Source: Cladocopium goreaui (Eukaryota > Sar > Dinophyceae > Suessiales > Symbiodiniaceae). From it: a stretch of DNA of 64,000 bases. This document shows positions 1-64,000 of the stretch, piece by piece. The stretch is taken from the NCBI GenBank assembly GCA_947184155.2, contig CAMXCT020001394.1, positions 62,001 to 126,000 on the forward strand, in the 5' to 3' direction. The first letter of the stretch is position 1. Each line of letters starts with the position of its first letter. The notes under the pieces were generated by a model that was given only the letters and a program-made list of their open reading frames with translations, was not told the DNA's origin and ran no database searches. Position numbers and translations under genes: made by a program.

Positions 1-43
1 TCAGTTTTCAACCAACTCCTTGGCCACGTACCAGGAGGCAAAC

Positions 44-119
44 CAGAAAGGAGAATAAAGAGATCTGCTCCAGCAATGGTCAGCACTCCCAGCACCGTGA
101 GCCAGCATGCATAGGTCGC
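44..119 (-). CDS. Exon, probable membrane helix
   Basis: Reads ATYACWLTVLGVLTIAGA and continues as a hydrophobic segment, which suggests a transmembrane helix. The acceptor is CCGAG|GCG and the donor TCTG|GTTTGCC. A second frame (ending WYVAKELVEN before a stop at the window edge) is also open, so frame and end are not certain. Confidence 0.5.
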
Positions 120-672
120 CTCGGTCGTCACGGGGTCACGGGGTCATGGTAATGGCTGATTTTTTTTTGTACCCCAAACTCAATGATATCTCAATGATTA
201 ATCTCCAATAAAGGATATTTTTACTCTGGTTTTACTATTCTACAACTCATTTCTGGTCAGTTTGAGGATTGTTGTTACTGGGTTTACCACATTTTGGGAT
301 AGGGTAGTGACGTGATTGCATTTCCTCATTCATTGCTAAGAAATAACAGCAAACTAGCCAGCAAAGTTGCAGAGAACTCACTACGAGTTGCTTAAATGGC
401 CACCATGGATCTCATGGAACGCCTTTTTCGCAGGGTGCCTTTTGGAAAATATGATTGCATTCCGCATACCTTCAAATTGTTGCCAACGCCTTGTACGGCC
501 CAAAAACATTGTATACCTTACACGGGGCCCAAACATTAACCAGTTTCTCGATTGGGCATTGCTCTTTTCCTGAGATGTACCATTGTTATCATTCATTAGT
601 AGGAATGCTAGTGTATACTATTGTTGTGGCATCTAATGATATTATATAATCACAGTTGTGAACGTTCATGAT
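120..672. other. No gene recognised
   Basis: AT-rich spacer. Overlapping short frames around 367-650 have no splice support and no protein-like composition. I see nothing else. Confidence 0.5.
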
Positions 673-786
673 TACCCTCTGGCAAACTGTCACATAACTA
701 TGGAAAGATCCACCATTTTTCATCGGAAAATCAACTATTTCTATGGCCATGTTCAATAGCTTGTTGTATGTTTACCATGCCGGGCA
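673..786. mobile_element. Family A palindromic element, decayed copy
   Basis: Left end TACCCTCTGGC matches the family A terminus. The internal stretch (CTATGGAAA ... TTCAATAGC) is shared with other copies. The right end has decayed to TTTACCATGCCGGGCA. Confidence 0.65.
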
Positions 787-829
787 TTCCCCATGTTTTC
801 CCCACCCTAAACACCCAAAACGCCCTTCC

Positions 830-925
830 CAAGACCGCGGAACTCCAATGCACACTTGCTGATCGGCCTGCAATGATTGCGATGGAGATTTCAGCATTGG
901 CGAAAATCATGGGGGCAATCAGCAG
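830..925 (-). CDS. Possible exon
   Basis: One minus frame reads ANAEISIAIIAGRSASVHW without stops. No clear acceptor was found, and a plus-strand frame is also open here. Function unknown. Confidence 0.3.
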
Positions 926-1035
926 ATGGCTTTTACTGGGGATAGACTTGGGATGTAACTGTCATATAAAGATGGGGTATAGTTGTCATAACTGGGGATA
1001 AAGGGGATGTCCTATTTATGGGATATAATGGGATA

Positions 1036-1162
1036 TACCCTCTGGTTATGACTAACAGTTTGCCATGGAAAATCACCATGCTATTAATAGGTAAACCCAG
1101 GTCAACCATCTATTTCTATGGGCCATCTATACCATAGCGAACTGTTAAATAACCAGAGGGTA
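1036..1162. mobile_element. Family A palindromic element
   Basis: Perfect inverted ends TACCCTCTGGTTAT and ATAACCAGAGGGTA (with small differences) bound a 127-base element with the usual internal motif. Probably non-coding and non-autonomous. Confidence 0.8.
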
Positions 1163-1912
1163 GTTGTCATAACTGTCAAAAAATGGGATGTTTCATGATG
1201 ATGAGATGAAAAACCCTTCGTCAATGAATCAATTTGAAGGAACATTTGCAGTCAACCAATATCCATAGATGTCCATTACCCCAATTATAAGCTTTTCTTG
1301 CAATTAATCCCCACAATCAATTCTGGAATATATGTGGAAACAGAAAACTTATATTGAACTGCAAAGGTGGTAGTTGAAACTTTGTCCCTGTAGAAACTTG
1401 TCATTTGGGGCGCTGCATGAGGGTTCTATTTGAGTTTTCATAGGTAACTAACTAAGTACTCATTCCGTAACCACTCATCCCAAATCTATATATCTATATA
1501 TAGAATATTATAGATGTATATAGCCATATTGCTGATGAAATCTCCGTTCTTGCATGTCAATTTGGATGGTTTCGTGATTCGTTGTTGTACAAATCTGGGT
1601 TTCCGCTGATGAAATCATAATTGGTGGGTTTCAATTTCAGACTCATTTCTTAGGGTGACTGGTTGCAGTCATCTGTTCACATTTGGGATAGTTGCCCATA
1701 CTAACCATGATTTCTAGTGACCCATGACCTCGTTAATTACAGTATACTTTATCCAGATTTGTGGTCATGTTGAATTCCATATCCCCATTTCCCCCATCCA
1801 TTTCCCAAAAAAATATCCCAATGGTTGTTGCGGCTTAAAATCACCAGCAAAGGCCCAGCAACATATGGGGATATCATTGGGAAATGGATGGGGAAATGTT
1901 TCTTGTTGTTGC
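1163..1912. other. No gene recognised
   Basis: AT-rich spacer with a short TATA-type repeat near 1490-1510. Frames near 1724-1987 look like shadows. I see nothing to annotate. Confidence 0.5.
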
Positions 1913-2052
1913 CTCCAAAGGATCTGGTTGAAAGATGGTTCCCTCGATGAGCTTCTTCGCCACTGGCAGGGTGTCGTTCACATCTAGGCGCAGCGATTGG
2001 CTCGATAAGACATGGAGGTCGTACGGTGCAACGTGGCCCCCCCATACCAGAA
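1913..2052 (-). CDS. Exon of unidentified protein
   Basis: Reads LVWGGHVAPYDLHVLSSQ, then a hydrophilic stretch including LDVNDTLPVAKKLIEG and ending in PDPLE. The acceptor is ATTAG|TTCTGG. The donor would be GC (GGAG|GCAACA). The frame is much more protein-like than its two alternatives. Function not recognised. Confidence 0.6.
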
Positions 2053-2593
2053 CTAATCGATGTAAAATATGTAGGATTTAAGACGATCGAACGGAGAAAA
2101 CTGTGGATGTAGAGTGGAAAAAAATGGTCAGGACGTTGGCGAAAAAAACTAGGTGAATCCTGCGGCGTAAAGCATATCTATAGTTCAAAGCGTCAAGAAA
2201 CGCCTACTTTTTTCTTGGGGAGGCCATCCTGCACGTAAGTATATCAATTAAGTTTAACTAGTCTAATTCCCCCTAATGTTACATACCGCCTCTTGAAACC
2301 TTAGTCAAATATTGAAAATTAAGCTTGGTGCTCCTTATAGCTGTCTTAGCACGTGCTAACTGTTAAACATGGGGATCATTGACAAGTGACTGCTTAATTG
2401 AAATTTATCATTAACGGGTTTCAATTGCTATTTGACTTAAAAACCAAGAATGTGCAATTGGGATCTATGCGGGGTATCACTAGGAGGACTTAATGGTGGT
2501 TACTATGATCTTTTCGCCGACAAGATCGGCTTTAACTCCACTATATTTCAAGATATCTAAATATTACTCCAATCCCATTCCCCTAATATGTCC
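2053..2593. other. No gene recognised
   Basis: AT-rich spacer. No palindromic element or coding-like island was seen. Confidence 0.5.
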
Positions 2594-2701
2594 TACCCTC
2601 TGGTAATTTAACATAGCTATTGAAAATGGCCATAGAAATAGTGAAATGTCCAATAAAACATTGTGATTTCCATAGTTTTTTTGTATGTTTACCAGAGGGT
2701 A
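2594..2701. mobile_element. Family A palindromic element
   Basis: Intact ends TACCCTCTGGTAA and TTTACCAGAGGGTA, 108 bases. One of the best preserved copies in the window. Confidence 0.8.
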
Positions 2702-2759
2702 AGATGATATAATTCCATCCCCATAGTAAAGACATCGCATATGGGCTCCCAAAATGAAC

Positions 2760-2897
2760 CAATACTACACCAGGTTGACAGGACAGCATGGGGAAAACAT
2801 GGGAAAACAATCTGAGTATCGCCGCCACGGTCAAGACGTGGCTCAAAAATGGGCTGAGTCTGAGAGAATGCGCGGAATGTGGCAATACACAAAACAA
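2760..2897 (-). CDS. Possible exon, strand uncertain
   Basis: Minus frame reads FLSHVLTVAAILRLFSHV, a hydrophobic stretch. A plus frame (KTWLKNGLSLRECAECGN) is equally open. Splice borders were not resolved. Confidence 0.3.
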
Positions 2898-2937
2898 ACC
2901 CTTTTTGGGGAACTATTTCGAGCCAGAATCATATCAA

Positions 2938-3016
2938 ACCTTTGAATGGTTTATAGTAATCAAAGCTGGGGTTATTGTTCCCAATATATGGGTAAATGTT
3001 CCAAACCACCAACCAG
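2938..3016. mobile_element. Family B element, one end only
   Basis: The end CCAAACCACCAACCAG and the internal CCCAATATATGG match family B. The other terminus has decayed. Confidence 0.55.
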
Positions 3017-3106
3017 AATAGAACTAGAACAGTAATTTATCATCAAATTATCGCCGTGAAATTTTAACTCTTCAATCTTTTCTGGGATTGTTATAGTACA
3101 GCAAAC

Positions 3107-3260
3107 CCATATACTGAGCCAATGGTCGAAGCCAGGAAAACATGCCATGCCGAGCAGCTGTAACGGCAAAAATCGAGCCAATCAAAACCAGGAACCTCAG
3201 TTTTGGACATTGATCCGAATTGGCGGCCCTGCTTCTCACCACAAACATGGACCTAGCAAG
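3107..3260 (-). CDS. Exon, probable membrane segment
   Basis: Reads PKLRFLVLIGSIFAVTAARH followed by MFSWLRPLAQYMG. A hydrophobic core flanked by basic residues suggests a transmembrane helix. The donor is ATGG|GTTTGC. The acceptor may be GAAGCAG|GGCC or one further upstream. Confidence 0.55.
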
Positions 3261-3873
3261 GGTTCTGAAGCTTTGCAAAGGAAACATCTAACCCCCCCCG
3301 CAGACACCCTGAAATGAACCCCAGGCCGACTCAGACCCAAAGAATTCAACTCATGTTTTTTTTAAGGTGGGATTGTCATGCAAGTATGATATGATGCCAC
3401 GGCGCATTGTACACAAACAAAATGCAAGTGCCCGACTGCACAAAACTGGTTTAGACAGTGCCTTTCAGCCTTTCAGCCAGCATTTCCATGCATGTCCGAT
3501 TTAAACATGCAGAATCGATGAATATCATCAAATGTGCGTACTTTTTTGTTGATGCAGTTACAAAGGGACTCCTGAACTGGGTACAGAGAAGCAACTCAAA
3601 ACAGAATCTTGTCTCACAGTCTGACCCAAGATCCAAGGTAAATCACCAAAAAAAACATTAGTTGTAGAGTGGTTATTGTAAGATTTTCCATTATGGGTCT
3701 GTCTGAAAATAGGGCACCTGCGCAGCACCCCAAACCGCGAAATCCCTTTAATTCCCCCCATTGAAATGCCAAAAATGTGACATTTACATTCATTTAGATT
3801 TCAGACACACACATTTTCTGTTCTCACCCATTTTTTTGTTTCCACCGCTTCAGCTGTTATAACATGATATAAC

Positions 3874-3983
3874 TTGGATTCCTCGGTTTCTTGGCCCCAT
3901 GATCTCTTCCAGGCGGCCACTTCAGTGGTCCCGGTCCACTCCGGCTTTTCGAAGTCGAAACGAAATAAGGTGGCTGTCCTTAG
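3874..3983 (-). CDS. Exon of unidentified protein
   Basis: The acceptor is TTTGCCACAG|CTAAGG and the donor CCAA|GTTATA. The frame reads FRFDFEKPEWTGTTEVAAW then KRSWGQETEES. Codons favour G or C at third positions. Function not recognised. Confidence 0.65.
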
Positions 3984-4083
3984 CTGTGGCAAATGATCAA
4001 CACACGAACCTCGGTCTTCTGGAGATGGCTGATTTCTTCATGGTTTCATGGATACTTTCGGATACTTATGGCGATCATGTATA

Positions 4084-4622
4084 CCTATAGATAGATTAGA
4101 TTAGATTAGCTTAGAGTAGATTAGATTAAGCCTGAGATTTAGGTTTACGTTAGAGTAAATTAGATGAATTAGATAGATTCAGTAGATAGATAGACAGACA
4201 GATAGATAGATAGAAAGATAGATAGGTAGATAAGATAGATAAGATAGATAAGATAGATAAGATAGATAGGATGGATAGATAGATAGATAGATAGATAGAT
4301 AAATAGATGGATGGATGGATAGGTAGATAGATAGATGGATAGATGGATAGATGGATAGATGGATAGATGGATAGATGGATAGATGGATAGATGGATGGAT
4401 GGATGGATAGATAGATAGATAGATGGATAGATGGATGGATAGATAGATAGCTAGCTAGCTAGCTAGCAGCAGCAGGAAAGGGTAGGATAGGATAGGAAAG
4501 GAAAGGAAAGGCTAGGATAGGATAGGAAAGGAAAGGCTAGGATAGGATAGGAAAGGATAGGATAGGATAGATAAATAGATCGATCGTTCGATGGATGGAT
4601 GGATGGGTGGATAGATAGATAT
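4084..4622. repeat. GATA/GGATA microsatellite block
   Basis: Long runs of GATA and GGATA units with interspersed GCTA and GGAAA variants. The frames across it are repeat artefacts. Confidence 0.95.
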
Positions 4623-4914
4623 GTGTGTGTGGCTGAATAATACTAATCCACCCAGGTGAAAATAGCTGAAACGTTTGCGGCCATTTGAGGATGATTCCCC
4701 AATCATCATTCCGTCGTGACGTACCATCCCGGAAAAAGACATGTTTCCATCATTTTCCATCCGGTCATCAAACATGGCACCGGAACATATCCATTCATAG
4801 ATGGTCTTCCAATTCGAACTTTCGATTGATAGGGGATTTCCCATTGCCATGTTTGATTACCGGAGGGAAAGTTCATCTCACGTCTGGTTTGCCTAGATCT
4901 ACGGGAGAAGACGG

Positions 4915-4916
4915 GG

Positions 4917-4948
<32 letters not shown>

Positions 4949-4960
4949 GAGAGAGAGATA
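4915..4960. repeat. GA dinucleotide tract
   Basis: Run of GA units interrupted once by CAGA. Confidence 0.9.
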
Positions 4961-4992
4961 ATTGTATAGAATATTATATACATAATAGTTGT

Positions 4993-5082
4993 CCCATATG
5001 CTCCATGTATGGAATATTTACCAACATCCGCCTTAAAAATCAACCAAATGTAGGTAAATATATCATACATGGAGCATATGGG
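4993..5082. mobile_element. Family C palindromic element, subtype 2
   Basis: Ends CCCATATGCTCCATGTATGG and its inverse, 90 bases. A close relative lies at 46978-47067. Confidence 0.75.
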
Positions 5083-5881
5083 TATGCCATAGTATGCTTG
5101 TCGGCACAAATTGCCCTTGCTAGTCGTTCTGAACACCATTTCAGGAACATGGGAACTGCAATGGTGATACCCTGTTTATTCCATGGTTGATTCACATCAA
5201 CTTCCCCCACAGGGTTTTTGATGGGAATAGTATGGAGATTGGTTCTGCGGTTCCGTTTTTGACAGTCGCGCGGAGTTGTTTTTCGATCCTCTACGAAAAG
5301 TGCAACTTAGAGTTGTTGGCTGACATGTTCTAGGCTTGTAGTTGTTCTATGATAATCTAACATTATACCCTATATGAATCCCTATGATAATCTATTTACT
5401 ATACAACCTTCATACAATCAAAAAATAGTAAGTGGTAAGGCTGCGGCTGCAATCCCTCTAGATTATCGACCCATCCTGTGGAAAAATCCTAGTGTCAAAA
5501 GCCTATTGGACAAGGTGTTATGCTGGTGAGTCAATATGGTTCCAACAATGGAATATCATCCCTAATATATTGCAAATTCCCAATGCATTGGGTCGTACAG
5601 CCCACTAATCAGCAGGCAACCATTGATGAATTATGTTTTCCCTTTCTTATTGATGGTTCACAAGGAAAAAAACATCCATGAAGGTAACATTACCGCTCAT
5701 CAAGCATCCATCCATGCCCAGCCCGCAATGTCCCTGTTTAGACCATGTTAAACCATGTTAAACCACTAAAAAGGTTCGCTTGCTTTAAGATTTAGCTTGA
5801 AGATTTAGCCCCTTATTTTAGATATGTTATCCCCATTCTACGCATGTTTTCACCGAGGGTTTTCGACGGAAACTGCTCCAC
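5083..5881. other. No gene recognised
   Basis: Mixed AT-rich spacer. I could not support an exon or element. Confidence 0.45.
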
Positions 5882-6001
5882 CTCTCTGCTGCCGAAGCGC
5901 ATCGTGGGGGGCGGCCGTCCAGGCAGCGGCTTCCAACGGATCAAGTCGCTGCTGGGCACCTTGGTGGCGCACCGGATCATCCGGAGGATTCATGGGATGT
6001 C
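5882..6001 (-). CDS. Exon of unidentified protein
   Basis: GC-rich island. With acceptor TCCCAG|GACATC and donor AGAG|GTGGAG the frame reads HPMNPPDDPVRHQGAQQR then LDPLEAAAWTAAPHDALR. A second minus frame (RWKPLPGRPPPTMRFGSRE) and a plus frame are also open, so the exact reading is uncertain although coding is likely. Confidence 0.5.
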
Positions 6002-6033
6002 CTGGGATGTTTTCATGGAGGATTCATGGATGT

Positions 6034-6138
6034 TACCCTCTGGTTATGTCAAAATAGCTATTGAAAATTGCCATTTATAGTGAATTTTCCCATTAAAAAT
6101 TGTTATTTTCCATAGTTATGTTGGTTTACCAGAGGGTA
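6034..6138. mobile_element. Family A palindromic element
   Basis: Ends TACCCTCTGGTTATG and TTTACCAGAGGGTA. It lies 32 bases upstream (in minus-strand sense) of the exon ending at 6001, so it is inside an intron. Confidence 0.8.
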
Positions 6139-6911
6139 ATGGAGGATTAATGGATGTTGATGGAGGATCCTTTGAAAATGAACCTGTATGTTTTCATGAA
6201 TGTTTAATACTTGTTTTCATGTAAAGATCCGATGATGAAATTTCAGCTGAATCTGGATTGATCATATTTTTTTATGTTCCATTTTTGATGGTCAGATAAT
6301 TCTCAGATGTTAATACAGATGCCAGTCTTGTTTACCATGCGGTATTTGCCTTGAGGCCAAAGATTTACAGAGACATAATGAACGATTGGACATTTAGACA
6401 CCATTTAAGTGGAATAGCCTTATCAATTCTTATGATCTTAAAATGGAAACACCTTGTAACATAGGTAATTACCCACTGGCATACCTCCAACTAACCGCCA
6501 TTAAATGGGAGAATGGATAATAACCCATTGGAACTTCAGGATGGCGGATTGAAAGTATAAACCAATTGAGCGAACTAGATTCAAGAATGATGTCACATAG
6601 TTGGCCGAGAGTATAATGTTCATCATTCCCAGTTCTAGGTCTTAAGCTCCCAACTTTGGTCAGTTACTTTTGCCATTTCATTTTTTCTATTGTGATAATC
6701 ATGTCCTCCTCCCCAATTTTCATTTCTTAACCTCCCAAAATGCAACATGGAACCCCCCCCAAAAAAGGGCTGAAAACTGATTTTCCCATTTGATCTTGCA
6801 AACAATAGAGGTTCCATCTCGACTTTGGCGCCTTGAACTCCCCATGTGTGACAGCTAGCCCCAAACCCCCGCCCTGTCAGGATTTGAAGGCGCGTTCAAC
6901 CAAATGGGTAC
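6139..6911. other. No gene recognised
   Basis: AT-rich spacer. Only shadow frames were seen. Confidence 0.45.
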
Positions 6912-6974
6912 GAAGAGCAGAGGCACTGCTGAGCCCTGGCCGCGCGGATAACAGCATCTTGAGTCGGTTGGCAT
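6912..6974 (-). CDS. Exon, faintly ankyrin-like
   Basis: The acceptor is ATGGAG|ATGCC and the donor CTTC|GTACCC. Reads (G)DANRLKMLLSARPGLSSAS. The opening recalls the first helix of an ankyrin repeat (GD..R...LL), but one fragment cannot establish this. The frame stays open to a stop at 6876. Confidence 0.5.
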
Positions 6975-7085
6975 CTCCATGTTTACTTCAATGCATTGGT
7001 TTCAGGGAAAATCAAAAACCGAAAAAATGTATTTCCCCATGAACAATGGTAGTGCCTGTTAAGCAAACAAAAAACCCTTCAAATT

Positions 7086-7616
7086 TATCCGTTGGTTACT
7101 GTTTAATTTCACCATCAATGGGGATGTTTTGAAATTCCTATATATCACTAATATCTGTTTAAATCCAGACCTTTCTTGGTTTCTATCCACAGTTTTAGTT
7201 GATTGATGTTACTTATGAATTTGCCAATGTTTTTAACTTAAACATATTCCACATCTAAGGTTGAGGGAAAAACAAACCGTTGTTGGGTGGATAATTTTTT
7301 GCCTCGAACAATGTGGATAGGCATGTGCAAAGAAAACCTTTCTTCTTCCATGGAACATATCGTAACATATCACTTGTGATTTCATTTCAAACATATGCAA
7401 AAATATATGTATGACAGTAGGTCCCGAAGAAATAATTATGTATAATATTATTTGTATAATTGATCACTATTTTCGGTTCGGATTGTAGGAAATTCTACCT
7501 ATTTGGGTTTGCCATTGTACATGGGGTTTATATACCTGGCTGAATTCCAACAAATCACTAATCTGAAAATGGTTTAAGAGGTGATTTCCCCAATTAACAG
7601 CGATTACCCATCATAC
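7086..7616. other. No gene recognised
   Basis: AT-rich spacer with no recognised element. Confidence 0.45.
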
Positions 7617-7685
7617 CGTCGTGACAGAAAACGACGTGGGGTCGTCCAAATATACATCTACAACATCCTGGAAACACTTTTCCAT
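7617..7685 (-). CDS. Exon of unidentified protein
   Basis: Exactly 23 codons between CGCACAG|ATGG and GACG|GTATGA. Reads MEKCFQDVVDVYLDDPTSFS and ends VTT. Both borders are in phase 0. Confidence 0.65.
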
Positions 7686-7982
7686 CTGTGCGGTGCTTAC
7701 CAAAAGGAAGAAACCTACACACTCTCTGAAAAACTCACAGTTCGACCCTGCCATGAGTTGGGGATTGGGAGATTACTTTCGGGGTCCAACTCTTCTATTT
7801 GGAGGTTTCCGGGGGTATCCCCAAATCATCCATTTTGGTGGGACTTTCCATTATAAACTATCCAGCCATTGGGGATATCCCATTTATGGAAAGCCACTTA
7901 AAGGGACAAAACCCAACTGAATGAAAAGTGAAGAAAAATCTCCCAATTACCCAACCTCTAGGTTTATGCCTATCATGGCCTA

Positions 7983-8082
7983 CACCCTCTGGTAAACATA
8001 CAAAAAAACTATGGAAAATCATAATGTTTTTTTAAAGCTAAATCAACTATTTCTACGTGCCATTTTCAATAGCAAACTGTTT
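7983..8082. mobile_element. Family A element, 3-prime end degraded
   Basis: Starts ACACCCTCTGGTAAACATAC and shares the family A interior (CTATGGAAAATCA, TTTCAATAGC). The second terminus is lost. Confidence 0.6.
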
Positions 8083-8187
8083 GGTATCCCATTAAATAAT
8101 CTTAATCATCATTAATCACCATTAATAACCAGTCATCACCATGATTATAAACAATTATTAACCATTATTAAGGAGGGTAATTATCAC

Positions 8188-8266
8188 CAGTAGGGAGCCC
8201 CTGCTGAGCCAAGCCACAACGGAGCCGAGGATCAGGAGGCCGCCCAAGCATCCCCCGCATCGAATC
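8188..8266 (-). CDS. Exon, probable membrane helix
   Basis: Classic borders: TTTTTCTCGTTTGCAG|GATTC and CTACTG|GTGATAA. Reads IRCGGCLGGLLILGSVVAWL then SRGSLL, a glycine-rich transmembrane helix. 79 bases, entering at phase 1 and ending at phase 0. Confidence 0.7.
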
Positions 8267-8449
8267 CTGCAAACGAGAAAAAGCACACAGCACAGCTGTA
8301 TATATCCATGGATATGACACACACACACACGGATACTGTGTACATATTTGTACACACACACTGGTGATATATATATATATACATATAATATTTTATATAT
8401 ATTTTATCGATGGAAGTTTAGAAGTCAAACTTCCGACAATATGGACAGA

Positions 8450-8545
8450 TGGAAAAGCAGAGGTGGGAAGAATCAGAGAAGAGAAGAGAAGAAGAGAGAA
8501 AATCAGAGAAGAGAAAGAGTGAGAAGAAAGAAGATGCAGGTGCGC
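8450..8545. repeat. GAGAAG-rich purine tract
   Basis: Irregular GAGAAGA repeats that begin a satellite block running to about 10160. Confidence 0.8.
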
Positions 8546-8668
8546 GAAAAGGTAGCAAAGTCGCGACTCACTGTGTTTTTCCAGTGTTTTGTGGCGCTGG
8601 CGGGTCGAAAAGTAGGCTCGCTAAAGCGGCGGGTGCGGAGCCATCTGGCCAAATGAGAGATGACAAAT

Positions 8669-8935
8669 TGCACGCCATTGTGGTGCGAAGCCCATTTCGA
8701 AGTCAAAACGTACAAAACACACCAACGTCGGAGCACTTTTGGAAGTTGAGACGTCGAAAAAGTGCACGCCGTTGTGGCACGAAGCACATTTCCAAGTCAA
8801 AATGTGCAAAGCACACCAGCTTCGGACCACGCTTGGAAGCTGAGATTTTGAAAAAGTTTACGCCGTTGTGGCGCGAAGCACATTTCCAGGTCAAAATGTT
8901 AAAAGTACCACATGCTCGGACCAATTTTAAAGGTT
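8669..8935. repeat. 93-95-base tandem repeat, three copies
   Basis: Copies start at 8669, 8763 and 8857 with the shared core CGCCGTTGTGGCGCGAAGCA and an AAGTCAAAATG segment. Frames through it on both strands are repeat-derived. Confidence 0.85.
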
Positions 8936-8942
8936 CAGATGT

Positions 8943-9260
8943 GGTTTTGCGTGGCAGGCGCAAGGGATCCTGCACCTTGCCAAAGTGAGAAAAACGTGAG
9001 GGTTTTGTAGCATGTCCAAAAACGATGGCAGCGTGGGACATTTGCAGAGGATGTGCAAAGATGGATTTCGCGTGGCAGGCGCAGTACAAGAGACATGCTC
9101 ATCAGAGATGTTAGGAGTTCAGGGCGCTGATTTCCTGAGAGGGGTTGCATTTTGGAGCATCAGATCTGTAGGTTTGCTAAGATGATTTTGCGTGACAGGT
9201 GCAGCACTTCGTATGACCTGGCATCACTTTTTCGTGGCAGGTGCAATACTTTAGAGACAC
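8943..9260. repeat. About 120-base repeat with TTGCGTGGCAGGCGCA core
   Basis: The core occurs near 8945, 9066, 9186 and 9231 (TTTCGTGGCAGGTGCA variants). The first three are about 120 bases apart. Confidence 0.75.
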
Positions 9261-9439
9261 GAGGCCGTCAGCTCTGCACTCAACTTTCCATTTTTGAAGG
9301 AAGTCTCGCAGAATTGCTTCGTTTTTGCTGTTGTCAACTTCGAAAATTGGGGAAGTCTGGCAGAATTGCTGCGTTTTTGATGTTGCCAAGTTAAAAAATT
9401 GAGGATGTCTCGCAGAAAAGCTTCGTATTCAAGCTTGCA

Positions 9440-9990
9440 GATAGACAGATAGATAGATAGGTAGATAAATAGATAGATAGATGATAGATGGGCAACTACA
9501 ACTACAACTGCAACTACGACTACAACTACACTACGCTATACCATTACAATTACAAATGCGCATGCAAATTTACTACGCTACAGTACACTAATTACACTAC
9601 ACTACGCTGATTACAATACACAACACTAATTGCACTACAACTATCTACAGCTACAGCTACAACTACACTACATTACACTAATTACATCACACTACACTAC
9701 GCTACGCTACGCTAGACTACAGCTACAACTACAACTGCAAATGCAGCTACACTGCATTACACAACACTACGCTACACGAATTACACTACAACTACAACTA
9801 CAGATGCAACTACAACTACACTACTTTGCACTACGCTAGATTACACTACAGCACACGACACTACGTTACATTAGACTACACTCATTACACCACACTACAA
9901 CTACAACTACAACTACAACTGCATCTACACTACACTAATTACATCCAATTACACTACACTACAACTACAGCTGCACTACACCACACTACA
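9440..9990. repeat. GATA tract then ACTACA repeat
   Basis: A short GATA run to about 9490, then irregular CTACAACTACA and TTACACTACA units. The frames here (LQLQLQ) are artefacts. Confidence 0.9.
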
Positions 9991-10124
9991 TCCAGCAGTT
10001 GTGGGTGAGGTGACCTCTGCAACCATTGCAGCCACTCTAAAACACACAACTCCAACCACCTTTCCATCAGTGGATTCGCTCTGCCATCCGTGAGTCACAA
10101 CAGCCAACCTCCCCTATAGGTTTA

Positions 10125-10160
10125 ATATTTTTGAAACTTCCGCCACCGCCTTGTGCGGTA
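10125..10160. repeat. Conserved satellite-end motif
   Basis: GAAACTTCCGCCACCGCCTT closes this satellite block. Nearly the same sequence closes another block at 38775-38805. Confidence 0.7.
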
Positions 10161-10385
10161 CTGTATATGTGATGCTAGGTGTATACTATATAGATATGTG
10201 TATATTTGTACAAATGTGAATGTCAGTGTGTTTCTGTTTGGGCTCTCCCTTTTTTTAAACCAGTCATGGCAAACCGCAAAACCAAGTAGTAGTACCCTAA
10301 AGTCCCGGTAAGCTGAATCCGAACTCGGTGAAATGTTGGCTTTATGGTGGCCGTGTCATGGACGCATCTGTGGGCCTCGATTTAC

Positions 10386-10439
10386 TAGGCAGACTGATCC
10401 TGCAGCTTCAAACGTGGTTTTCAGTTGGGTAATAACCAA
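10386..10439 (-). CDS. Exon of unidentified protein
   Basis: 18 codons between GCTTGCAG|TTGG and GCCTA|GTAAAT, phase 0 at both ends. Reads LVITQLKTTFEAAGSVCL. Confidence 0.65.
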
Positions 10440-10484
10440 CTGCAAGCATTTCGTAGATTCATTTCAGGTGGACAAGAACAAACA

Positions 10485-10600
10485 CATGTTTCATGTTTTG
10501 CAATGCTGGTCCTATCTCCGTCGAATCCTTGCTTCAAGAACGGGTCCACATATTCCGCCGCCATGGCGCCACATGTTGGGGAACATTGTTGTTCCCCTTT
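10485..10600 (-). CDS. Probable exon
   Basis: The best frame reads CGAMAAEYVDPFLKQGFDGD then RTSIAK. The borders are not settled. The competing frames close quickly. Confidence 0.5.
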
Positions 10601-11148
10601 TTCGATAGAACACTAAATAACGTGCACGCTTTGATCAATAACCCAGGCAATATGCTTGTGTTGGACTATTTGGTGTTATCAATCCTTTCTAAACACATGA
10701 GCCAACTGGGTTCTGCTCCCCAAATCAGAAATAGCGTCAATCTCAAACTATCCAAAAAAAGGAAAAATAGTAAAAACTGTGCAGATAGTGCTCCTCATTT
10801 GCCCCATCATTTGGGAAGGTCTTGAACATTTTCTCCTGGACTCCTGCCATGTGTTGCTGCTTGCCTTTTCAACAATGGGCCGAGCAGGCCCCGTCCACTA
10901 CCAACATCCTTCAGCCAAAAGGAATGTATATAATGGGAGTGGAGCCTGGTGGGACTTAAAAGAAGTAGCTGAAATGTTTTCGTGATCCCAAAAAATGCTA
11001 ATAAATGCAGAAATAAATAAATATATATATATATATTGAAAAAGATATATGTCCAAACATCATCAGACTGAAATGAATTGAAATCATGGGTTTGCGGATT
11101 GCGCTAGATGGGTTCACCATGGTGCACCATTTCAGTCTATTCAGGAAC

Positions 11149-11223
11149 CACTGTATCCAAAATCTGGAACTACACTGACTACATCCTCCAAAACACCTAC
11201 CGTAAATTTCACAGCAATCCCAT
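11149..11223 (-). CDS. Exon immediately after a family B element
   Basis: Begins right at the element terminus CCAACCAG|ATGGG. Reads GIAVKFTVGVLEDVVSVVPD. The donor is CAGTG|GTTCC. It joins in frame to the exon ending at 11335 if the element is removed as a GC-AG intron. Confidence 0.55.
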
Positions 11224-11333
11224 CTGGTTGGTGGTTGAGCCCTACCCCTCTGAAAAATATGAGTTCGTCAGTTGGGATGATGACATTCTCAATATATGGA
11301 AAAATAAAAACCATGTTCCAAACCACCAATCAG
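11224..11333. mobile_element. Family B element acting as an intron
   Basis: Ends CTGGTTGGTGGTTGAG and CAAACCACCAATCAG. Interior CCCTCTGAAAAATATGA and CAATATATGG match the other copies. It lies between two coding-like islands on the minus strand. Confidence 0.75.
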
Positions 11334-11334
11334 C

Positions 11335-11438
11335 CAATATCAGCCATGTTATGAAATCTAAAGGGAACAATTGCCTCGAAACAGTGGTGCTGTGGCCCTT
11401 CCTGGCCGAAGAAAATAGACCATGGCCCGGCAGATTCC
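11335..11438 (-). CDS. Exon upstream of a family B element
   Basis: The acceptor is TTGTTTCAG|GGAATC. Reads ESAGPWSIFFGQEGPQHHC then FEAIVPFRFHNMADI. It ends at a GC donor (ATTG|GCTGATTGG) that overlaps the element terminus. A second open frame (RRQAVRLFQGICRAMVYF) extends upstream to 11567. Confidence 0.5.
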
Positions 11439-11823
11439 CTGAAACAACCTCACAGCCTGCCGGCGAATGCCGCTAATCAATGCTTTTTTGAGGTGTTTCT
11501 GTGTTTTGCCCACCAAAATTGCAAACCAATCAGCCACAAACTTTTCCCAAAGTTGAAGCCAACACAATCAACAACTCAATGTTGGGCTGTCCGGCTGTCC
11601 TAACCGTCCTAGGCAACTGCCTGGACACACCCTCCAATCAAACCGCCCAATGGTTTATTCATGGCAGTTGACACGTGAAGATTTGTTCCATGTTCGTTTC
11701 ATCACGCAGGTGACCATCAAGCAAAACAACTTCCGCAATGATCCCTGAACAAACCATTTAATCCAATATGGGACGAGCTCGTTCCGTCCAAGCCCAACTT
11801 AGAAAGGTTCCGGTGTGTACAAC

Positions 11824-11893
11824 CCAGCCAACGTCCCCAACCCAGTGCCCCAGCCAACTGTGACAGAGAGACGTCTCCAGGGTTCTTCGCAAC
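11824..11893 (-). CDS. Exon of unidentified protein
   Basis: The acceptor is GATTTCAG|GTTGCG and the donor GCTGG|GTTGTA. Reads VAKNPGDVSLSQLAGALGW then GRWL. The phase runs from 0 to 1. Confidence 0.65.
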
Positions 11894-12356
11894 CTGAAAT
11901 CACATGGTAAACAGAAGAGTTGACCAAAGGATAGGGGATATGTTCATGACTCATGACATGGAGCGTTTTTTCACCGGGTTTCAAGCGCCAAGCAGGGCCC
12001 CCCACCTTCATGTTCACCATTCTTCGGGGGAAAACTTACACCCATCTGAGAAGTACCTTGAACATCTTCACATTCCTAATCCATGGCTAGACTGAGATAC
12101 CCTGAAAAAACACACAGCTGGGATGGCAAACGATTGCCAAATAGAACTTGAACTACCCAATTCACAAGTCAGTTTACTCAGAATCCAGCAGTACTGCAAC
12201 CCCACAGGCCGCAAATCATTGCTGATATTGGGTGCTAGCCGCAAAAACATATCTCTTTACCCAGAGGTTCTTTTCCCCATCTCCAACCATGCAGTCCGAA
12301 CAATCAGATTTCTCTGCGGAGCTGTGGGACGATTTTCCCAGCTGGGTGCTCCCTAC

Positions 12357-12407
12357 ACGGCAACTTCCTGCTTCAAGGCACGGAGTTCCTGCTGCCGATG
12401 TAGCAAC
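12357..12407 (-). CDS. Short exon, helical
   Basis: The acceptor is TTTGGTCGCAG|GTTGC, with donor GCC|GTGTAGG or two bases later. Reads LLHRQQELRALKQEVA, likely coiled coil. A plus-strand frame (FSAELWDDFPSWVLPTRQ) overlaps and cannot be excluded. Confidence 0.5.
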
Positions 12408-13467
12408 CTGCGACCAAAGTGATGTGGTCAGTGAAGATTTGTGAAACGGATAGGATGGTAACCACCATCCAGAGATAGACAACTAATTCATCACTATCTT
12501 AGTAATCATTTACGTGTCTATCTTTCTGTTGGGGTGATACATACATATATAAATGTGCAAAATATAAATATATATATAAATATATATATATATATGTATG
12601 TATGTATGCATGTAGGTAGGTAGGTAGGTATGTATATGGATACACACACACACACAGATGTATATATATATATATTAATGCATAAACATGTATTTGGTGT
12701 ATTTCTTAAAACCTTAGTAGCTCCAGCACGCAGCACGCGCAACGTACCGTTGCAACAAGCTGTTTCGCAACGCAAGGGTTTTTGGTATGATCAACACATA
12801 TGGATGCATTTACTTGAAGCTTAAAAAAGCATCAGCTAAGGTTCTAAGCTTTGGGGGAGCCCAAAAGTATACATGTTGCCGGATGCTTTTTTCACACTCA
12901 AGTAAATGCATTTCTCTGGGGGCCTGTGCAAGAGACAAGGCCTTTTTCACTCCTCCACATTTCGCCGAGTGGAAGCTCAGCTTTCCTACAAACATACTTG
13001 TTGCTGCCACATATCTAGGGTTTTTACTTTATCCAAAGTCCTTAAAGGGCTTACTTGATCTTAGCTAATATGCCACTGCATTTTTGATTCACCAAAAAAA
13101 GCATCGACATGCCTTTCACTCAAAAAAAAACATATGACGTATTTCTGTCCATGAAAAATGCATTGGCATAAGTTGCAGCACGTAAGTTGCAGCACGTGAG
13201 TGCCGAGTGCTCGCAACGCGAGTGCCCGAGCAACTAAGCTTAAAACCAATTTCATTGGTATCATCTACCGAATGTTCGCCCTCCCTTGAGTCCACCATGT
13301 GTTTGACAAAATTCATTTGTTTGTGCTTCATGGTTCAAGTCCTCTATGTTCATTCGACAGAGCCCGACTTTTCCAGTAAAATCACGCAAAATCAAATCAA
13401 AACCATGAGAATCGCCCAAGAAAAACAATTCCACATCTGTACTTATCTTACTTTGCTGCTTTGCCAC

Positions 13468-13583
13468 CCCGCCATTTTTTCCACGGAATCCTCGTTCCGG
13501 TCTCGTTCCGGTCGCAGGTGACGAATCGCGATGGGTCCCCGCGCTCGGTTCGAAGGACCTCCACTTCGTCAGCTTCGTTGAGC
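13468..13583 (-). CDS. Exon of unidentified protein
   Basis: The acceptor is TCTCCAAG|GCTC and the donor GCGGG|GTGGCA. Reads LNEADEVEVLRTERGDPSRF then VTCDRNETGTRIPWKKW. A charged, clearly protein-like frame. Confidence 0.65.
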
Positions 13584-13599
13584 CTTGGAGAATCACAAA

Positions 13600-14861
13600 T
13601 GGTTACGAGGTGGTGCCCTCCTGTTATGCCAAAGCTATGCCATAGCTAAGTTGGTTTGTCTACCAACTTGCCAAACATCACCTTGTAGCCATAGGATTTG
13701 GTTGGCATTTCTTTGTTTGTACAAACCAAATGTCATTGGTAAGGGATAATTGTGATCATTACATGTACACTTAATAATCATTTGTTATTGGGCTTTTATG
13801 GTACTAACCGGTTTCATGGGAGTATAACGGAGTATAGTTTAAAGTTTTAAAACATGGTTTCCTGAAAAATCTCCCATTTAGTCCGCTGATGCTCCCAGCG
13901 GACTAAGCCTCCATAGCTGGTTCGGGGATACCGAAGGGTCACCCAACTATCATCTCAGCAGCCCTCGGAAACAACAAGAGCCATCTGTGAGCTTGTCTAA
14001 CCACGACATGGCAGCCCGCAGAGAGATAGAACAGGTGGAAACATCATGGGCGGTTCACTATGGGAAAAAAAACTATTCACATTCCTAGAAGTTCTATCTG
14101 AACTTGCTTTTTTGCAACCTTTGACTATATCTCACATAAAACATTCTGCCTGTCAGCCACACGGCATCCACTAAGGAGCCAACTCCATTCCCTCCTCCTG
14201 GCACTTCTGCAGGTCCAAAATTCTCACAAAAGGATCAAGATTTCACCAACAATGGGGCCAATAATGGCATTTCCGCTGGTAATGTCCGAATGTGTCCGCG
14301 TTTTTGGTGGTAAACAAATCATGTCAAAACCATTTTTTTAGCCACTATAAATGATCGTGACATCAGCATTGAATAAGTAATTGTTCTGGATACTCTACAG
14401 TTTGTCACTCAGCTGCGATCAGACTACTTGATGGTTGCCCCAATCCTAACCATTCCACTGACGTCGCCGGCAAGTTGTTATCATCCGCACTTTGGGCGTT
14501 TTTCAGACGCAAAAAAAACATGTCTTGGTGTTGTTTAGTTGTCTGAACATGAGGCATGCATCCCTAAAACCCACTGCTTTAGCATATGATTGTCCTTAAA
14601 ACTGCCACTAGTGCCATGGTCAAGTTGTCAAAACATGGTATACGGCTAACGATTATCCATCCCACAATGGGAATCGTTACAACGGAAATGATATTGGCAA
14701 TATACATCCTGACTCATGGATTGATGACCATTCCCAATATCATTGCCAATCTTAGCTGGTGAACGTAGATATTCCCATTGATACCAAAAGACTAGCTAAG
14801 ATTAGTTTGTATCCATCTAAGATTTACCTAGATATGGTATAATCCAACTTTTCATCCTGGC
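13600..14861. other. No gene recognised
   Basis: AT-rich spacer. TACCATGCC-like remnants near 13600-13670 hint at a decayed family A copy, but nothing can be bounded. Confidence 0.4.
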
Positions 14862-14992
14862 TCGTTGGGTGTATCCCAGCACCAGCTGAAGCGGCTGCCC
14901 CCGCCACCAGCACCACTTTTTCCCCGGTGAAAACGCATCCGTGCGATGATTTTAGGCGGCCCCTGGGCCGGGAGATCCCCGATGCCAACTGA
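14862..14992 (-). CDS. Exon of unidentified protein
   Basis: The acceptor is TGCTGTAG|TCAG. The favoured frame reads VGIGDLPAQGPPKIIARMRF and later SRFSWCWDTPNEPG. A second frame (GEKVVLVAGAAASAGAGIHP) is also open, and the donor is unclear. Confidence 0.5.
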
Positions 14993-15562
14993 CTACAGCA
15001 CAATGAACCAAGGGTAATGGGTAGGTTATGTGCTCCCAAAATGGTTCTTGTAATCTACGTACTCAGAAATTGGAAACCCACCCATCTTTACCAAACTCGG
15101 GATTTAGCAAGTCCTGGGTTAACATTATGGAAACTATTGGGATTTACACATCGCCATGAACTCCATGTGCTGAGATTTACAGCGGGATAACCTCAGCAGC
15201 TTGCATCCTGGGTTTAAGGTATGAGACGCTGGGACGATGGTGAACTTAAACATATAGATATCCACGGCAGGTGGCTGACTCGTGATCCCTGAAAGGATTT
15301 GAAGTTTCCAACTGCCCCAACAGAATTCCAGCTTCCAAAAAAGTTCTTTTCAGGAGTGGCTATGTTCATGGTCAAGTCAAACAACCTGCAAGAGATGCAT
15401 TATGATGTATTCACATGTATTTTAGTGTCTATACGTGTGTATATATATTAATATATGGTATACATATAGTTGTATATACAGTTTGTTTGTGTGCATGGTG
15501 TGGCTATATATGTATATCTATATCTATATAAAACCAAAACTGTGTAGCAAAAAACAATGTAC

Positions 15563-15652
15563 CCATTCCTGCCTTGCGAGGGCCGTGAAGTGTTGGTCCT
15601 CGGCAGTGCCAGCAGCCCACGGATTAACCCAGGCAAACCCAACAAACCATCT
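15563..15652 (-). CDS. Exon downstream of a family B element
   Basis: Exactly 30 codons from AAGTAG|AGATGG to GAATGG|GTACAT. Reads RWFVGFAWVNPWAAGTAEDQ then HFTALARQEW. It lies 29 bases beyond the end of the element at 15682-15783. Confidence 0.65.
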
Positions 15653-15681
15653 CTACTTGGAATATATTCATGATTTCATGA

Positions 15682-15783
15682 CTGGTTGGTGGTATACCTA
15701 CCCCTCTGACAAATATGAAAGTCAGTTGGGATGATTATTCGAAATATACGGAAACATCAAAAATGTTCCAAACCACCAACCAG
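15682..15783. mobile_element. Family B element within an intron
   Basis: Ends CTGGTTGGTGGTATACC and CAAACCACCAACCAG. On the minus strand its first bases supply the donor CTG|GTTGG. Confidence 0.75.
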
Positions 15784-15807
15784 ATGATGGGAGATGATTT
15801 GAGACAA
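15781..15807 (-). CDS. Possible 27-base micro-exon
   Basis: TAG|TTGTCTC to ATCTG|GTTGG gives LSQIISHHL, phase 0 at both ends. This matches the phase of the exon at 15563-15652. It is too short to be sure. Confidence 0.35.
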
Positions 15808-16039
15808 CTATTTTTTCTAGATATTGGAGATAACCAATTTTTTGGGTGATGATTTGAAAGAAGAACATGTTTGATTGTTGGTTAATTACTGGGAAAGGTT
15901 TACGATTGGGTTTATGGGGAAGCGGTCCGGTTTCGGAATCTATTCCTGGAGGGACACGTGAAGATATACAGAACCTACAGAACCAGTTTGAACATCACGG
16001 GTTCCTGGTTCTCAACTCAACTCCGGATCAATAACCGTA

Positions 16040-16140
16040 ACCCCCTGGGCTGTCGCTTGGGGTATGAGCCCTCAAGCTCCGAAGCTCTGATGGTATGGTT
16101 TTGGAGCACGATTCTTGGGGCCGCAGTTGCAGCTATTTGT
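16040..16140 (-). CDS. Possible exon, strand uncertain
   Basis: Minus frame reads IAATAAPRIVLQNHTIRASE then LEGSYPKRQP. A plus frame (ALMVWFWSTILGAAVAAICY) looks like a membrane helix. Neither has firm borders. Confidence 0.3.
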
Positions 16141-16266
16141 TATGGTGGGTCAATATGGGTTGATGATGGTTAATGTAACCATAGTAAAAATTAGGTTTGG
16201 GTCAATGCAACCATAGAAAAAAAACTTTATATATCCATTTCTATCCCAGCTTATGGAAATTCTTAC

Positions 16267-16381
16267 CATGGTCCCCGTTGATAACCCGAAAAACTGCACC
16301 CTGGGTCATACCCGACGAGCCGACGAGCCGACGAGCCACAAGGGTGTCATAACTTTCGGTGTGGCAGTCAATGACTTCAAC
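16267..16381 (-). CDS. Exon of unidentified protein
   Basis: One of the best-supported exons. The acceptor is GTGCCCCCTCAG|GTTG and the donor CATG|GTAAGA. Reads VEVIDCHTESYDTLVARRLV then GSSGMTQGAVFRVINGDH. It contains a triplicated CTCGTCGG unit. Phase 0 to 1. Confidence 0.75.
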
Positions 16382-16719
16382 CTGAGGGGGCACAGATTCG
16401 ATTCCACCGACACAACTGCGAGATGGTGCCCCAGTTTGTTGGCCAGGTATTTTTTTAATAACTCCAATAACTATATATATATAACTATCTACATATATAT
16501 ATATATATCTATACGTATACATATGTATATATATATGCAAACTATAGTGGTGGAACAGCAAACCAACTGGAGGGCATGACCTTGGAATTGTCTAGGGATT
16601 TTTCCTCTTTCGCTGGATCCAAATTGTTTGAACTGGTTAAAGAAAGCTTTGACTTGTAAGTTGTCATTGTTGTAGCTAAATCGATCATTCATAGCTATAT
16701 CACCATCAATAACCATATA

Positions 16720-17105
16720 TTGATGATTGCGCTGCTTTTATCTCTATGTTTGTTTGGCAATCATTCTGTTTCGTGTAAAAACATCGACCAAACAGATGTG
16801 TTTTGCCATATATTGTATATATATATATATATATGTTCCCGATCAATATGTTTTTTCTATAAAATCGATGTTTTTTCCCTATCAAATAGATGTTTTGGAC
16901 CTATTTTCCCATCAATATATGTGTTGTTTTAATGTGTTTTTCTATAAAATCGATGTTTTTTCCCTATCAAATAGATGTTTTGGACCTATTTTCCCATCAA
17001 TATATGTGTTGTTTTAATGTTGTTTTCTATAAAAACGATGTTTCTTCCCTATCAAGTAGATGTTTTGGACCTATTTTCCCATATGTTTCCTATGTTTCTT
17101 CGGTA
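16720..17105. repeat. Imperfect tandem repeat, about 100 bases
   Basis: The segment TTTTTCCCTATCAAATAGATG ... CATCAATATATGTG (abbreviated) recurs at about 16870, 16960 and 17040. Frames through it are repeat shadows. Confidence 0.75.
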
Positions 17106-17150
17106 AATCTAGCCTTTTCTCCCCAACGGGGCAAGCCACGAGTTCACCAC

Positions 17151-17221
17151 CTCTGGCAGCGGCGAGGGTGCCAGGTTTGGGCTGCGTCCAGCTGGAGCTG
17201 CGGTTGGGACAATAAGGCGTC
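17151..17221 (-). CDS. Exon of unidentified protein
   Basis: The acceptor is TTTTCCTCTCAG|GACG and the donor CCAGAG|GTGGTG. Reads DALLSQPQLQLDAAQTWHP then RRCQ. 71 bases, phase 0 to 2. A second frame (PTAAPAGRSPNLAPSPLPE) is open but less likely. Confidence 0.6.
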
Positions 17222-17525
17222 CTGAGAGGAAAATGATGATTTTTCCCTCCAAAAATGAGGGAACTTTGGGACATATGTATACATATATATATACATTGTG
17301 ACATAGGTATAAAAGCAACAACTCTAAGGGGGCAGAATTGAAATATACCACCCCGCCCCACACACAAGAGAAAAAAAACATAGTAAACTTAGTAAACTGC
17401 CTATAAAAACATGCCAAGCTTCACCACTTCTGCATCTTTTGAAGGGTCTACAAATCTCTTCCCATCATTCTCAAATACCACAAAGAAAACAATGACTTAG
17501 TATTGGAATGTATTGGATATGGTCA

Positions 17526-17615
17526 CTTCGCGGCCTCGATATCTGGTATATTGATCTCGCAGGGCATGCGATTCTTTTGTGTGTTCAGACGGCCCCGGAA
17601 AAATCGCCAATCCAA
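17526..17615 (-). CDS. Exon of unidentified protein
   Basis: The acceptor is CAACCATAG|TTGG. Reads LDWRFFRGRLNTQKNRMPCE then INIPDIEAAK and meets TGA at 17523. This is either a C-terminus or a non-GT donor just before. Confidence 0.6.
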
Positions 17616-18154
17616 CTATGGTTGTGTTCCAAACCTGCCTGGGGAAGAAATGGTGTGGACCAATATGGTGATATATCCGTTGCCAAATGAACATATGGAA
17701 CATGGCCATGTTTTTCACGGCAAATCATTGAAAATTACACAGAAAGCAAGGTCTATTTTGTCCTTAAAAAATACTGCAAATCAACAATTTCTATGGCAAT
17801 TTTGAAAAGGAACATGATGATAAACAATGGCCCTGAAAATCCTGAAAATTGGCCGTCCATTCGCCCAAATTCGGGGTGTTGAATAACCCCATCCCCCCAT
17901 AACACCCTGTAAGCCCTAGGTGGTTCCAAATATGTGAAAACAATGTGAACACCACCATTGTTTCTGGGGAAGCTGCAACATGTTTGAATATTAGGGAGGA
18001 GGGGTTATTGCAAAGTCTAATGGACGGGATTTAAAAAAAAAAAACTGTTCAAAATTCCTTTGCAATTGAAATCGCATAACCCACGCTGAAGTCAAAAAAT
18101 CGGATCGTAGGTCATAGGTCTTAAAATCTCAAAAACTAAAATACGTTCTTTGAG

Positions 18155-18374
18155 TGATCCCCATCCTGACACATTATTCTGACATAGTTTCTGACACACC
18201 ATCTGGAAGTCATGGTTTCTGGCATATACTCTGACATTCTTTCTGGCATCAATTCTGACATATCTTCTGGCATACTTACACTCATATTCATTTTTTCTGG
18301 CATTCTATCTGGCATATTCTTGGAGGCGGGACAGCTAACATAAAATCTAACAACCCGCACCTGACAGGTGGGGA
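18155..18374. repeat. TCTGGCATAT array with boundary motifs (family E)
   Basis: Begins GAGTGATCCCCATCCTGACA and ends AAATCTAACAACCCGCACC then a GGTGGGGAA motif. In between are decayed TCTGACAT/TCTGGCAT units. The same boundaries flank the array at 24290-25652. Confidence 0.75.
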
Positions 18375-18426
18375 AATATAGATTCAACACTCGATCAGCG
18401 TTTCAAGCGTGGTATGTAAGACACAC

Positions 18427-18482
18427 GGTTTTCCTCTGCATCACCCGGATCCACAAAAATGTGACCGGAATTAGCAAAGTGA
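18427..18482 (-). CDS. Exon of unidentified protein
   Basis: CTTGCCAG|TCAC to AACC|GTGTGT. Reads HFANSGHIFVDPGDAEEN. Other frames are open but less protein-like. Confidence 0.5.
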
Positions 18483-18602
18483 CTGGCAAGCGGGGTATGT
18501 CTCAATACCATAAGTTTCTTTTGGGGCATATAGTCATAGCAAAAAAAAACATTAACCAAGTAAGCTGGTAACCAACGCTGGCGGCAACATCTAAGTACTC
18601 AC

Positions 18603-18724
18603 TGGGTTCTACATCCTTATAATGTTTCCATGATCTTTCCATTAAATCATCCCGGCAGCGCTCCTTGCATTTCCTGCGGTGGAAAGTATAGAGAGTCGTA
18701 GTCCACTTGCAGCTCTTGGTTTTC
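18603..18724 (-). CDS. Exon of unidentified protein
   Basis: The acceptor is CTTTCAG|GAAAAC and the donor CCCA|GTGAGT (near-consensus). Reads KTKSCKWTTTLYTFHRRKCK then ERCRDDLMERSWKHYKDVEP. An alternative frame, ENQELQVDYDSLYFPPQEMQ, closes earlier. Confidence 0.6.
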
Positions 18725-18869
18725 CTGAAAGTTTTTGGGGCCTTCAATGGAAAAGCCCAAAACCATCACCAAGCTGTTCCTCCCCCAAAGAAAGCAAATG
18801 ATTTTGGGGCAGTTAAAAAACATGCCTAAAAATAATCGTAAAAGTAAAGAATTGCCATCTGAAACAAAG

Positions 18870-18945
18870 TCCGTGGCACAGTGGACTGGATTCTTGAAAT
18901 ACCCCCGTTTGATTTGTGGATGTCTGGGATGCACATCCACGGTTT
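18870..18945 (-). CDS. Possible exon
   Basis: Reads VDVHPRHPQIKRGYFKNPVH. The borders were not resolved. Confidence 0.35.
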
Positions 18946-19083
18946 AATAATCCTTAAACAGCTACAAATGGTGATTTAATGGTGATTTATAATGTTAATG
19001 GTGGTTTATAATGTTTTATAGTGTTTATAGTGTTTTAAATCATATATAATAGTGATTTAATGATTAATGATGGTTAATAATGA

Positions 19084-19186
19084 CTGGTTGGTGGTATACC
19101 TACCTCTCTGAAAAATATTAAAGTCAGTTGGGATGATGACATTCCCAATATATGGAAAAATCAGAATGTTCCAAACCACCACCCAG
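19084..19186. mobile_element. Family B element
   Basis: Ends CTGGTTGGTGGTATACC and CAAACCACCACCCAG, with CCCAATATATGG inside. Confidence 0.75.
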
Positions 19187-19378
19187 ATGATGTATCAACT
19201 TAGTTAAAGGAGTCATTTCATCCCATATGTCAAACTTTTCAGGACCATGAAGCAGGAGTTATGTCATCACATTTATCATACTTTTCAAACTGTTAGCTGG
19301 GCCAAAAATGTAATAAGTCAACCCTTTAATCCTTTACTAATAAACCCCAAACGGCTGTTTGATTGGGAAGGTACTATT

Positions 19379-19488
19379 TACCCTCTGGTTATGTCAAAAT
19401 AGCTATTGAACATGGCCATTGAAATAGTGAGTCTTCCCATTGAAAATGGTGATTTTCCATAGTTTTTTGTATGTTTACCAAAAGGTTT
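19379..19488. mobile_element. Family A element
   Basis: Left end TACCCTCTGGTTATG is intact and the right end is altered to TTTACCAAAAGGTT. The interior is typical. Confidence 0.7.
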
Positions 19489-19514
19489 TTTAAAAAAAAG
19501 TATCAAATCATGAC

Positions 19515-19599
19515 TCTCCTTATCTCCGGTTGGCGCCTCGCTCGAACTGTCATCCGACGAGTCGTCACTGTTCCGCGGCCAACAGCAACACCTACATTG
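19515..19599 (-). CDS. Exon, acidic serine-rich (disordered)
   Basis: The acceptor is AGCTTTAG|CAATG. Reads QCRCCCWPRNSDDSSDDSSS then EAPTGDKES. A DDSSDDSS-type stretch suggests a flexible, possibly phosphorylated linker. The donor is unclear. Confidence 0.55.
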
Positions 19600-19687
19600 C
19601 TAAAGCTAGCGCGGGACATCTATGAACTCCTTGGTGTGGCAAATATCTACAGTGTTAAGGGATTATTGCAACTAGGGTGTAACCATA

Positions 19688-19785
19688 ACCCATAGGATCC
19701 ATGGTGCTGCTATATATGGTAACATGGATCCCATCAATATACCCCAAATGTTAGCATATATATACCATACATGGATCCTATGGGT
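19688..19785. mobile_element. Family C palindromic element
   Basis: Ends ACCCATAGGATCCATGG and its inverse, 98 bases. Relatives at 26513-26605 and 48852-48942. Confidence 0.75.
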
Positions 19786-19789
19786 AATG

Positions 19790-20394
19790 AAATATGTAAC
19801 TAATGTTTGGGGATTACGGCAACTACAGTGCAACCATAAGGAAACTAATGTTTGGGGATTGTTGTAACTACATGTATATAACTACAGTATAACTTAACCA
19901 TAATGTCTGAAATATACTGAAATATGATGTTAAATATGTTATGCCTTATTACCAACTGACTTTAGGCATTACAACCTCCAGGCACTACGAGTTGAAACCG
20001 AAACCGGGCTCCTTGTTGGGACTAACGTATTGAACTCCATAATTCGGATACGAAGCGGTATGACGAGTATAATGTGAAGATTAATGAACCAGACCCACCA
20101 AATCGCTAATAAGGGTGGTACCAAATTTACTAGGAATCTATCCCTATGTTGGGGTATAGCAAATACTCAAAAGAATTTATTTATCCGGGGCTGGCATTAC
20201 AGATTGAATGGAGGAATGCAAAAGAACATGTTATTGAAAGCAAATAACTCACGGTTTCCTATATCTTAGCAACTCATCAAATGTGACTTTGTTTACAGTG
20301 AACTTCCGCAGAACATGTCTGTCAACCCGGTATTTGGATGGGTCAAGAGTCATACTCAAGGTGAGAAACCTATGACTGCCTGGCTAGTGGCAAC
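19790..20394. other. No gene recognised
   Basis: AT-rich spacer containing a short duplication of GGAAACTAATGTTTGGGGAT-like sequence at 19801-19865. Confidence 0.45.
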
Positions 20395-20540
20395 TGGGAT
20401 CCCCCTGGTGAGACCCAACATCTTCAAGACGACGAAGCAAAACAATCAACCTTTCAACATGTAGAGCTTCAATCACTTCACGGCTGAAAGGTTTACATTC
20501 ATTTTGGGACTCTCTGGTACACCATGACCTGGTACGCGAA
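20395..20540 (-). CDS. Exon of unidentified protein
   Basis: The acceptor is CTTATCCCCCACAG|TTCG and the donor CCCA|GTTGCC. Reads ESQNECKPFSREVIEALHVE then RLIVLLRRLEDVGSHQ. Probably helical. Confidence 0.6.
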
Positions 20541-20566
20541 CTGTGGGGGATAAGGGTTGAACCTAC

Positions 20567-20687
20567 CACTCCTCCAGTCCAGCTGCATCCAGTCCTCGTG
20601 CCTCATAGTCACCGATGCAGCAAGGCACCAAAGGGGTGGCGATGAGGCGATCTCACTGGTCCGGTTTAAGAACGAACCCTGATTTTT
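20567..20687 (-). CDS. Probable exon
   Basis: The acceptor is CGTGTTTCAG|AAAAA and the donor AGTG|GTAGGT. Reads SEIASSPPLWCLAASVTMRH then EDWMQLDWRS. Only 26 bases separate it from the next exon, so the two border sets cannot both be right unless that intron is extremely short. Confidence 0.45.
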
Positions 20688-21092
20688 CTGAAACACGGCA
20701 ATTACTGGAAAACCGTAATTTTCTTAAAGTAAATCAGCAAAGAAATGGATAAGAATGGGCGATTCTCCATTGCGCAAATAACACAAAATCCTTGATTCCA
20801 AGAGTGATAAGCTGCAGTGCAGTAAACATAGCTGTAGCCTTGCATAGAGCGCCTGCAATGTTGCAACTGCCCTTGTCATTCTCCGTACAACAGCACTGGA
20901 AGCTCAATCCGAATTCAGCAGTTTTCAAATGTGTCCATCAATCCAATCTGATTGCAGCTGACCTGTGTTCTTGTTTTTTTTGAGCCAGTTCAGATGAGGC
21001 GGGTGGACTCTTGCTGGGATAATCCCTTCACCCGAAAAAAACGAAAAAAAGGGTTCCATTCCATCAACAAAAATGAAATCTACCAACCTTTT

Positions 21093-21210
21093 CTGGTTGG
21101 TGGTTTCAATCCCTCTGCAAAATCTTAGTCAGTTGGGATGATTGTTGGGATGATTAGATGATTATTCCCAATATATGGAAAAATAAAAAAGGTTCCAAAA
21201 CACCAACCAG
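21093..21210. mobile_element. Family B element
   Basis: Ends CTGGTTGGTGGTTTCA and AAAACACCAACCAG. It carries an internal duplication of GTTGGGATGATT. Confidence 0.75.
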
Positions 21211-21247
21211 TTTGAAAATCATTTTAGCAGGATTTTCTCTATACTAA
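21211..21247 (-). CDS. Possible short exon flush with family B
   Basis: GGCTTAG|TATAG to AAACTG|GTTGG gives YRENPAKMIFKL, ending exactly at the element terminus. Weak because it is short and AT-rich. Confidence 0.25.
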
Positions 21248-21596
21248 GCCTGCTAAGCGTCCTTTATCAAATGTGAGGCTGCAGTGAAGCCCAAACAAAT
21301 CACCCTGAGAAGGTTCCATTCTTTTCCATATCCCGATGCAATCATATCGCCATTGTACCTACTATTCTTTCGATTCACCTCACATGGATATGGACAACCC
21401 GACAACCCATAATTTTCCGAGGAAATCATCCATGAATGGTGAATTCTCCATAGTGTAGGAAAAACAATAATCAACAACCGATTTGGGAACGGTTTATACC
21501 ACCTATCTATGGTGATTTGGGGGATGGTTAATCATTGTTTTACCCACATGATCTACATTTCATCCACTGCCTTACCCGCACTTCGGTTTCCCTCAC

Positions 21597-21709
21597 GCGA
21601 AACCAGGAGCAGGGATCAACAGGCCAGCCGGCACCGTCTCGGAGGAGTTGTACTTGGCACCTGGTGTGAGGATACCGACGGTGACCCAGGTGACTTTTAT
21701 GGATTGGTC
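21597..21709 (-). CDS. Exon of unidentified protein
   Basis: The acceptor is AACCATTCCAG|GACC and the donor TTTCGC|GTGAGG. Reads DQSIKVTWVTVGILTPGAKY then NSSETVPAGLLIPAPGF. It looks like beta-strand-rich sequence. 113 bases, phase 0 to 2. Confidence 0.7.
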
Positions 21710-21901
21710 CTGGAATGGTTTTCTGCGAGCGGAAAGGGAAACCATGTGTCTCTCCCTCCATAAAATCAAATATAGCTTTCTGAATACATTTGAAAAAAAT
21801 ATTTTGATATTGAAGCATCCAGATTTGGAAAGCGTATGAAAGCGTAGTTCGGTGGATTGATTGAGGTAGAGACCATGATAGAAATCATGAACTGACCGAA
21901 C

Positions 21902-21964
21902 CAATCATTGGGGACCGCTGATCTTCTTGATGCCAATTCCTCGAGACCGACAAAACAATCAGCT
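21902..21964 (-). CDS. Exon downstream of a family B element
   Basis: CCACTACCAG|AGCTG to GATTG|GTTCGG. Reads LIVLSVSRNWHQEDQRSPMI. It joins in frame to the exon at 22106-22169 when the element between them is removed. Confidence 0.65.
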
Positions 21965-21990
21965 CTGGTAGTGGGTCGAGGGATAATTAT

Positions 21991-22108
21991 CTGGTTAGTG
22001 GTGCAATAACCACCTTGAAAAATATGAGTTCGTCAATGGGAAGGATGACATCCCATATTATCACATACATGCAATGGAAAATAAAGCATGTTTGAAACCA
22101 CCAACCAG
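21991..22108. mobile_element. Family B element acting as an intron
   Basis: Ends CTGGTTAGTGGTGCAA and GAAACCACCAACCAG. The minus-strand terminus gives the donor ACTG|GTTGG. The acceptor is 27 bases beyond the other end. Confidence 0.75.
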
Positions 22109-22169
22109 TTATTAAATGATGAGCCAGCTTGAAATGGATATCTGATATCACTGAAGATCTAACTGTGAA
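22106..22169 (-). CDS. Exon flush with a family B element
   Basis: GATCCAG|TTCAC to AACTG|GTTGG, phase 0 to 1. Reads FTVRSSVISDIHFKLAHHLI. The frame also stays open further upstream, so the 5-prime border may lie higher. Confidence 0.55.
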
Positions 22170-22189
22170 CTGGATCATCCCAATGCAAC

Positions 22190-22310
22190 CCTGATCGAAG
22201 GTGATTTTGGATTTTTTCGAATCGCAAAAAAGCCGTTTTTGGAGTGTTCAATGAGGAATCGCTGTAAAATGACCCAGAACCATTCTGGCATGCTGTTGAG
22301 ATCTTTGGTG
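22190..22310 (-). CDS. Probable exon
   Basis: Reads KDLNSMPEWFWVILQRFLIE then HSKNGFFAIRKNPKSPSI. The acceptor is AGTAG|CACC. Its end overlaps a possible upstream extension of the exon at 22106-22169, so one of the two borders is wrong. Confidence 0.5.
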
Positions 22311-22324
22311 CTACTGTACACATG

Positions 22325-22531
22325 CAAACACGGCAGTCAAATAGAACCAACATGGTAAAACTTCGGCAAATCCCAAAAAAACTCCATCTTGGTTTTGGAT
22401 TTTATATCGCCGAACCAGCACAACGGGGTATTGCCAGTGAAGAATCATCTATTAGCTTACCACGTTATTGCACCAAAGACATGGCATACAAGGAGCTGAC
22501 TGGGTTGAACTACCAGGTAGTTCACAGGTAG
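22325..22531 (+). other. Open frame of unclear status
   Basis: Plus frame reads FYIAEPAQRGIASEESSISL. There is no splice support. A minus frame (LIDDSSLAIPRCAG) is partly open. Confidence 0.25.
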
Positions 22532-23091
22532 TTCAAAGCAAAGTTGAGTGAGGCAGGGCTGGGATCACAAACGAAAAACTAACATAACATGGCACAACCC
22601 CATCAGAAAAGGACGGAGTAGAAAATGATATGAACAAATGGCCAACTGGCCAACCAGTCGGAAGGATACATGGTGGTACAGTTCCAAAAATAAGTGGATC
22701 TATCCTAATATTCAAATACATTGTACAACGGCAATTCGCACACACACACATATATATATATATATATGTGTGTATTTATGTATATTTAGTAACTATATAT
22801 GTGTGTATATTTAGTTTTAATTAGAGGTGTTATATCCTACTGCCACACTATAAAAATGATCATGGTTATAACCATAAATATCCCAAACGGTGCATCCCCA
22901 AGTACTCGCTAAAAAACGTTACGCTTGCAGCGAGTTATATGCCCAGCATCTGCTGGGCATAGCTGTGCCCTGCAGGTGGCTTAGCGGCTCGCCAAACCAC
23001 TTCGACTACAAACATATTCATCTTGCCAACCCAAAATTGCCTGGCACAGAATCTGCGTGATAATTCACCCATCCACAGAAACGCCACTTAC

Positions 23092-23224
23092 CGACGTTTT
23101 CAATCCAGACACAGTTTGTTTGGTCAGGATTTCCCCTCCCAGGGTCCCACCTCCCCCTGGCGCACCAGACGAAGGGCTGTCATCTGCTTCTTCGTCATCA
23201 TCCCTTGGTGCATTCCGAATGAAA
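23092..23224 (-). CDS. Exon, acidic glycine-rich
   Basis: AAAGAG|TTTCATT to ACGTCG|GTAAGT (strong donor). Reads RNAPRDDDEEADDSPSSGAP then GGGGTLGGEILTKQTVSG. 133 bases, entering at phase 2 and leaving at phase 0, which fits the upstream exon. Confidence 0.7.
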
Positions 23225-23247
23225 CTCTTTTGTTTTGCATTAAAAAC

Positions 23248-23362
23248 TGGTTGGTGGTGCAATAACCATCTTGAAACATATGAAAGTCAATGGGAAAGAT
23301 GACAACCCATATTATGCCATATATGAAATGGAAAATGAAAAATGTTCCAAACCACCAACAAG
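23248..23362. mobile_element. Family B element acting as an intron
   Basis: Ends CTGGTTGGTGGTGCAATA and CAAACCACCAACAAG. It separates two strongly coding-like islands almost flush on both sides. Confidence 0.8.
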
Positions 23363-23455
23363 AAAATGTCTTTGGAAGATGATGCGCTTGTTGGCTTGAG
23401 GGATTCAGAAAATGTACTGTTTCTTCTTGGTTTTTGTGGAGGTGGAATAGCAGGG
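23360..23455 (-). CDS. Exon flush with a family B element
   Basis: TTGAACAG|CCCTGC to TTTTCTT|GTTGG. Reads PAIPPPQKPRRNSTFSESLK then PTSASSSKDIF. Proline- and serine-rich, probably flexible. 96 bases, ending at phase 2. Confidence 0.7.
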
Positions 23456-24109
23456 CTGTTCAAGCATGCCCCAACGTGACACAGTAAATGAAGAGATTGT
23501 ACAACAAAAACATACCTAAAGGATTCTAGACATGGCGTTTGACATCCCGGAAAAATCAGATGCCAACACCTGAATAAACCACGAGTCATGGCCTTTTCTG
23601 GATACCTTGTGACTAAGTCACAAGACCTTTTGGTGGGGTAGCATGTTCTTCACAATGAGTGAAGATCACTGTGCATACCTAAGATCTACCATTCCCGAAC
23701 CCATGTACCATGTCACATTGCTTATATGTTCATTTCATAATGTTCAAAAAATGAAATTCATCATGATGGTTACAACGCCCCACTTTTTCACGTGTGCAGG
23801 ACAGTTCAGTTAATTAAACATATTATCATATCTCCCAACTCCATGGCAAACCTTAGCTGCCAAACCAAGGTTGGCTCAGTTGAGACAGCTGGTGATGAAA
23901 TGCCCATTCTTTATGGCCAAACAGTTCCGCATCATTTACTGATCACAAGTTTTTTTTTCGTTGTTTTAAACCTTGTTTTTGTGTGATTGCGTTTTTTTGG
24001 ACGGGTTAAACGTGGTTAAACCATCATTTAATGCGGTTAAATAAAGCTATTTACTGGGGTTCGACTCTGATTTGCATGTCATCACTTTTTCAAAACCGCC
24101 CCAGACAAC

Positions 24110-24236
24110 GATTCGGTCGAGGGTACTGCCACACATCGTGCATCTCCTGGTTCTCCTGGTCCGGTGCATTCTCGATGCTGTAGTCTTCCCTCGGCGAAGG
24201 AAGTACTTTCGGGGGCTGTGCGGGTTGGGGAGTTGA
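24110..24236 (-). CDS. Exon, proline-rich and acidic
   Basis: ATTACACGCAG|TCAAC to GAATC|GTTGTC. Reads STPQPAQPPKVLPSPREDYS then IENAPDQENQEMHDVWQYPR. Phase 0 to 1. Strong composition. Confidence 0.7.
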
Positions 24237-24289
24237 CTGCGTGTAATCCCCACGGTGGCATATATCCTGACACGCAAAAATTACTTTAC

Positions 24290-25232
24290 TTCGAGTGATC
24301 CCCACCATGGCATTTATCGAGTTGTTACTGGCAAATCTTCTGTCATTCTATCTGACATATCTTCTGGCATTCGATCTGGCATTCTATCTGGCATATCTCA
24401 TGGCATTTTATCTGGCATATCTTCTGGCATTCTATCTGGCATATCTTCTGGCACACTTTCTGCCAATCTATGTGGCATATCTTCTGGCATTCGATCCGGC
24501 ATTCTCTCTCGCATATCTTCTAACATTCTAGCATTCTATCTGGCATATCTTCTGGCATTCGATCTGGCATTCTATCTGGCATATCTCATGGCATTTTATC
24601 TGGCATATCTTCTGGCATTCTATCTGGCATATCTTCTGGCACACTTTCTGCCAATCTATGTGGCATATCTTCTGGCATTCGATCCGGCATTCTCTCTCGC
24701 ATATCTTCTAACATTCTAGCATTCTATCTGGCATATCTCATGGCATTTTATCTGGCAAATCTTCTGGCATTCTATCTGACATATCTTCTGGCATTCGATC
24801 TGGCATATCTCATGGCATTTTATCTGGCATATCTTCTGGCATTCTATCTGGCATATCTTCTGGCACACTTTCTGCCAATCTATGTGGCATATCTTCTGGC
24901 ATTCGATCCGGCATTCTCTCTCGCATATCTTCTAACATTCTAGCATTCTATCTGGCATATCTCATGGCATTTTATCTGGCATATCCTCTGGCATTCTATC
25001 TGGCATAGCTTCTGGCATTCTGTCTGGCATATCTCATGGCATTTTATCTGGCATATCTTCTGGCATTCTATCTGGCATAGCTTCTGGCGTTCTATCTGGC
25101 ATTTTATCTGGCATATCTTCTGGCATTCTATCTGGCATATCTTCTGGCACACTTTCTGCCAATCTATGTGGCATATCTTCTGGCATTCCATCTGACATTC
25201 TATCTGGCATATCTTCTGGCATTCTATCTGCC
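24290..25232. repeat. TCTGGCATAT array with higher-order repeat (family E)
   Basis: Starts with the GAGTGATCCCCACC boundary. It then holds hundreds of bases of TCTGGCATATCT and TCTGGCATTCTA units. A larger unit ending CTAACATTCTAGCATTC recurs near 24500, 24690 and 24910. Confidence 0.9.
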
Positions 25233-25233
25233 C

Positions 25234-25469
25234 GTTGAGGTCCAGCAGTGCACACTGAGCTGGGGAGGTTTGCGGTTGAGGTCCAGCGGTGCACACTGCG
25301 CTGGGCAAATCCCAGGTTGAGGTCCAGCGGTGCACACTGGGCTGGGCAGGTCCCAGGTTGAGGTCCAGCGATGCACACTGAGCTGAGACGGTCCCTGGTT
25401 GAGGTCCAGCGGTGCACACTGAGCTTGAGGTCCAGCGGTGCACACTGAGCTGGGCAGGTCCCAGGTTGG
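25234..25469. repeat. 41-base tandem repeat, nearly six copies
   Basis: Units begin GTTGAGGTCCAGCGGTGCAC at 25234, 25275, 25316, 25357 and 25398, followed by a shortened copy. Minus frames give APLDLNLG or VHRWTSTWD repeats, which are probably not a real protein. Confidence 0.9.
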
Positions 25470-25612
25470 CGAAGAAGAGTTGGCAAGGAGGAAGTGGAGG
25501 TGGAAGTTGATGCAGACATGGTCGAGGAGAAACTAGAGGGGGAGGAGGAGGAGGACGAGGAGGAGGAGGAGGACAGCTAGCCGAGGAGGAGGAGGAGGAG
25601 GAGAACAGCTCT

Positions 25613-26500
25613 GATAAAATCTAACAACCCTCACCTGGCAGGTGGGGAATTACATGAAAACAATGACATATATGTTGACATTCTATTTGGCAAATGTTCT
25701 GACACATTCCAGCTGGCATCTAATCTGTCATACATTCTGAGATTCTATTTGTCATTCTATCTTGCAAATATGATGGCATTCTATCTGGCATACATTCCGA
25801 CATTTTTTATCTGGCATTCTATCCCACATATACCCTCACATTCTATCTGGCAAATATTCTGAAATTTCATCAGACAAAAGACTTGGCATTCTATCTGGGA
25901 TATTTTCTGACATTCTATCTGCAGACGTTTATGAGGCAGTCTATCTGACAACTGCTATCTGATACTATTTTGACAGTCTATCTGGCATTCTATCTGAAAT
26001 TTCCTGGCAACCTACTTGACACATATTCTGACATTTTACCTGGCAACCTCTCTGACATTATATCTGACATTCTTTTTGGCAATTTATGTGGTGTTTTAAC
26101 TGCCATTCTATATGGCATCCTAACTGTCATGACATGGTTACGCATTCTATCTGACGGTTTATCTGGCATTTGTTCTGGCATTTGGTCTGGCAGTTGAGCT
26201 CGCCTTCGATATGAAATTCTACTTGGCATTTTCTCTGGCACTCTACCCTCTGGTAATTGAACGTAGCTATTATTTGGAATGGCCATAGAAATAGTTGATT
26301 TACACATTAATAGCATGGTCATTTTCCATAGCTATGTAAACGTTTACCAGAGGGTATCTGGAAATCTATCTGATGCTTTATCTGGCTCCACTTGCTCACA
26401 GGGCTCGGGTCCCACAGAGCTGTCGTTCAAATCTAGGGACCCTCACCTGGTGGGGAATGAGGGTCAAGGATCTGTTCTATGAGGCTTGTAATATATTTAA
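25613..26500. repeat. Degenerate TCTGGCAT array (family E)
   Basis: Begins after the AAATCTAACAACCCTCACC boundary and contains many diverged TCTGGCATTCTA units. It is interrupted by a family A element at 26244 and ends near a related CCTCACCTGGTGGGGAA motif at about 26440. Confidence 0.8.
26244..26356. mobile_element. Family A element inserted in a repeat array
   Basis: Ends TACCCTCTGGTAATTG and GTTTACCAGAGGGTA. Removing it and one TA restores the repeat phrase GGCACTCTATCTGG, which shows insertion at TA. Confidence 0.85.
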
Positions 26501-26512
26501 TATACCTCATGA

Positions 26513-26605
26513 CGGATCCATGGTGCTGGTATATATGCTAACATGACTGGGGTATATTGATGGGATCCATGTTACCATATATAGCATGCATGGATCCTAT
26601 GGGTA
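26513..26605. mobile_element. Family C palindromic element
   Basis: Shares GGATCCATGGTGCTG and CATGGATCCTATGGGTA with the copy at 19688. The middle is inverted relative to it. Confidence 0.7.
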
Positions 26606-27182
26606 CCGTCATACCTCAATATATGCCGAGTAGGATACAAAAAATATATGAAAATATGACGCCTATGATATCTTACTTGCATGTACGGCGTATAGTGGCA
26701 ATTATAAATGCTGCATATTCATATGAGTGTAACCGTGTGGTTTTCAAGCCAGCCAACTCAGATTAGTAGAGGGTTGACTGAACATATAGGCGAACTATAT
26801 CAAGTCCTTCTCCTGATGTAAGGCTATCTTCGGATGATTCCCCTTGCTCATGGTCATTTATTGGTGAGGCCGTTGTCTCAAGGAAACAGACCTGGCAGTC
26901 GATATATCCCAGTGTTTCGATTGAAAATCATGTGTCAACAAAGTATTGTCGTGCAGCATGCTAGGTTGGATTACTGGAAGGTAAGCAGAACCAACAACCA
27001 ACCCGGCTGTCGAGTGTCTACTCAACTTGACACACCTGGATATGGATTTGTTTTCTATACCGAACGTCTGTTCAGTGTGCTAGTGGAGTTGTGTGTTTTG
27101 ATTTAATTACTTTGTTATTACGTCCCCTTTTCTTTTCTTGGCAAATGCCCCATTTGTGCACAAATCTGCCCCAGCCCATCAC
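26606..27182. other. No clear gene
   Basis: A minus frame around 26870-27040 (TAGLVVGSAYLPVIQPSMLH) is open, but no splice border was found. The rest is AT-rich. Confidence 0.35.
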
Positions 27183-27303
27183 CAGTGGCGGCCCCAGGGG
27201 GTTCCAGACATGGCTTGGTTCAAAGCAGTCTGCGAAGTGCTTGCATCGTGATGCATGCGGCTGATGCTTTCAATCTTGGTACAGGCCGCGTTGGAGCGTG
27301 GAG
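27183..27303 (-). CDS. Exon of unidentified protein
   Basis: GTCTCCAG|CTCC to CCACTG|GTGATG. Reads RSNAACTKIESISRMHHDAS then TSQTALNQAMSGTPWGRHW. Strong composition. Confidence 0.65.
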
Positions 27304-27674
27304 CTGGAGACTTCTCTCGGATTTTTTTATCTTTTTCACGTGCTTGAGATTACTTGAGATTACTTAAGATAAGGGCACCGAAGTACCCAACATAAGATGT
27401 ATAGAAGACGTGTGTTAATGAACAGGGATGTTGTTTAGTTCCAGTTGATCATGTTAAAACCTACCAATGGATACCAATGGTGCCCCAAAAAAAATAACTC
27501 TGCACAACGGAGACACGTTCAAGCAAGGAGCCGTGGCGCATTCTATGAAATCAATCACGGGCATTTTCGCTCTACACAGGAGTGGATAAAGGAAAAAAAT
27601 CAGCACTTCAACGAAACAGCAACAATAAAACATATAGCGCAAGGTTTTATGCACTGTGCATATGACCAATTTGC

Positions 27675-27830
27675 ATGTCCGTTTCTGGAGCTGGGGTGCC
27701 TAACATGCTTGATCCACACAATTACTCACCCGCGATGCCATGGGAGGTCATGGAATGGAATATTGCACGGCCGCACCCGCATTCTGACAGACAATGCCGA
27801 CAACAACTTCCAGGAAAGAATGGTTTAAGC
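27675..27830 (+). other. Competing plus-strand open frame
   Basis: Reads MLDPHNYSPAMPWEVMEWN on the plus strand, antisense to the exon below. Given the strand bias of the window it is probably a shadow. Confidence 0.2.
27730..27806 (-). CDS. Probable exon
   Basis: GGAAG|TTGTTG to CGCGG|GTGAGT (consensus donor). Reads LLSALSVRMRVRPCNIPFHD then LPWHR. Confidence 0.5.
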
Positions 27831-28100
27831 GGCTCAATTGGATTCTTCTTTGCCAGCGGTGGCAAAACAGCACGCGCACACACACACATGTGGTGTTTTC
27901 AATTTCACAATGAGCTAGTGGTTTCACCCCCCCGGCGAAAGCATGTTTTTATCGTTGGGGATCATATGGGATCATCATGCTACGTAAGATGGGTTGAAGT
28001 GAAGTCACTAATCAATCACCATTATTTTTATCCTATTTTGTGTCAATTATATACCTAGTATACCATAGTCAAGCGTTTAAGGTAAAATTCAACCAATCAC

Positions 28101-28192
28101 CTGGGGCCGGGCCAGACGCATCGATCCCCCTCCACATGGGCTGCCCCAGCGATTTTCATGGAGTTTTCGTTGGTGACCTCGCAGCCGAAATC
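28101..28192 (-). CDS. Exon of unidentified protein
   Basis: GATCTTTAG|GATTTC to CCCCAG|GTGATT. Exactly 30 codons plus 2 bases. Reads DFGCEVTNENSMKIAGAAHV then EGDRCVWPGP. Confidence 0.7.
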
Positions 28193-28199
28193 CTAAAGA

Positions 28200-28940
28200 T
28201 CCTAAAGGTCTGTATACAACTAGATACGGAGAGCTAAGAGGAATTGTGGATTATCCAAGAAGGCGAAAATCATTTTTGTTTGCTTGTATTCTGGCAAATC
28301 TTCTTTGTAACCTTCATCAGCAAACCTGATAAGGGGCCCCATCTAGGCAATTCTTTCGCCATGGGTGACCATAGGCTACCAGCTTATGAAGGAGTGGTAA
28401 TTTATATTTTCTTTTGTTGCTGACGCAACCGCTCCATGGACTACTGGGACACCCTCCGTTGAATGTCAGCGGCTAGCCACTAAGCGAACCAACGTGGAAA
28501 GACTCTTAAATAGTCTGTGGTTTTGGCCGGATGACAGGTCCTAAATCATGTCTTAGCCACGCCATGCAGCAAGTAGCAGCAAAACATTTTTTGGGGTGTT
28601 ATGAAATGGGTCAGTCTACTTACTAAGGAGGACGAACCAGGGGACTTGTTACCCACGGTTTGATGAGTAGAGCTGCAAATTTTTGATCGAACTCGTCGTA
28701 AAAAACACCCGTACTACATGTCAAAAGAAAAAACTGGCCAATTAATTCCAACGGCAAAAACTGACAGTATCAAATTACCATCAGTTGCTTTACCCACCAT
28801 TTTATGATAGTTATGCCGCATAAACAGCCTATATTTTGATTGTTAAACTCGATTAAACAACAATTTTTGATCATTTTTGGTGGTTCAAAAAACATTTTTG
28901 ATGATTTTTGGTGGTTCAACTACCAATTTCTTCAAACCAA
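28200..28940. other. No gene recognised
   Basis: AT-rich spacer. I saw no exon or bounded element. Confidence 0.4.
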
Positions 28941-28947
28941 AACCGAC

Positions 28948-29067
28948 CCAACGAGCCCAGCCAACTCCTCAGGATCCGGTTGAGGAGCCGCACGGCATTC
29001 TTGCGCCACGCCACGATCTGCTGCTCTTGGGTCTTTTCCAACTCGGCAAGGACAGATCCAACGCAGA
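28948..29067 (-). CDS. Exon, helical
   Basis: CGTTTTCTCCAG|TCTGCG to TTGG|GTCGGT. Reads CVGSVLAELEKTQEQQIVAW then RKNAVRLLNRILRSWL. Amphipathic helix. It joins in frame to the exon at 29207-29386. Confidence 0.65.
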
Positions 29068-29097
29068 CTGGAGAAAACGAGGAAAAATGATGGCTGG

Positions 29098-29209
29098 CTG
29101 GTTGTTTTAACATGTTTTAACCATGTTGAAAAATATGAGTTCGTCAATGGGAAGGATGACAACCCATATATGAAATATAAAATAAAAAATGTTTGAAACC
29201 ACCAACCAG
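29098..29209. mobile_element. Family B element acting as an intron
   Basis: Right end GAAACCACCAACCAG is intact and the left end is altered to CTGGTTGTTTTAACATG. Its minus-strand terminus provides the donor TCTG|GTTGG. Confidence 0.75.
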
Positions 29210-29386
29210 ATGGGAATATTTTTAGAAAATTGGCCCTGAGTATGCTACATGCGGTTCTCATTGTGTCAATTGAAAAATATTGGGTTACTGGGTTTGTTCT
29301 TATTGTCACGCATTGGGCTTTACACGGCTTTCCACATATAGCATGAAGTGGAAATGGAGGCCACTCCCTGTGTACAGAAGTTGATG
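29207..29386 (-). CDS. Exon flush with a family B element
   Basis: CTCTCATCAG|CATC to TCTG|GTTGG, 180 bases. Reads STSVHREWPPFPLHAICGKP, KAQCVTIRTNPVTQYFSI and SILRANFLKIFPS. It ends at phase 1, which suits the next exon (FPS|VCVGS). Confidence 0.65.
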
Positions 29387-29749
29387 CTGATGAGAGCCCC
29401 GGAACCAAAAAAAACACATCACTAATTATTAACAAATTACCACCGAAATAGTGATACTTCACAAAATTGGGCACCGCCCAAACTTCATAAACCCAGGTTT
29501 AGCAAAATTTTGGTTTCACATTAAAATACCATCCAAAACATCAAACATCAGTTAAGTTACTCTCTCTTAGTATCAATTTTGGTCTTTGTCTCAGATCAAT
29601 GGATTGGTTTTCTAGGGAAACATAACAGGAAAACCCCATGATTTTCATGGGAAATTGATGGTTTCCAGTGTTCAGATTTTCCCAAGCAAACCAATCCATT
29701 GAGTTTAATCAGTTTAGTCAGTTTAATCATCATTTCCCATGGTTTTTAC

Positions 29750-29833
29750 CATCATTTCTCCATATTTGAAGCAGATTTTGGCGTTGACCAAGGCACCACT
29801 TTGGCTTGAACCCGCATGGCAATGATCCGACGC
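29750..29833 (-). CDS. Exon of unidentified protein
   Basis: GCTCGCAG|GCGTCG to GATG|GTAAAA, exactly 28 codons. Reads ASDHCHAGSSQSGALVNAKI then CFKYGEMM. The frame is open further upstream too. Confidence 0.6.
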
Positions 29834-30174
29834 CTGCGAGCTGGCAAGGCCGGGCAACAGGATCAAGGCAGCACGGGAAGTTATGGATGTTATGGCCCGG
29901 AACAATATTATACAGGAAATGGAATATCATGGGATAGATCATAAATTCCTATATCTAAGGTTATATATATATATATATCAGAATCAGTAAAATCCCATAA
30001 CTGTGAAGGACTATAACTGTGAGGGAAGAAAAGGTGATTCAAACAGCAAAAACGGTGGATCGAACAAGGCAAAATTCAGGTTGAATTAAGAACATGTGAA
30101 ATTCGAAAACCTACTTGATATTCCTTTTAGCGTCTTAACTACTTCACTTCCGTGAGGAGCAGGTTGACGTCCGA

Positions 30175-30235
30175 TACCACCACCAACAACAACAACAACA
30201 ACAACTACAACTACTACTACTACTTGATATCCCAC
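30175..30235. repeat. CAA/CTA triplet tract
   Basis: Short ACAACAACA then CTACTACTA run. Confidence 0.85.
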
Positions 30236-30345
30236 CTGCCATCCTACATCTAAAAGGACCAACCTGATATCGATCAATTGATTGAACTGGAGGTTTTTTT
30301 TCCCGACCCACCCGAACTGAGATGCTGATGGGATGTGTTTTGGAA
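30236..30345 (-). CDS. Possible exon
   Basis: Reads GWVGKKNLQFNQLIDIRLVL then LDVGWQ before the donor GGCAG|GTGGGA. The acceptor was not found. Confidence 0.35.
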
Positions 30346-30378
30346 GGGGGCTAACATATTTAATTGTGTGCCTGCATG

Positions 30379-30411
<33 letters not shown>

Positions 30412-30649
30412 GCACGGCATGCACTCTACAGTGGTGAAGTATGGTGAAGTCGTCTCCATCATGATCATGTAATCTGTGAGACTGCATTTGCTTAAAACAT
30501 CTCCGGAATCATCCAGCACAAGCAGCAAGGTGAATATGGTCCCAATAGTCCCAAACGAACATGAACTTAACATGCCTTAGCTTGTCTTGGGATAACCGGA
30601 TAACCTCTTTCTATCTCTCTCTCTCTCTCTCTCCAGATCCTTTGGGGAT

Positions 30650-30726
30650 GACTTGGCCTTGGAACCACTGAGTTCGGTACTGCGCATCTTGCCACAGTCG
30701 CTCGTAAGCCTCAGGATTGTGCCAAC
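30650..30726 (-). CDS. Exon of unidentified protein
   Basis: TTTTGAG|GTTGGC. Reads WHNPEAYERLWQDAQYRTQW then FQGQVIPKG. It runs into a GAGAGA tract, so the donor (perhaps GA) is uncertain. Confidence 0.6.
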
Positions 30727-30984
30727 CTCAAAACATGGGTCTTTTGGGCTGGTTGCACATAGGCAAACATGGCAAACCATGATCCTATGCAATTCAAACA
30801 CACAAATCAGAAATCGCACCATTTTGCGGTGCTCTCCCTGTTTCTCATCGTTTACCCTGAGGTAGTTGCATGAGGTCGTCCTAGTCATAATCTTGCATGC
30901 GGATGTGTGGATTAGTGGGGTCCCCCTGCAAAGGCACCATGAAAGCACCAATCTGGAAACCTGTTTTGAGAAGTCAATTTGATA

Positions 30985-31128
30985 AGGGTATTGATGATGA
31001 TGATGATGATGATGCTGCTGCTAATGATGATGATGGCAATGGCAATGGCAATGGCAATGGCGACGACGACGACGATGATGGCGATGCTGGTGATGCTGCT
31101 GATGATGATGATGATGATTTGACACAAA
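30985..31128. repeat. GAT/GGC/GAC triplet repeat
   Basis: GATGATGAT with an internal GGCAAT and GACGAC section. The aspartate-run frames are artefacts. Confidence 0.9.
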
Positions 31129-31409
31129 CCTAATAGCTGTAACAGCGAGCACGATCTAGAGCACGATTTTTGGCACGAAGGCGAGCACCAAAAAGCACGA
31201 TCTAGAGCATGATTTTTGGCACGAGGGAAAGCACCAAAAAGCACGATTTGTGGCAGGAAGGAGAGCACCAAAAAGCACGAACTAGAGTACGATTTTTTGC
31301 ACGAGGGAAAGCACCGAAAAGCACGATTTTGTGCACGAAGGAAAACACTCAAAATAACGTTCGCCCAAAATATAAAGAAATCCTTGTTTTGACTGTTACA
31401 GCTATTAGG
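31129..31409. mobile_element. Inverted-repeat element G, copy 1
   Basis: Starts CCTAATAGCTGTAACAG and ends with the exact inverse CTGTTACAGCTATTAGG, 281 bases. The interior is a roughly 30-base repeat of GCACGATTTTTGGCACGAGG units. Both flanks are GAT repeats. Confidence 0.8.
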
Positions 31410-31419
31410 CCGAACTCAA

Positions 31420-31421
31420 AA

Positions 31422-31487
<66 letters not shown>

Positions 31488-31497
31488 GTGGATGATA

Positions 31498-31529
<32 letters not shown>

Positions 31530-31727
31530 GATGATGGTGATGATGGTGATGATGATGATGATGATGATGGTGATGATGTTGATGTTGATGTTGATGATGG
31601 TGATGATGATGGTGATCATGATGATGACCATGATCATGATGATGGTGATGATTCTGATCATCACGATGATGATGCTGATGATGATGATGATGATGATGAG
31701 GATGATGATGATGATGATGATGATGAT
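31420..31727. repeat. GAT triplet repeat
   Basis: About 300 bases of GAT with sporadic GGT, GTT and GAC variants, lying between the two copies of element G. Confidence 0.95.
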
Positions 31728-31737
31728 TTGACACAAA

Positions 31738-32052
31738 CCTACTAGCTGTAACAGCGAGCACGATCTAGAGCACGATTTTTGGCACGAAAGAGAGCACCAA
31801 AAAGCACAATCTAGAGCATGATTTTTGGCACGAGGGAAAGCACCAAAAAGCACGATTTGTGGCACGAGGGAAAGCACCAAAAAGCACGATTTTTGGCACG
31901 AAGGAGAGCACCAAAAAGCATGATCTAGAGTACGATTTTTTGCACGAGGGAAAGCACCAAAAAGCACGATTTTTGGCACGAAGGAAAACACTCAAAACAA
32001 CGTTCGCCCAAAATATAAAGAAATCCTTGTTTTGACTGTTACAGCTATTAGG
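31738..32052. mobile_element. Inverted-repeat element G, copy 2
   Basis: Starts CCTACTAGCTGTAACAG and ends CTGTTACAGCTATTAGG. 315 bases, same orientation and interior as copy 1, followed by another GAT run to 32113. Confidence 0.8.
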
Positions 32053-32074
32053 ACGAACTCAAAAGATGATGATG

Positions 32075-32106
<32 letters not shown>

Positions 32107-32164
32107 GATGATAAAATGCGTCCATAAAAAATAAAACACATTTTTTCATCACGGTGCCAATCCC

Positions 32165-32410
32165 GAAGCGGTTTCAAAACATGTCAAATCTGCTGGACTC
32201 CCCCGGTTTTTTGGAGCAAAACATGTCAAAACTAGTCAAAACCACAGTTTTCTCCAAATCTTTTCCCAAGAAAGCGTGTCCGAAAACCAATGCCAGTGAC
32301 GCCACTCGCCATGATCTGGCAGTGCTTCGTAGCTTCGTGGAGAAACTTTATCCGAGTTTCCGTGGTTTTCACCAAAAAGATATGTTTCTCAGATGTTTCC
32401 CACCATGATT
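32165..32410 (-). CDS. Possible exon, frame and strand unresolved
   Basis: All three minus frames stay partly open, for example FSTKLRSTARSWRVASLALV after AAAG|TTTC, and SYEALPDHGEWRHWHWF. A plus frame (NASDATRHDLAVLRSFVEK) is also open. Coding is likely but cannot be resolved by eye. Confidence 0.35.
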
Positions 32411-32575
32411 TAGAACACAATATGGATATAGATTGCATATAACCGCATTGGTGCGTCTGAAAATCGAGGGGCCATTTACAGAAAAAAACGTGATAAATCA
32501 TCAATTTGTGTGGTACTATATGTTTTCGGGATTAACGTATACATCAACCCATATTCACCCAAACAAAATGATAAC

Positions 32576-32676
32576 TGTCCAGCTGGATTTTTTCCTCAGC
32601 ATCGAAAAGCCCCGCACTCGCTTGGGTTTTTTCTTCTTTCGAGGCCGCGGAGTTGCCCTTGGTAGCCGGGATTGCC
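32576..32676 (-). CDS. Exon, alanine/lysine/glutamate-rich
   Basis: CATCCAAG|GGCAAT to GACA|GTTATC. Reads AIPATKGNSAASKEEKTQAS then AGLFDAEEKIQLD. Strong composition. Confidence 0.65.
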
Positions 32677-33062
32677 CTTGGATGATCTTGGATAATGGTT
32701 GAAACTTTCCAGTCACGTTGATATATTATAATTAGTTGTATTGTTTTAGATATTCTAGGAACCCAAGGTTGAGTCATGACACATATTAAAACAAATCAGG
32801 TTGAGAGTCTGGAAGTTTCTTTCAATCGGGGTTTCATTTCATTTCTTGAAAAAAGTTGTATACTATCTATATATATATATATACATCTATTTTTTTCTGG
32901 ATATGTGTTCTGGATTCTATATCCATGGGCCGCCGAATTTTCGAAATATGTATCGCATGTTTTCTTTTCATAGAACTCTGTGAAAAAGTGACAAATGTGT
33001 TTGGGAACAAATATTAATTCAATGATATTCAGCTACCAGCACCACCAAAAACGGATGAGCAC

Positions 33063-33173
33063 CAATCTTTTTTGTTTCGATGCATGTTTGAAACATGTCC
33101 TGACGAATTTGGGTAAAAGATCAGAATCCTTGATCAGAAACCGTTCAGAAAGTATGCGATTTGAGATGTCAGC
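33063..33173 (-). CDS. Exon of unidentified protein
   Basis: GGATCTAG|GCTGAC to GATTG|GTGCTC, exactly 37 codons. Reads ADISNRILSERFLIKDSDLL then PKFVRTCFKHASKQKRL. Confidence 0.65.
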
Positions 33174-33329
33174 CTAGATCCTTGGCAGGACAGTGAGTCT
33201 CGAAACGAAACTACGGGGGATCATTAAAACAAAAACTGTAAAACTGGTGAAAACGGGGAAAAATGCTAACTCAACTGGGGCATATTTGTTAAAATTTCAC
33301 CAGAAATACTTCTTTGATTGACTAGAGGG

Positions 33330-33475
33330 TTCGACAGGTGGATTTGTGTATCTCCATCTTGCCTTACTAAACATCTTACAACAAAAGCAATTGAGCTCAA
33401 AAAATGAACAGGTCCACCACGTTCCACCAGGATATTTGGTTGGAAGTCTCCATTTGGGCTTGCGAGAATGACTTG
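33330..33475 (-). CDS. Probable exon, two candidate frames
   Basis: One frame reads FQVILASPNGDFQPNILVER. The other, after CTCGCAAG|CCC, reads PKWRLPTKYPGGTWWTCSFF. I cannot choose between them. Confidence 0.4.
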
Positions 33476-33508
33476 AAACGGCTTCGCCATGAATGGGTAA
33501 CATGAGCG

Positions 33509-33566
33509 TGTCCAGGCTGGATTGCTAGAAGGTTACCTGTCCAGGCTGGATTGCTAGAAGGTTACC
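33509..33566. repeat. 29-base perfect tandem duplication
   Basis: TGTCCAGGCTGGATTGCTAG and the following GAAGGTTACC occur twice in a row. Confidence 0.95.
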
Positions 33567-33662
33567 CGCAAGATGTCTTGAGAAGCTGTGGCCCGTCACC
33601 ATATGCCATCATCAAAGGAAGTTTCGTAGAGAAAAAACTCCGAGTCGCGGATGGTTTTGTTC

Positions 33663-33810
33663 CCACTAGCCCAAAGATCCTTCTATCCAGTTGGCACCAG
33701 CGTTAAGAGATCATGAAGTCACAGCCTCACTAGCCCAAAGATCGTTGTGTGCAGTTGGCACCTGCGCTCAGAGATCATGAGGTCACATCTCACTAGCCCA
33801 AAGACTAGAT
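33663..33810. repeat. Tandem repeat of about 64 bases
   Basis: CACTAGCCCAAAGATC units start at 33663, 33728 and 33791 with a shared CAGTTGGCACC and AGAGATCATGA. A single further copy is at 36459-36521. Confidence 0.9.
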
Positions 33811-33841
33811 TTAAACTGTTCAACGAATTGCGCTTCCATTT

Positions 33842-34484
33842 ATGGGGCCGTTCAGTTACCACATGCACTTGCATCCAGTTTCATGTTCACTTAAAACAGT
33901 CTCAGTCTCACAGGCGGAAGAAACAAGTGGTTCAGTAATAAACTCAGTGCATACAATTACAAACTTGAAAACATGCGCTGGCCTTCAAAGAGTAATCAGA
34001 ATTTGGGGTGTCAGAGACATTAAGTGTTCTGATGAACTGAATAAACATGGCGGGTGGTCAAACTTTCGAAAGAAGCAACATATAGTGATCAGGGACACAA
34101 GCAATGAAAGTGTAGTCAAGACAAACAGAAGTAGGACAATTGCCCCAAAGTTCCTATTTCAGCCAAGTTGCCTTCACAAGCTCGATGCATTTGGGGCTCA
34201 ACGTCCCATTTTGCAATGGCCAGGGATCTGATTGCAGCCTTGGACCAAAAACATTCAAAACCACATGTCTCAGTCAACTGTCCCAATCCAACAATTGAAC
34301 CAAAAAATGCCCTGCCAAGCAACCCATCATACGACGGAAGGAACACCTTCTCTTCCATCATAAATGCTGCTAGCAAGGCCACCATTGCAGATCGATGCTT
34401 GCCAGCCGAACCTAAGTGTGCAAATGTATATCGCTGACATGTGACAGGTAGCAGGTTTGAGCGAACATCATTGAAGGACACCAC
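33842..34484. other. Unusually long open frames on both strands
   Basis: Plus frames at 33842-34231 (LKTCAGLQRVIRIWGVRD) and 34168-34437 (ARDLIAALDQKHSKPHVSVN), and a minus frame at 34116-34484 (HRSAMVALLAAFMMEEKVFL), are all open for 90-130 codons. None has a start context or splice support. This could be an exon, a decayed element or chance. Confidence 0.35.
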
Positions 34485-34693
34485 CTAAGGACCCTTATTG
34501 GATCTTACTTCTATCACCAATATCCACTAATAATCACCAGTATCCCATACAATCCAGTATTCACTAGGCAAGTCATCATGTTTGACTGTGAAACAGGGAT
34601 TTAATTTTGATTTTGAACCATTGTTTAACCCCAAAAAAATCTAGCTCCCATGCGGGCAAAGTGGCATGTCAGGAGGAAGACCACCCATGCCAC

Positions 34694-34776
34694 CTCGAAC
34701 TTGAACTTGATGAGCTTTGCGCATTCCACCACGTAGCGCGCACACTGCACAATCTCGTTCTGCTCAATTAAGGTGC
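34694..34776 (-). CDS. Exon, fourth of an in-frame chain
   Basis: AGTTCAAG|GCACC to TTCGAG|GTGGCA. Reads TLIEQNEIVQCARYVVECAK then LIKFKFE. It joins at phase 1 to the exon at 34912-34947. Confidence 0.75.
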
Positions 34777-34911
34777 CTTGAACTTGCACAAATAGTTAAA
34801 ATAGTTTGAATAATAAAATGTATTTCATGCCAAACAAAATGCGTCAATCAGATCCAGAAAAGAATTATCTTCACCTCGTGGTCCAAACAAAATGTGGCCA
34901 CCCCTCCTCAC

Positions 34912-34947
34912 CGTCTTCGCCGGGTTGTTCCTTGCAAACCCGCGAAC
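34912..34947 (-). CDS. 36-base exon, third of the chain
   Basis: CCTAAG|GTTCGC to GACG|GTGAGG. In the phase set by its neighbours it reads SRVCKEQPGEDG across both joins. Confidence 0.65.
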
Positions 34948-35029
34948 CTTAGGGGAATCAGGGATCAATGAAATTCAGATGAACAGTCTGTGACAATGAA
35001 TGCACTGATATGCAAGACAATGCCAAGTC

Positions 35030-35094
35030 TTGCAAGAATGGAGTTGTACACATAGCCGCCGAACTTGTTGTTCAGCACGTCCCCCATGATGTCC
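35030..35094 (-). CDS. Exon, second of the chain
   Basis: TGGGAAG|GGACATC. Reads DIMGDVLNNKFGGYVYNSIL. The donor that keeps frame with the next exon is GA (GCAA|GACTTG), not GT. Confidence 0.7.
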
Positions 35095-35220
35095 CTTCCC
35101 AGACCTCAACGAATCAGATGGAAAGTAACAGTGGAAAGTAGTGAGGCAGGAACAGAAAGTCAGAAAGTATCAGTGGAAAGTAGTCAGTGGAAAGCAACAA
35201 TGGAAAATACCAATCAGGCT
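35095..35220. repeat. GTGGAAAGTAG repeats
   Basis: Short irregular repeats of GTGGAAAGTAGT and CAGAAAGT in the intron between two chain exons. Confidence 0.7.
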
Positions 35221-35248
35221 ATGACGGCTCTGTCGGCGCCAATTGTAC

Positions 35249-35294
35249 TCTTCCCCTGCGCCCATCTCCATGAAAATAATCTCGCCAGCCATGG
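35249..35294 (-). CDS. Exon, first of the chain
   Basis: CACCTCTTTGCAG|CCATGG to AAGA|GTACAA. Reads MAGEIIFMEMGAGEE across the join. The ATG might be internal. Confidence 0.7.
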
Positions 35295-35734
35295 CTGCAA
35301 AGAGGTGGCAGGTGACAGATGACAGGTGGCAAATGACAAGTGACATGGACGCTTTCATTGATTGACATAGCTATATATATATATATATATAGATAGTTGA
35401 TTTTTTACTTCAACGTTTTCAGCCATGTGACCTTGTGATAATGGCAACATGCCCTTAGCTGTTTGTGTAGCATGCCATTTCATGCCATCATTATTTTTCA
35501 GCCGCTGCTGATCTTGAACAGAAAGCCATATCATTGTGTGTGGTGACTAAGTCGCTGCAATCATAGCAAATCATTCTTCACTTGAAACACCATCCGAAAC
35601 CACATAAAATGCTTGCAGGAAGTGCCTGGTATCAGAGGCAAGTAAAGGCGAAGGCTTCAGCCTAAGCAGATTTGCGGGGAAGACCCTGACACAATGAAAA
35701 TGACACCAACATTTTATCAATCATCATCATCATC

Positions 35735-36040
35735 ATCACCACCAACCTTGGCACCCAATGCATTTGGCCAAGATAAACTGACAGGACATGCAAAAAATGA
35801 CGCCGCAAGCAAAAATAAATGAGGTGGTGGCAAAAGTTTCAAGGCCCAATCTTGGCAGCCAAGTGGTTTTGGGCAACAAGACACTGACAGGCAACAGGTG
35901 ACAGAAGACAGGGTTAACTTGTCATTCGATAAATCAACACAAACAATGCAAGCAAACAGAAATAAGGCGCTGGCAAAGTTTGCACGGCTCAACCTCGGCT
36001 TTTGTGCATGGTGATTTTGGTCAACATGAAGTTCAAAGAA
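35735..36040. repeat. Diverged tandem repeat of about 100-130 bases
   Basis: Three related stretches with GCAAGCAAAAATAAATGAGG, a CTTGGCACCCAA or CTTGGCAGCCAA motif and ACTGACAGG. Confidence 0.55.
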
Positions 36041-36268
36041 AACTTTTCTGTCAAACTACTTGCCAACATGATGATTCTGCGTTCAAACCTTTCTGCTCTC
36101 CAGCTAAAATATGCCGATGGAAAAATAAAAGGTGCACTGGCTGGCGCCACAAGAACGGCTGCTGGTTCAGCAGTGAGGTACACTGATTGGCACCACAAAA
36201 TTAGATTGGCCTCTCACTTGCGAGGGCCTTTGAGCCACACCTTCCAGCAATGGGACTGGCTGTCCTGA
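36002..36268 (+). other. Plus-strand open frame of unclear status
   Basis: Reads YADGKIKGALAGATRTAAGS on the plus strand for 88 codons, partly over the repeat above. No splice or start support. Confidence 0.25.
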
Positions 36269-36458
36269 CGCATAGGAGACGTCTCAAGAGGAACAGATGA
36301 CGGCTGCGTGCCTCTGGGTCGTTCATCAGGGTCTGGCATCAAGCTTCAATTGCATCAACGTTCAAATTTCCAACATCAAACTTGATGACCATGAGTGCTT
36401 CAAACTTCAAACTTCAAGTGCATCAAACGTCACTTGCCAGGTGCCTTGTACATTAACC

Positions 36459-36521
36459 GAAGATCATGAAGTCACATTCTCACTAGCCCAAAGATCCTTG
36501 TGTCCAGTTGGCCCCTGCGTG
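36459..36521. repeat. Dispersed copy of the 33.7-kb repeat
   Basis: GAAGATCATGAAGTCACATT then CTCACTAGCCCAAAGATCC match the tandem repeat at 33663-33810. Confidence 0.85.
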
Positions 36522-36524
36522 AAG

Positions 36525-36600
36525 TAGAGTAGAGGTATCGTAGAGATAGAGTAGAGGTAGAGAAGAGTAGAGTAGAGCAGAGTAGAGTATACTGTGCTGC
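36525..36600. repeat. GTAGAGTAGA repeat
   Basis: Short tract of TAGAGTAGAGG units, like the longer one at 37460-37690. Confidence 0.85.
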
Positions 36601-36744
36601 TTTTATGATAGGTGAATAGGTGATCCTTGAACCCATAGGCCGCATCCTTTTATTATAATATTATTATATATTAAAAGTTTATCCCCTATATTATTGTAAT
36701 TTACATCCATATTATCCCCTATATAATTTATTACCCCACATCTC

Positions 36745-36840
36745 ATCCCACAGCAGCAGCTGCTGCTGCTGCCGCGGCTGCTGCAAAGAAGCTGCCTCCC
36801 AGGAGGTGCAGTGGTGGGGATGGGACCTGAAAGGGACCTA
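36745..36840 (-). CDS. Possible exon, alanine/glutamine repeat
   Basis: A GCTGCT/GCAGCA tract gives either an alanine run (FFAAAAAAAAAAVG) or a glutamine run (RQQQQLLLWDEM). The borders are not found. Confidence 0.35.
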
Positions 36841-37067
36841 ACGGCACCCCCAACCGCAGTAGATCGCACTAGGATTTCTTTCCCACGTTTCAAAGATCGC
36901 TGAGATCAATCGTCTCTTCGCCACTCAGAGAATCAACTTCAGGAACGACGAAAACCTAGGAAATCAACTCAGACATGTCAACTCAGAAAGGGTTTTCTTT
37001 TGGGAAATTCGCCTAACAACAAAAACCAAGAACATCAAAAAAAAACATGAATTCGTTGACAAGCCAC

Positions 37068-37226
37068 TGTTTTGACGTCTGGGTCATCCGAGCCACCAAG
37101 CTCACCCAGCTCATCAATGTAGGCTACAGATCTTGCCGCCAAAAGGGGTGCACGAACTTCATCATGAACCCGCTTCAAAACAGCCATGGGGTCTTGCCCA
37201 TCCCATTCATGAAGTAATCCTCTGAC
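37068..37226 (-). CDS. Exon of unidentified protein
   Basis: ATGACAAG|GTCAG to AACA|GTGGCT, 53 codons. Reads VRGLLHEWDGQDPMAVLKRV, HDEVRAPLLAARSVAYIDEL and GELGGSDDPDVKT. Strong composition. It is separated from the next exon by a putative 37-base intron. Confidence 0.7.
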
Positions 37227-37263
37227 CTTGTCATGGGTCAAATGATGTTTGGAATCCAATTAC

Positions 37264-37395
37264 CTGTTTTGATCCCCATAAGTTTGTCAGAACGGCTGCC
37301 CAGGCCTGGGTGTTGAGGCAGCTGCCTGCAGCAGCTGCAGCGGCTGCAGCAGCAGCAGCAGCAGCGGGCGGAAGCTGCTGTTGAGGGCGTCGGGG
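37264..37395 (-). CDS. Exon with polyalanine run
   Basis: A GCAGCAGCTGCT tract encodes about 13 alanines, followed by GSCLNTQAWAAVLTNLWGSK and the donor ACAG|GTAATT. Phase 0 at the donor fits the exon at 37068-37226. Confidence 0.6.
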
Positions 37396-37459
37396 TATCG
37401 ATCTGGGATTATTGGGGTTGAACCTATATGGCAACTATTCAACTATGATAAAAACACCA

Positions 37460-37690
37460 TAGTATAGAAGAGTAGAGCAGGGAAGAGTAAAGCTAAGAAA
37501 AGTAGAGCAGAGTAGAGGAGATACTGAGTAGAAGTAGAGCAGAGCAGAGTAGAAGTAGAAGTAGGGGTAGAGGTAGAGCAGAGCAGAGTAGAAGCAGAGG
37601 CAGAGGTAGAATTCAATTATAGAGTAGTATAGAGGTAGCGTAGAGCAGAGTCCAGCAGAGAAAAGTGGAGAAGAGCAGAGTAGAGCAGCG
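37460..37690. repeat. GTAGAGCAGA repeat
   Basis: Irregular units of GTAGAGCAGAGTAGA and AAGTAGAAGTAG. Confidence 0.9.
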
Positions 37691-37705
37691 AATTTGCGAT
37701 TCTGA

Positions 37706-37912
37706 TTGTGTTTTGCAAGTCATTGTTGGCAGATTGCGTTGGAACTGCTACATCAAGGATGCGATTTGAATGTTGGGATTTGCACAAAACATTGTGTTTT
37801 TTCAGGTAAACAGAGGTTCCGTTGCGGAAAAAAGTTGGCTCGCGTGAGCGACGGGTGCGGGCGTGGCCGCTTTAGCGTGGAATCATGCTCGATCTGCGCG
37901 CGCAACTGAGGT
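37706..37912. repeat. Direct repeat of about 205 bases, copy 1
   Basis: Shares GTCATTGTTGGCAGATTGCG and GGTTCCGTTGCGGA with copy 2 at 38055-38274. Part resembles 8590-8640 (GTGGCG..GGGTGCGG). Confidence 0.85.
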
Positions 37913-38054
37913 TTCCAAGTTAGTGACTTTTTCTCTTTTTGTTGACGCTGTGCTATTGTCTTTTGCACGTCAATCTGTGAAGATCGCAATGGAATGGCTG
38001 TGACAAGGTTTCTCTAAGGGTATATGTTCTTGAGTAGTGTGTTGCGATTGTTTT

Positions 38055-38274
38055 TCTGCGTTGCACGTCATTGTTGGCAGATTGCGTTGGCATTGCTACA
38101 TCAAGGATGCGATTTGAATGTTAGGATTTGCACGAAACATTCTGTTTTTCCGGGGAAACAGAGGTTCCGTTGCGGAGAAAAGTTGGCTCGCGTGAGCGAC
38201 GGGTGCGGGCATCGTCGCTTTGCTGTCGAATCCTGCTCGATTCGTGCGCGCAGTGTAACTGAGGGTTCCAGGTG
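38055..38274. repeat. Direct repeat of about 205 bases, copy 2
   Basis: See copy 1, about 345 bases away. Identity looks high but was not computed. Confidence 0.85.
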
Positions 38275-38514
38275 ACTTTTTCTCTTCTTTGAATGATAGG
38301 ACGTGACAATTCACAAATGCAAGAACGATTGCGAAAGTTGGAAAAGTGATGGTGTAGCAGTGAATGATAAGACGATTGAAGAAGACGTCAGAGACGTATG
38401 GATAGTTGCACCGAAGGTAAAATTTCCTTGCGACAAGACGAACGCAACTTGAACGAGTCAAACGAATCAAGCGAATGGAAAAGCAGTTGAACAAGTTTGC
38501 ACTTGTGTCACTTC

Positions 38515-38805
38515 AACCGGGTTGAGAAAAAGAATGGGCGAGTTGAACTGAGGTGAGATGAGTCAAGATAAGCTGAGAAGAGTTGAGAAGAGGGAAGAAA
38601 CATGAAAAGAGAGTTGAGGAGAGTCAAGAAGAGCTGGACAGAGATGACGGTCGTTGAGAAAAGTTGACAAGAAGTGAGAAGTCGTGAGAAGAGTTGAGAA
38701 GTTGTGAGAGTCCGCCGCATCTCCTATAGGCAAACCTTGTCTTTGGATCCTATAGTGTCACAGTCCTTAACCCTGGAAACTTCCGCCACCCGCCTTGCGC
38801 GGGAT
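38515..38805. repeat. GAGTTGAGAAGA tract and end motif
   Basis: GAAGAGTTGAGAAG-type units to 38710, then the block ends with GGAAACTTCCGCCACCCGCC, as at 10125-10160. Confidence 0.8.
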
Positions 38806-39053
38806 TTACTTGTATAATATCTATATTTAGCCATCTGATAGGTGCTTGGACCCAACACATCCCATCACAATATTCCAACACATGGAGAGACGGGTCCAAA
38901 TTGCAATAAATTGCACGCCACCCGGAGGAAAAAAAACATGGTTTGATATGGTTTGATCATATTTGATCATATTTGATCAATATGGTTTAACCCGGAAAAA
39001 ACATTGGTGGAAATTTTATGGGGTTCTACTTTTGACCCATCTGAAATCAGCGG

Positions 39054-39117
39054 AGATGCAGTTTGATCTTCTCCTGTACCTCAAGGATAGCTTGTTCGCC
39101 TGGAACCCGAGAAGCAA
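39054..39117 (-). CDS. Exon, helical
   Basis: Reads IASRVPGEQAILEVQEKIKL then HLR before a stop. Candidate borders are GTTCCAG|GCGAAC and CTTGAG|GTACAG, which would leave only 20 bases, so the real borders are uncertain. Confidence 0.5.
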
Positions 39118-39157
39118 TTGATGTGAGCCTTGAATGAAAGTAACATCATGTAATTAA

Positions 39158-39455
39158 ATGATGTGGGCTTGTCTGCAAATAAAGCCCAGAAAGTTCAATT
39201 GTTTATCATCACCCATCAAAACGCAAAGCGCCCACATGAGTGATATGAAGTCGTATGAAGTGAAAGGAAACACGGATCATGATCAGTCCATTCCGGAAAA
39301 CAACAAGAGTTTTGACCAAGGTATTTTTATGTTTTTTCTTGCAATGAAACAAAGCTAGCAACCAAGAGTTTTGACCCCAAAACAAGAGCTGTCAAAATAA
39401 GCAGCGATGAGCGCGGCGAGGATATGCAACTAATGGACCAGGACCCTGCGAAATT
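39158..39455 (+). other. Plus-strand open segments, ambiguous
   Basis: Plus frames read MKSYEVKGNTDHDQSIPENN and, after AAGCTAG|CAACC, SSDERGEDMQLMDQDPAKFK ending at AAG|GTAGCC. The minus strand offers GSWSISCISSPRSSLLILTA in the same place. The plus reading is attractive but against the trend of the window. Confidence 0.3.
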
Positions 39456-39643
39456 CAAGGTAGCCCCTTTCTTCAGCGAAAGAGTTTCAAGAAAAAGCCC
39501 CATGATTACTGACCATATTTGACCATAGCCAATCTGTGGTACTTACCCTGCAGAAAATTGCTGGTTGGTATATTGAATATTAGCTTTATTGTACCCCCGT
39601 GGGAGCAACAGATGGAACTATCAAACTATCCCACGAACTGCAC

Positions 39644-39681
39644 CTCCAACTTCTTGCAGTTTCTCGGTGAGGATCTTCACC
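39644..39681 (-). CDS. Short exon, helical
   Basis: GAAAATCACCAG|GTGAAG to TTGGAG|GTGCAG. Reads VKILTEKLQEVGG. Likely coiled coil. The frame is open upstream as well (FPGSQEEPRGENHQ). Confidence 0.5.
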
Positions 39682-39750
39682 TGGTGATTTTCGCCCCTTG
39701 GTTCTTCTTGGGACCCCGGGAAAAACTGGGATATCAAAAATGCCCTGCCA

Positions 39751-40212
39751 ATGCTGATGTCAAATCTTGACACTTCATATACAATGTCAACATATGTCAA
39801 TGCAGTATATACCGGATATCTGTTAGAGGTGAACATGTGTCTGATGTTGGAGGTTTCTCAACTTTTTGGCACCGTCGTGACTGGTCTTGTTTGGAGGCTC
39901 CCTTGCGGATTCAAGATTGGGCGTTTCTATGGTTGGAAACGGAAACCTCCCGGTAAGTTTTATATCAACATTTTCAGTGATCATCCATGTTTGCAAATTT
40001 GCCACATTAATTCACCCAATTGGTTGCTGGTATACCTTGAATGCGTCATTTTTGGTGAAATCGACATGCTCATGTGCAACATCCACAATTTTGGCGCGTT
40101 AGATTCCCAAATCTGGCGAAAACAAAAACGTGTCAGTCGACATATACCAACAAACACTATTCGTGTGAAGCTAAGAATGGCAAGACCGCAATTTCACAGT
40201 ACTCTCCGGTAA
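39751..40212 (+). other. Long plus-strand open frame, probably a shadow
   Basis: 153 codons open on the plus strand (GFKIGRFYGWKRKPPGKFYI). It overlaps the better-supported minus exon at 39873-39926. It is the longest complex frame in the window, so it is recorded. Confidence 0.25.
39873..39926 (-). CDS. Exon of unidentified protein
   Basis: CCAACCATAG|AAACG to CGACG|GTGCCA. Reads TPNLESAREPPNKTSHD. 54 bases, phase 1 to 1. Confidence 0.6.
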
Positions 40213-40553
40213 TCAAAAATGGCTTGCCGGAAAAAAAAAACATATTTAGTTCGCTATACTTTGATAGTTTTCCTAGCTATAAACCTCCATGATGGCTAGT
40301 TCGGGGATTTCCCAGCTGGCGAAATTTGATTACTGAGGGGTATAGCCTTGGATTTGATTAAGGGAATACCAAAAACAAAACACACACACACATAAATACA
40401 TAATTGATCATAATATATGCTCTACAGATTCACTGAGAACATTTAAAAATATGTCCAGAAAATAATGGGTAGCTGCGTAGCTCATTGATATAAGTCCGAA
40501 ACTGTCCAACCAAGGTTTGACCGGATATCACAATTTCAAACCAATCTTTGCAC

Positions 40554-40612
40554 CCTTTCTTTCCCGCCTGCTGCGTAAGGTCGGCGATCTGATTCTCCAG
40601 GTCCACCTTTTC
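40554..40612 (-). CDS. Exon, coiled coil
   Basis: TTCCTCGACAG|GAAAAG to AAAGG|GTGCAA. Reads EKVDLENQIADLTQQAGKKG. The heptad-like spacing of V, L, I, L suggests coiled coil. Confidence 0.65.
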
Positions 40613-40882
40613 CTGTCGAGGAATTGGCTGCCAATCATGCTGTTTTGTAAAAGCCTTACCTCACTTCCGTTGATAAATAAGAACGCTTTACGCACTTTGA
40701 TGCCCAACCTATAGTTGGATGCATTTACTGTAATTCTTTACAGCTCATTGTCTCACTTAATGATCACATACCAAAACAAAACAATTTCTATAGCCTCTTG
40801 ACTAGTAACGATGGTTTTCGTGCTCTGACATAAGAGGATGATTGTGGGTGGGACACTTAAAGCTAGTTCTTGCTATCCAGCA

Positions 40883-40922
40883 CTTCTGTCCAAGGTGCAT
40901 CTTCCAAATTCGCGCACTTCTC
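40883..40922 (-). CDS. Short exon
   Basis: TTTTTTTGCAG|GAGAAG to CAGAA|GTGCTG. Reads EKCANLEDAPWTE. Confidence 0.55.
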
Positions 40923-40966
40923 CTGCAAAAAAATGGGAACGTTTAGGGTCAAGCTTGGATGCTACC

Positions 40967-41101
40967 TACCCTCCGGTGCCCTCAAACATGGCAATGGGAC
41001 ATCTATATCTATATGTAAATTAATTATATATATGGTTATTTGAATGGGAAAAACATCGATCAATGGTGGATTTTCCATTGCTATGTTTGATTACCAGCGG
41101 G
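40967..41101. mobile_element. Family A-related element (CCGG subtype)
   Basis: Ends TACCCTCCGGTGCCCTCAA and TTTGATTACCAGCGGG, with CAAACATGGCAATGG inside. Confidence 0.6.
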
Positions 41102-41234
41102 CATCAATGTTTTCAATGCGTAGCCTCTGGCAATTTAACAGTCTGCTGTAGACTCACTGTAGGCCCATGAAAGCAGAGGGTTTACCTACACAATAAATGT
41201 TTTGTATACTTCGCTTAAACTGTTAGTCATTAAC

Positions 41235-41307
41235 CAACAGAGCCAACACATCAATCTGCTCTGCTGGATTTTGCCTTGCCAGTTTTACCAACTTATTCTC
41301 CAGTTCT
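41235..41307 (-). CDS. Exon, coiled coil
   Basis: CTACCGGGCAG|AGAAC to TGTTG|GTTAAT. Reads ELENKLVKLARQNPAEQIDV then LALL. 73 bases, entering at phase 2 and ending at phase 0. Confidence 0.65.
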
Positions 41308-41364
41308 CTGCCCGGTAGGCGAAGTAACGGTTTAGAATTTAGAAGTAGCTTGGCGAGCGTTTAC

Positions 41365-41469
41365 CATCGATCATATATCTGTTGTTGGAGGGTTGTTTCT
41401 TAGCCAAAGTACAGCCTGGGGCAGCACCACTTTTGTGGGTGAACAAAATCCGTGTAGGCCTGGGGGCTT
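41365..41469 (-). CDS. Exon of unidentified protein
   Basis: CAACAG|AAGCCC to GATG|GTAAAC. The frame reads EAPRPTRILFTHKSGAAPGC then TLAKKQPSNNRYMID. An alternative phase gives KPPGLHGFCSPTKVVLPQAV. Confidence 0.55.
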
Positions 41470-41511
41470 CTGTTGGTCAATTCCTCCTATCATGGCCAGT
41501 TACAAATCCAC

Positions 41512-41536
41512 GTTGAATTCAACTTCATCCGCCAAA
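41512..41536 (-). CDS. 25-base micro-exon, possible cold-shock-like strand
   Basis: CCCCCAAG|TTTGGC to TTCAAC|GTGGAT. Joined to the exon at 41697-41774 it gives SADLNLADEVEFN, which recalls the LxxGDEVEF strand of cold-shock domains. The motif is short and the identification is speculative. Confidence 0.4.
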
Positions 41537-41540
41537 CTTG

Positions 41541-41675
41541 GGGGTGCAGTTCGGACATAACATGGTATGACCATGGTATAATCATGGTCAAACATGATTA
41601 AGTAACCTAATATGGTTAAACATATGGTTACATAACCAATATGGTTAAATGTGGTTTAATATGGCTAAATGACCG
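41541..41675. repeat. ATGGTTAAAC-type repeats
   Basis: Irregular repeats of ATGGTTAAACAT and ATATGGTTA filling a putative intron that is flanked by a direct repeat. Confidence 0.7.
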
Positions 41676-41696
41676 AATTCAACTTCATCCCCCAAC

Positions 41697-41774
41697 TTGA
41701 GGTCGGCACTTTCCACATCTCCAAGTCTTCGTTCGGCACAGCGACCGGTACTTCCACCACACCTCGGGGTGGCC
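41697..41774 (-). CDS. Exon before the micro-exon
   Basis: GTTTAAACAG|GGCCACC to CTCAA|GTTGGG. Reads ATPRCGGSTGRCAERRLGDV then ESADL. A second frame (GVVEVPVAVPNEDLEMWKVP) is also attractive. Confidence 0.5.
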
Positions 41775-42042
41775 CTGTTTAAACAGCTGGGGAACTGTGA
41801 CTGTCACTGGGAAATCTAGCTGTAACACACACACATATATATATATATATATGAACACTGGGTTGGTTTGATGTAACGCAGATTTCCTTTCTCCTTGAAT
41901 CTGCTGAAGGTAAACGAACATCATAATGATTTCAGCAAACGCTTATAAATTTCCAATGGCTTAGCCGAGCAACATTGGATTCCCGCAATCCCACAAGGAA
42001 AATCGAGATCAGCGGAAGCCAAATCAATCATCAGGTTTAGGT

Positions 42043-42330
42043 TTGGGTGGTTTGCTGTGTGAAATTAGCAACAAGAAATGCTTCGACGATCAGATGAACG
42101 CGCGTGAAAGGAACCACTCCAGCATGAATGGTGATGTTGTAAAGGCATGTAGACGGTCCAAATTAGGATGGAACAAAATGGTAGGATATTCTTTGGTGAT
42201 ATGTTTTATTTTAACGTTTGTAGTTTTTGATTTCCCCCCCCTCACCCAAAAAAAACATGAAAATTTCATCAGCTCACCAAGCCTGAAAAACGGGGATCCA
42301 TGGAGTCGCTTCATGGTATTCATATACTAG
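42043..42330 (+). other. Open frames on both strands, ambiguous
   Basis: Plus: NKKCFDDQMNARERNHSSMN then a hydrophobic stretch. Minus: LDRLHAFTTSPFMLEWFLSR. AT-rich, with no splice support. Confidence 0.25.
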
Positions 42331-42339
42331 CCGTGAAAT

Positions 42340-42769
42340 GATGGTTATATATATATATATAGCTGTTCATAGTCTTTACATACTCTTATAACCGATATAC
42401 ATTCATAGAAAACAATAACCAGAATAAAAATGAATAATCATACTTACCACCACGTTATTCATAGTTTTGTTCATTGGTTTATCAATTTATGTAGAACCCA
42501 CTGAGAAACCAGACCCAACATGATAATGTTTATTGATGGCCACTATAATCCTGAAATGGTGTGTATTGTTGCGTTGCCAGCATTAATTAATGCTGCATCG
42601 TATTAAAAAAAACTGATAACAGGAGTAGTAATAACACACATGAGAATCACATGGCATAAGTTTGTAAAAAAAAGGGGAAACTAATATATCACCGCCTGCC
42701 TTTCGCCTGTTGAACTCATCATGAATTCTCATCAGCGTGGCGAATCTCGGACAGAAAAAAAGGAATCAC
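42340..42769. other. No gene recognised
   Basis: AT-rich spacer. Nothing bounded. Confidence 0.4.
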
Positions 42770-42808
42770 CCTGAGATGGGTATCAATCAAAGATTCATGC
42801 GTTGATGG
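42770..42808 (-). CDS. 39-base exon near a family B element
   Basis: GACTTCAAG|CCATC to CTCAGG|GTGATT, 13 codons: PSTHESLIDTHLR. It lies 19 bases beyond the element at 42828-42929. Confidence 0.4.
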
Positions 42809-42827
42809 CTTGAAGTCAAAACATTAT

Positions 42828-42929
42828 CTGGTTGGTGGTTTCAACCCCTCTGGAAAATATGAAAGTCAGTTGGGATGCTTATTCCCAATATGTGGAAAAT
42901 GAAAAGTCATGTTCCAAACCACCAACCAG
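42828..42929. mobile_element. Family B element
   Basis: Ends CTGGTTGGTGGTTTCAACC and CAAACCACCAACCAG. A clean 102-base copy. Confidence 0.8.
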
Positions 42930-43299
42930 TAATTCTAATGATAGTGGGTGATTTCATGGGTTTATAATGATGGTTAGTATCATGTGGGTTGAAATTCATG
43001 ATAACTACAGTAATTAACCCATGTGACCCATGTGGTTAGTACCCATGTGGTTAGTAACCATTCCCTTTCTTGGTCTATATGCAACTTTCATCATCAGAAT
43101 TACAAGGTAGCTATATTCGAGGTGAATTCTCGGGTAGCTAGCTAGCCGATGCTAGACGTAGTTATCTTGCCGTAGTATGAAACTATAGTTATAAACTATG
43201 GACAATGGTAGATCCTATGTAGATACTATAATCTAACATAATCTAACTACTTCATGGTAAGAGCCGCGCTAGTTGAGTCATCTTAGTCCACCCCCATAC

Positions 43300-43376
43300 C
43301 ATTCCCCGGTGTTGTTCGAGCCGCACGGAGCTGGCATCTCCTGGCTATTCCAGCAGTGCAGTGGAAGAGCCCTTGG
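43300..43376 (-). CDS. Exon adjoining a family D element
   Basis: TACTGTTGAG|CCAAGG to GAATG|GTATGG. Reads PRALPLHCWNSQEMPAPCGS then NNTGE. The upstream ACTAATAC could serve as a branch point. Confidence 0.65.
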
Positions 43377-43565
43377 CTCAACAGTATTAGTTCAATGGGA
43401 ATTTCAGGATCCTAAAATGGAGGTACTGTACCATATAAGGCCATATTTTGTGGGGATATTCCCTTACATAGCCCTTACATAGGCCTTACATAGGCCTTAT
43501 ATAGGCCTTATATATGATAGGTATATACCTACAATTTAGGTTCCTGAAATTTAATTCCCAGTGAT
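43377..43565. mobile_element. Family D palindromic element
   Basis: Terminal region AATGGGAATTTCAGGATCCT has an inverse near 43530-43560. The middle has stacked CTTACATAGGCC units. A second copy is at 51153-51285. Confidence 0.6.
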
Positions 43566-43569
43566 TAGT

Positions 43570-43985
43570 GTAGTGGTTATTGGATGGATATAAAGGAAGG
43601 TACAAAGTGGGGCCCCCAAAAGATAGCTTAAGTTGGTGCAAATAACTCCTTGATAACTATGGTTTATGATACGCAAAGAACTATATAGTATTCATGGGGT
43701 TTAAATATAAACCATTATAAACATTTATAAACCATCTTATAACTGGGGAACCCCACATTGCAACACCTTGCCGTATTATCGGATGGAATGCAGTACCGGA
43801 TACTGAGTGTGATGCAAAGAAGTAAGCAACCTGTAAACACTGCGATTGTTTCTCATGGTTTCTTTGTCTGATCTGACCAATTGACCAATCCTCATCTTGC
43901 TACTTTCTTGATGCCCTCATAATTCAACTCTTTTTTGTGGGATATAGTCAGCCCAAAGAAACTGAAAATCCAGATGTGTGGCTAC
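43570..43985. other. No gene recognised
   Basis: AT-rich spacer. Nothing bounded. Confidence 0.4.
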
Positions 43986-44068
43986 CATCCAGCCAATTCA
44001 CGCCAACATTTCTCATACGGACCATGCCCTTCCCGGACCGCCTCTTCGGGTGGTGGCACAGGAGGCTC
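43986..44068 (-). CDS. Exon of unidentified protein
   Basis: CTTCCTACTGCAG|GAGCC to GGATG|GTAGCC. Reads EPPVPPPEEAVREGHGPYEK then CWRELAG. 83 bases, phase 0 to 2. Confidence 0.7.
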
Positions 44069-44285
44069 CTGCAGTAGGAAGCTGATGAAATGTCCAACAT
44101 GACATGGCAGGTCAAAGGATTTCAAGCCCCAAAAAGCTAGTTCTGGCAGCAAGTAAACTTGTTTTTTGGGGCCCAAAACATTGGGAAATGAAGGGTTTAG
44201 ACCCCAAACCATTCGGAAATGAAGGGTTTAGACCCCTTGGCGCCGGGTCTACGGTATGATTCTATTTGATGTTTATGAAAAAAAC

Positions 44286-44414
44286 ATGTGCCCCAGGGGC
44301 CTGCAGGAGACCAGGTCAACTTGCCATCACGGGTGGGCCCCCCTTGTAGTTGTTTGGAGAGTGCCATGCGACCACCGGAACAGATTACATCATCCAAAGC
44401 AGTCGGATGTAAAT
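44286..44414 (-). CDS. Exon of unidentified protein
   Basis: TTTTACTGAG|ATTTAC to CACAT|GTTTTT. Reads LHPTALDDVICSGGRMALSK then QLQGGPTRDGKLTWSPAGPW. Confidence 0.65.
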
Positions 44415-44549
44415 CTCAGTAAAACTTCAACCTGTCCATGGAAGTGACATGGTCAATCATTGATAGTTCACCAAAAATTGTCATCTTTTGCTGGGGATGG
44501 TTACGGTATAAACTACCTGTGCAAGGTTGGGGATGGTGAGACATGAAAA

Positions 44550-45174
44550 GATTCATTGTGTGCATGGTAGCTTTCAGGGAATCCCTAAAAGGTGATCTGA
44601 AGGTCCTTCCCCGTGGCTGACGAAAAAACATCGTTTTGTGGGCTGATTCCTACATTCTTTGATTTCAAGGAAATCAACAGAAACGGTCATGACTCATCAT
44701 CAAGTGGTCAATGCATGAGTGCCGTCATTAACAATCTCTGTTCCTACTCATGTCCATGATTCGCATTGGGTGTATTATGCATGTTCACTGCACATATATA
44801 CATATATATATATACCCTGGGCGTCGGCGACAGTTTTAAAAAACCATGGTTGCACGACCGCTGTTTTTTTTTTAGAGATTTCCACCTTTTCCCAGATGCA
44901 CTCAGACTACATTTTTCTGAGGGGTCACTGTGGGCAATATCCTTGGAGAAGTTGATTATATATAGGCGTTATGGATCGTTATTGGGACTATAAATCTATG
45001 ACCTGCGACGACAATATAGATTGATTCAGCCAGGACGACCAAGAAATTATACGCCTAATGTCACGGTTCAAAATCACTTTGAGTTGTCAGCGACTAGTAA
45101 CCCCAATGCAAAAATAGCTACACAAATTTCCTGAAGATCTTTGGGGCAACCCTTTCACCTAGATTAGGGCTCAC
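44550..45174. other. No firm gene
   Basis: A short frame after TCGTCAG|CCACG (TGKDLQITF) precedes a stop near 44590. The rest is AT-rich with a TATATA run near 44800. Confidence 0.35.
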
Positions 45175-45242
45175 AGCTTGCCCTTTAGTGCCCAATGTTG
45201 CCTGGCCCATGTCCACGCAAAGTGAGCTGGGATACGTCTGGG
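45175..45242 (-). CDS. Probable exon, frame unresolved
   Basis: After TTTAAG|CCCAG all three frames are open: PDVSQLTLRGHGPGNIGH, RRIPAHFAWTWARQHWALKG and QTYPSSLCVDMGQATLGTKG. Confidence 0.4.
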
Positions 45243-45280
45243 CTTAAATGAAATCTTTTGATTTTTAGTTACAGTAGTAT

Positions 45281-45384
45281 TATCCTCTGGTAAACTAACA
45301 TAACTATGGAAAATCACCATGTTTAATGGGTAAATCAACTATAAATGACCATTTTCAATAGCTATGTTTGTTTACCAGAGGGTA
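45281..45384. mobile_element. Family A element
   Basis: Ends TATCCTCTGGTAAACTAAC and GTTTACCAGAGGGTA. Confidence 0.8.
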
Positions 45385-45830
45385 GTTGGAGTCAAACTTT
45401 CTTTGCAAAACTGGGGGTTTAGGTCAAAAAAACAAGTTGGATCAAGAGGTCAGTGCGACTTAGCCAGCCACTTAGTACCCAATAGTTCAAAAAACGCCAA
45501 GGGGTGCAAAATTGGTGAGTGATTGAGCGTGATTGATTGGCGCGTGAAAGACCGTTTTTTAGCGTGAACCACCGTTTTTTGAGCATGAACGTGAACCACT
45601 GTGTCCCAAAAAAATGTTATGTTTGATGTTTTTTGCTTTGGATATCTTCAGTCGCCAAATATCACAAAACAAATTGAATCTTTTCAAGGCCACTGCAGAT
45701 CATAGTTGCAAGAATGTTTGAGACGCTTTGCAAAAGGCATTTGAAAAGGATACCCAGCAGATGCAGGTTCCGTAGCCGGGGAGGTTGCAAGTTTCCCCAG
45801 CCAGAAGAGAAGTAAAGTATACATACATAC

Positions 45831-46039
45831 TGTTAAATTCTCCTTATTTGCTGTGGCACAGCAGCTTTTGCCTTCAACAACTGTTATCAGCTGAAATCTA
45901 TGCACTGCAACATTCAGGGAGGTGATTGAAGAGCGCTGCTGATGGTCAAATGAAATCGCAACTCGTGTTTTCAATACTTGGTTCTTTGAAACGGTTGCAA
46001 GTACCGAGCAAAGCACGTCCTGGGTTCCAAAGCTTCTGA
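45831..46039 (-). CDS. Long exon of unidentified protein
   Basis: CTACGAG|TCAGAA to TTAACA|GTATGT. Reads RSFGTQDVLCSVLATVSKNQ, VLKTRVAISFDHQQRSSITS, LNVAVHRFQLITVVEGKS and CCATANKENLT. 69 codons, the longest single exon here. The frame stays open on both sides. Confidence 0.65.
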
Positions 46040-46211
46040 CTCGTAGATTCATCACCGCAATAAACAAAAAGTGGCAAAAACCAGGAACACATAAAACAGG
46101 CATGAATGAGAAAACTCCAATTTCAGGCAAACCGTGGTTGTTGGAAAACCGCAGTTGCGGGGACGACTCTTAAAAAAACCGTAGGGTGACTTCCAGGGTA
46201 TATACAATACG

Positions 46212-46300
46212 ATTACTATATACCCTCCAGCAATCAGATGTGGCATCGGATGTGTCCGTATTTCTAGGTGATTTTCCCATTAGAACCTCCATTCATGATT
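46212..46300. mobile_element. Partial family A-related sequence
   Basis: TACCCTCCAGCAATCAGATG resembles a family A-related end. The other terminus is not recognisable. Confidence 0.35.
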
Positions 46301-46408
46301 TCACATTGCCACAATGTATTTGAAAAAAACATATTATAGACATTTAAGAACAGAAATATAAAACCTCAATGTCATATTTTACAATTCAGCCTACAAACGC
46401 TTTCATAC

Positions 46409-46552
46409 CTGAGCGTCTATGTGGGCATGGAATCAGATTTGAATTCAGCCAGCTTTGCAATCCAATAGCAGGTTCCAGGGTTCCAGGGTTCCCTTCCCGT
46501 TTTGAGGGCCGGGAAAAGTATACATCCCAACCATCCGGGTCTCCAAAACCAA
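46409..46552 (-). CDS. Exon of unidentified protein
   Basis: GATTACAAAG|TTGG to GCTCAG|GTATGA. Reads GFGDPDGWDVYFSRPSKREG then NPGTLEPAIGLQSWLNSN. It contains a GTTCCAGG duplication (46470-46490). Confidence 0.7.
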
Positions 46553-46563
46553 CTTTGTAATCA

Positions 46564-46593
<30 letters not shown>

Positions 46594-46595
<2 letters not shown>

Positions 46596-46685
46596 CCATC
46601 TGTTTATTTAACATAGCCATGGAAAATCACAATTTATAATAGGTAAACCATCTATAAATGGGCCATTTTCCAATAACCAGAGGGT
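46594..46685. mobile_element. Family A element
   Basis: Ends TACCATCTGTTTATTTAAC and AATAACCAGAGGGTA, adjacent to a TATATA run. Confidence 0.7.
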
Positions 46686-46742
46686 AATAGAAAATCCAAC
46701 AGAAAATCCAGCATTTACAGATGTGTATCCCATTAAAAATGC

Positions 46743-46839
46743 CAATCTTGTTCCAGCCGCTCATGCGGATATTCATCCCAGCCCCGCGGCCCCGCACCTC
46801 CTCTACCACTTCCACCTGCACAGGCTGCCCAGTTGTCAT
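46743..46839 (-). CDS. Exon, possible cold-shock-like strand
   Basis: TTTTGGAAG|ATGACA. Reads MTTGQPVQVEVVEEVRGRGA then GMNIRMSGWN. The GxxVxxEVVxxxRGRGAxN pattern resembles the last strands of a cold-shock domain. The donor may be GC (ATTG|GCATTT). A second frame (WAACAGGSGRGGAGPRGWDE) is open. Confidence 0.55.
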
Positions 46840-46977
46840 CTTCCAAAATAAGTGATGAGTAAAACACGTGCAAAGAAAGTCTGCAATTTCATGGTTTTGC
46901 TGAACTCATCCAGTAGCATACCAATGATTTATCATGAATTAATTCATGATATATCTCAAGTTCATGACCAAAATAAT

Positions 46978-47067
46978 CCCATATGCTCCATGTATGGAAT
47001 ACTTACCAACATTTGCCCTAAAAATCACCCAAATGTAGGTAAATATACCATATATGGAGCACATGGG
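46978..47067. mobile_element. Family C palindromic element, subtype 2
   Basis: Ends CCCATATGCTCCATGTATGG and its near inverse. Matches 4993-5082. Confidence 0.75.
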
Positions 47068-47156
47068 AATGGATTCAAAGAAAAGAACTTATTCTGAATA
47101 GCACGACATGTAGCGCAGCGTCACCTGCGGGAAATAACAGCTGTAAAAGCTGAACT

Positions 47157-47364
47157 AGTTGGTGGTTTTTAAACCATCCCCCCAAAAATATTAGTACCCT
47201 CTGGTTATTTAACATAGCCATGATGGAAAATGGCCCATTTATAGATGGTTTACCTATTAAAAATTGTGATTTTCCATGGCTATGTTAAATAACCAAATGG
47301 TAATTTAAACCAATCATCCCGAGTATGGTTGAAAAACAATACAGACATTTGAAACCACCAACCA
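47157..47364. mobile_element. Family B element interrupted by family A
   Basis: TAGTTGGTGGTTTTTAAACC begins and GAAACCACCAACCAG ends it. The normal family B length is doubled by a complete family A copy in the middle. Confidence 0.75.
47195..47302. mobile_element. Family A element nested in family B
   Basis: Ends TACCCTCTGGTTATTTAAC and AAATAACCAAATGGTA. Removing it restores a family B length of about 100 bases. Confidence 0.8.
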
Positions 47365-47381
47365 GCGAAGAGATCTTCGAA

Positions 47382-47585
47382 TCATTCATTGCAAAACCTC
47401 CGCAAACCTGCCACATGTTCTGTTCCAAAGATCATGCACTTTTTCCCCGGCAAATCGAACGATGTGAGAGCAACAGCAATACCCGACACAATGGGCATGA
47501 TAGCCACCCCCAAAATGAAACATATTCCAGGCAAAAACTGAGAGATTCCCAAATGACCAACTCCAAATCCTAGAATTCGCACAGC
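47382..47585 (-). CDS. Probable exon, frame and strand unresolved
   Basis: One minus frame reads ISQFLPGICFILGVAIMPIV (membrane-like). Another ends HIVRFAGEKVHDLWNRTCGR. A plus frame reads SKDHALFPRQIERCESNSNT. Confidence 0.35.
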   Translation of the reverse strand, partial: AVRILGFGVGHLGISQFLPGICFILGVAIMPIVSGIAVALTSFDLPGKKCMIFGTEHVAGLRRFCNE

Positions 47586-47788
47586 CCAAGTGTTGCACAG
47601 GGTACTGAAATATGCTAATCACCAATTTGACCCGAACCTTTCCAGCATGGCAGCCATGTTTCAGCTGAAGCTACTGGACAAAGAGATGGGCACCCAATGA
47701 TGCCAAAGCACAGCAGGGACAGCACGCACACTTTTTTCACACACACACACATTAGAGACAGCTTTTAGCTCAATCTCGGCAAATCCAA

Positions 47789-47986
47789 TTGGCTCATTTC
47801 CAGATTCCACCAACATTTCTTCCTTGGGTTAGCTTAGGATGCTTAGGGCTGATGGGTGACACGACCACTGAAATTGCAGCCACATGCAGCCATGCAAAAC
47901 ATGTTGCATCATCAAGTGGCATGGATGGCATGGAAAGCACCCTTGAGAACAGTGATTCCTCGCTCATGGATTGCAATCACCAATAA
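47789..47986 (-). CDS. Possible exon, strand uncertain
   Basis: Minus: EESLFSRVLSMPSMPLDDAT then CFAWLHVAAISVVV. Plus: KHVASSSGMDGMESTLENSD. No splice support was found. Confidence 0.3.
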
Positions 47987-48210
47987 TCACCAATATATTC
48001 TTGTTTAGAATCCCGAACTAATCGTTCACCAAACATCATTTATAGATTATATAGACATATATCGCCATCGATATAGTTAAAATCCCGATGAATCATCATG
48101 AAACTATGTAAAAAACATCTGAAAACTACATTCAATATCATTCAATTACTATTTTGACATCAAATCATCAACCAACCTTGGGTGTTTCTAAAAAGATTCG
48201 CTGGCGAATC

Positions 48211-48270
48211 TTTATGTGTCGGATTTCTGGGCTCTCAGCGGCTGCAACGACATGACCTGCTTCACGATGA
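48211..48270 (-). CDS. Exon of unidentified protein
   Basis: ACATCAAG|TCATCG. Reads IVKQVMSLQPLRAQKSDT with G or C at nearly every third position. It runs to a stop at 48208. The donor is not certain. Confidence 0.5.
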
Positions 48271-48496
48271 CTTGATGTATGGCGACCAATGGCGACCAAT
48301 GATATCTGCTTGGTGGTGACTTAACCATTAGTAAATATACCATTAGTATTCCATTAACCATTATATAATTAATTATTCCATATTAGTAATTATACCTGGT
48401 GGTGACTTAACCATGGGAATCCCAACATTATGGCTATGTAAATCCTTATTAAGTTTCCCATTAAAAATAAGGTGATTTAGAGGATATAGATCACTG

Positions 48497-48608
48497 CTTG
48501 GTGGTGCAATTTCACTATCGTGAAAAATGATGGACTTCGTCAATGGGTTCCGGATGACAACTTTTTTTTTATGAAATGGAAAAAAACATGTTTGAAACCA
48601 CCAACCAG
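48497..48608. mobile_element. Family B element
   Basis: Ends CTTGGTGGTGCAATTTC and GAAACCACCAACCAG. Confidence 0.75.
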
Positions 48609-48723
48609 GTAACATGATATACACCAAGTGTCATATATTACATATACACATTGGAGTTAGATGCGGGCATAAACCAACTTATACTTAGATTTTCCAACCA
48701 GCAATAGTCACGTGAGTCGTCAC

Positions 48724-48799
48724 GTGGTGGGATGCCCAACAGGTTTCGCAAAAAATCCTGGATGAAAACCGGTTGTTTCACATCATCAAACCCACGGAT
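48724..48799 (-). CDS. Exon of unidentified protein
   Basis: CCTTTTCTGGATCAG|ATCCG to CCAC|GTGACG. Reads IRGFDDVKQPVFIQDFLRNL then LGIPP. Phase 0 to 1. Strong composition. Confidence 0.7.
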
Positions 48800-48851
48800 C
48801 TGATCCAGAAAAGGGTATTAAAACAGTAGTAATAAAAATATTGTGGTATAT

Positions 48852-48942
48852 CCCATGGGATCCATGTATGCGATATATGATGACATTTTCCATCAATATA
48901 CCCCAAATGTTAGCATATATACCATACATGGATCCTACGGGT
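48852..48942. mobile_element. Family C palindromic element
   Basis: Ends CCCATGGGATCCATGTATG and CATACATGGATCCTACGGG. Confidence 0.7.
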
Positions 48943-49072
48943 ATTGTCACTTGGGTTTCACTTGGCTTATCCTCCAAGATCATGAATCGTGTTTGGTTTC
49001 AAACGTGCCCTTCTGAATATTTCCTGACTCAGCTATGAAAGAGCTGAAGGGATGAACGTGAGGGGTGTTCAC

Positions 49073-49218
49073 CGACAAAACGAAGATCAAATGATCCAAA
49101 CTTATCGGCTGCCCATAGACACATGAGACTGAGACACTCAATTTCTTGATTAATCTGTCTACTGAGAACTGATTGTCTTCGTCTTAGCCAAAACCAAAAC
49201 TTGCCTCCATATCCTTGG
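49073..49218 (-). CDS. Exon of unidentified protein
   Basis: GGGAGCAG|CCAAGG to TTGTCG|GTGAAC. Reads QGYGGKFWFWLRRRQSVLSR then QINQEIECLSLMCLWAADKF. Confidence 0.6.
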
Positions 49219-49429
49219 CTGCTCCCGACAAACCCATGCACCGGAGGCGGCTTGCAACACTGATAAGGGTGATCATGCTAAGAGTTTCCCTATCATGTAG
49301 TAGAATTCGATAGTTAATCAGTTAATGAGTCTAGACTCTAAACCTATTTTTTACATATGTTTACCTATTTTTTACGCTATCTTTTGCTGAACTTCGAAAC
49401 TTGGATATTGTGCTTGGGTTGGCCACTAG

Positions 49430-49660
49430 CAACCTTGGTCTCACCCCAAAACATCTCCGGCAACCGGTGGCCCACCGATCCGAGGCCGTTCGTCTCGACT
49501 CGGTCTCTTTTTGGGGCAAAACGCGACGACGAAACGTGCCCCGATTGGGGCTGTTTTGACCAACTAAATTTGGTGAGACAGGCGGGACAGGTGGTGTCAC
49601 AACAGATGCTGCAGATTTCAAGCGAAACTCACAACTGTTTCGGCCTGTTTGGAAATCTTT
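49430..49660 (-). CDS. Coding-like island, strand unresolved
   Basis: A plus frame is open for 142 codons (49357-49785; DETCPDWGCFDQLNLVRQAG). All minus frames are also open, one reading PKKRPSRDERPRIGGPPVAG up to the consensus-like donor TTTTGGG|GTGAGA. Composition alone does not decide. Confidence 0.4.
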
Positions 49661-49821
49661 CATATAGAGAGAGAGAGAACATCATTAATTTAAACACGAT
49701 CAAAAAAAGGATTCCCGATTTCCATGAAACAAGCTCGGATGAAACATCTCCATCGTTCGCAAAAACATTGCAGTACATCATCTGACAACCCTGGATTGAT
49801 AAACCCTGGTGATGGCTTCAC

Positions 49822-49946
49822 CTAGAGTGGCTCTTTGGGGTACGCCAAACCCATGCATAGAGGAGCATATGGGACTTCCACTAGGCCCTTGAGTTTTAAC
49901 ATGTTTCAACCGTGGATCTTCTGAAGCCCCAAAATCTGTCCCATAG
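49822..49946 (-). CDS. Exon of unidentified protein
   Basis: TTTTTTTATCTTAG|CTATG to CTCTAG|GTGAAG. Reads YGTDFGASEDPRLKHVKTQG then PSGSPICSSMHGFGVPQRAT. Strong borders. Confidence 0.7.
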
Positions 49947-50010
49947 CTAAGATAAAAAAACATCACCACCCAGTCCCAAGTCACAACTTTCGCGGATAAT
50001 TAATGTACAC

Positions 50011-50094
50011 GTTTCCAGAGAAGCCTGCGGCTTGGCACCTCTGGTTCTTTGATAGAACTGCGTCCTGTTCGACAGGCAGCGTGGCAAAATTCGA
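50011..50094 (-). CDS. Exon of unidentified protein
   Basis: AATGAG|TCGAAT to GAAAC|GTGTAC, exactly 28 codons. Reads SNFATLPVEQDAVLSKNQRC then QAAGFSGN. Confidence 0.65.
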
Positions 50095-50109
50095 CTCATT
50101 ATGATGAAG

Positions 50110-50690
50110 TTTCAAGGAAAACCTTAGGAAACGCAAAACCTGCAGTTATAGTCCTTAACAATTATAAATGGATTACATTACAATGAATATAATATATATA
50201 TATGCATATAACCTTAGTTATATGAATTATAACCCCATTTATAGCTGTTAAGGGCATAGGTGCCCTTTCACACAGGTTAAAATTTAAAATTATTTAGGAT
50301 ACGACACGCCTCCATATTTTCCTCCATTTCTGGCCCCAACTCTCGCACTATCCACAAATGTCGACATGGATCAAACCTAAGGGCACTTATCCACAACAAA
50401 AACACGATCATCTTCACCAATCATACGGCTACTTGGTGGTTTCAACCATGGACATTAGTTGAAAGAATGTCCCTGAAAAGAATTGAAGAGTGTTTCCAGA
50501 ATGGTACTAGATGATAATAATTTTAGATTTCCAGGTTTTCAACTGTTCTATTCTATCATAGAATCATAGTTCTATCTATTATTATGTATTGTCATAACAC
50601 CCCAGCTATGAATGAAACTGTGCTTGCGGTATCCAACAACTTGTCCCATGCCCGTCCTACAGTGGCATTTTTTTTACCTGCTGGTACTTC
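50110..50690. other. No gene recognised
   Basis: AT-rich spacer with a short decayed family B-like start (CTTGGTGGTTTCAACC) at 50432. Confidence 0.4.
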
Positions 50691-50835
50691 AATGATTTTG
50701 ACCACCAAACATGATCATGTTTGATGATTCAGTACTGGGTGGTTTCCCCCACTTTGTGCAATTCACTAACCCACTGCCGGGGTGAACTAACCCACTTCCT
50801 AAGCTGTGTGAGCCGCCAAATATGGTCGGGCTTAC

Positions 50836-50937
50836 CCAAATATCCAGACAGCAGCCAGAAACTTGGTTCACGGTATGGCTTCCGTTCTGTCTTTTTGATT
50901 TTGGTGATGAAGTCCCAATCTGTTGTTGACAATTCCC
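50836..50937 (-). CDS. Exon of unidentified protein
   Basis: ATTTCTACCAG|GGGAA to ATTTGG|GTAAGC (consensus donor). Reads ELSTTDWDFITKIKKTERKP then YREPSFWLLSGYL. A long plus frame (50721-51176) overlaps. Confidence 0.6.
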
Positions 50938-51034
50938 CTGGTAGAAATATACCGCAAGATCCAGTCCTGATTCCTGATGTAAGGCCAATTTTCACTCTCC
51001 GAGGTTTTACCAATTGGACCCAGCCTTATTTCAC

Positions 51035-51152
51035 CAGCAGCTGCCCACAACGGCCGTTTCACCGCCGTCCGGCTTGCTTCGCCAGCGCCGGAAATCCGAC
51101 AGTGTGTGATCCCACGAGAGGGGGCCATTCCGGGAACCCAAGTCGGAGGTAC
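51035..51152 (-). CDS. Exon beginning at a family D element
   Basis: The acceptor ATATATGGTAG|GTACC lies at the element border. The donor is GCTGCTG|GTGAAA. Reads TSDLGSRNGPLSWDHTLSDF then RRWRSKPDGGETAVVGSC. Very high GC at third positions. Confidence 0.7.
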
Positions 51153-51285
51153 CTACCATATATAAGGCCTATGTAAGGGCTATGTAAGGGGATATACCAC
51201 CAAAATATGACCTTATATGGTACAATAGCTTCATTTTAGGATCTTGGAGATCTCCCATTGAAATACTAAACTGAGGTTTTGTTGA
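51153..51285. mobile_element. Family D palindromic element, second copy
   Basis: TAAGGCCTATGTAAGG stacks and an end GATCTCCCATTGAAATACT match the copy at 43377-43565 in reverse orientation. The terminal part near the exon is missing. Confidence 0.6.
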
Positions 51286-51354
51286 GGGTGGTATCATGAA
51301 AATATTTCAGGGAAGGGATCATGTTTTTTTTAATGCTTCAACTGTAACCAGCCC

Positions 51355-51432
51355 CTGGCAAAGGAAAAACATTGCTGTTCCAAGTAAACCATCTGTCATG
51401 GGCCATTTTCAATAGCTATGTTAAAAACAAAC
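51355..51432. mobile_element. Decayed family A fragment
   Basis: GGGCCATTTTCAATAGCTATG interior motif without usable ends, directly before a fuller copy. Confidence 0.45.
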
Positions 51433-51560
51433 TACCCTCCGGTCAACGTTGACATAACGAACTGGAAAGATTTACAATTTCTTTTATGGGAAGGTCCACT
51501 ATTTCGACTTTTCGACTGGGCCATTTTCAATAGCTTTTCGTATGTTTACCAGGCCGGGTA
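51433..51560. mobile_element. Family A element, divergent
   Basis: Ends TACCCTCCGGTCAACG and GTTTACCAGGCCGGGTA, 128 bases. Confidence 0.65.
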
Positions 51561-51608
51561 AAGGGATCAAAAGCAGGATCATCCCAGGAATCCATGCTGA
51601 CCCTGGCG

Positions 51609-51735
51609 CTTGGTGGTTGAGCCCTACCCCTCTGAAAAATGATGGAGTGAGTTCGTCAGTTGGGATGATTATTCCATTCCATTCCCAATATGGTGGGAAC
51701 GTCATAATCCAGCCATGCTCCAAACCACCAATCAG
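51609..51735. mobile_element. Family B element
   Basis: Ends CTTGGTGGTTGAGCCC and CAAACCACCAATCAG. Confidence 0.75.
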
Positions 51736-51861
51736 TTATATATAATTATAATATATATATATATATTTATTTATTTATTCCATTACCAGAGGGTTAATCA
51801 CCATTAAATCACCATTAAGACTCCTTACCACCATTGGTTTCCATACGCGTTATGTTCAAAC

Positions 51862-51911
51862 CAGACGGCTTTTCGCCATGAAGTTCGTTCGCGCCGCCTG
51901 GGGGATGATCT
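51862..51911 (-). CDS. Exon of unidentified protein
   Basis: GGTTTTTCTCGTAG|AGATC to GTCTG|GTTTGA. Reads IIPQAARTNFMAKSRL. The upstream frame (GGVVSMGVFLVE) is also open, so the exon may be longer. Confidence 0.6.
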
Positions 51912-52251
51912 CTACGAGAAAAACCCCCATCGAAACAACACCCCCAGGGCCTATGGTCCCAATGATGTGGTTAAATATACGTGGAAATCTCCGAAAAACC
52001 CATGATGACATGGTTTCTGGGGTGTTTCAGATATAGGGCGAGAAACAAACTAGGAATTATAATGGTATATAGTGGTATCCATAGATTTTGTGATACATCT
52101 ACCCTTCGCTAATCTGTGGCTTGCAGGAAAAATCTAGTTAGATCTTCTCAGCTATAAACCTCCATCCGGGAAACAAGTTGATTTTTTGGATGGAAATTTT
52201 GTAGCATCATACTGTATCTCACCAAATTCATGGTGCTCATGGTGCTCGTGT

Positions 52252-52337
52252 CATAGTGTAATGCCTTCTTCTTCTTCTTCTTCTTTCCTGGCCTTGCACT
52301 GTTTCACTGGCAACTCATCGTGCATGGCATGTTTAAA
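52252..52337 (-). CDS. Exon with lysine/glutamate tail
   Basis: ATCATGGAG|TTTAAA. Reads FKHAMHDELPVKQCKARKEE then EEEEGITL and a stop. A GAAGAAGAA tract gives the glutamates. This may be a C-terminus or an unspliced end. Confidence 0.55.
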
Positions 52338-52429
52338 CTCCATGATTCTTCATGCGACTGTCCGGTGCTTGGACGTGGTGAATTTCAGTTCAAAAGGACA
52401 ATTCATCCAATTCATCCCATCGTCTGAAG

Positions 52430-52496
52430 TACCCTCTGGTGATTTACAAATGAAAAATGGTGATGTTCAATAGTTATGTTCAATTACCAGAGGGTA
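52430..52496. mobile_element. Short family A element, 67 bases
   Basis: Ends TACCCTCTGGTGATTT and AATTACCAGAGGGTA with a shortened interior. Confidence 0.75.
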
Positions 52497-52538
52497 ATGA
52501 TATCGCTTAAATGTACGGCAAAATTCAAGAACCCTAAC

Positions 52539-52622
52539 CCCGAAAATCGAAGACTTCGCCATGATAACGGGAGACTTCCCTGCTGGTTGGCTCCCCATCG
52601 GCGAATGGCTGGATACTCGTAG
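52539..52622 (-). CDS. Exon, possible start of a cold-shock-like fold
   Basis: TTTTTTGGAG|CTACG to CGGG|GTTAGG. Reads TSIQPFADGEPTSREVSRYH then GEVFDFRG. The YHGEVFDFRG end resembles a first cold-shock strand, but this is weak. A second frame (YEYPAIRRWGANQQGS) is open. Confidence 0.5.
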
Positions 52623-52779
52623 CTCCAAAAAAAATCAGATCACTGGCTAGATTCAAGTCATTTATGGCAATGAACATCATTGAACTGGACCAATTTTGGG
52701 ATATGTTGGGTATGATTCCCCATATGTTACCCATTATGTGGGCCAAGTTTCCGTCCAACAAAAAAAACACATGGCACAC

Positions 52780-52851
52780 CTTGGGGGACTTCCGTCCGCC
52801 GAAGCTACGCGCTACGCTTGTCGCGTCTGCGAAAGACCAAGCGGGAAGATG
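52780..52851 (-). CDS. Exon of unidentified protein
   Basis: GCAACTCACAG|CATC to CCCAAG|GTGTGC, exactly 24 codons. Reads HLPAWSFADATSVARSFGGR then KSPK. A plus frame (KLRATLVASAKDQAGRCCEL) is also open. Confidence 0.55.
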
Positions 52852-53035
52852 CTGTGAGTTGCAACTTCCACAAGCAAGAAACTTTGAACAAGTTTAAATG
52901 TGGTGAATATACATCATAATTGATATAAATTGATCATTGATATAATATGTATAAACCTGTTCATTGATGTAAATTGAACGTAGCAGTACATATACACAAT
53001 ATATAATTGCATCTACGAAAATCAAACAGATGATA

Positions 53036-53128
53036 TACCCTCTGGTAAACTAACATAGCTATTGAACATGGCCATAGAAATAGTGGATTTTCCCGTTAAA
53101 AATTGTGATGTTCCATGGCTTCGTCCAT
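53036..53128. mobile_element. Family A element, one end lost
   Basis: Left end TACCCTCTGGTAAACTAAC and typical interior. The right terminus is replaced by GC-rich sequence at 53130. Confidence 0.7.
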
Positions 53129-53225
53129 ATCTTCCCCTTGGAGCGGCTTCCGCGCTTCCGCGGACGATCAGGACGGCGCCACCTGGAGATGCAGCAGCAC
53201 ACTGATGTCATCCGATGCGAAGAAT
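53129..53225 (-). CDS. Possible exon
   Basis: GC-rich island. Minus frames include FASDDISVLLHLQ before CCAG|GTGGCG and a basic WRRPDRPRKRGSRSKGKIW. The borders are not settled. Confidence 0.35.
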
Positions 53226-53793
53226 CGTGGTCAATCGTAGGTGATTAATAATGGTCAATCGTTGGTTAAGAATGGATGACAATAATTGATAAATCCTCTC
53301 AACTACTATCCCCAGACCCTAGGAAACTTCATTGTAGACCCTGGATCTAGGGTCTAAAGTGGGGTCTGGAATGATAAATACCTAGGTGATTCCAGAAACA
53401 TAACGGAACCATGCTAGACCTTACCTAGGGGTCCGGGAACTTGCACATAACACAGCTATGATACTGGAAGGCTCAGAGAGGTAACTTCACTTTAGACCCC
53501 TGGGCCCGGCATCTCCGGCAGTAAGCCTAACATCAAAGCTTGAAGTACCTTCCCTCAGGAGCATATCTCCTATATTCTCTTATTTAAGGGTTATATTGTG
53601 GTTATTTCGAGACTATATTGATTTAGTATTAGTCTATTTGTTTTACATGCAGATGGAATTCAAATTAACAATTTTTGGGTTATACAATAAACATGAATAA
53701 ATATTTGTCACACTCTGGTGCCTTAAGATTTCCTAACATAGGGGGTAAGTTTAAAAAACCTGATTTTTCTCGACTCGAGTAAAACCAACTTAC

Positions 53794-53918
53794 CCCAGAG
53801 TTATCCTGAACTGTGTCTACCCACAACTTTGAATAAACCAATCCCAAATATCCAAATCTTGCCATTCGACCATTCCACCGAGGGCAGTTTGAAAAAGCTC
53901 TGATTAACACGACGCATC
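53794..53918 (-). CDS. Exon of unidentified protein
   Basis: AGCTGTCAG|GATGCG to CTGGG|GTAAGT (strong donor). Reads GCVVLIRAFSNCPRWNGRMA then RFGYLGLVYSKLWVDTVQDN. Confidence 0.6.
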
Positions 53919-54004
53919 CTGACAGCTTCCATTGCAAAATGCTCGCCTTGCATTTTTTCCGCCAGATAGAATTATTTCCACCTTCGAGGTATTTTGGGGT
54001 TGGA

Positions 54005-55340
54005 TGTGTAATTATGTGATGTGACCCAATATGTTTTTCTTATCTTTTCCTCATCTTCATGGGTCTGAAATGGTTTACCACATCCTGAAACCAGAAATAT
54101 TCACCACAAATGCTATGGGAACATCATTTCAGACCCATCAAGATGGACCATTCCCAACTATACAGAAGAGAAACCATCACCATCAACATATCAGAAAGAA
54201 TGTCAGAAGATATGCCAGATAGAATGTCAGAAGATATGCCAGATAGAATACCAGAAGATATGCCAGATAGAATGTCAGAAGATATGCCAGATAGAATGTC
54301 AGATAGAATGCTAGAAGATTTGGCAGATAGAATACCAGATAGAATGTCAGAAGATATGCCAGATAAATTATCTTTTCCTCATCTTCATGGGTCTGAAATG
54401 GTTTACCACATTCTGAAACCAGAAACATTCACCACAAATGCTATGGGAACATCATTTCAGACCCATCAAGATGGACCATTCCCAACTACACAGAAGAGAA
54501 ACCATCACCATCAACAAAGATATCAATGATATGTGTTAATACCAATGGGTATTTGATTTGGAATCATTCCAACCTTCCAGGTATTTTGGGGTTGGATGTG
54601 TAATTATGTGATGTGACCCAATATGTTTTTCTTATCTTTTCCTCATCTTCATGGGTCTGAAAAGGTTTACCACATCCTGAAACCAGAAATATTCACCACA
54701 AATGCTATGGGAACATCATTTCAGACCCATCAAGATGGACCATTCCCAACTATACAGAAGAGAAACCATCACCATCAACAAAGATATCAATGATATGTGT
54801 TAATACCAATGGGTATTTGATTTGGAATCATTCCAACCTTCCAGGTATTTTGGGGTTGGATGTGTAATTATGTGATGTGACCCAATATGTTTTTCTTATC
54901 TTTTCCTCATCTTCATGGGTCTGAAATGGTTTACCACATCCTGAAACCAGAAATATTCACCACAAATGCTATGGGAACATCATTTCAGACCCATCAAGAT
55001 GGACCATTCCCAACTATACAGAAGAGAAACCATCACCATCAACATATCAGAAAGAATGTCAGAAGATATGCCAGATAGAATGTCAGAAGATATGCCAGAT
55101 AGAAAACCAGAAGATATGCCAGATAGAATGTCAGAAGATATGCCAGATAAATTATCTTTTCCTCATCTTCATGGGTCTGAAATGGTTTACCACATCCTGA
55201 AACCAGAAATATTCACCACAAATGCTATGGGAACATCATTTCAGACCCATCAAAATGGATCATTCCCAACTACACAGAAGAGAAACCATCACCATCAACA
55301 AAGATATCAATGATATGTGTTGATACCAATGAGTACTTGA
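54005..55340. repeat. Five-copy tandem repeat with embedded ATGCCAGATAGAA arrays
   Basis: Copies of a roughly 150-base core starting TATCTTTTCCTCATCTTCAT lie at about 54042, 54370, 54633, 54897 and 55153. Two copies carry arrays of AGATATGCCAGATAGAATGT units, the reverse complement of the family E unit. The RMSEDMPD-type frames are artefacts. Confidence 0.9.
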
Positions 55341-55436
55341 TTTGGAATCATTTCCCAATATGTTATTATGCGATTCGCAAGCATTCATCAAATATGTTAT
55401 TCGTTTATTTGTGTAATTATGCACCATTATGAACCA

Positions 55437-55760
55437 TTACAATCCATTACATAAAAAATAACATCGCCATTTTACCATCATCTTGTGACAACAAGATTGC
55501 GCCTTATGTCTCCACTGGTTGTGGTTGATTGATGTTGGTTGTGGTTGCTTGGTATGCGTTTGGCAACCTTTATTAAGGTTCCAAGGATGCAAAGGGTCTA
55601 AGATGAAGTTCCCTATGCAAAAGCCAAAAGGTCTAGAATGGATTTCCCTCATGATAGTAAGGGTCTAACATGGTAGGAGGCAAAAGGTCTACAATGATTT
55701 TCAGACCATCTTAGACCTTCCATCTTGGGAGCCCTAGGCAAACCATCTTAGACCCTCTAG
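55437..55760. repeat. Diverged AAGGTCTAGAATGG repeats
   Basis: Several copies of AAAGGTCTA(A/C)AATG and the reverse form ATCTTAGACC. Otherwise no gene is seen. Confidence 0.5.
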
Positions 55761-56167
55761 TAGTTGAGGGGATATTGATAATACATCATAGTACACAATA
55801 TCATTAATAATAATTCTGATAAAATGATTCCTATATGGATTGATGGTTACCACCCCGTTGATTTTTCAAACCTTGGGGATGGTTTACTGCTGACATCTGA
55901 CATCCCATCCCGCCCCTAAAATGAACCGCAAACCATGGTGCAGGATGCAGGATTGACACGTATTGATTCTGGGTAAATTATAATAATTCACTAACCAGAA
56001 TAGTTCGAGACACGTATCAAAAAAAAATATAAATGCATCAAAAAAAATATCCAGCACGCATCAAAAAAAAATAAAAATGCATCAAAAAAAAATATCCAGA
56101 TGCCACTGTGTGAGACCTCCTGAGTCTCGTGCTGCAAACCTAGATCAAAAAAAAATATCCGTATCAA

Positions 56168-56184
56168 AAAAAAAATATAGTAGT

Positions 56185-56216
<32 letters not shown>

Positions 56217-56286
56217 TAATAGTAGTAGTAGTAGTAGCAGCAGTAGCAGTAGCAGTAGCAGTGGCAGTAGCAGTAGCAGTAGCAGT

Positions 56287-56318
<32 letters not shown>

Positions 56319-56835
56319 TTGTAGTAGCAGTAGTAGTAGTAGTAGCAGTAGTAGTAGTAATAGTAGTAGTAGTAATAATAGTAGTAGTAGTAGCAGCAGT
56401 AGCAGTAGCACTAGCAGTAGCAGTGGCAGTAGCAGTAGCAGTAGTAGCAGCAGCAGCAATAGTGGTTGTAATGGTCGTAGTAGTAGTGGTAGTAGTGGTA
56501 CTAGTAGTGGTACTAGTAGTAGTGGTAGTAGTGGTGGTAGTAGTAGTGGTAGTAGTAGTGGTAGTAGTAGTGGTAGTAGTGGTAGTAGTAGTAGTAGTTG
56601 TTGTAGTAGTAGTAGTAGATGTGGTTGTCGTCGTAAGAATAACAATAGTCGCAGGGGTAGCAGTAGCAGTAGCAGTAGTAGTAGCAGTAGCAGTAGCAGT
56701 AGTAGTAGCAGCAGCAGTAGTTAGTAGTAGTAATAGTAGTAGTAGAAGTAGTAGCAATAGTAATAGTAATTAATAGTAATAGTAATAGCAATAGTAATAG
56801 AGATAGTAGTAGTCGTCGTCGCAGTAGTAGTAGTC
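56168..56835. repeat. AGT/AGC triplet repeat
   Basis: About 670 bases of AGT and AGC triplets with GGT variants. Poly-serine, -leucine and -valine frames are artefacts. Confidence 0.95.
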
Positions 56836-56863
56836 GTCAAAAAGGAAATGCTAATAAAAAAAA

Positions 56864-57250
56864 AGCGGGTGGGGGGCGCAGGGGGGAGGGCGCAGCGCCT
56901 CCCCCCGCAATGCGTACCAAGAAAGAAGCACATAGGCACATGTCTCGATGGATATCAATAAAGTTGAAATGAGCCCAAGGAAAGGATGATGCTTATGAAA
57001 AAGCAAAAGAATAGTAGGTACAGATGGGAGCCAGTTAAAAAAATAAAAGCGGGTGGGGGGGTGCAGGGGGGAGGACGCAGCGCCCGCCCCCGCAATGCGT
57101 ACCAAGAAAGAAGCACATAGGCACATGTCTCGATGGACATCAATAAAGTTGAAATGAGCCCAAGGAAAGGATGATGCTTATGAAAAAACAAAGAAATAGT
57201 AAGTATATAGCAAGGGGAGCCGGTTAAAAAAGTAAAAGCGGGTGCGGGGA
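56864..57250. repeat. Tandem repeat of about 185 bases, 2.1 copies
   Basis: Units start AAGCGGGTGGGGGG near 56862, 57045 and 57236. They contain a G-rich head and GCACATAGGCACATGTCTCG. Confidence 0.9.
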
Positions 57251-57399
57251 GCAGGGGATTTTTTGGTATGTTTTGGAAACACATCTATGTGGTTCTAACT
57301 TGCATCTCAGCTCAATATTTCTGCAACGGGTTCCGAACGAGGCCAAAAACGATGCCAAAACGAGGCCAGAAAATAGCTTTGGAAACCCCTTAACTCTAG

Positions 57400-57950
57400 C
57401 AGCTCAGCAGGAAAGGGGAACGAGAAAGGGGGGGGGGAAAAGAGAGGAAAGGAAGGAACCATCCACACCCACCTCCCCCACCCCGGCACCCATCCACCCG
57501 CGCAAGTGACCGCACCAACATCGAGGCGGCACCACCCCCTGAGACGCGAACCGTGACACCGGAACACGAAAGTGGAAGAGGGACGGAAACGCGCAAAGGA
57601 AGGAAGTAAAAGAAGGAGAGGAAAGAGGACAGAAGGGACAAGGGAAGAAGGGGAATGAAGAAGGAAGGGAAGGAAGGAAGGCAGGAAAGAAGGGATAGCC
57701 ACTCCCCCGGCAAGGTAAGGAAGGAAAGGGAAGGAAAGAAGGAAAGCAAGGAAGGCAGAAAGAAGGAAAGAAGAAAGAAGGAAAGAAGGACAGGAAAGAA
57801 GAAGGAAAGAACGGAAGAACAGAGAAGAAAGAAAGACACGAAGGAAGGAAGGAGCGATGAAGGAAGGCGAAGGAGGGAAGGAAGGAATGGAAGGACCAAG
57901 AAGGGGAAAGAAGGAAACAAAGAAGGAAAGAAGAAGCCAAACACAGAACC
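57400..57950. repeat. GGAA/GAAG purine tract
   Basis: Strand-asymmetric purine-rich DNA with AAGGAAGGAAGG units. A pyrimidine tract follows at 57980-58060. Long frames here are composition artefacts. Confidence 0.9.
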
Positions 57951-58442
57951 GTTGACTCCCCTAGAATGACAACGTAAAGCAAGAAATCCCCCCCCCTTTT
58001 CCCCTCCCCAATCTTCTGCCCCCTTCCTCCCCCCCCCCCCTTCCCCTTTCCCCCCACTACCCCACTCCTTACCAACTTCACTTACCTCCTATATCTCCAT
58101 AACCCTACCACGTCGTTCCGTCCTTCCCATAATTCCTCTCACACTTACGTTTACAGCACTGTATGGCACATTTCATTTGCTTTTTCGGCACCCCGACCAT
58201 TTATATTTTTTTTGATGCATTTTTATTTTTTTTGATGCATTTTTATTTTTTTTTTGATGCGTCTCCCCAGTAGTTCGGCCACTTGGGGATGATTTCCCGA
58301 ATCCTAACCATGATTCCCAGGGTTCAGTCACGACGTGAGGTCGTGATGAAATTTACCCAGATTGATGTATTGGGATGTATTGGGACCATTTAGGGCAAAT
58401 TTAGGGGTTGTTGAATATTAGCGGGGTGGGATTATTTTCATA

Positions 58443-58502
58443 TACCTTCCGGTAATGAAACATAGCAAGATGTTCCATTGCCACGTTTGATTACCGGAGG
58501 TA
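58443..58502. mobile_element. Short family A-related element (CCGG subtype), 60 bases
   Basis: Ends TACCTTCCGGTAATGA and TTTGATTACCGGAGGTA. Confidence 0.7.
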
Positions 58503-58555
58503 CTTTTCCGTGTGATTGCCACGTGTGATACTTCTAACTGGAGGACCCCGAATCA

Positions 58556-58615
58556 GTCTTCAAACATGTTCAAACCCTTCGTCATTCCATGACTGGGTTT
58601 CACAGGGATCCCCAG
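58556..58615 (-). CDS. Probable exon
   Basis: ATCCACAAG|CTGGGG. Reads LGIPVKPSHGMTKGLNMFED then a stop. The frame is open upstream (FTIHK). Confidence 0.5.
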
Positions 58616-58642
58616 CTTGTGGATGGTGAAAATTCCACTTCA

Positions 58643-58705
58643 AATCATATCCTCTGGATTGTCTGAGAGGATGCAAGGCACGCTGCCGCGAGGGGATCTA
58701 AACCA
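58643..58705 (-). CDS. Exon of unidentified protein
   Basis: CACCATTCCAG|TGGTTT. Reads WFRSPRGSVPCILSDNPEDM with strong third-position GC. A stop follows, so a donor (perhaps GA) must precede it unless this is a terminus. Confidence 0.55.
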
Positions 58706-58812
58706 CTGGAATGGTGATTCCTCCATGTGAAGCTTGAACAAAAACTAGCCTCCAAGGTTTACTCTGCCATGATGTGGTTCCAAAAATCGAGAGTTTTCAA
58801 TTTTTGAATTCA

Positions 58813-58884
58813 TCCTCCAAAAGATTCCAAAAGTCTGCCTAGCCGCTGGTCCCAATCCCGACGAGCGACTGGCTTGCGAACTCG
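58813..58884 (-). CDS. Exon of unidentified protein
   Basis: AAGTGTCTAG|CGAGTT. Reads RVRKPVARRDWDQRLGRLLE then SFGG and a stop. An alternative frame reads VSSEFASQSLVGIGTSG. Confidence 0.5.
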
Positions 58885-59483
58885 CTAGACACTTTGTTGG
58901 TAACCACAGTCATCCACAGTCAGCTGTTTCAGCATGTTTCGGCTAGTATGAGAGGTGATGTCATGTTTCAGTTGCATACAGTTGCCATGTTCCAAGTTCC
59001 AGGTTGCTTTCGCGCAACTTCCAGTACTGTGGCACATATGGGAGTAAACATAATTTAATTTGGCCCAAAGAGAAACATGTGAGCACAGTCCACTATATCT
59101 TGGGTTTACAACACTGCTAACCCTTCAAGATATCCAGAACTGACATAGTGTTTGGGAGTTGAGTGGAAATGGTAGAGGCTGACTTTGAGTACTGAACCAA
59201 CCGACCAACTCAACAACTCTGCCTAGTGGGGATCACCCGGCCTTAAATCTGGCTGTGTTTCTGTTTGTCAAGGATATTATTAACCAGATTTTTCCCCGTG
59301 GACAAAGCCATTCTTGTCTGGGCAAATGATAATAATTGACTAACCTGATGGTTTGTAATGGAAAATTCATGGTTTATTTCATGGAAAATCCAATTAAAAT
59401 GAATGATTTGGGGGTACCATCCCATTTATGGAAACCCGCATATATGGTTGAACAAAGAAAAAAAAACATGCCATTGACCTCAC

Positions 59484-59548
59484 CCCAACATTCAGAACCA
59501 GTCAGTTCAACCTGCGGCACCTTGTCATGATGACTTCTGAGCTTCGAC
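59484..59548 (-). CDS. Exon of unidentified protein
   Basis: TGTGTTCAAG|GTCGAA to TTGGG|GTGAGG. Reads SKLRSHHDKVPQVELTGSEC then W. 65 bases. Confidence 0.65.
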
Positions 59549-59847
59549 CTTGAACACAGAAAAACAATGGTTTTTTTTCGCATGACTTTAAGGGAATATT
59601 TGCAGGAAAGCCCTCTGTTTGGGGAAAGCATGGTGTAGATTTTCCCTTCAACCAATCTAGTGATTTTTGCATGTCTTTTTATCTGTCAAAAATCAGTAAA
59701 TATTTCTCAGGTACGCTCCAGCAATCAAACATGCCGGTAAATCCTCATTATAAAGCTGCATGTTCCCATTAAAGCCTCCATTTCTAGGAGATTTTCCCAG
59801 CCATGATGACACCGAAGAGTAGGTTTTCCAGCTGGGAAACTCCACAC

Positions 59848-59883
59848 AGTAAATAGCTGCAGCTTGCGCAAATTCCAGAAGGG
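59848..59883 (-). CDS. Short exon
   Basis: TATCCCAG|CCCTTC to TTACT|GTGTGG. Reads ALLEFAQAAAIY across the join. Confidence 0.5.
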
Positions 59884-60054
59884 CTGGGATACATGATATA
59901 GTACTATACACTTTATTTCAAATGTATCCCATTCATATACAGTAAACATAATTATATATATATACAGTACTATACTATATTTATATGCATGATATAGTAA
60001 TATACAATAGTTCAAATGTAATTAATATATATATATATATATATCGTTGGCCAC

Positions 60055-60203
60055 GAAATAGCTAGATAGATAGATAGGTAGATAGATAGATAGATATAGA
60101 AAGAGATAGATAGATATAGAAAGAGATAGATAGATACATAGATAGATAGATAGATAGATAGACAGATAGGTAGATAGACAGATAGATAGATAGATATAGA
60201 AAG

Positions 60204-60268
<65 letters not shown>

Positions 60269-60898
60269 TAGATAGATATAGATAGATATAGATAGATATA
60301 GATAGATATAGATAGATACAGATAGATATAGATAGATATAGATAGATATAGATAGATATAGATAGATATAGATAGATACAGATAGATATAGATAGATATA
60401 GATAGATATAGATAGACATAGATAGATATAGATAGATATAGATAGATATAGATAGATATAGATAGATATAGATAGATATAGATAGATATAGATAGATATA
60501 GATAGATATAGATAGATATAGATAGATATAGATAGGTGTAGATAGATATAGATAGATATAGATAGATATAGATAGATATAGATAGATATAGATAGATATA
60601 GATAGATATAGATAGATAGATAGATAGATATAGATAGATAGATAGATATAGATAGATATAGATAGATATAGATAGATATAGATAGATATAGATATATATA
60701 GATAAATAGATAGATAGATAGATAGATAGAAAAATAGATATATAGATAGATAGATAGAAGGGTGGATAAAAGATAGATAGATATAAAAATAGATAGATAG
60801 AACAATAGATAGATCGATAAATAATTAGATAGAAAGATAGCTAGATAGATAGATAGATTAGATAGATAGATTAGATACAGTAGGTTAGATAGATCGAT

Positions 60899-60929
<31 letters not shown>

Positions 60930-61170
60930 CTAGCTAGATAGATAGATAGATAGATATAGATAGATAGATAGATAGATAAGACAGAAAGAAAGAAAGAAAG
61001 AGAGAAAAAAAGAAAGAAAGATAGATAGATAGATAGACAGACAGATAGATAGATAGATAGATAGATAGATTAGATAGATAGATGGATAAGATAAGATAAT
61101 ATAATATAAGATAAAATTAGATTAGATTAGATTAGATAGACAGACAAACAAATAGATAGATATAGAGATA
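60055..61170. repeat. Long GATA microsatellite
   Basis: About 1.1 kb of GATA and GATATA units with a GAAA patch near 60985-61020. YLSISIYI-type frames are artefacts. Confidence 0.98.
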
Positions 61171-61542
61171 GAGATAGAGATATAGATATATCCGTGTACC
61201 ACGGCTATACATGAAATCATACAAAAAATATCTGGTCGAGAAATTTGAGCATGGTCAAATAGAGATAACCCTAAAATTGGATGGTTAATACTAAATCCCT
61301 TCGACCTTCAATTTTGACAAAATCCCATTTTGAACGGAAAAAAAAAGGTACACCAAGCACCAACAGTTAGCCCTTACCAATTAGAATTGACTTTGCTACA
61401 GTTATCATGGGAACATATTGATATATATATATATACACTATACCCTTAGTATCCCTTAGTTGCAAGAGTTGTTTCATCCCATTAACTGTGAAGGGCACTG
61501 CAACCATCAACCACCAACAGGCACCAGGCACACCGGTCACAC

Positions 61543-61598
61543 CGGGGCTCAGGCTGGACGTTCCGGCGCAGGTTGCGAAGGTGCAGCTGGAAAGTGCA
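61543..61598 (-). CDS. GC-rich exon, strand uncertain
   Basis: Minus: CTCGTCCCGCAG|TGCACT to CCCCG|GTGTGA, reading CTFQLHLRNLRRNVQPEP. Plus: DVPAQVAKVQLESALRDECR over 61530-61640, which is also convincing. Coding is likely. Minus is preferred only because of the splice sites and the strand trend. Confidence 0.45.
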
Positions 61599-61869
61599 CT
61601 GCGGGACGAGTGCAGGCGCCGTGTGCGCGGAGAAACCGCATGGGTTTTCCATATCTGTTGGGTTTATGGTAGATATAACTGTAGCTATCTATGGTATGAT
61701 CCATATAAATGGATATGTTAAATGATTTTTTGGATGCATCAATTAATAATCAAACATGTTTGTCGTTAATAGGTTCATTTACCTTTGCTTTAACCATCAA
61801 CAACAAGAGCCAACAAGGGAAAATGAGGATTTAACCCGCAGAAAAGAATATTGAAATATTGGAACTTAT

Positions 61870-61988
61870 TACCTTCCAGTAATCAAACATGGCTGGGAAA
61901 TCCCCGAACTAACTGGAGGCTTTGATGAGAAAATCATCTTAACTAAATGTGGATTTGTCCAACAAGCCATGTTTTATTCCCGGAGAGT
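61870..61988. mobile_element. Family A-related element (CCAG subtype)
   Basis: Ends TACCTTCCAGTAATCAAAC and TTTTATTCCCGGAGAGTA. Confidence 0.55.
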
Positions 61989-61989
61989 A

Positions 61990-62360
61990 TTGTATGTTAT
62001 AACCTGGAATATTCCATGTATGAGTGGCGTATAATATGCCTAGCACCCACCTCCTATTTGGGATGTGGTGCCTCGTACTGCACTTAACTAAGTCAGTTTA
62101 TAACTAGGTTAACTAATAGGTTTATGGAAGATATAAGTTATAAAATTTTAAAAATTATATAATTTATAATTTATTATATATATATACCATAAATATATAT
62201 ATATATATAGATATCGAACTAGTTAGAAGGGTGTAGAAATTACGTCCGTGACCTGAGTCAAGCAGTCAAGCACGCCTTTGTCAAATTCTCGGGTTGATGA
62301 CACCGAGAGGATGATCCCACGGATATTCCCACGGATTTGCTGACATTTTCTCAGCCTACT
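61990..62360. other. No gene recognised
   Basis: AT-rich with TATATA runs near 62175-62215. Confidence 0.45.
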
Positions 62361-62364
62361 ACTG

Positions 62365-62490
62365 CTGGTTGGTGGTTACCAGGTTGACCTACCCCTCTGA
62401 AAAATATGGTTAATATACTGTGAATAATGGTTAATATATGGTTATTATATGGTTATTATATGGTTATTATATGGTTGATAATGGTTAATA
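62365..62490. mobile_element. Family B start followed by TGGTTATTATA repeats
   Basis: CTGGTTGGTGGTTACCAGG and CCCTCTGAAAAATATGG match family B, then ATATGGTTATTATATGG repeats replace the rest. Confidence 0.55.
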
Positions 62491-62497
62491 ATGACTG

Positions 62498-62610
62498 CTT
62501 GGTGGTTGAGCCCTACCCCTCTGAAAAATGATGGAGTCAGTTGGGATGATTATTCCATTCCCAATATGATGGGAAAACTAATCCAGCCATGTTCCAAACC
62601 ACCAACCAAA
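62498..62610. mobile_element. Family B element
   Basis: CTTGGTGGTTGAGCCCTACC to CCAAACCACCAACCAA, close to the copy at 51609. Confidence 0.7.
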
Positions 62611-63428
62611 CTAACATTTACTCACCTCTTAAGAGGAACTCAGGAACCCGGATGGCCCGGATCCATCAAGTTACCAGAGAATCTGAGGGTTTTTTTGGTC
62701 AAGAAATCACTGAGGAATTCCCAGCAGAAGTTCATCCAATCTAAAACAAAGTTTTTTCTAGTGGATCGATGACCATCCCCCCAAAAAAACCATGGCACAC
62801 ACGATCTTCCCATATCTATGTTAATTTACTGAATGGTATACTAGCCGGTTGAATGCTAATATACACCGACAAACAGTGGATAGTGCAGGTTAATTGGGAC
62901 AACTACCCAACAAAAAAAACGATCCTTGTGCTGCCCGGCACAATTAAAATCGGAGAAAACATTCTACCCTCCGGTATTCTAATATGGCGGGGAATCCCCC
63001 TATAAATTGAAGTTGATAGCTAGGAAAATGCATATATGAATTGGATTAAGTTCGGGGATTTTTCAAGGAAGCTCCACCAATGACTTCGATGTGTGAAGAA
63101 TAAACGGCTCGCTTAAGCCTACCAGCTGCCATCATGTTCCCGTTGCTTGTACGATGGTGGTTACTCCTGTCAACCACCAGTAGGAAAAGAAAACCTTAAT
63201 GGATTTTATCAGGAAATCATTGGCTTTGATCAAGAATCAGGAGCCATTGGTACATACACTGTATGACATACACACTTTAATATTCTTTAATGCTTTTGTT
63301 GAGGATTAAAAATTACAAGACCCACCCTTTCAGGCCTAGAATATCTCAAACCCGTCTGAAAAGAACACAAAAACAACTGGCAGGAGAGTAGCCAAATAAA
63401 ACTAATCACTGCACCTTTTGATCCTCAC
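62611..63428. other. No firm gene
   Basis: A weak plus frame (RGTQEPGWPGSIKLPENL) near 62630 and a family A-related end (TACCCTCCGGTATTC) at 62964. The rest is AT-rich. Confidence 0.35.
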
Positions 63429-63585
63429 CCTCCAACAGAGTGATGCCGGCGCTGGTACCTCTGGGGCCAGAGGTGCTAGTTCCTGATGAGAATCTATTCT
63501 TCTTGTCTCCAGAGTAGTATTCCTCCTCGGCGCAGGCCAGGGTGGCGCTGGAAGCGGCTCGACAGCACCAGGGGATAGCAGGGGT
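63429..63585 (-). CDS. Exon of unidentified protein
   Basis: ATTTGGGAG|ACCCC to GGAGG|GTGAGG. One frame reads ASSATLACAEEEYYSGDKKN then RFSSGTSTSGPRGTSAGITL. The frame that matches the upstream phase reads YPLVLSSRFQRHPGLRRGG. Clearly coding-like but the frame is uncertain. Confidence 0.6.
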
Positions 63586-63619
63586 CTCCCAAATCATCCA
63601 TGGGATGGTCAGAAAAAAC

Positions 63620-63664
63620 CATTGGCGCCGGGAAAGTCTGCCGGATGGGTGAAAGGAGGCCCAA
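63620..63664 (-). CDS. Exon of unidentified protein
   Basis: CTTATCGAG|TTGGGC to CAATG|GTTTTT. Reads VGPPFTHPADFPGAN. Only 34 bases separate it from the next exon. Confidence 0.55.
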
Positions 63665-63784
63665 CTCGATAAGTCACCCGAAAAGGAACTGATTCAGTCT
63701 GATTCAGCTTCCAACGTTTCTAGAAAGAAAGCGTTTGAGAGAACAAGGTTTTAGATTTTGTTCCAGATGGATGTTTACTGTTCT

Positions 63785-63896
63785 ATGTCAGTTCTTCAGG
63801 CAGCAATAGTTGGTACATCCCAAATTCAAGGCTTTCCGTGACTTGCTCGGGACTCAGCCTGAGATCAAAAGGGCGCTTCCCCAGTGATGTAACCAA
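63785..63896 (-). CDS. Exon of unidentified protein
   Basis: TGTTTTGAAG|TTGGTT. Reads LVTSLGKRPFDLRLSPEQVT then ESLEFGMYQLLLPEE. The donor is not seen before the stop at 63782. Strong composition. Confidence 0.6.
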
Positions 63897-64000
63897 CTTC
63901 AAAACACACCAGTCATGATCCGGTTTCGGAAAGGGATGGAAGCAATGAATTACACCAGAGAGAAAGTCAGATCGGGAAAAAATACGTGTGGTTTCAATGG

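What the first reader, a model, noticed from the sequence alone, without database searches (positions are those of the whole stretch)
21902..22169. Family B element is an intron with an in-frame join (introner), case 1
Seen: the exon at 22106-22169 ends ACTG|GTTGG, where GTTGG is the element terminus. The next exon starts 27 bases beyond the other terminus at CTACCAG|AGCTG. Removing the intervening sequence joins phase 1 to phase 1 and reads HHLIT-E-LIVLSVSRNW without a stop. Known: introners are short transposon-like elements that create introns and are reported from dinoflagellates among others. Inference: family B is such a family.
Basis: partly seen in the sequence, partly recalled or inferred. 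Interest (0 to 1): 0.8.

Follow-up and report, generated by a model that had tools for sequence, protein, structure and literature searches.

The report
One-way mobile DNA, not an intron
The 118-base repeat is a small jumping-DNA relic in a dinoflagellate-like genome rather than the intron it was taken for, and its copies nearly all point the same way along a contig, which may record the direction of transcription or replication.

Summary
The element is real. The intron claim at this site is not supported. Window 21991-22108 is a 118-bp member of an abundant family (CTGGTTGGTGG...CCACCAACCAG) flanked by TTAT|TTAT. Of 64 copies with intact ends, 23 have exact 4-bp target duplications against 2.0 by shuffling: a non-autonomous TIR transposon (MITE). 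The claimed in-frame join is what chance gives (40% of random GT..AG joins are open). The claimed exons have no Pfam match, and coding-like segments in the window barely exceed the control (41 against 38). In two neighbouring genes whose intron could be read, the copy lies well inside the intron.

The surprise is polarity. All 58 copies in 264 kb of two contigs lie on one strand, and 43 of 44 adjacent same-contig pairs among 216 listed places genome-wide agree. Two other asymmetric repeat families behave alike (28/28, 21/21); near-palindromic family A is mixed (38/31). Genes lie opposite to the '+' reading on 9 of 11 comparable contigs (9 of 9 within 400 kb). So these elements seem to be inserted, or kept, in a fixed orientation relative to large unidirectional blocks. 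The cause is not shown.

The parts
21991..22108 (+). Focal family B element, 118 bp, ends CTGGTTAGTGG..CCACCAACCAG ('+' reading; the inferred gene-sense reading is the minus strand)
   Evidence: nhmmer 103.3 bits, model 1-108
21987..21990 (.). Left copy of the 4-bp target-site duplication TTAT
   Evidence: family-level 4-bp duplication
22109..22112 (.). Right copy of the 4-bp target-site duplication TTAT
22106..22169 (-).
21888..21964 (-).
11224..11333 (+). Family B copy
15682..15783 (+). Family B copy, duplication ATGA
19084..19186 (+). Family B copy, duplication ATGA
21093..21210 (+). Family B copy
23247..23362 (+). Family B copy, flanked by AAAA|AAAA
29094..29209 (+). Family B copy, duplication ATGG
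42828..42929 (+). Family B copy
47155..47365 (+). Family B copy interrupted by a family A element at about 47195-47304 (nested insertion); only 47255-47365 is aligned by the model
48494..48608 (+). Family B copy
51609..51735 (+). Family B copy, left end degraded
62495..62609 (+). Family B copy
14746..14835 (+). Fragment of asymmetric family E, same polarity as B
58274..58362 (+). Fragment of asymmetric family F, same polarity as B

Best explanation
Family B is a non-autonomous cut-and-paste DNA transposon (MITE) of a dinoflagellate-like genome: mostly about 95-122 bp, terminal inverted repeats of at least 11 bp, 4-bp target-site duplication, asymmetric interior. The copy at 21991-22108 is such an insertion into TTAT in non-coding (intronic or intergenic) DNA; it is not itself an intron. 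Shown: terminal repeats, duplication, abundance, one-strand polarity over up to hundreds of kb, the same polarity in two other asymmetric repeat families, and copies inside (not equal to) two introns. Inferred: polarity follows the unidirectional gene blocks. The mechanism I think most likely is that insertion itself is oriented: the transposition complex tells its two ends apart and meets target DNA in a state made polar by transcription or by a replication fork travelling with it. A lesser possibility is near-complete loss of wrong-way copies by selection. Near-palindromic families are mixed because their two orientations are almost equivalent.
For: TIR and 4-bp duplication: 64 copies with CTG..CAG termini, 23 exact at k=4 (shuffled mean 2.04); other lengths from 3 up give few (k=3: 3 against 2.04; k=5: 1 against 0.30; k=6: 1 against 0.09; k=7: 2 against 0.06; k=8: 0). 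Abundance: exact 35-mer 405 forward and 385 reverse genome-wide, backwards control 0/0. Polarity: 58 of 58 '+' in 264 kb of two contigs, reverse-complement control 58 of 58 '-'; with score at least 40 and strand margin at least 20 bits, 54 of 54. 216 distinct listed places on 172 contigs: 43 of 44 adjacent same-contig pairs agree, up to 474 kb apart; the one switch is on C335 between 521 kb and 1.09 Mb. Families E 28/28 and F 21/21 on the same strand as B, and co-oriented with B on three further contigs, 3 of 3. Family A 38/31. Gene strand opposite to B '+': 9 of 11 contigs, 9 of 9 with the gene within 400 kb. B inside introns: the L008 join reads [38 protein letters not shown], intron 715 nt GC..AG|G, B 1501-1610 inside; L028 light-harvesting intron 1511 nt, B 1501-1608 inside. 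For oriented insertion over selection: family F shows almost no motif or A/T asymmetry between strands (A 0.302, T 0.296; three motifs 1/0, 0/0, 0/1 of 21), yet is fully polar.
Against: No transposase was looked for beyond Pfam scans of chosen ORFs, and none was found. The 264 kb come from two contigs, and 26 of 28 E hits from one, so these are not independent observations; the independent evidence is the 44 pairs and the contig-level gene comparison (and among the 44, C6024 and C368 have equal scores and may be one region twice). One weak opposite-strand hit exists: L025, 16.4 bits, at the site of a 69.7-bit plus-strand match. The gene comparison is small: C557 (473 kb, a multi-copy kinase gene) and C380 (549 kb) have gene and element on the same strand, so 9 of 11 overall (two-sided sign test about 0.07, own arithmetic); the 400-kb cut was set after seeing the data, and three of the nine genes are weak or carry a stop (C313, C293, C1868). 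Left out of that count: two below-cut-off Pfam matches beside B, a recombinase ORF in L007 on the same strand as B and a zinc-ribbon ORF in L020 on the strand opposite to B; counting them gives 10 of 13. Other repeat clusters are not polar: 52 copies 31/21, 11 copies 5/6, 5 copies 2/3, 5 copies 4/1; all have inconsistent links, but only 1 copy of the 11-member cluster has an inverted self-match, so it is not plainly palindromic. Family A, mixed, is a weak control because 65 of its 106 copies also match on the other strand. For B itself selection is possible: TTTTTCA(A)G occurs in 63 of 85 copies on the gene-sense strand and 0 on the other, AATAAA in 1 versus 38. Terminal repeats of E and F were judged by eye (F clear, E imperfect) and their duplications were not tested.
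Confidence: 0.72

Rival explanations
1. One reading: the element created an intron at this site (introner); transcripts splice from CTG|GTTGG at 22106 to CTACCAG|AGCTG at 21964 and join two coding exons.
For: Open joined frame; dinoflagellate introners with 4-bp duplications and TIRs are in print (PMC9860276 Fig. 2B legend, read); the minus strand is the expected transcribed strand.
Against: 40% of random GT..AG joins are equally open; no Pfam match for either piece; no clear coding signal in the window (41 against 38); the acceptor is 26 bases outside the element; the two introns read beside B are larger and contain it.
Confidence: 0.04
2. Family B is an introner family of the Symbiodinium microadriaticum type (5' splice site from the duplication, 3' splice site CAG at its end). 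Copies in coding exons become introns, and the copies seen here are mostly copies that landed in non-coding DNA.
For: 4-bp duplication, TIR and terminal CAG match the architecture described in PMC9860276; the gene-sense strand is T-rich and carries acceptor-like motifs in 63 of 85 copies, 0 on the other strand; a fixed gene-sense orientation is what splicing would require.
Against: Only 1 of 23 exact duplications starts with G[TCA] (GCAT on '+'; read in gene sense also 1, ATTC giving GAAT); 0 of 2 introns read beside B equal a B copy; polarity also holds for families E and F, of which F lacks the acceptor asymmetry and E has a weaker one (16 against 4 of 28 for a pyrimidine-AG motif).
Confidence: 0.2
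3. Polarity is produced by purifying selection: most of this DNA is transcribed in one direction, and wrong-way copies (with AATAAA and A-rich sequence, lacking intron-like composition) disrupt pre-mRNAs and are lost.
For: AATAAA 38 of 85 on the non-gene-sense strand against 1; gene-sense T 0.348, A 0.258; near-palindromic family A, for which orientation hardly matters, is mixed.
Against: Would need practically complete removal of wrong-way copies in three families, including F, which shows almost no such asymmetry. Dinoflagellate transcripts are not known to rely on AATAAA (recalled, no call).
Confidence: 0.27
4. Polarity marks the replication fork direction (fork-coupled insertion) and only coincides with transcription. 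This is one branch of the best explanation, scored apart.
For: Domains of hundreds of kb with one switch seen on C335 fit replication domains as well as gene blocks.
Against: No replication data are on hand; gene strand agreement (9 of 11) is expected under either if forks and transcription are co-directional.
Confidence: 0.25

Closest known systems
[quoted passage not shown]
   Same: About 110 bp, terminal inverted repeats, fixed-length target duplication, high copy number, nested insertion.
   Different: Near-complete one-strand polarity over up to hundreds of kb; the superfamily is not assigned (4-bp duplication, CTGGTTGG ends) and no transposase was found.
Symbiodinium microadriaticum introners (Gozashti et al. 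2022, PMC9860276, Fig. 2B legend)
   Same: 4-bp duplications, TIRs, element ends in CAG, dinoflagellate-like host, orientation fixed relative to genes.
   Different: The two copies examined in genes are not introns; the duplications are AT-rich and do not supply a G[TCA] 5' splice site (1 of 23).
Amoebophrya introner elements (Farhat et al. 2021, PMC7789003; passages seen)
   Same: Inverted repeats of 8-20 nt, short direct repeats, dinoflagellate lineage.
   Different: Those were identified as introns from RNA-seq, with non-canonical splice sites; none of that is shown for family B.
Unidirectional gene blocks and transcription-linked domains of dinoflagellate chromosomes (Nand et al. 2021, PMC8110479; passages seen)
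   Same: Strand coherence over long distances with rare switches.
   Different: Described there for genes and transcripts; the 12 passages I saw say nothing of transposon strand, and 'transposable' has 0 occurrences in the main text.

Membership tests
MITE (non-autonomous TIR DNA transposon) | Terminal inverted repeats at both ends | tested here: met
   Of 85 full-length copies, 73 start CTGG and 62 end CCAG
MITE (non-autonomous TIR DNA transposon) | Fixed-length target-site duplication | tested here: met
   4 bp: 23 of 64 exact against 2.04 shuffled; no other length from 3 to 8 exceeds 3 of 64
MITE (non-autonomous TIR DNA transposon) | Short, many dispersed copies | tested here: met
   Mostly 95-122 bp; 790 exact 35-mers genome-wide; 58 hits in 264 kb
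MITE (non-autonomous TIR DNA transposon) | Autonomous relative encoding the transposase with the same ends | not tested
   No search for an autonomous copy was made
Introner | Element ends coincide with, or lie near, intron splice sites across copies | tested here: not met
   0 of 2 introns read beside B; B lies inside 715- and 1511-nt introns. Only two cases, so rare introner copies are not excluded
Introner | Splicing out the element restores the reading frame of a real protein | tested here: inconclusive
   The focal join is open, but 7981 of 20000 random joins are too; no Pfam match
Introner | Splicing demonstrated by RNA | not testable with these tools
   No transcript data on hand
Introner of the S. 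microadriaticum type | 5' splice site supplied by the duplication (G[TCA] at its start) | tested here: not met
   1 of 23 exact duplications on the '+' reading (GCAT); in gene sense also 1 of 23 (the one ending in C, ATTC), counted by eye from the list
Introner | Enrichment inside genes | not testable with these tools
   No gene annotation on hand; B is absent from 6 of the 20 fetched 10-kb stretches (L035, L038, L039, L040, L043, L049), among them those with the longest ORFs, which is only suggestive

The most novel reading that the evidence does not exclude
Dinoflagellate chromosomes impose orientation on cut-and-paste transposition: asymmetric short elements of several unrelated families insert almost exclusively in one orientation relative to a large-scale strand-polar process (transcription of unidirectional gene blocks, or co-directional replication). 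Their strand is therefore a fossil record of block direction that can be read from bare assembly sequence.
Probability: 0.4. Interest if true: 0.85.

Novelty: new variant of a known kind. Interest (0 to 1): 0.64.

Why it matters
DNA transposons with inverted repeats normally land in both orientations. Near-perfect polarity over up to hundreds of kb is hard to explain by the textbook mechanism. It would make the direction of transcription or replication blocks readable from unannotated dinoflagellate contigs, and it bears on how introners come to sit in the right orientation for splicing, an open question in intron gain. It also corrects an over-reading: an open joined frame is no evidence of an intron in this genome.

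Tried and rejected
Tried and led nowhere: Rfam (0 matches) and tRNA (0) scans of the window. Pfam scan of 34 longer ORFs (0 families). Codon-usage scan for exons in the window (41 segments against 38 in the reversed control). GC and AT skew as an independent direction marker (no consistent sign). A multi-ORF repeated element on L040/L041 and L038/L039 as direction marker: it lies in opposite orientation relative to B on the two contigs, so it is probably mobile and uninformative. RNA folding of two copies: both strands fold better than most shuffles, as TIRs would, with no strand preference worth using.

Rejected: the open joined frame as evidence; the idea that polarity is an artefact of strand calling (reverse-complement control, and strand margins); the idea that every repeat here is polar (family A 38/31 and family C 7/3 at score 40 and margin 20; clusters of 52, 11, 5 and 5 copies mixed).

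Seen but not used: the Pfam scan of 134 ORFs also gave PTN_MK_N, EF-hand and Nup188 matches (E 5.7e-5, 0.0012, 0.0071) whose ORFs I did not identify, a Phage_integrase match in L007 and a DZR_2 match in L020, both below their cut-offs.

Not answered: searches for 18S rRNA, the dinoflagellate spliced leader, PF00091, PF13041, PF00225, a genome-wide pattern of family A and one of family F, so organism identity and those controls rest on less than I wanted.

Full report
What was claimed. On the minus strand, an 'exon' at 22169-22106 ends ACTG|GTTGG at a family B terminus and the next 'exon' starts at 21964, 27 bases beyond the other terminus, with an open joined frame; hence an introner.

Check of the observation. 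The letters are as described..ATAACTG|GTTGGTGG.. and ..CTACCAG|AGCTG.., a 141-nt gap, joined frame ..LAHHLITELIVLSVSRNWHQEDQRSPMIGSVSS*. But the element runs from 21991 to 22108, so the donor is three bases inside it and the acceptor 26 bases outside it. The element is flanked by TTAT on both sides (21987-21990, 22109-22112). Of 20000 random joins of a GT and a downstream AG on this strand of the window, 7981 are open over 64+64 nt in at least one frame. Neither piece matches a Pfam family at E 1. A codon-usage scan trained on eight long ORFs finds 41 coding-like segments in the window and 38 in the reversed control. I conclude that the join is not evidence of an intron.

What the element is. 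Family B was modelled from 39 copies: 30 from a DNA search of the whole genome (40 places scored of 337 candidates, a lower bound) and 9 of the window. Nhmmer finds 58 copies (E at most 1e-3) in 264 kb: the 64-kb window, 90 kb more of its contig C1394, and 110 kb of C557. Among 85 full-length copies with both flanks (three loci that duplicate others were dropped beforehand), 73 start CTGG and 62 end CCAG. Of the 64 with CTG..CAG termini, 23 carry an exact 4-bp duplication (shuffled mean 2.04); lengths 3, 5, 6, 7 and 8 give 3, 1, 1, 2 and 0. Duplications are A/T-rich. An exact internal 35-mer occurs 405 times forward and 385 times reverse in 1.166 Gb, with none for the backwards control. One window copy is interrupted by a family A element (47155-47365). 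This is a MITE by every feature I tested; its transposase was not sought and its superfamily is unknown.

Polarity. Every one of the 58 hits is on the + strand; scanning the reverse complement returns 58 on minus. With score at least 40 and a strand margin of at least 20 bits it is 54 of 54. In 14 of the 30 loci there is more than one copy, and all are co-oriented, except for one weak opposite-strand match (L025, 16.4 bits) lying on a 69.7-bit plus match. In the same 264 kb, near-palindromic family A is 38 plus and 31 minus at the same thresholds, and family C 7 plus and 3 minus. I combined the listed places (216 distinct places on 172 contigs, 32 of them with two or more; the tool lists only the first 100 places of a pattern). 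43 of 44 adjacent pairs on a contig agree, 18 of them more than 100 kb apart and one 474 kb apart; the single disagreement is C335, + at 521 kb and - from 1.09 Mb on. C6024 and C368 have pairs of equal score and may be one region assembled twice. Across contigs both strands are used about equally (113 to 103), as expected if contig orientation is arbitrary.

Other families. After masking A, B, C and tandem repeats, six clusters of five or more dispersed copies remain. The two without inconsistent links are fully polar: 21/0 and 8/0. As models, E (134 positions) gives 28 of 28 plus hits, 26 of them on C557, and F (128 positions) 21 of 21, 12 on C557 and 9 on C1394. Neither has an inverted self-match in any copy (0 of 21, 0 of 8), though 4 of 8 F copies have an inverted match to another member, as inverted ends would give; their ends look inverted by eye, F clearly, E imperfectly, and their duplications were not tested. 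The four clusters with inconsistent links are mixed: 52 copies 31/21 (14 with an inverted self-match), 11 copies 5/6 (1), 5 copies 2/3 (3), 5 copies 4/1 (4). In the B loci of other contigs, E or F occur three times, each co-oriented with B (L017, L029, L008).

Relation to genes. Pfam scans of 34, 134 and 117 ORFs, picked by length or coding score from the candidate ORFs (2057, 3426 and 4831), gave two usable genes beside B. L008: a TFIIS-type zinc ribbon (PF01096, 1.4e-13) on the strand opposite to B '+'; joining ..TTCTACAG|GCGCTGG and CCACAG|GTGTACGG.. restores [38 protein letters not shown], a 715-nt intron with B (1501-1610) inside it. L028: a light-harvesting gene (PF00504, 6.7e-4, below its cut-off) on the strand opposite to B '+', with LANGRLAMMAI and QDGLFGTPYGLYTGSNAFETELGVQ separated by 1511 nt that hold B (the exact border is my reading). 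Genome-wide family searches gave gene strands for PF00504, PF00069 and PF00520. Of all listed rows I could use only those on contigs with a listed B place (script; for one search compared by eye): opposite to B '+' at C311 (16 kb), C101 (54 kb), C293 (78 kb, E 3.2e-6, one stop), C1668 (126 kb), C6024 (277 kb), C1868 (359 kb, E 1.3e-4) and C313 (398 kb, one stop); same at C557 (473 kb, a kinase gene present in nine copies of nearly equal score) and C380 (549 kb, two adjacent kinases). With L008 and L028 that is 9 of 11 contigs, or 9 of 9 within 400 kb, a cut chosen after seeing the data. Two below-cut-off matches beside B were left out: L020 (zinc ribbon, opposite) and L007 (recombinase, same).

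Mechanism. In gene sense B is T-rich (T 0.348, A 0.258) and 63 of 85 copies carry TTTTTCA(A)G, 0 on the other strand; AATAAA is on the other strand in 38 against 1. This allows two stories: B is built to be spliced or tolerated in one orientation, or wrong-way copies are purged. But F has almost no such asymmetry (A 0.302, T 0.296) and is as polar as B, which favours insertion oriented by a strand-polar process. Transcription and replication cannot be separated here. The passages seen of PMC8110479 describe unidirectional gene blocks with domain boundaries where blocks converge, and those of PMC9412976 such blocks in Cladocopium; the scale fits.

Organism. Genome size 1.166 Gb in 6202 contigs, single-strand arrays of light-harvesting genes, GT/GC..AG|G introns and strand-coherent contigs point to a photosynthetic dinoflagellate, probably Symbiodiniaceae (inference). 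The Cladocopium goreaui assembly of PMC9412976 (1.2 Gb, 6843 scaffolds, 44.38% GC) is near but not shown to be the same; sampled GC here is 41.4%, and the 18S search did not complete.

Known or new. Introners in dinoflagellates, including a 4-bp-duplication TIR type in S. microadriaticum, are in print (PMC9860276: outline and Results section read; the Roy 2023 paper is known to me only through a review passage in PMC11453091). I saw no report of strand-polar MITEs in dinoflagellates in the listings; that library lacks most subscription papers, and I read only passages or sections of five of the papers listed.

Noticed in passing
window 668-784, 2593-2702, 6033-6141, 19376-19486, 45279-45385 and others: Family A: about 110-bp near-palindromic elements with ends TACCCTCTGGT..ACCAGAGGGTA, 106 hits in 264 kb, orientation mixed.
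   Followed up: partly
window 4992-5086, 19685-19795, 26493-26611, 46976-47071, 48848-48949: Family C: about 100-bp near-palindromic elements (CCCATAGGATCCATG..), 16 hits in 264 kb.
   Followed up: partly
L040 1-8641, L041 2249-4237, L038 5538-7415, L039 2077-10000: A repeated multi-ORF element of about 14 kb with about 36-58% protein identity between matched pieces of its copies on C557 and C1394, no Pfam match for the long ORFs scanned; one copy has a 132-nt GT..AG|G intron (L041 about 3281-3412, borders by eye) that the other lacks.
   Followed up: partly
G000 contig C1 (positions to at least 7.28 Mb): C1 carries several dozen kinase domains in long open frames on mixed strands, unlike the rest of the assembly; it may be a bacterial chromosome assembled with the alga.
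   Followed up: no
G000 contigs C1298, C4657, C1535, C1247, C518, C779, C2657, C2890, C557: A kinase ORF of 446 codons present in nine copies of nearly equal score (117.8-118.5 bits), perhaps a recently amplified or mobile gene.
   Followed up: no
L007 3-980: ORF with a weak tyrosine-recombinase (Phage_integrase) match, E 4.6e-5, below the curated cut-off; possibly a recombinase-bearing mobile element.
   Followed up: no
window 24278-26357, 30957-32112, 53969-55352, 56079-57960, 59943-61069: Large low-complexity and minisatellite arrays (12-nt, 3-nt, 264-nt and GATA units) that make long spurious ORFs.
   Followed up: no
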